The notes beneath the pieces were generated by a model, which saw only the letters and a program-made list of their open reading frames with translations, made no database searches and had not been told where the DNA came from. From a virus, in the IMG/VR virus record IMGVR_UViG_3300002488_000006, positions 19,881 to 40,127 of that record: 20,247 bases of DNA, one strand, 5' to 3'. This document shows, piece by piece, positions 1 to 20,247 of this stretch. Position numbers and translations under genes: made by a program. Positions within the stretch are counted from its first letter, which is position 1. Each line of letters begins with the position of its first letter.

Positions 1-2362
1 CTTCAGATAACTGTTCTTGCTGTTGTTGTTGCATGTATTGTTGGAATATATCAGGGTACTTTTCTTGTAACTCTTCTGGAGCAGCTCCGGAATTTAATAA
101 CTCCATAAACTTAGTTTGTCTAGTGGTTTCCTGCTCTGATTGTAGATCATTTAACTTCTGGGTCCAAGCTTCGATCATAGAAGCTGCAGTAGATTTTGTT
201 ATCTCATCACCTTCTTCCATCTCTGTTTTAAATTTAGCAATATTTTTACCAATCTTTTCAGCTGCATCAGCATAACTCATGCCCCAAGTTTTAGAGTTTA
301 AACTCTTAGAAAATACATATTGACCATCTTCAGACTGAACATTTATTCCTCCCTTCTCATGTGAAGGTCCGTTTAACATAGAAACCATAGCTTCATTTGG
401 ATTACCATCTACTTGAGTTGTATCACCATCTGATGTTGGAGGAATAGCTCCTGGTGGATGTATAATTGCTTCTCCTCCTTCTGCTTCATATATTTCTGCA
501 TTAGGGTCTCCTCCAGTATTAAATGAGTTTCCTGCAGTTCCTTGAGACTCAAACATTGCACTTTGTCCTAGAGGATTAAATTGATGTCCTATTATATCTA
601 TTCCAGTACCAGGTTGAAAAGCGTTTGCCCCTTCATCATGAGGAACTCCTCCATGATTCATCTTCTTAGGGTTACCTCCATACCTTACAAGTAAATCATC
701 ACCAGTATTTAATAAGTCATCAGCTCCTATATTGTTAAAATCTATAGGACTATCAGTTGCGTCTCCAACCTTTGGCGTTCCTCCTACATAGTTTCCGGCT
801 ATATCTAGTACATTGCTAGCAAGCTCTCCCCAATCATATGTAGGTCTTTCAATACCAGATTTATTATAACTTGCGATAGCAGTTAAGCCCGATTTTCGTG
901 TACTTAAATCAAGTGTTTCTTTATTAGCTTCTGGATTATTTAGCAATCTTAAATTTGCCTCAGCTTCATGAGCATCTGAGACCATATCTTCATGTTGCTG
1001 AACATTTCCTGCATGACCAAATATATCAGCTACAATATCTAATCCTGTTCCTAAACCAGGAATAACGTAGTTAAAGGCTTTTAAAACATAGTTAGAAAAA
1101 GTGCCATCTTCTCCCGCTGATCCTATTAATTGATTTGCATTTGCGTTACGGCCATCTAAACCAAGTTGATTAACATTACTATAATCAGAAAAGTTTTCAG
1201 AAGGACTCTCATATAAACCAGTTCCCATACCAAGCTCTGCTTTAGGTATTCTTGAAGTTTTATAAGAATGTCCGTGCCCTCCAAACTTTTTCATACCTCC
1301 TATAATTTTAGAACTTAATTCAGCACTTCTGTTTGATTTATCTACATTCCCATAACCATCTATCTCACCAGAGAATAATGGCATCTCATTACCAGCGAAG
1401 TTTATATCATTTAAAAATAACTGTTTCAAAGCTTGCGGATCGCTATTGCTTTGCATTACATCAGATCTTGTTGCATTCTTTGCAAACCACATCTTAAATG
1501 TAGGATCTTCAGTAATGTTTTTTTGTGACGATACATGATAAGGATTTCCTCCTCCTTCGTATCTTTTTCTATATGGATTTCCTCCCATAGCAAAAGTAAT
1601 TTGCTTATCAGGTGTTGTAACGTCTTCTAGCGGTACAGGAGTATCTCTAATACCTCTATTAGTTACTGGCCAGCTTTTATTATTAGGGTGGAAAACATTA
1701 AAGAATAAACCATCCCCATCTTCATAATTTAATATTCTACCATCACTATCAACAAATGTAGCATAAGGATTCTCTAGTTTTAATCGCTCATTTTCTCCAC
1801 GCTTTACTGACATATCATAATACATCTTACCGCCAGCAATTCCGACCCCTAATCCTTTCATCAATAACCCAAGTCCTTGTGTCCATGGTGTTGGTACAGA
1901 CTGTGGAATTTGAGACGCACCTAACCAACCGGCTAATGGAGCTCCTCCATATAGTATTGCATCATCCCAACTAAAGTCAGTATCATTAAGTTGAATAGTT
2001 CTAGTTCTATTAGCGCCTATGGCATCTTCATATTCTTGTAAATCCTGAATAGTTTGTGGAGCGCTCTTAAGAGTATCTGGAAAAAAGTTAAACCACTGAC
2101 TATTTGTAAAAGCATTTACATCAGATTGCTTATCGTCACCCCAGTTATAAGTATTTCTTTTTTCAAGATTCTTTTTATTACCTTCATTATCTTCAGTATA
2201 AGCTGTTGACCAAATCTGTGCTCCTCTTAACTCAGCATCAGTAGCGTTTTTAGGATGTGGTTCTGGATGAGCAAATCCTCCCTTATGCATTTTACGAGGG
2301 TCACCCCCATACTTCATCCAGTATGAGTTACTTTTCTTGGTTTTCTTCTTCTTGTTTGCCAT
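1..2362 (-). CDS. Large crAss-like virion/cargo-type protein (3' end beyond window)
   Basis: The frame is open from the ATG at 2362 to the left edge, giving 787 residues and no stop, so the C-terminus is missing. The N-terminus is very basic (MANKKKKTKK). A glycine motif, GG-x-P-x-KM-x(2)-GG followed by His, occurs at residues 19-29 and again at about 562-572 (nt 650-682). A segment at about nt 250-380 contains NGPSHEKGGINV followed by YVFSKSL. In my recollection this 'GPSHxxGGI...G..(V/I)(F/Y)S' block recurs in large virion proteins of crAss-like and Cellulophaga phages. Hydrophobic Gly/Ala-rich stretches lie near residues 130-160 and 420-445, and the visible end is Gln-rich. It sits directly after the muzzle-like gene, where crAss-like genomes encode cargo or ejected virion proteins. 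The structural role is inferred; no enzymatic motif is visible. The start is preceded by a strong Bacteroidetes-type promoter and a GCTAATG context. Confidence 0.8.
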   Translation of the reverse strand, partial: MANKKKKTKKSNSYWMKYGGDPRKMHKGGFAHPEPHPKNATDAELRGAQIWSTAYTEDNEGNKKNLEKRNTYNWGDDKQSDVNAFTNSQWFNFFPDTLKSAPQTIQDLQEYEDAIGANRTRTIQLNDTDFSWDDAILYGGAPLAGWLGASQIPQSVPTPWTQGLGLLMKGLGVGIAGGKMYYDMSVKRGENERLKLENPYATFVDSDGRILNYEDGDGLFFNVFHPNNKSWPVTNRGIRDTPVPLEDVTTPDKQITFAMGGNPYRKRYEGGGNPYHVSSQKNITEDPTFKMWFAKNATRSDVMQSNSDPQALKQLFLNDINFAGNEMPLFSGEIDGYGNVDKSNRSAELSSKIIGGMKKFGGHGHSYKTSRIPKAELGMGTGLYESPSENFSDYSNVNQLGLDGRNANANQLIGSAGEDGTFSNYVLKAFNYVIPGLGTGLDIVADIFGHAGNVQQHEDMVSDAHEAEANLRLLNNPEANKETLDLSTRKSGLTAIASYNKSGIERPTYDWGELASNVLDIAGNYVGGTPKVGDATDSPIDFNNIGADDLLNTGDDLLVRYGGNPKKMNHGGVPHDEGANAFQPGTGIDIIGHQFNPLGQSAMFESQGTAGNSFNTGGDPNAEIYEAEGGEAIIHPPGAIPPTSDGDTTQVDGNPNEAMVSMLNGPSHEKGGINVQSEDGQYVFSKSLNSKTWGMSYADAAEKIGKNIAKFKTEMEEGDEITKSTAASMIEAWTQKLNDLQSEQETTRQTKFMELLNSGAAPEELQEKYPDIFQQYMQQQQQEQLSE

Positions 2363-2384
2363 TAGCGATATGTTCTAAAATCCA

Positions 2385-2416
2385 CAAAAATATTAAAATT
2401 TTTCTTAATAACCAAA
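2385..2416 (-). promoter_or_regulatory. Bacteroidetes-type promoter for the cargo-type gene
   Basis: On the minus strand TTTG (2416-2413) is followed by exactly 20 bases and then TATTTTTG (2392-2385). This matches the Bacteroidetes -33 TTTG / -7 TAnnTTTG consensus at an accepted spacing. It lies in the only intergenic gap longer than 25 bases (2363-2417). Transcription would begin about 15-20 bases before the ATG at 2362. The -33 element abuts the stop codon of the upstream 1854-residue gene. The match is seen directly; activity is inferred. Confidence 0.55.
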
Positions 2417-2417
2417 C

Positions 2418-5400
2418 TTAACGGTAAGAAGGTCTAAAAAATGTTTTAAAATAGTGTAAAACAAACTTAATATTCCTTGGTTGCCCTACTTCTGTGTTAT
2501 AATTATTATATATTAAATCAATAAACATATACTTATCTCTAAGTCTATCTTTATGCTGCCTTGATGGATCATAATTAAATACATTAAATATGTCACCATC
2601 TAAAACAGTCTCATCCATTACATTTCTTGGAACAGCCATTTGCCATTCTCTTTCTTTCTTTTTGATATTAGTCCCTGGAGTTAAATCTATATAGTCTGTT
2701 ATTTGATAATCGGTATAGAATCTAATCTTATCAAACGTATTATTCTTTATATCTATAGGCTGAATATTAGGACCTCCAGTATTTAATCCTACAGTTCCTT
2801 TTATCGGATGATTAGTACTCAAACCTTGATCTAAAATTGTAGAAGCTCTTCCAGCTTCCCATAAACTTTCCATATGAAATGATACATTATCAAATACTTT
2901 AGTAACTGCTGACTCCATATTTGTAATAAAAGTAATAGTACTAGGATAATAAATATCATAAAAGTTTCCATACACACCTACATTATGCATATATAGTTTA
3001 TTTTCTTTCCATCCATAAACATCAGGATCTTGTTCACAAGGATTCTGTGTATTTGGAGTCACAAGAAATTCTGGTGATGAAACGTATATAGTTGGAGTAA
3101 AATCATAGAAAGATGTAAACCCTTGAATTAATTCATTGTATGCTATAGTAGTACTTTTAGTTCCTATACCACACTCTAGATTTGCGACTTGATAATCCTG
3201 CATGTTCCATAGATCATCAAATGTTACATTATCTGGTTGCCATCCCGGGTTAAAATCATTCCACTGCTCTGGAATAACTAATACTATATCTCCTGCCATT
3301 AAGTTGTTAGGATTAGGATTTGGTGTTGGAAAGCCTGGACATCCTACTTTTCCTACCATAACTCCCATATAAGGACCAACACCATTTACTAAAATATTAG
3401 TAGCTACAATCCAATCAAAGTTTCCTGTACCTGTTAAATCAAACTCTTCACAGTCTGCGTTAAAGCATGGATTACATTTATTTCCAGGTACATTACGTAA
3501 AACTAATTGTATAGTTCTAAGTGGAGCAACTCCTACTAAAGAACTATCCATAATAGCTTGATCATATTTTCTTATAAATCCTGCATCATGGAATGTAAAT
3601 AACGCTTCACTATTAGCTACATCATAAGTTGATGTTACTCCTTTTTTAAGTATCGGATTATCATTTCTAAGAACATCACCTTGAAGTTCGTCTGTAAAGA
3701 ATGAGTGTAATCCAGTTACATCAGACAATGGAGTAGTTCCTTTTGAACTATAACTAAAGAGTTTTCTTGCTTTTATATCAAAGAAATAAAGAGCATTATC
3801 TGATTTAGTTACAGCCCATTGCTGACTTGATCCATATGATGTTGATATATATTGATATGATTGAATGAATGCTCCAGCTCCTGTACTTACTGTACCTAAC
3901 TGAAGTGCAACTCCATCCGCACCTTGTACTACAGCTGTAGGATTAACTGATAATGCACCAAAACCTGTATTCTGGAAATAGTACATTGTATCATGAAGTG
4001 ATATAAGTTTGTTTATAGGACCATAAATACCTTCAACATCTTTATAATCTGCCTGTAAAAATACAGCCCATGAATCAGAAGGTTCACCATTAATCTTTGT
4101 TTGTGAATAGTATATTCTTGTATCAAACTCGTCTCCTTTAGAAAAAACCAAAGGAAGTGGGAAATATGATCTAACATTATTCTGAGCATTGTATGCTTCA
4201 TTTACTAAATATTCATCATGAAGATTAACTCCATTGTTAGGAAATGCTCCTGATATTGTTGCTTTAGATGCAAAGTGGTAACCTTGTCTCCATAAAATAT
4301 TTTTATAGTGACATTCTAATGGAATACATACATTTCTTTGTGCTCCCCAATCTGCATCACTAGGTGCTCCAGATCCTCCAGACGCTACTATACTATCATA
4401 ATTATCAAATCCAGTTTGTCCCCAATTCTTCTCAAACTGAGTAAAATCAAATACTTGACATTGTACATCTCCCCCAAAAACCTCGTGAGTAAATGTATTA
4501 TTTAAATTTGTAGAACTATTAATTGGAAAGAAATGACCAGTAGACATATATTCATTATACGTTCTTGCTGCATATGTAGGTCCTCCATATGGTATTGTAT
4601 ATCTTTCATAACTAAAAGTAGATCTACTTGGTGTGTAAGTAAACTCTGCTCCAGCAGTAGAAGCTCCCATTAAATGATCTGCTCCATGCCATTCTTTACC
4701 ATCTTCCTCAAGTCTTGTAAATAAAACTTCACTTCCTATAGACATTGGTCTATTCCACATCCAGGTATATCCTAATGTAGTAGCATTAGCAGATCCTGTA
4801 GCAGGAGGCATTGCATCCATTAAAGCTGCTGCAGCAGGATTAGTCACATTCATAAATGACCACTGCAAGCTTGGTACAGATATATTATCTACAAATCCTC
4901 CATCAGGCACCCATGTTCCCCATTCTAGTGGGTATCTGTTATTTGCAGGGTCTTGTCCATTAAGATTTGATATTACTCCGTTAGTATAGTCTATTTGTGT
5001 AGATTGAGTAGACCCAGCATCACCTCCAATAGAGGTTCTCCCCATATAATATTTATTCCAATGATTAGATCTTTTTTGAATATAACCTGCAATACTACCG
5101 CTTGTAGGAATACTATAATTATTTAACCCCATATCGGCGTTATAGTGTGGATAATAAACTTGATCATTTTTAAGATAATCTCCTTTCTTTATAGGGAAAG
5201 TTACTTCTAAACCTTCATCTAAATTACCTTCTTCAGATATATCACTATTCTTCCAACCTAATGCACCATATAATAATAACTCTGTTTTTCTTGTCTGACA
5301 TACCCAATAAGGATTATCATTATCAAATATTACAGTCCACTGATCATCATTCCATACAGGATTATCACATTCATCTCCAGCTCCCGCAGGACCATCAGCA

Positions 5401-7982
5401 TACATAATACCCCATCCTCCACAAGGGAAGTGTACATATCCTGTAGAAGGTATTAATACACTTTGTTTATTATCTACTATCCAGTTATAACCAGGCATAG
5501 GAGAAAGAGAATCCCACTTACTTCCTCTCATATCTAATCTATCTACTGTATGTACAGCAGCTGTTCCGAATCTAGATTTATCTCCATCTTTTCTATCTAC
5601 TCTAACTATAGAATAACCAGTAAGACCGTTTAATATTACAGGATCTATACTAGTCATATCTACTGAGAATTCTATACCTATTTGATTCATACGTACTTGG
5701 CCATAAGGACTAATGGTATGAGGATTTCCTTGAGCGTCGTCTGGTGCCCAATAAGTAGGACTATTAAAGTCTGGTACCCAACTAGACACTGCAAATGTTC
5801 CAAGAGGTGTTCCGGCTCCTGCAGAATAACTAAAAGGTATTTTTATATCTCCTATCCAGTTAACAAAACTAGCTTGTCCTTTATTATTATAAAATACAAT
5901 ACCAAACCTATAAACTTCTCCTCTTGCATAACTACCATATAAACTCCATTTATAAGGAGACTTCATACTGTTATAAGTATTATTCATTTCATAACTCTGA
6001 ACAGGTATACCTAAATTTTCTGTTCCTGCTAAGAAAGCAGGAAGAATTAGTATTCCACCATTAAAAGATGCGGGGTCTACAAAGCATGCTCTTCTTGGTT
6101 CTGTATTATATGTACCGCAATATACATCTGTATAATAAGTCATATAAAATAAGCTAGGATGATCTCGCTGAGAATCTCCTACATCTTGTTCAGTAATAAA
6201 TTTATATGAAACATTAACTCCTGTTCCTCCTAAAGTTAGTCCATCAGATTGAAACTGAAACTGGTCTGTTGTGAACCAGTCTGGATTTGAGTCTGGGTTT
6301 TCATCATTAAATGCATTAATACAATCATGTAGTTCTGGAACCAGGGCAGGAAAAATTGTTCCAGGCGCACCTGTAGTAGCTACATTAATAGACGCTTCAG
6401 ATTGAGAATCTAATCTTGCTACCTGTCCCGCGTTATATCTATAAGCCCTTGCATCAAAATCTACAATAAAAGTAGAGTTTTCAATATTACCAAAAAATAA
6501 TTTATTATCTTTTGAATCTATTGTTTTTACTTTTTCAAACGTGGCTCCTAATCCTGTAACGAAATCTAAAAGTGTAACAGGGATTTTAGTCTCATTTCCA
6601 GTATGAGTAACAGTTAAAGTACTAGATCCATTAACATATTCTCCAAAAATATATATCTGATCATTAGCAGGAATATCATCTTTTTTATAGACTGCTGCTA
6701 CTTCAATTAATTCAAATGATGTATCTAGTTCAGAGATTGTCCAATCTATTCGTTTAATAGTTTCTTTTCCAACTAATGGAGCTGTATTCATATCTAATTC
6801 TGTTCCCTGAATTTCACAGTATGGAATATCATCTGTTGAATCATATATAGGAACTAAGTTAGATAGAGGAGACCATTCAGTAGTAATACCCTCACTACTT
6901 TTATATCTATATGCTAATTGGTATAATCCAGCATTTAGGACTCCTCCTAATTGAATCCTTTCTAAGATAGGCTGAGAGAATCCAGTTTTAGGTGCTAAGT
7001 CTAAAAACGCACATGGTGTAGACATAGCAAGACCACTAGCTATATTTAATTTCCTTGGAGGATTATAGAAGTCGGTCCAATAAATAGTTTGAATATCTCG
7101 TTTTTCATATCTTCCCAAAGCCTCAATAGGATGAGCCTTTGTGAAATTCATACATTCGTTTCTTGCATAGATACATTCCATGTATGCTCTATAACCTACT
7201 GCAGAATTTATTGCAGGATCTATATAGAGTTCCCAAATTTGTCCAGCACCTCCAGGTTCTGCTTCAAGATTAGTAGTAAATAAATAAATACGTTCTCTTA
7301 GATTTGCATAACCTATAATAGATAAAGATCCCTGAGCTACCGCCAGATTACTAGTCGTTATAAAATTTGCTGGGATTCCTCCAAGCGTCATAGTTAATAC
7401 AGGATTTGTAACTTGTTGGACTTGGTTTCCTATTAAAGTTAAAGTTGATTGAGGAAATAATCTAAAGTCAGCCTCTAAAGGTTTACCCCATAGAATTAAT
7501 CTGTTAGAAGAATCATCAAATATATAATAGAATCCAGGCAGACCATCTGCTATAGTAGAAGGAGGTGCAGTTAATGCTGCTCCATTTAAATTCCAAGCTC
7601 CTGCACTAATATCAGTTATTGTTCTAACAAGTTCTCGAATAGGATTTCCTCCTGTACCACTTACAGTAATATCGAATATTCCCCAAGAACCTGCAGAGAA
7701 AGTAATACCCAGTGTCCAAGCCGTACCTGATACATCTACATCAGGATCTTGCTTTACTTCCCACACTGCTGGAGAAGATGGAATATCTAACAAATGATCA
7801 TTACCTTCAATATTAACTGCAGCAGCTCCTTCTTTACCTGAGTTAGCTACAATTCTAATGTTGTTAGCATTGTAATATTGATCAGACTTCATAGCATACT
7901 TAGATATATCTTGATTCATACCTTTGTAAAAAGTATTCAAGCTAACAGGTATACCTTGTCCTTTTTTCTTTTCTTCTGCCAT
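2418..7982 (-). CDS. crAss-like stabilization/muzzle-type tail protein
   Basis: This 1854-residue protein begins MAEEKKKGQGIPVS and then NTFYKGMNQDISK, YYNANNIRIV and a Gly-Asn pair (IEGND). That opening layout (aromatic-x-GMN-x-D, then a Y-x-A-x-N-I-R block) is what I recognise at the start of crAss-like 'stabilization' proteins, later placed structurally as the tail muzzle. The C-terminus fits the same family: KEREWQMAVPRN, then DRLRDKYMFIDL, then FVLHYFKTFFRPSYR. The long middle is rich in aromatic residues, Asn, Gly and Thr and looks beta-rich, consistent with stacked beta domains. No catalytic motif is evident. The ATG overlaps the stop of the preceding ring-protein gene by one base (TAATG), implying coupled translation. 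In the virion it would close the distal end of the short tail and probably contact receptor or ejected cargo. Family assignment is by pattern memory; the fold of the middle is inferred. Confidence 0.8.
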   Translation of the reverse strand: MAEEKKKGQGIPVSLNTFYKGMNQDISKYAMKSDQYYNANNIRIVANSGKEGAAAVNIEGNDHLLDIPSSPAVWEVKQDPDVDVSGTAWTLGITFSAGSWGIFDITVSGTGGNPIRELVRTITDISAGAWNLNGAALTAPPSTIADGLPGFYYIFDDSSNRLILWGKPLEADFRLFPQSTLTLIGNQVQQVTNPVLTMTLGGIPANFITTSNLAVAQGSLSIIGYANLRERIYLFTTNLEAEPGGAGQIWELYIDPAINSAVGYRAYMECIYARNECMNFTKAHPIEALGRYEKRDIQTIYWTDFYNPPRKLNIASGLAMSTPCAFLDLAPKTGFSQPILERIQLGGVLNAGLYQLAYRYKSSEGITTEWSPLSNLVPIYDSTDDIPYCEIQGTELDMNTAPLVGKETIKRIDWTISELDTSFELIEVAAVYKKDDIPANDQIYIFGEYVNGSSTLTVTHTGNETKIPVTLLDFVTGLGATFEKVKTIDSKDNKLFFGNIENSTFIVDFDARAYRYNAGQVARLDSQSEASINVATTGAPGTIFPALVPELHDCINAFNDENPDSNPDWFTTDQFQFQSDGLTLGGTGVNVSYKFITEQDVGDSQRDHPSLFYMTYYTDVYCGTYNTEPRRACFVDPASFNGGILILPAFLAGTENLGIPVQSYEMNNTYNSMKSPYKWSLYGSYARGEVYRFGIVFYNNKGQASFVNWIGDIKIPFSYSAGAGTPLGTFAVSSWVPDFNSPTYWAPDDAQGNPHTISPYGQVRMNQIGIEFSVDMTSIDPVILNGLTGYSIVRVDRKDGDKSRFGTAAVHTVDRLDMRGSKWDSLSPMPGYNWIVDNKQSVLIPSTGYVHFPCGGWGIMYADGPAGAGDECDNPVWNDDQWTVIFDNDNPYWVCQTRKTELLLYGALGWKNSDISEEGNLDEGLEVTFPIKKGDYLKNDQVYYPHYNADMGLNNYSIPTSGSIAGYIQKRSNHWNKYYMGRTSIGGDAGSTQSTQIDYTNGVISNLNGQDPANNRYPLEWGTWVPDGGFVDNISVPSLQWSFMNVTNPAAAALMDAMPPATGSANATTLGYTWMWNRPMSIGSEVLFTRLEEDGKEWHGADHLMGASTAGAEFTYTPSRSTFSYERYTIPYGGPTYAARTYNEYMSTGHFFPINSSTNLNNTFTHEVFGGDVQCQVFDFTQFEKNWGQTGFDNYDSIVASGGSGAPSDADWGAQRNVCIPLECHYKNILWRQGYHFASKATISGAFPNNGVNLHDEYLVNEAYNAQNNVRSYFPLPLVFSKGDEFDTRIYYSQTKINGEPSDSWAVFLQADYKDVEGIYGPINKLISLHDTMYYFQNTGFGALSVNPTAVVQGADGVALQLGTVSTGAGAFIQSYQYISTSYGSSQQWAVTKSDNALYFFDIKARKLFSYSSKGTTPLSDVTGLHSFFTDELQGDVLRNDNPILKKGVTSTYDVANSEALFTFHDAGFIRKYDQAIMDSSLVGVAPLRTIQLVLRNVPGNKCNPCFNADCEEFDLTGTGNFDWIVATNILVNGVGPYMGVMVGKVGCPGFPTPNPNPNNLMAGDIVLVIPEQWNDFNPGWQPDNVTFDDLWNMQDYQVANLECGIGTKSTTIAYNELIQGFTSFYDFTPTIYVSSPEFLVTPNTQNPCEQDPDVYGWKENKLYMHNVGVYGNFYDIYYPSTITFITNMESAVTKVFDNVSFHMESLWEAGRASTILDQGLSTNHPIKGTVGLNTGGPNIQPIDIKNNTFDKIRFYTDYQITDYIDLTPGTNIKKKEREWQMAVPRNVMDETVLDGDIFNVFNYDPSRQHKDRLRDKYMFIDLIYNNYNTEVGQPRNIKFVLHYFKTFFRPSYR

Positions 7983-8743
7983 TAGCCGATTAATCTACGT
8001 TCTTGATTTCCTAAGTCTGTATAAAAAGTTCCATGAGCTGTTTGAGATGGTTTTAATTTCATCCACTGCAATCTAATATTATCTACCATATCTAAGTTAG
8101 GCATATTAGCCGCACCCCTTGCTTGTTTAACATACCACTCCCAATCTCTTTGACTATCTCTATAAAGATTTTCTGGAACAGATCCTTTTCTCCATCCTAT
8201 ACGATCTATCATCATTGTTATATAAGACTTCATAGCTTTTTTATAACTTACATGATCAGGTACCATAGGGAAACCTTCATCATCTATTTTAATTCCTCGG
8301 AAAGCAAGTAGTAGACATCCGCTATCAAAAGAAGTAACAATAAAATTATCGTTTACATAATAACAATCTCCTCCTCTATTCTGGCTAGCTCCCTTTAACG
8401 GGAAGTTCTCAGTATCAACTAACTTGCCATCAATAAAGTTTTGGTTAGTTGCTGCTGGACCAGGATCAGTAGAGATAGCTCCGAAAGTTCCTGTACATTG
8501 TTTAAGAGGACTTCCGTTATAAGAAACAGAATCTAATAAATGAAGATTGCATGGTAACTGTGATCTGTGCTCTTTAACACAAACCTCAGCTACAAGTTCT
8601 TCATATTGTAATCCTGCTCCTATTAGTTCTAAAGCTTCTCCTCCCCATTCAATCACGTCCCAAATGTCTAACTCTTCATGGATAGCAGTATCTCTATAAA
8701 CGCCTTCTATTATTTCTTTTATGGATGTAAATTTATATATCAT
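7982..8743 (-). CDS. crAss-like tail tubular/ring protein
   Basis: This 253-residue protein carries blocks I recognise from the crAss-like tail tubular (ring) family. They are IWDVIEWGGEALELIGA near residue 30, LPCNLHLLDSV near 65, and YYVNDNFIVTSF near 130. Next comes DDEGFPMVPDHVSYKKAMKSYI near 155-175, then DWEWYVKQARGAANMPNLD near 200, and finally a LGNQERR tail. The EGFPxVPD..SY..A sequence is especially characteristic and resembles phage tail gatekeeper/tubular proteins. It should form one of the stacked dodecameric rings of the short tail barrel. The ATG overlaps the previous gene's TGA (ATGA, 4 bases), and its own TAA overlaps the muzzle-type start by one base. This places it firmly in a co-translated tail operon. 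Which ring number it corresponds to cannot be decided from sequence alone. Confidence 0.78.
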   Translation of the reverse strand: MIYKFTSIKEIIEGVYRDTAIHEELDIWDVIEWGGEALELIGAGLQYEELVAEVCVKEHRSQLPCNLHLLDSVSYNGSPLKQCTGTFGAISTDPGPAATNQNFIDGKLVDTENFPLKGASQNRGGDCYYVNDNFIVTSFDSGCLLLAFRGIKIDDEGFPMVPDHVSYKKAMKSYITMMIDRIGWRKGSVPENLYRDSQRDWEWYVKQARGAANMPNLDMVDNIRLQWMKLKPSQTAHGTFYTDLGNQERRLIG

Positions 8744-9222
8744 TCAAAATAGTCTACTTGTTTAGTTTTTAATAATCCTGCTAGTCTTCTTTTATTAGTT
8801 CTAGTAGCTTGGAAGCTATAAATAGTTTTATTCTTTACTATAGCTTTTTTCTTTGACCAAAACCAACGATAGTTAAATCCATCAGTATGATCATTTAAAT
8901 GATAAACAACTTTACCATTCTCATTAGTAGCTTTCCAATCTATCTTTAACTTATTCTTACTAGAAGAATAATTCATTTCTTTTTTTAAGATTCTAAGACT
9001 TCCTAATCTATAAGGCATCTTAAACTCTTTTGCTTTTAATAATATTTCATCAATAATTAATTTATTAAACGCTTCACAGATGCTGCGGTATTTCTTATAC
9101 CCAACATTGTAAAAATCATCATACTCCTTATAAGCTTGTACTAAGGTACAACTAGCCTGCGGAGTTTTGTCTAGGAGCTGGCTGCATTTGCGCCCCATCG
9201 TCTTTCGCGTTGTTTTCTTCAT
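8740..9222 (-). CDS. crAss-like small tail-module protein (164-residue type)
   Basis: A basic protein of 160 residues from the ATG at 9222, with possible starts also at 9234 and 9198. Its middle and end match a short protein I have seen in crAss-like tail operons: LPYRLG-like text (MPYRLGSLRI), KIDWKATNE, VVYHLNDHTDGFNYRW, then KNKTIYSFQATRTNKRRLA and a terminal DYFE. No enzyme motif is visible; the YHLN...GFxYRW block suggests a small beta-rich structural or connector protein. Its beginning overlaps the C-terminal tail of the P22 gp4-like gene by 71 bases (83 or 47 for the other starts). The 9222 start gives MKKTTRKTM. I prefer it because family members, as I recall them, begin Met-Lys, but this is uncertain. 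Its stop overlaps the next gene's start (ATGA). Confidence 0.72.
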   Translation of the reverse strand: MKKTTRKTMGRKCSQLLDKTPQASCTLVQAYKEYDDFYNVGYKKYRSICEAFNKLIIDEILLKAKEFKMPYRLGSLRILKKEMNYSSSKNKLKIDWKATNENGKVVYHLNDHTDGFNYRWFWSKKKAIVKNKTIYSFQATRTNKRRLAGLLKTKQVDYFE

Positions 9223-9880
9223 CGCTTGGTGCATTTAAAATTATATTAATTCTCTTTTGAAGTATTATACTAGTAACCTGTTCTGCCATAGATAATGAAA
9301 TCGGAAAAGGGTATTCCCAGTCATATTCACAAGCAGAAAGGATTGGATTCTGTGACGACGTGCAGTGGTTTATTTTCCAAACTTCCTCTGGATCTTCAAA
9401 CACTCCTGTAACTTTTACTGCTTCTATACGAATGTCGCAACTTACATATAAGTAGCCATTCTTTAGATACCATCTTTGATTGGAGCCGGTATATTTATTA
9501 TACTTATTCCACTTTCGGCGGGTATCTGTGGTCTCTGAGAAAGGTCTCATACCATCTAAAGATTCTACGGCTAATATACTATCTCTACCGTTTCGCTGGA
9601 TAGTCGTGGGAATAGGGTTTACAGATTTAAGCACATGAACCCCAAGTTCGAGCTCACAACATTCTGAAGCGTCGACTGGTTCCAAATAAACACAATTTAG
9701 ATATTCAACACAAACAGAAGGTACTCGAACCTTTCTGCTCATCATCTGCGATAATAGCATAGAGCGTTCTTGCTTTACCCAGTATGCACACTGTCTAAAG
9801 CTTAAACTTGCATCATCGGAGCTTTCGCCTCCATATGCTATGTTTTGTATATCGTATACTATTGTATTTAAATTTGTCAT
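9152..9880 (-). CDS. Ring/connector protein, P22 gp4-like crAss family
   Basis: This 242-residue protein starts MTNLNTIVYDIQNIAYGGESSDDASLSFRQ-type text, followed by a helical W/R-rich stretch and the block CVYLEPVDASECCEL near residues 67-81. The 'D-(A/S)-S-E-C-C' block followed by a segment with alternating prolines (SVNPIPTTIQ), a GYLYV strand and VTGVFEDPEEV is the order I recognise in crAss-like tail tubular proteins likened to P22 gp4. In that family the protein forms the ring below the portal. The C-terminus YPFPISLSMAEQVTSIILQ is typical of the family; the last 25 residues are acidic and Gln/Asn/Pro-rich. The ATG follows the metallophosphoesterase stop by four bases (TAAGCTAATG). Its end overlaps the next gene. 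Role is by family resemblance. Confidence 0.78.
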   Translation of the reverse strand: MTNLNTIVYDIQNIAYGGESSDDASLSFRQCAYWVKQERSMLLSQMMSRKVRVPSVCVEYLNCVYLEPVDASECCELELGVHVLKSVNPIPTTIQRNGRDSILAVESLDGMRPFSETTDTRRKWNKYNKYTGSNQRWYLKNGYLYVSCDIRIEAVKVTGVFEDPEEVWKINHCTSSQNPILSACEYDWEYPFPISLSMAEQVTSIILQKRINIILNAPSDEENNAKDDGAQMQPAPRQNSAG

Positions 9881-9884
9881 TAGC

Positions 9885-11030
9885 TTAAATATTTACCTGT
9901 AAATAACCTTCACATCCCTTTTCCTTATTCCATATATATGCTTGAGCACATCTTGATGCGGAATACCCCATCAGTTTGTGCCAAGAATCGTTAGCGCATA
10001 TTGAAGGAACAAATCTGACTTTAATTCCTCTATACTCGTTAACCATTTCTTTATGAAGATGTCCGCAATGAACTTCTCTAAATTTAGTTCGTGCAAACAT
10101 CATCGGCTGCTCTGTAGCCATTATTAGTGGCATCTGTGCAGCTTTCTCTTTATCCCCATGAGTAAACATAATCATGTTGGTTCCGTATTCATAGTACTTT
10201 CTTCCTTCTGTACTATTGTCTACAGTAACATTCTTATCTTGCATATACCACGCAGATAAAACTTCACCTGCATAAAACATACGCTCATGATCGTGATTAC
10301 CTTGAACTACTACTACATCTACTGGAGCATACTGGCTTAGATAATTTATAGCTTTTATCATTAGCTTTGTATACCCAACAAAAGATTGTTGCCAGTCCAT
10401 TGTATCATCTTGAGGAGTTCCTTTCGTTGTGGCCCTACTAGCACCTTCAGAATTCATTCCGTCATTACCTATAGGAAGTAAGAACCTTTCAATATTTAAT
10501 CCTTCTGCTCGCTGATGTAATTCCTGAATTGAATTCATATAATTAATCTCAGCCTGCTCAGGACTAATACCTGTTCTCTTACCGTAATGAATATCTGGTA
10601 AAGATATTTCATATACAACAGGATTCTCCTTTTTTATATCATACGATCTTTTTAGAATCGTAGGGGATATAGATTTTAAACTTTCAAAGAACTCATCTTT
10701 CACATCTCTCATCGCTTGATCTCCCTCTTTTGTTACTATAGAGTAACGAGTTTGACCCTTCATTGTTTGCCATATCTTCACAGACTTGACGTTGGATCGG
10801 TCTAATCCTTCGGCGGTTAATAAAGAGTTAAAGTCAGAATCATTGATATTTATATTATCATTATCAATTTCATCTTCTTCTCTCTCCCATTTAAACCCTC
10901 CAGCGCTTTTACGCTGACCTTTTAAAACTTTGCAGATACTGCCTTTATCAATATCTGTTCTTTCAGACGCTTCGGTTAAACTAATATATCGTCCTACTAA
11001 TTGACCTTCGTGCGTTATTTGTAGTATCAT
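9885..11030 (-). CDS. Calcineurin-like metallophosphoesterase with IENR1/NUMOD1-like N-terminus
   Basis: This 381-residue protein has two visible parts. Residues about 4-50 (GRYISLTEASERTDIDKGSI, then CKVLKGQRKSAGGFKWER) match the IENR1/NUMOD1 helix-turn-helix module usually attached to phage homing endonucleases. Residues about 138-381 carry the whole metallophosphoesterase signature: D146-x-H148, GND at 188-190, GNHD at 244-247, HGD at 291-293 and GHLH at 323-326. These should bind two metal ions and hydrolyse a phosphoester bond; the closest functional relatives are SbcD/Mre11-type nucleases and phage phosphatases. Substrate is unknown, and the DNA-binding-like N-terminus favours nucleic acid. 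No GIY-YIG or HNH nuclease motif is present. It lies six bases downstream of the coiled-coil gene and four bases upstream of the gp4-like gene, an unusual place for an enzyme. Confidence 0.88.
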   Translation of the reverse strand: MILQITHEGQLVGRYISLTEASERTDIDKGSICKVLKGQRKSAGGFKWEREEDEIDNDNININDSDFNSLLTAEGLDRSNVKSVKIWQTMKGQTRYSIVTKEGDQAMRDVKDEFFESLKSISPTILKRSYDIKKENPVVYEISLPDIHYGKRTGISPEQAEINYMNSIQELHQRAEGLNIERFLLPIGNDGMNSEGASRATTKGTPQDDTMDWQQSFVGYTKLMIKAINYLSQYAPVDVVVVQGNHDHERMFYAGEVLSAWYMQDKNVTVDNSTEGRKYYEYGTNMIMFTHGDKEKAAQMPLIMATEQPMMFARTKFREVHCGHLHKEMVNEYRGIKVRFVPSICANDSWHKLMGYSASRCAQAYIWNKEKGCEGYLQVNI

Positions 11031-11036
11031 ATCTTA

Positions 11037-11402
11037 TTATTTACCACAAGCTGGACACTCGAACCCTTCTACTTTAGAAATTAAACATGCACACAACTGC
11101 TGTAACTTAAGATTTAGAGCTGCAATTTCAGTTTCCTGTATATTATTCTTTTCTAAGTTAGCTGCAATAGCGTTAACATTATTAGCTATAGCAGTTGTAT
11201 TAACTCCTATAGCTGCATCGTTAGTGTCTATCTTTCCAGTATTTGCTGTAACTCTAGCATCTAAAGCATCAAGATCAAAATTAGCTTCAAAGTTATTTTC
11301 GATAGTAGTCAATAATTCATTCCAATCCCAATTATTATTTCTGCCTGGATTAAAGCGAGTATTAACTGCTCCCCTTATTCTATATTTATCTAATACACCC
11401 AT
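11037..11402 (-). CDS. Short coiled-coil fibre-like protein with Cys-rich end
   Basis: A 121-residue protein of unrecognised family. Residues 1-40 are polar and aromatic (RFNPGRNNNWDWNEL). Residues about 45-105 form a regular hydrophobic repeat (LDARVTANTGKIDTNDAAIG, then VNTTAIANNVNAIAANL). This is the 'I..N...I..N' pattern typical of trimeric coiled coils in phage fibres and fibre-linking proteins. The end carries four cysteines, C104, C106, C116 and C119, the last pair as CPAC, which could lock a trimer by disulfides or bind a metal. It starts one base after the spanin-like gene's TAG stop (TAGAATG). A short tail or head fibre, or an adaptor for the giant adhesin, is the likeliest role, but that is inference. 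Confidence 0.75.
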   Translation of the reverse strand: MGVLDKYRIRGAVNTRFNPGRNNNWDWNELLTTIENNFEANFDLDALDARVTANTGKIDTNDAAIGVNTTAIANNVNAIAANLEKNNIQETEIAALNLKLQQLCACLISKVEGFECPACGK

Positions 11403-11403
11403 T

Positions 11404-11970
11404 CTATTTGTTTATTTTAAAATTATACATTATTCCAATACTGTGTGTTTTATCAAGAACTCCATATCTATAAAAATATGAATTGCTCTTCTTTGTAGTA
11501 AAACCCACAATAGGAGAAAAGTTAAATTTGTCAACACTTCCTCCTACCTCTATGCCCGCATTCAAACTAAAATTAGTTTTTCTAATTGTAGTAGTTTGAT
11601 TAGTATTTATAATTACTGTATCAGTTTGGATTATATACTGAGGAAAACTCGGAATATAATCAAAAGACTGATCTAGTAGCTTACCATTTACTCTAGTCCA
11701 AACCTCTCCTGATATTAAACTATCACTAAACTCATTAACATATTCATTAATATTACCTTCTATTTTAACCGGCTCAGTAACTTTGACGATTACTTTGCGG
11801 ATAACTGTATCAACAAATTGAACAGTATCCACAACAGTAATCCTAGTCGTATCAGTATGTACTTCTGTAGTTATCTCATCGATAACTTTTGGCGTGTCTG
11901 AACAATTCTGAAGGAACAGTATATATACAAACAGACCTAAAATAATATATATTTTAGGATCAGATTTCAT
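11404..11970 (-). CDS. Spanin-like membrane-anchored protein
   Basis: I place the start at the ATG at 11970 (188 residues), because that ATG overlaps the holin-like TAA by one base (TAATG). A longer in-frame reading from 12027 would lie inside the holin-like gene. Residues 6-21 form a hydrophobic segment ending LFLQNC, with Cys23 followed by SDTPK. It resembles a signal anchor or an imperfect lipobox, since Asn before Cys is not the usual Gly/Ala/Ser. A Thr/Val-rich stretch with repeated DT(V/I) pairs follows (HTDTT, VVDTVQFVDTV). The last 55 residues read as alternating beta strands with aromatic ends (FSLNAGIEVGG, FSPIVGFTTKK, HSIGIMYNFK), as in small outer-membrane barrels. Its location after a holin-like gene suggests a spanin-type role in outer-membrane disruption. 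Both spanin identity and lipidation are inferred. Confidence 0.68.
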   Translation of the reverse strand: MKSDPKIYIILGLFVYILFLQNCSDTPKVIDEITTEVHTDTTRITVVDTVQFVDTVIRKVIVKVTEPVKIEGNINEYVNEFSDSLISGEVWTRVNGKLLDQSFDYIPSFPQYIIQTDTVIINTNQTTTIRKTNFSLNAGIEVGGSVDKFNFSPIVGFTTKKSNSYFYRYGVLDKTHSIGIMYNFKINK

Positions 11971-12188
11971 TATTCCCAGAATAGCATTTTGGTAAGCACT
12001 CCCGCAAGCGCTATCCAAATAGACCAAAGTACTTTTGTTGTTGATTTACGAAACGAAGTATTTCTATTTACACGAGCTGTCACTCCTGTATCCGGATCTA
12101 AAAGTTTAGCTTTAATAAATCTAACGTCATCTTTAATATCCTGGATATTTTCATGTAGTTCTGTGTTTGAAATTCTTCTTTTCGTCAT
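11970..12188 (-). CDS. Holin-like small membrane protein (XhlA-like layout)
   Basis: A 72-residue protein with a charged helical N-terminus (ELHENIQDIKDDVRFIKAKL) and one C-terminal transmembrane segment at about residues 51-70 (TKVLWSIWIALAGVLTKMLF). Only two residues follow the membrane segment. This layout, with an N-terminal amphipathic or coiled-coil helix and a single C-terminal membrane helix, is that of XhlA-type holin accessory proteins. It is immediately followed by the spanin-like gene through a TAATG overlap, supporting a lysis pair. The gene starts 11 A/T-rich bases after the preceding stop. No endolysin is visible in the window. A membrane anchor for another virion protein is an alternative. 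Confidence 0.65.
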   Translation of the reverse strand: MTKRRISNTELHENIQDIKDDVRFIKAKLLDPDTGVTARVNRNTSFRKSTTKVLWSIWIALAGVLTKMLFWE

Positions 12189-12199
12189 TATTTTATGTT

Positions 12200-12625
12200 T
12201 TATTCAACAACAATTAATCCCAATAAAGGCTTCATTATATTAGCATCCAAATTTAGATCCTCAAGATCTGATAATTGAATTGGATACAATACTACCTCAA
12301 CATCTTCATCAAGTGTATTATTCCAGCTCTCAGTTGCTTTGTCGATATTATCTCCAAAGTCAATTTGATTATTCTCCGTTCTAACTGCATTACCAAACTC
12401 GTCTTTTGTTGCAAGTTCATCAGTTAGTTCTTTGTGTTTTACATTAACAGCCATTACCTCTTCTTGTATACTATCTAAATTTTTAGTTATAGTATGCCAT
12501 ACTTTAGATTCCTTACTGTTAATGTAAGCTAGTCCTTGACTAATAGTTAGAAGATCTCTGTTTTTAATTTTTACAGAGTCTTTCTTAGTTGTAGTTTCCG
12601 CCTTTAGCGTCTTTACTTTACTCAT
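12200..12625 (-). CDS. Small phage protein, unknown function
   Basis: A 141-residue acidic protein. The N-terminus is Lys/Thr-rich. Residues 20-75 read as two helices (LLTISQGLAYINS and ITKNLDSIQEEVMAVNVKHK). The segment KELTDELATKDEFGNAV then leads to EDVEVVLYPIQLSDLEDLNL near residues 107-126. This layout (helical front, 'KDE.G' turn, then a V-x-L-x-x-I-x-L-x-D-L-x-x-L end) resembles small phage proteins such as DUF1617 members, sometimes found near morphogenesis genes. That resemblance is weak and gives no function. The start is preceded by a 25-base A/T-only-like spacer (12626-12650) that would favour initiation in Bacteroidetes. An assembly chaperone or scaffold is possible but unsupported. 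Confidence 0.68.
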   Translation of the reverse strand: MSKVKTLKAETTTKKDSVKIKNRDLLTISQGLAYINSKESKVWHTITKNLDSIQEEVMAVNVKHKELTDELATKDEFGNAVRTENNQIDFGDNIDKATESWNNTLDEDVEVVLYPIQLSDLEDLNLDANIMKPLLGLIVVE

Positions 12626-12650
12626 GATTATTGTTTTAAATTAATATTAA

Positions 12651-12968
12651 TTACATGCTAGGAGTTAATACGATATATAATTGACCTACCACTGCTGCTT
12701 GTCCTAAATCTCCTGCTGTTGAGATACTCACAAATTGTGCATTTCCCGCTGCTGGTAATATTATAACAACTATGTCACCTACTTTAAGACTTCCAAAGTC
12801 TGTAGTTTGTGATACTGCAGTAGCAATAATTAAATCGCGTAATCCTATATTATTAAGTTCCGTAAGCTTCTTATTCATCGTCTTAGTAGATACAAATTTC
12901 TCAAAGAAAGAAGCACCTAAAGACTTAACTTTAGCAAGCATAGAAACATCTGTTTTCTGTATTCCCAT
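12651..12968 (-). CDS. Small putative virion beta protein
   Basis: A 105-residue protein with no family I can name with certainty. Residues 1-40 are basic and helical. Residues 42-103 are beta-rich with Gly/Ala turns: LRDLIIATAVSQTTDFGSL, KVGDIVVIILPAAGNAQFV and then AAVVGQLYIVL. I recall similar 'VGD.V..I.AAAGNA.F......G.LG.AAVVG.LY.VLR' text in small proteins of marine phages and phage structural cassettes, where they may be capsid or fibre decoration proteins. The ATG overlaps the upstream small gene's TAA by one base (TAATG). No membrane segment or Cys is present. The virion role is inference from fold character and neighbourhood. Confidence 0.65.
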   Translation of the reverse strand: MGIQKTDVSMLAKVKSLGASFFEKFVSTKTMNKKLTELNNIGLRDLIIATAVSQTTDFGSLKVGDIVVIILPAAGNAQFVSISTAGDLGQAAVVGQLYIVLTPSM

Positions 12969-13123
12969 TAAACTATTGTTTTAAGTTTGTTAAACATTCT
13001 TTTTATTTTCCCCTTTTTTAAATACTTCTGTGCCTGTTCATGCGTCATATTCCGTGTTACATCCCAGTAGTATTTTGATTTTTTATTTTTAAACATTCTG
13101 CAAATATATAAAAAAGTTTTCAT
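12968..13123 (-). CDS. Small basic protein, unknown function
   Basis: From the ATG at 13123 this is 51 residues, strongly basic (KNKKSKYYWDVTR, then KYLKKGKIKRMFNKLK), with no family I recognise. I chose 13123 because it lies two bases after the adhesin stop (TAATTATG), matching the tight spacing throughout this operon. Starting at the ATG at 13096 would give 42 residues (MFKNKKS...). That start would coincide with the predicted transcript start of the promoter at 13101-13133. A further in-frame ATG at 13153 lies inside the adhesin and is less likely. The stop overlaps the next gene's ATG by one base. Real coding is supported mainly by this coupling. Confidence 0.5.
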   Translation of the reverse strand: MKTFLYICRMFKNKKSKYYWDVTRNMTHEQAQKYLKKGKIKRMFNKLKTIV

Positions 13124-13133
13124 AATTAGCAAT
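13101..13133 (-). promoter_or_regulatory. Candidate Bacteroidetes promoter after the adhesin gene
   Basis: On the minus strand ATTG (13133-13130) is followed by 21 bases and TATATTTG (13108-13101), matching the TTG / TAnnTTTG Flavobacterium consensus. It overlaps the adhesin stop codon and the start of the small basic gene. Initiation a few bases downstream would fall at or near the ATG at 13096, giving a leaderless or near-leaderless transcript. It could supply the small-protein and lysis genes independently of the long adhesin transcript. AT-rich sequence makes chance matches possible. Confidence 0.35.
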
Positions 13134-16100
13134 CTGATAAATATTCTTTCCATAAATCATACAACATTGTAGAACTTAGATCCATTATCGGATAATCTGG
13201 TATATGGAAAGTCATGTTATAATTACTTAATGAACCTCCCAGATAACCAGTAGTAAGCGTAGGATCTCCCCCGCCTGCTGCTCCCATATATGGATTTGGT
13301 ATAGTAACATCTGTTGCTACAAAACACTCGAATCCGTACATTGCTGGAACACCTACATAACTTGCACAATCTATATGACCAGCAAAAGATATATTTGCAT
13401 CAAGACTCTGAGCTCCTACTGCTCCCATTAAGTGATATAAGAAATCTCTTCTTGTATCTACAACAGCTGTTGTACTGTGATCAACCCAAGACCCTGCATA
13501 TATCATTGTTTTTAATGTAACATTGTATGATGATGAAGCAGCATTAGACACTCCGCTTGCATTCCAACCAAACTCATGAAGACTCATAAAGTTATTATAA
13601 TCATTCTTCCATTGTGGCTGTAGCGCATTAGCTGGTCCTGTTCCTATACTGTGCCAGTTAATACCTGGAGCACCTCCCCATAACGCATTTCCACAAGTAC
13701 CTCCCCACTGATTAACATTAGTATTGGTTTCATGGTATCCGCCTGGATTACCTCTAGACTCATCTTGGAATATAATCACAATAGCGTCATTATCTCCTCC
13801 CTCAAATTCATGATAAGGATCACTAAATCCTTCTTGGCCTATAGGATCTTGCCATGGGTTAACCTGATTAAATCCATCTGTGTTATAAGAACCAGGTAAG
13901 ATCATTAACTGTTGTAATAAAGGTCCGTGTACAGCAGCCTCGTATGCTGGTATATTACAATCAAATGGTGCTCCTCCTACTCCATTAACCATTGTGTGTC
14001 CCATAATTGTTCTCTGGTTTGCAGGTAAAGTTCCTGTTGCCATTGGGTTTGCTCCGGCTCCATTTGCTCCCGCATTACCACTCATCGGATAGTTAACCCA
14101 AGCCAACCAATCTTCTGGTGCTGTATTACTACCTGGTGCTGCTGCTCCTGTTCCATTACAATTATTACAAGGACCAAACTGTGACCCGTGAGGCCAAGCC
14201 CCAGGAATAATATATAGATGTCCTGAGTATGTTGGATTATCTGTTTGTATCTGAGCAAAAGCAGGTTCAATTACATCTACTTTAAACTGTACAGCTTTTT
14301 GTAACCTTTCTAGGAATGTACCTCCAAATGTTGAAGTTATATCTAGGAATACATATATATTACTATTACCAAAGCATCCTGTATCACACGTTACTTCTTG
14401 ATCAGTTAATCCAAATGGTACATTACAATCATCACATACATCAGCTACTTTATCAAAGAACTTTTTCATATCTATTTCATCTAAACAATTCTCACATGTA
14501 GTTTCAAATGTTCCTTCTTCTGGTTCGTAACTAGCACAGTCTACAGCACAATCTTGTAAGGTTGGGTATTGTCCTGTTCCTGCATAGTTTGGTATACATC
14601 CAAATGCTGGATCACAGTCATATGTTACTGTTACTCCGGCACATGTTGGATCTGTTGGACATCCGTTGCATGCAGCACAAGCTGCTAAACCTCCATTAGT
14701 ATTATTGAATGCTCCACTTCCATCTCCAGGATCTAGACATTGTGTTACTCCATTATTTACAACACAGTTATATGATTCTACATAACACGGTTGTGTATTC
14801 GTAGATACTGCAGTAGTACAATCAACTAATGTTGCAAAGGTACCTGAACCATCTCCTGGATCAGAACAACTATACTGATTAGTAGATGCACTATAAATAC
14901 AATTATATGATTCTGGTGTACCACAATCTTGTATACATGCCGATACACTAGCGTACTGACCAAGGCCTGTGCCTGGATCATAACATGTTCCTGTAACAGG
15001 GTCACAATCCCATGAGTCTGGATTAGGACAACAAGGTGGATCTGCTAAACATGCCGCTTGGGTTGCAAACCCTGCTCCTGCTGATGGTACACAATTACAT
15101 CCTCCCATTGGATCACATTCCCACATCTGTGAACCTAAACAAGCTGCACATGATGCAAACGATGCAGTTACTGCTACAGCTAAACAAGTACCAGGATCAC
15201 ACATATTATTATCATCACAGTCTATTTCCCAACAAGTTTGAGTGTTTCCATTTATTTGTATTATATCTCCATTTATAAATGCTGTATCTAATGCCGCACT
15301 CTGGCATACATTATTAATAACAATGTTTGGATCTGAACAATCTGTTAATTTATAACAAATACATCCTCCACCAGCTACACAATCTGGACAATTTGGATGA
15401 ACTGTATTTATAACAACTGCTCCTACTGGGTTACATGAACCTGTTCCACATGTACCACATGCCTGAACTTCATAACATTCAGTTGTATTTAATGGTGCTG
15501 GTGGCGCTCCTCCTAGTGTTACTACATCTCCTAATTGACCAGATAGATCATTTGTTACTACAGTACAAGTACTATTACAGAAACAAAGCCCTCCATTTAT
15601 TGCAAAACAAGCTAATGTTCCATCCAGACTAACATAGTTGGCTTGCAACCATGCTTTCATTGTATCATAATCCATAGTAGCATTACCATAACCTGCTGCT
15701 ACTAGTTCAGCTCTAGCTGTAGACCAACTCTGAGCTTGACTCCAATAATAATTAGTCATACCATCTAATGGATCATTCATAGTACCACATTTATAAATAC
15801 GTATTCCTTGCAATCTAGCTATAGCGTTTCCAGTAACATTATCATAACATACACCTGAGCTGCTAGGCAGTGAACCAGTAATTAACTTTTTACTGTTATG
15901 CGTATCAGTTGGAGTATTTACGGAATATTCCTGATAATTTTGTGAATATCCTGCAATAGTAGTAGATATTAAAGTTGCTGCACTACACGAGTCATAACTA
16001 GGGGTACAAGGACATAATTGATAACATGTTTGCGTTGAACTACAACAGTCTACACAAGCTGGATATGTATTTGTAACTACAACAGCGACTGTTCCAGCTG

Positions 16101-19100
16101 CAGGACAAGGATCTGGTCCCGCACAATTTATTTCATAACATGCTCCTGGGTATAGATCTATTTCTACTACAGTTCCTGTACCTATTGTTCCGTCACAATA
16201 TCCTGACATATCTGTAGTAGTAATTATTTGAGCTGGTGCTCCCATACTAGTATCACAACTACATAAATCTAATGTCCAACATGGACTTACTGGATCACAA
16301 TCATCACAATCTCCAGTTGGGTTTCCTGAAACTAAATTTACAGGATTAACTAGTGGAACTCCTGCTGGACATGGGTTTTCTATTTCAACAGTCCAACATC
16401 TTTCTCCTGCTGCATCTCCATTATCCCAAGTTATTATTCCTCCTACATATGCTGAAAGCGCTGGATCATCAGAGTATTCTGTAATATATGTACATCCACT
16501 ACCTAAACATACTCCATCTTGACATGCATAGTTTGGATCATCATTTCCGTAAATACCACATGTAGCTCTTCTATCATATATTCCTTCTGGGCCCATAAGA
16601 CCAGTTGGGAATACAGTACCAAAAGAAGCAGTGGTTGCAAATGGTCCCATCAAAGCATCACCATTAGGAATAACTCCAGCTGGTGTTGGATACATACTAG
16701 GGCATGTAGAATCAGATTGATAACAAGGACAATCACAATTTGCAGCTTGAGGACCAAAGGTTAAGAAATCATGACCATATCCAAATGCGTGTAGTATTTC
16801 GTGTATACCTACTCTGATTAAATCAAATGAATTTGCTACTACGGCATCTCCTGCTTTTCTCCAATCTTCATTTGCATCGAATAATAATAAACCTACATAC
16901 GGAGAAGTTTTAGCAATTCCTGGGTTATTATTATTTATATCTCCTGTAAAGCATAATCCTAATATTCCTGACGCTGCTCCTGTATTTCCACAAGGGCCAT
17001 CTATAGCTCCGAAGTCTGCAAAACCAATTCTAAAGTCTCCTATTCCTGCTACTCCATTACTATCAGTAAAAGATGTTCCATTAGAACTTGCTATAGTATT
17101 TGTTCCCATTGCTGGATCACCTGCAGTATATCCAGTTTCATATCCTAAATCTGTAAAGTTAACAGTTAGGTTAGCTCCATATCCACAATTTGTATTAAAC
17201 ATTCCTTCGAACATAGCTTTAATGTTATTAAACATTGTTACCATTTCTGCTCTAAACTGTACAAATGTAATTTGATATGTTTTATTATAAGGAGCACATG
17301 CACTACTAGTACCTGTTGGATTAGCTGTACCTGGCCCTTGTTCTACAGCTTTAGCTGGTCCAAATCCTGGATACCCTCCTCCTAATGGGAATGTAGCCCC
17401 ATCATTAATAAAGCTATAGCTAAAGTTTACTGTTTGTGCTATACCTGGTGATGCAGTAGTTCCTAATGCTTGTACTGCATTTACTATTGCTTGCCATCTT
17501 TGAGTTACATTTCCAGAAGTACAAGTTGGTGACCAACTCTTTCCGTATGTAACCATAGGAGCAGGCATTGTAGCTGGATCATTTACAGCACATTGATTAT
17601 ATCCTGATGTCCCTCCAGTACATTCACATTCTGTTAATTTATAACAGAAGTTTGGTGGAGGTGCACAATCTGTACAATCAGTATGTGTAGCTGTAATTGT
17701 AGGATCTGGGCTTATAACATTTGCCGGATCACACGGACAAGGCATATTTAACCATACTGGGAATCTTTCTCCCATTCGTCTATTACCAATATCAAATGAT
17801 CCTACTGGAGTTACAAATGTTAATTGATCTTCTATTGATACACCACTAGTAGGATTACTAAGTCTTAATAGAGAATTTGTAACCTGTTGTCCTTGTCCTA
17901 TTGATAATTTATATATATCATCTTGAGTCCATTCTACCATAGATAACCATAAGTTATTATCAGGACCCATAGTCATATCTGTAATTGCAACATTACATCT
18001 AGTTTCATCTGGCGGAGTTCCTCCTAACCATCCACTAGCAGTAGAAGCGTCAGGGAATGTTTTTTGGGAAAGTGTCGTATTTGGGGAAGAACCAACAACA
18101 GGGAAAGAAAACATATATTTATTAGGATCAGTATCAAAGGTATTTCCATCATTAGTTGAACTAGGCGTTACCCATCCATTTGTAATCATTAATTCATTTG
18201 CATAGTCTTTTATTTTCATCACATTTAGACCCCATCCAGATTGAACTAAAGGTAAATTAAATGGATCAGAAGGCTCATAATAATTTGCATATGCGTAAAT
18301 GAGGTAGTCTCCACCCGCACTAAATGCTAGAGTCCTAGGTTTATCCATACCTAAAAATCCAGTATATCCTCCAAATGTAACATTTTGTTCTTGGTAAGAT
18401 CCTCCTAGAATCCAAGAATATGCTCCATTTTGAGCTCCTGCATTCCAGCCATCATTACTGATTAATCCAGTAGTAGCTGTAGCAGATAACGCTGTAGTAG
18501 GGTTTAGCCCCCAAACATGCAATATCCAGTTTTGATTAAATCCAGTTTTTGACTGATTTGTTCTTATTGCTATAATATCATTTGTTTGATTAACCACCAT
18601 CTCTCCTGAAAACTGGATATTGGAAGAATCCCATCTACCAAATGGCATATCTACTGCCATAAAAGGTGTACCTATTCCGGCGTTACTAAATTTAATAGCT
18701 TGAATATTCTGATTATTAAGGTCAGTACCATTAGCCATAGGAGGTATAAAGAAGAAATGCCAGTAAGCTCCTGATCCTATTCCAGTTGTAGTATTAACAC
18801 ACATCATCTCAGCGGCACTTGCTACTAATGTAGTATTAGCCGATGCAGCTAATACTTCTCCTTTTCCACTGTTTAAAGTCATATCAACAATAGACCATTT
18901 TATAGGACCATTATGACATGAATTTTGTATAACATAATATTGTTTCCATACATTTCCTACTAATCCTCCTGCTGCATTTGGTATAACTAATGCTCCTTGA
19001 GCTGGGAATGTTTTTCCATCATCACCTACTGTTCCTACATTTGCATCTCCTTTATGTACAGCTCCCGAATCAAGGTTCATCTTAGTATGAGTTCTATCAT

Positions 19101-20247
19101 ATATATAATGACCGTCAGTATAGAACATTAAATCTCCTGCCGCAAAAGCGTGTCCACCTAGAGTAGCGGCTTCTGTTGCAGAGTGAACTGCTGATCCTCT
19201 AAATGTCCAAGCATCAGCACCTATAGCATTACTAGCGTTGTAAGTAAGCATATCAGACATTCCATTCATATCAGACACAGGTGCTCCCGAACTAAAATCT
19301 ATTCCGAGCCTTTCTCCATAGAACCAATGTGTACCTGCTATTGGATTTCCTGATGTTAAACATTGTTTCCAACATCCTAATTGTCCAGATAATTCTACGA
19401 CATCTGTTCCAATACTATTTCCTAATCCTCCTGATACAGTAATAGTAATACCTGGATCAGTACATGATTCTAGTAGTGTACATTCTAAAGGACATGGATC
19501 AATTAAACAATAAGTACAATCTGGCATATTACCTGTACCTACTGTTGCAGTATTAATTGCATTTACATCTGCGTCTGGTAATACACCTACACAATCAGCA
19601 TTAGCACTTACTGTCCAACACCCTGTATAAATAACACCAGCTACTGTTATATCTGCTTGTACTACTGCTCCAACATCTGCTGCTGTAATTCCTGTTGTTA
19701 CATTAACAATTTGATCTGGTACATAACTAGTTCCACAACAATGTGATACTTTTACACATGTTTGACCTGCAGTCGCACATGCTGCACAATCAGCGTAACT
19801 TGCAGTTATAGCTGCAGTAGGATATGTTACTGTTGTAGGGCCTATACAGCCTACTAATACTTTAAAACAGTTATCTTGAGCTACTCCTCCTATTGTAATA
19901 TCATGGGCATTAGCTGCTCCTATGAAAGGATGAAGTGTTGTTGATGACGCATAATCAACATTAATTATAGCACCGGTAACACAATCTTCAACTCTTAAGT
20001 AATATATACAATTAGCACAATCAACTTGTGTACTTGCTACACTTAAATTAGCTTCAGTTCCTTGTGGGCCTGAAGGATTAAGTTGTACTTCTCTACAGAA
20101 GCATTCTCCAGTTAAGTTAACTACTACTCCTGCTGCAAAATAACCATCTATACCTGGAGTTGATACAGCTGTTGCTCCATTAACTGTATACACAACATTA
20201 CTAGCATCTCCACATTTAGGTAATTTATAGTAAATAGGGTCTGGTAC
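13126..20247 (-). CDS. Giant multidomain Cys-rich adhesin/tail fibre with embedded metalloprotease (5' end beyond window)
   Basis: The frame is open to the right edge, beginning VPDPIYYKLPKC, so 2373 residues are visible and the true N-terminus is missing. An in-frame GTG at 20193 is only an internal codon. In order: Cys-rich modules 1-3 (20247-19507), module 4 split by a propeller-like domain (19359-17743), and module 5 split by a metzincin protease domain (17589-16495). Then come module 6, module 7 split by an unknown domain (16005-15568), module 8, five short Cys-rich repeats (15126-14530) and a vWA-like C-terminal region (about 14500-13129). The dense cysteines suggest an extracellular, disulfide-stabilised virion protein. 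It leads an operon of lysis and tail genes, so a host-contact fibre or adhesin is the best reading. The protease could cleave host surface proteins, glycoprotein layers or itself. Function is inferred from domains. Confidence 0.85.
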   Translation of the reverse strand, partial: VPDPIYYKLPKCGDASNVVYTVNGATAVSTPGIDGYFAAGVVVNLTGECFCREVQLNPSGPQGTEANLSVASTQVDCANCIYYLRVEDCVTGAIINVDYASSTTLHPFIGAANAHDITIGGVAQDNCFKVLVGCIGPTTVTYPTAAITASYADCAACATAGQTCVKVSHCCGTSYVPDQIVNVTTGITAADVGAVVQADITVAGVIYTGCWTVSANADCVGVLPDADVNAINTATVGTGNMPDCTYCLIDPCPLECTLLESCTDPGITITVSGGLGNSIGTDVVELSGQLGCWKQCLTSGNPIAGTHWFYGERLGIDFSSGAPVSDMNGMSDMLTYNASNAIGADAWTFRGSAVHSATEAATLGGHAFAAGDLMFYTDGHYIYDRTHTKMNLDSGAVHKGDANVGTVGDDGKTFPAQGALVIPNAAGGLVGNVWKQYYVIQNSCHNGPIKWSIVDMTLNSGKGEVLAASANTTLVASAAEMMCVNTTTGIGSGAYWHFFFIPPMANGTDLNNQNIQAIKFSNAGIGTPFMAVDMPFGRWDSSNIQFSGEMVVNQTNDIIAIRTNQSKTGFNQNWILHVWGLNPTTALSATATTGLISNDGWNAGAQNGAYSWILGGSYQEQNVTFGGYTGFLGMDKPRTLAFSAGGDYLIYAYANYYEPSDPFNLPLVQSGWGLNVMKIKDYANELMITNGWVTPSSTNDGNTFDTDPNKYMFSFPVVGSSPNTTLSQKTFPDASTASGWLGGTPPDETRCNVAITDMTMGPDNNLWLSMVEWTQDDIYKLSIGQGQQVTNSLLRLSNPTSGVSIEDQLTFVTPVGSFDIGNRRMGERFPVWLNMPCPCDPANVISPDPTITATHTDCTDCAPPPNFCYKLTECECTGGTSGYNQCAVNDPATMPAPMVTYGKSWSPTCTSGNVTQRWQAIVNAVQALGTTASPGIAQTVNFSYSFINDGATFPLGGGYPGFGPAKAVEQGPGTANPTGTSSACAPYNKTYQITFVQFRAEMVTMFNNIKAMFEGMFNTNCGYGANLTVNFTDLGYETGYTAGDPAMGTNTIASSNGTSFTDSNGVAGIGDFRIGFADFGAIDGPCGNTGAASGILGLCFTGDINNNNPGIAKTSPYVGLLLFDANEDWRKAGDAVVANSFDLIRVGIHEILHAFGYGHDFLTFGPQAANCDCPCYQSDSTCPSMYPTPAGVIPNGDALMGPFATTASFGTVFPTGLMGPEGIYDRRATCGIYGNDDPNYACQDGVCLGSGCTYITEYSDDPALSAYVGGIITWDNGDAAGERCWTVEIENPCPAGVPLVNPVNLVSGNPTGDCDDCDPVSPCWTLDLCSCDTSMGAPAQIITTTDMSGYCDGTIGTGTVVEIDLYPGACYEINCAGPDPCPAAGTVAVVVTNTYPACVDCCSSTQTCYQLCPCTPSYDSCSAATLISTTIAGYSQNYQEYSVNTPTDTHNSKKLITGSLPSSSGVCYDNVTGNAIARLQGIRIYKCGTMNDPLDGMTNYYWSQAQSWSTARAELVAAGYGNATMDYDTMKAWLQANYVSLDGTLACFAINGGLCFCNSTCTVVTNDLSGQLGDVVTLGGAPPAPLNTTECYEVQACGTCGTGSCNPVGAVVINTVHPNCPDCVAGGGCICYKLTDCSDPNIVINNVCQSAALDTAFINGDIIQINGNTQTCWEIDCDDNNMCDPGTCLAVAVTASFASCAACLGSQMWECDPMGGCNCVPSAGAGFATQAACLADPPCCPNPDSWDCDPVTGTCYDPGTGLGQYASVSACIQDCGTPESYNCIYSASTNQYSCSDPGDGSGTFATLVDCTTAVSTNTQPCYVESYNCVVNNGVTQCLDPGDGSGAFNNTNGGLAACAACNGCPTDPTCAGVTVTYDCDPAFGCIPNYAGTGQYPTLQDCAVDCASYEPEEGTFETTCENCLDEIDMKKFFDKVADVCDDCNVPFGLTDQEVTCDTGCFGNSNIYVFLDITSTFGGTFLERLQKAVQFKVDVIEPAFAQIQTDNPTYSGHLYIIPGAWPHGSQFGPCNNCNGTGAAAPGSNTAPEDWLAWVNYPMSGNAGANGAGANPMATGTLPANQRTIMGHTMVNGVGGAPFDCNIPAYEAAVHGPLLQQLMILPGSYNTDGFNQVNPWQDPIGQEGFSDPYHEFEGGDNDAIVIIFQDESRGNPGGYHETNTNVNQWGGTCGNALWGGAPGINWHSIGTGPANALQPQWKNDYNNFMSLHEFGWNASGVSNAASSSYNVTLKTMIYAGSWVDHSTTAVVDTRRDFLYHLMGAVGAQSLDANISFAGHIDCASYVGVPAMYGFECFVATDVTIPNPYMGAAGGGDPTLTTGYLGGSLSNYNMTFHIPDYPIMDLSSTMLYDLWKEYLSDC
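13129..14500 (-). other. vWA-like C-terminal region of the adhesin
   Basis: NIYVFLDITST (Asp at 14343-14341) resembles the first strand and MIDAS loop of a von Willebrand A domain, but with DxTxT instead of DxSxS. A helix (FLERLQKAVQFKVDVIEPAF), a strand (GHLYIIPGAWP) and DNDAIVIIFQDES follow, in the order expected of alternating beta/alpha vWA elements. It is preceded by two CxxC pairs and an acidic helix. The protein ends DLWKEYLSDC. Assignment is tentative. Confidence 0.45.
14530..15126 (-). repeat. Five tandem short Cys-rich repeats
   Basis: Units begin at WECDP (15123), WDCDP (15012), YNCIY (14907), YNCVV (14772) and YDCDP (14622), so they are 35-50 residues long. The shared pattern is (W/Y)-x-C-x(5-10)-C-x-(D/P)-x-G-x-G-x-(Y/F)-x-(S/T)-x-x-x-C-x-x-x-C. 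The third and fourth units share SCSDPGDGSG/CLDPGDGSG. Similar Cys/Gly repeats are known from marine phage and Bacteroidetes extracellular proteins. They probably form a flexible, disulfide-rich stalk before the C-terminal domain. Confidence 0.7.
15568..16005 (-). other. Unknown domain inserted in scaffold module 7
   Basis: About 145 residues separate the opening CYQLCPC of module 7 from its continuation CTVVTNDLSGQLGDVVTLGG. The insert has a Ser/Thr-rich start, a central region ARLQGIRIYKCG, then a helical stretch (WSQAQSWSTARAELVAAGYG and MKAWLQANYV) and CFAINGGLCFC. I recognise no family. Confidence 0.5.
16495..17589 (-). other. Metzincin (matrixin-like) zinc protease domain
   Basis: The domain holds HEILHAFGYGH at 16803-16771, the complete HExxHxxGxxH zinc motif of metzincins, followed by Asp. 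About 23 residues later CPSMYPTP has the form of a matrixin Met-turn (x-MYP). A second candidate, GLMGPEG, lies further on. Upstream, TVNFSYSFIND fits the typical 'hxYxF' first strand, and GLLLFDANEDWR precedes the active-site helix. The catalytic Glu and three His ligands are intact, so activity is plausible. No clear propeptide Cys-switch was found. Confidence 0.8.
17743..19359 (-). other. Propeller-like domain resembling Bacteroidetes surface proteins
   Basis: About 540 residues within the adhesin. The opening HWFYGERLGIDFSSGAP, then GDLMFYTDGHYIYDR with HTKM, then QGALVIPN, QYYVIQ and KWSIVDMTLNSGKGEVL, and a later AYWHFFFIP follow a fixed order. I recognise that order from N-terminal regions of Bacteroidetes gliding-motility/T9SS type B-sorted surface proteins (W-x-F/Y-G-x-x-x-G-x-DF, L-x-FYTDG, YSxVDMxxxxGxG). 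In those proteins the region is predicted to be a beta-propeller. Resemblance is by memory, and the fold is inferred. Confidence 0.6.

Follow-up and report, generated by a model that had tools for sequence, protein, structure and literature searches.

The stretch of DNA analysed here (the window, 20,247 nt) corresponds to G000:C1:19881-40127 of a 65,972-bp virus record and ends inside a giant gene. The whole open frame of this gene occupies G000:C1 33009-44018 on the minus strand (3670 codons) and likely starts at codon 7, yielding a protein of ~3660 aa, of which the C-terminal 2373 aa are encoded in the window (13126-20247, minus strand). All parts of this protein described below lie on the minus strand and are given in window coordinates unless stated otherwise. 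Residues 1-1703 of the in-window part (15139-20247) contain eight Cys-rich modules of ~75 aa each (M1 to M8), and their motif positions and sequence agree with the original prediction. The count of eight holds for the window but not for the gene, which is ~1297 aa longer and carries a ninth module without insert (M0) directly outside; the first codon beyond the window end (G000:C1 40128-40130) reads X. The scaffold is followed by five or so short Cys-rich repeats (14521-15138), seen in the sequence and conserved in relatives, with the pattern W/YxCDP...CxxPGTGxGxY...C. The protein ends with a conserved domain (13129-14520), for which no match was obtained in Pfam or PDB searches. This C-terminal domain contains IYVFLDITSTFGG and AIVIIFQDES, and by eye a faint likeness to the von Willebrand A MIDAS motif can be seen.

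The virus is crAss-like (Crassvirales). Crassvirus-type portal (phrog_6547, 4e-170), major capsid (phrog_11589, 2e-123), terminase (phrog_6681, 2e-137) and stabilization/muzzle genes are present in one structural block. In a tblastn comparison, the product of window 2418-7982 (minus strand) showed 25-29% identity to the stabilization proteins of crAss-like phages, including that of Cellulophaga phage phi14:2, and this protein is probably the muzzle (PMC10172136). A metallophosphoesterase gene (9885-11030, minus strand) is placed relative to the stabilization-protein gene as in phi14:2. The order on the minus strand is terminase, portal, endolysin-like gene, major capsid, several small genes and a gene for a collagen-like protein with a tail-collar domain, followed by a 226-aa gene, the giant gene, small genes, the phosphoesterase, virion proteins and the stabilization protein. 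The order in phi14:2 is alike (phosphoesterase, structural, hypothetical, structural and stabilization-type structural protein), and several structural proteins from this stretch were detected by mass spectrometry. The gene order therefore assigns the giant gene to the tail portion of this block, and its product shows no similarity to the structural proteins of phi14:2 detected by mass spectrometry at the matching place. The collagen-like protein (G000:C1 44702-45583), which has the tail-collar match and a Cys-rich N-terminus, is encoded directly upstream of the giant gene and its 226-aa neighbour in the fibre block.

Five of the modules in the window are unsplit and match the module profile: M1 (20008-20235), M2 (19777-20007), M3 (19507-19770), M6 (16045-16296) and M8 (15139-15372). 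Together with M0, these share four invariant Cys residues and the pattern CYxL..C - GxVV - CWEV - DCxxC. The remaining three are recognizable only in parts. M4 opens with CTLLESC...GCWKQC (19360-19485; protein residues 256-296) and is completed, after an insert of ~539 aa, by PCPCDP...DCTDC (17665-17742; residues 836-861). M5 consists of NFCYKLTECECTG (17614-17652; CYKLTECEC at residues 868-876) and CTYITEYSDDP...DCDDC (16297-16494; residues 1252-1317), separated by ~373 aa, and M7 of CSSTQTCYQLCPC (16006-16044; CYQLCPC at residues 1408-1414) and CTVVTNDLSG...CPDC (15379-15567; residues 1561-1623), separated by ~146 aa. Two spans were measured in the modules, from the first Cys to the Cys of CWEV and from the latter to the last Cys. 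In unsplit modules these are 33-55 and 27-40 aa, a few being longer in a distant clade. The insert lies in loop 2 in M4 and in loop 1 in M5 and M7, and the inserts thus occupy two different loops, as had been proposed.

A first profile was built from the six unsplit modules (M0, M1, M2, M3, M6 and M8), with M4, M5 and M7 left out. The flanks of M4 fit this profile at complementary positions (6-51 and 58-82), as do those of M5 (4-15 and 19-82), each flank alone being weak. A larger profile, drawn from nine viruses and comprising 50 unsplit modules, gave scores of 32.5 bits for M4, 37.5 bits for M5 and 12.9 bits for M7 when their flanks from the window virus were rejoined. As a null, 400 shuffles with every Cys held in place were generated per case; the joined score was reached by none of the 400 in 21 of 22 module-virus cases and by two of the 400 in the remaining one. 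In M4 and M5, the scores of the two parts add up approximately to that of the joined module. By profile, M7 gives the weakest case (joined 12.9 bits, less than the 17.2 bits of its C flank alone), because its N flank is very short (12 residues). The relatives nevertheless settle that M7 is a split module, since three distant viruses have nothing in its socket, as described below. The claim that modules 4, 5 and 7 rejoin across large inserts is thus borne out by complementary profile halves, by rejoined scores above those of Cys-fixed shuffles and by the empty M7 of relatives.

AlphaFold models were obtained for M6-M8 (9 sequences, mean pLDDT 73, pTM 0.44) and for M4 and M5 (13 sequences, mean pLDDT 60). 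In these low-confidence models, split and unsplit modules have the same order of secondary structures (strand, strand, helix, strand, strand, strand, helix), and in M4, M5 and M7 this order is complete only if read across the insert. At this confidence, the models do not demonstrate that the two halves of a split module pack together, as they presumably would. A comparison of the M6-M8 model with the PDB gave nothing at a Z of 2 or more, from which novelty of the fold does not follow, and a PDB search with the module profile and with this model of modest confidence also gave no match.

Relatives of the giant protein were located via the neighbouring gene at 2418-7982 and then by two scans with conserved parts of the protein. 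When 50,697 phage records were searched by tblastn with the window protein, no match was obtained; a scan of viral contigs with the giant protein as a single query found no relative, and the module alignment was too diverse to be used as a query. The neighbouring gene and the two scans led to 14 further distinct relatives, several of which are truncated by contig ends. The closest one, G1, is 69-77% identical to the window protein, and over M4 and M5 the identity drops to 28-32% in the most distant ones, L073, L074, L075 and L077. In L053, the giant gene is seemingly frameshifted near position 9993, close to the C-terminus, and continues in another frame, either by a sequencing error or in reality.

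The comparison revealed large variation at the loop-1 socket of M7. In the window virus, it holds insert 7 (15568-16005), a ~146-aa domain without any match in the databases searched, which belongs to a homologous family of ~140-160 aa. The loop-1 span of M7 is 181-198 aa with one insert. In G1 and G9, the socket is doubly filled by two homologous domains in tandem (336 and 355 aa). In L073, L074 and L075, it is empty (40-52 aa), and M7 is a plain continuous module, which in L073 scores 22.4 bits (0/400 shuffles). In L077, another module is split: M6, which is unsplit in the window virus, carries an interrupting domain of 414 aa in the loop that also holds the insert of M4, and its rejoined halves score 21.6 bits (0/400). 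This domain has no match in Pfam or PDB and is unrelated to the other inserts. Furthermore, G4 and L53 are 37% identical inside insert 7 but 69-83% identical elsewhere, whereas G4 and G10 are 73% identical inside insert 7 and 37-65% elsewhere. The trees conflict in the same manner: that of the flanks groups G4 with L53 (100/100) and G10 with G11 (97/98), whereas that of insert 7 groups G4 with G10 (92/96), beside G11 (95/96). Both the identities and the conflicting trees show that the insert-7 cargo has been exchanged between lineages. The view of one repeated scaffold that accepts unrelated plug-in domains gained support from these relatives, in which we found no insert, two inserts, an exchanged one or a different one in another module. 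The label 'Matryoshka', under which this architecture was first presented, is overstated, because none of the inserts was seen within another insert.

The inserts of M4 and M5 show a different history. The loop-2 span of M4 is 438-647 aa in every relative covering M4, the loop-1 span of M5 is 410-619 aa in every relative covering M5, and no empty counterpart of either insert was present among the relatives found. Inserts 4 and 5 are therefore ancestral in this group; they are old and kept, and the socket of M7 is changeable.

Insert 4 (17743-19359) is, according to its AlphaFold model, a seven-bladed beta-propeller, of the kind found in type IX secretion system (T9SS) proteins of Bacteroidota. 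Structural alignment of model residues ~53-595 with solved propellers gave Z scores of 15-18. Bacterial relatives of this domain were found at 79 genome loci, nearly all of them in named Bacteroidota; all eight relatives scanned carry T9SS sorting domains, and most carry PKD domains. The insert is also homologous to the N-terminal domain of the giant protein itself (probability 99.7, E 2.8e-25), and the two domains are therefore paralogues. The N-terminal ~1200 aa outside the window (G000:C1 40235-44000) contain this propeller-type domain and a second propeller-like stretch, and the Cys flanks in this region resemble two further split modules, M-2 and M-1. When M-1, with the second propeller-like insert, was rejoined, its score was reached by 95 of 400 shuffles in the window virus and by none of 400 in L073. 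The split of M-2 is likely by eye but is clearly discernible in the distant clade alone. M-1, which fails against the shuffles in the window virus, and M-2 were both excluded from the claim of split modules.

Insert 5 (16495-17613) is, judging from its sequence, a metzincin and thus a predicted zinc protease. The H, E, H, G and H of its zinc-binding motif HExxHxxGxxH (HEILHAFGYGHD, 16768-16803) and a downstream Met at the position of the Met-turn are invariant in 13 relatives. All 13 match Matrixin (best 1.4e-8), and the nearest PDB profiles are those of myroilysin (4e-4) and karilysin (1e-3), both of which are proteins of Bacteroidota. Insert 5 may therefore act in proteolysis.

From these findings, we consider it rather likely that the giant protein forms a tail appendage of this crAss-like phage, its cargo, displayed on split modules, most likely contacting or trimming the host surface. 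Its gene position, its extracellular-type domains and its exchanged cargo suggest that it is probably a tail fibre and would be present in the virion. A receptor-binding role is likely in view of the gene position, the domain types and the fast-changing cargo of M7. Points against the tail-appendage reading are that neither a lectin nor another known family of receptor-binding proteins turned up in the giant protein and that it does not resemble the phi14:2 structural proteins mentioned above. The host of this phage would belong to the Bacteroidota. The backbone would be a row of approximately nine or more ~75-aa Cys-rich beta modules. At a split module, the chain would exit at one of two surface loops, fold a complete foreign domain and re-enter to complete the module, leaving the foreign domain to project sideways from the backbone. 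During adsorption, the most likely targets of these projecting domains, for contact or trimming, would be proteins or glycans of the host surface.

A second explanation, which we regard as unlikely but which deserves consideration, accepts this architecture but assumes that the protein is not a host-binding fibre. Instead, it would be secreted or ejected so as to reach the interior or the surface of the host, and the protease and propellers that it carries would be active once entry has taken place or when the cell lyses. In favour of this, crassviruses are described as carriers of large cargo proteins, which they eject (PMC10172136), and the metzincin could process host proteins. However, the high Cys content and the likely disulfide-rich fold fit an extracellular protein, the propeller is typical of secreted surface proteins of Bacteroidota, a gene for a collagen-like tail fibre neighbours the giant gene, and the recent exchange of cargo is in keeping with host recognition. 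Considerably less probable is an arrangement like beads on a string, in which the Cys segments beside the inserts would be separate small domains and the propeller, the protease and insert 7 ordinary domains in between. In its favour, the flanks are short and rich in Cys, few bits come from the N flanks of M5 and M7, and the confidence of the predicted models is low. Such an arrangement is nevertheless at odds with the complementary, non-overlapping fit of the M4 and M5 flanks to one profile, with a secondary-structure order that is completed only across the insert, and with a continuous M7 at the same place in three relatives and a split M6 in another. The view that the repeat is an artefact of composition and no real module can practically be dismissed, because, although Cys-rich sequences do give rise to spurious similarity, the Cys-fixed shuffles (on average approximately -7 to 0 bits) almost never reach the real score, and conservation extends to the residues between the Cys positions in 14 relatives of 40-70% identity.

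The tail-appendage reading can be compared with several known systems. In RTX adhesins, such as AhLap of Aeromonas hydrophila, certain domains of the scaffold accommodate an entire projecting domain within their chain (CBM, RTX-like or vWFA), and this domain splitting has been used as a mark for finding ligand-binding domains (PMC12077191; related PMC10865825). Both the RTX adhesins and the protein described here, for which the likeness is at the sequence level, are very long repeat proteins in which some scaffold domains are split by a whole projecting domain. However, RTX adhesins have an Ig-like scaffold, Ca2+-rich beta-rolls and type I secretion, whereas here small Cys-rich modules of a crAss-like phage carry a propeller and a metzincin as cargo. 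The giant protein thus works like a split-domain RTX adhesin but is not a member of that family, because it is a phage gene product and no RTX family was found among the Pfam matches of the window protein up to E 1. The evolved Dit proteins of Gram-positive siphophages, which contain CBMs inserted in the loops of the galectin domain (PMC7291167), are likewise phage adhesion proteins with plug-in domains in fixed loops, the presence of which varies among phages. In the siphophage baseplate, a single Dit domain bears one or two CBMs, in contrast to the row of modules, the two loop positions and the unrelated cargo in this podovirus-like crassvirus of Gram-negative Bacteroidota; no Dit family was detected in the giant protein in Pfam or PHROGs.

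Among crassvirus proteins, BACON repeats are known tandem domains of crAss-like phages (PMC6949934). They are similarly small beta domains in tandem in a putative tail-associated protein, but splitting by cargo is not described for them in that report, and no BACON match was found in the giant protein in Pfam up to E 1. The muzzle protein gp44 of phi-crAss001 (PMC10172136) is also a crassvirus tail protein and has Ig-like domains inserted in a propeller. It is, however, encoded by a separate gene, the homologue of which is probably that at window 2418-7982, and its propeller is the host of the insertion, whereas the propeller of the giant protein is the guest. An uncharacterised relative has already been deposited, namely a viral protein in BFVD (A0A516LFR9) that is 52% identical over M6-M8. 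Searches of the open-access literature for a scaffold of this type in crassviruses yielded no description. The suggestion that the plug-in scaffold is novel therefore requires a distinction: the principle has already been described for RTX adhesins and Dit loops, but this scaffold and its exchange record appear to be undescribed.

Crassviruses are very abundant, and their fibre-based host recognition is poorly known. Recognizable sockets would allow likely host-contact domains to be found as interruptions of modules, as with RTX adhesins, and in the exchange at socket 7 nature would have provided an experiment on host switching. If the giant protein is a tail protein, as is likely, its metzincin would point to adsorption assisted by a protease. 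As a more far-reaching and tentative possibility, environmental crassviruses may have a socketed host-interaction platform, i.e. a disulfide-rich modular fibre with cargo refilled between lineages, which displays an active metzincin and T9SS-type propellers acting on surface proteins of Bacteroidota during adsorption.

Some other genes of the record also attracted our attention. The protein adjoining the stabilization gene (window 2-2362; L007 4756-8205) contains repeated YGG..KK/PKKM motifs and is a possible virion cargo protein. At the end of the record, an open frame (G000:C1 1-14934) encodes 4978 aa or more and is a candidate for a giant virion protein. Finally, a small protein encoded at window 11404-12027 has a membrane- or lipobox-like start (FLQNCSDTPK) and may be a spanin-like lipoprotein.

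Follow-up and report, generated by a model that had tools for sequence, protein, structure and literature searches.

In a crAss-like phage, a giant protein that is a putative adhesin contains a domain that we regard, with near certainty, as a matrixin-type metzincin and that is likely an active protease. The domain lies in the window, the term used here for the whole stretch of DNA that was analysed (20,247 nucleotides, bases 19881-40127 of the 65,972-base virus record IMGVR_UViG_3300002488_000006). The positions of the features are collected in Table 1.

Table 1. Features of the giant protein in the window (window positions; aa, residues of the giant)
Feature	Position	Strand	Basis or remark
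Putative adhesin giant, window part (aa 1292-3664 of the 3,664-aa ORF)	13126..20247	-	extends upstream past the window
Cys-rich module, first half (aa 2159-2176)	17593..17646	-	profile positions 1-16, E 0.03
Matrixin (MMP-type metzincin) domain (aa 2181-2528)	~16537..17580	-	profiles, predicted fold, conserved family
FDANEDWR, equivalent to FDxDExW of matrixins, preceding the active-site helix	16858..16881	-	N237, W240, R241 invariant
Catalytic signature HEILHAFGYGH	16771..16803	-	three zinc-binding His and catalytic Glu
Cys-rich insert, ~37 residues, third His to Met-turn	16660..16770	-	contains CPSMYP (16687-16704)
Met-turn DALMG	16645..16659	-	Met column of A5 invariant, one row (L017) ambiguous
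Cys-rich module, second half (aa 2553-2578)	16387..16464	-	profile positions 17-44, E 0.12
Conserved C-terminal domain (last ~440 aa)	13126..14445	-	possibly vWA-like, DITST at first strand

The catalytic signature and its conservation

The sequence HEILHAFGYGHD is read on the minus strand at positions 16768-16803, within a 3,664-aa ORF of the phage; the codon that follows HEILHAFGYGH (16768-16770) encodes D. The ORF (L003:7-11001, minus strand) is a single uninterrupted frame apart from one ambiguous base just past the end of the window. The motif HExxHxxGxxH occurs exactly once across the six frames of the window, has an expected count of 2.5e-5 in a protein of the giant's composition, and appeared in none of 300 shuffled sequences. 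Together with the residues that are invariant in the family, these values rule out a chance motif.

Conservation was analyzed in a 15-row alignment of the domain (A5), in which the L013 row is a fragment lacking the N-terminal half and the L017 row is ambiguous at M311. The residues H260, E261, H264, G267 and H270 are invariant in 15/15 rows, at identities down to around 31%, and the metzincin active-site motif pointed out in an earlier note on this DNA was borne out. The complete set of invariant positions further comprises D182, N237, W240, R241, M311, G327 and C341. Assuming independent positions, which does not strictly hold for related sequences, the probability of finding all six signature residues within these 12 invariant positions (of 348) would be 4e-10. 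Pairwise comparison of four family members resulted in dN values of 0.15-0.18 and dS values of 0.40-0.63. These values suggest that the domain is under purifying selection, the constraint being only moderate (dN/dS near 0.3-0.4).

The same alignment relocates the Met-turn. The earlier note had assigned it to CPSMYP, but most relatives have Leu, Ile or some other residue in place of its Met; because this Met is not conserved, CPSMYP is not the Met-turn, and the conserved Met sits instead in DALMG. More distant relatives have NALMG, DAIMA, NAIMA or NSIMA at this place, and the ambiguous alignment of L017 leaves SFPMG and ASIMQ as candidates. The third His is thus separated from the Met by 41 residues, as compared to 8 in three bacterial matrixins (L112-L114), and the Cys-rich insert between them could alter or block the cleft. 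The stretch FDANEDWR aligns with FDGDENW of karilysin and with the bacterial matrixins, with D changed to N at one position.

The His residues of the LAH and LHFD motifs are ligands of the structural zinc of MMPs. His is missing at the LAH position in 15/15 rows and at the LHFD position in 14/15 rows. Since the bacterial matrixin L114 also lacks both, this His pair does not define all matrixins. The Cys-rich insert and the loss of the probable structural-zinc His deviate nevertheless from ordinary matrixins and, together with the moderate dN/dS, would fit a module that has retained the fold and the zinc site for stability or binding, without proteolysis. However, the catalytic Glu is invariant in all 15 rows and would not be needed for binding alone, and we consider such a non-catalytic module very unlikely.

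Profile matches and predicted fold

Pfam Peptidase_M10 matched the isolated domain with an E value of 6e-4 and 20.2-20.6 bits, under the cut-off of 24, so the case of no metzincin profile hit raised in the earlier note did not arise; reprolysin_5 scored the isolated domain about equally. When the 12 members of the set A2 were searched at E<=0.1, Peptidase_M10 matched 12/12 (best 3e-7), reprolysin_5 9/12 and reprolysin_2 1/12. A reprolysin was rejected, its models matching more weakly and less widely than the matrixin model, and a weak match to NCBIfam metallo_LGF was set aside since matrixin is stronger and more widespread. Each of seven virus records, the window's own among them, gave exactly one Peptidase_M10 match, above the Pfam cut-off in three of the seven. 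The same search of control genomes gave matches in 9/14, above the cut-off in five; because so many control genomes also match, weak Peptidase_M10 matches alone prove little.

Searching PDB sequences with the A2 profile placed karilysin first (E 0.004), followed by meprin and MMPs, and profile-profile comparison with the bacterial matrixins L112-L114 gave 97.3% over 55 columns. Nothing useful came from phmmer with the single domain sequence against PDB, or from a PHROGs search with the matrixin domain.

The AlphaFold2 model of the domain has a mean pLDDT of 68.8 and a pTM of 0.79, with low confidence at the Cys-rich insert and at the Met-turn. VIA aligned its fold to MT1-MMP with a Z score of 13.9 over 167/174 residues (rmsd 2.6), and the 50 matches listed are MMPs and karilysin. 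Plain Foldseek was weaker than VIA, its best match (E 1e-3) being likewise an MMP. From the match to the MMP fold, the three His residues are predicted to converge, and on this prediction the earlier note's refuting case of a fold that keeps them apart did not arise. Profiles, fold match and conservation together back the matrixin-type metzincin reading.

Position of the domain within the giant

We built a profile of the Cys-rich module from 20 contiguous copies within the family. Complete copies occur at other places in the giant, and the matrixin is flanked by a split copy whose two halves complement each other (Table 1). The same split module surrounds the matrixin in L005 (positions 1-8 and 20-44); neither half was detected in L025, and not all relatives shown have both. 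The matrixin is a guest nested in a Cys-rich module, the argument being the complementarity of halves that are each weak alone. This position between the module halves would display the matrixin outwards. The giant also has a very high Cys content for a product of the bacterial cytoplasm, reaching 24 Cys per 200 residues within its C-terminal third. A likeness of the middle region (17641-19353) to a Bacteroidota extracellular propeller-type domain found no support in the searches, and no such assignment is made.

The conserved C-terminal domain was modeled with a pTM of 0.80. The fold matches listed are mostly of vWA type, with Z scores of at most 7.3 and no chain at Z 8; Foldseek gave E values of 0.8 or worse, and no family match was obtained against Pfam. 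A vWA-like fold is therefore a suggestion, Z being 7.3 or less, and the model points to it as a possibility.

This domain bears on the main rival of host-surface cleavage, namely that the substrate is the giant itself or virion proteins next to it, which the matrixin would cut once at assembly or at host contact and so expose binding domains. CLCAs cut themselves. The embedding of the matrixin in a many-module protein of 3,664 aa would suit self-processing, and a combination of zincin and vWA is described for CLCA proteins (PMC3650047), which the perhaps vWA-like C-terminal domain of the giant would recall. The weakness of the vWA assignment speaks against this parallel, and a processing enzyme need not be in a fibre module. 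We judge self-processing unlikely.

Distribution of the family

The matrixin domain was used in two scans of viral contigs, which yielded 13 loci; among these, L009 and L010 are identical over the domain, and L015 and L016 look like copies. With the C-terminal domain as query, 14 loci were obtained, among them L025 and L026, complete giants that were new and that both have HELGHAFGLGH. The neighbouring exonuclease was used for a further scan, of which the best 80 of 114 relatives were examined: the C-terminal domain of the giant was found in 12 and the matrixin in 10. The two others, L032 and L036, have the C-terminal domain without the matrixin because these loci start downstream of it. No relative of either domain was found in the remaining 68 of these best 80 loci, whose long frames gave no blastp match to the giant; at the giant's place several of them encode another large protein, and many stop short of that place. 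The matrixin is found in every relative that reaches the region, including those located through the C-terminal domain or the collar fibre. Within the loci examined, the matrixin is therefore a fixed part of the giant, and the giant is confined to one lineage.

Other large proteins of around 2,200-2,340 aa, in L076, L075, L088 and similar loci, occupy the giant's place upstream of the exonuclease; that of L076 has repeats of the form GCTDP.A.NY.P.A..DDGSC. Comparison of L020 with L006 (IMGVR_UViG_3300033144_001419) showed the giant in two frames near the C-terminal domain, from a frame break or a sequencing error.

Among protein entries, UniProt A0A516LFR9 (piece 2, 1,279 aa, unnamed) is 76% identical over the domain (Foldseek E 1.6e-45). 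By tblastn, 50,697 annotated phage records contained no match to the matrixin, and annotated phages contained none to the C-terminal domain or the middle region. Neither a plasmid search nor a genome-contig search with A1 gave anything useful. The matches listed from a genome-contig scan with A5 include three short ones, all bacterial proteins with an ordinary matrixin motif.

Phage context and the collagen-like collar fibre

The terminase, portal and head proteins belong to crAss-like families, the portal being 33-37% identical to those of crAss-like phages among the matches listed. On these gene assignments the phage is a member of the crAss-like phages (Crassvirales), and its relatives point to a Bacteroidota host. 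The head-protein and collar-fibre genes precede the giant on its own strand, and genes for virion structural proteins follow it. The terms adhesin and tail protein are suggested by this gene position and by the modules of the giant.

The collar-fibre protein (L003:11700-12584, minus strand), encoded outside the window and two genes upstream of the giant, contains an 11-unit collagen-like Gly-X-Y stretch. Its N-terminus is highly conserved and Cys-rich (MAC..C..GC..P..C.CDC). Collagen-like stretches are common in phage fibres. This one recurs in 10 further loci, the copy pairs L009/L010 and L015/L016 included. Scanning with the collar fibre produced 33 loci, 18 with Gly-X-Y repeats; 12 of the 18 reach the region of the giant, all 12 with the matrixin, and six end too early. 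The 15 loci that match the collar domain only have neither Gly-X-Y repeats nor the matrixin. The L042 record has the repeats.

This co-occurrence, and the collagen-like stretch itself, would agree with a phage collagen/collagenase pair in which the matrixin cuts the phage's own collar fibre. All the loci belong, however, to one lineage, and shared ancestry would explain the linkage. Furthermore, the L017 record keeps the matrixin together with a collar fibre that has no Gly-X-Y run, which weakens the fibre as substrate and the idea of an obligate enzyme-substrate pair; obligate cleavage of the collagen-like fibre is weakened by L149. Cleavage of the own fibre is thus, in our view, highly improbable.

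Proposed role of the matrixin

Phage-tail enzymes are usually viewed as glycan or peptidoglycan cutters, and animals use matrixin-type domains in tissue remodelling. We propose that the matrixin, sitting as a guest in the Cys-rich module of the giant putative adhesin, is carried on the virion, is active with one catalytic zinc, and would cut surface-exposed proteins of the Bacteroidota host at adsorption. It would be the protein-cutting analogue of the glycan depolymerases on the tail fibres of other phages. The best single reading of the sequence is a fibre-mounted, active enzyme that cleaves proteins of the host surface, and we hold it tentatively, a little short of calling it probable. The Cys-rich insert with its possible effect on the cleft, the low model confidence at the insert and the Met-turn, the sub-cut-off Pfam score of the window's domain and the moderate dN/dS count against it. 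Among the substrates that the earlier note had listed (proteinaceous host surface layers, adhesins, the phage's own fibre), a host surface protein is our best guess. The fuller scheme, in which a virion-borne, loop-mounted matrixin serves as a 'protein depolymerase', opening or remodelling the host's proteinaceous surface so that the C-terminal, perhaps vWA-like, end binds, is possible and more tentative still.

Matrixins act on extracellular proteins. The same anatomy would also fit an action on proteins of extracellular matrix, biofilm or debris, aiding spread or release and not adsorption. A Listeria metzincin of phage origin is described as boosting virion release by acting on its partner protein (PMC8235301). 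Nothing, however, sets this reading apart from adsorption, and the phage domain is not a free secreted protein; we take it to be distinctly unlikely.

If host-surface cleavage at adsorption is the role of the matrixin, proteolysis of host surface proteins becomes a testable entry step for a crAss-like lineage. It would offer a phage protease family with a clean catalytic-mutant control, would point to Bacteroidota surface proteins as barriers or receptors, and would mean that some phages may cut host-surface proteins instead of sugars.

Comparison with known metzincins

Animal MMPs (MT1-MMP, MMP-8 and others) are the best structural matches to the model, with Z scores up to 13.9. Their identity to the phage domain is around 20-25%, and the phage domain differs in its 41 residues from third His to Met and in the absence of the LAH His (15/15). 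Karilysin of Tannerella forsythia (PDB 2xs3, 2xs4, 4r3v) is the best PDB sequence match; FDxxENW and HExxHxxGxxH align, and the fold gives a Z score of 13.2. Karilysin and the bacterial matrixins L112-L114 are small separate proteins or N-terminal domains, whereas the phage domain is a guest in a giant protein and has a Cys-rich insert ahead of its Met-turn.

Published phage zincins include CLCA_X, whose zincin-like domains are predicted in long phage proteins, as here, and also in bacteria (PMC3650047). The active site given there is HExxHxxxD, in contrast to the HExxHxxGxxH and Met-turn of the phage matrixin, and CLCA_X was rejected as an assignment on this difference. The Listeria Mtz/Tim pair (PMC8235301) comprises a metzincin of phage origin that cuts a TIMP-like partner and that has, as does the phage matrixin, HExxHxxGxxH/D and a Met-turn; Mtz is secreted as a single-domain enzyme, its partner is a lipoprotein, and it is not part of a giant structural protein. 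Matrixin-like ORFans are reported from metagenomes (PMC4508852). The open literature searched, judged mostly by title and the start of the abstract, yielded no report of a matrixin within the tail or adhesin protein of a phage. Phage zincins are thus already published, while a matrixin inside a phage adhesin is apparently new within that literature. The next best viral structure matches are the MMPs of insect viruses (granuloviruses and a nudivirus; E ~1e-3), which are enzymes of animal viruses unrelated to the phage adhesin.

Other candidate enzymes were seen outside the window. The C-terminal part of a 1,127-aa protein (L002:14957-18340, minus strand) resembles by eye a VanY/M15-type D,D-carboxypeptidase (HVMGQAIDLS, WWHW), a protein for which Pfam gave no match. 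Peptidase M15 and SLT transglycosylase domains are found in L004:6473-6961 and L004:2-1915 (both minus strand), which are probable peptidoglycan enzymes.
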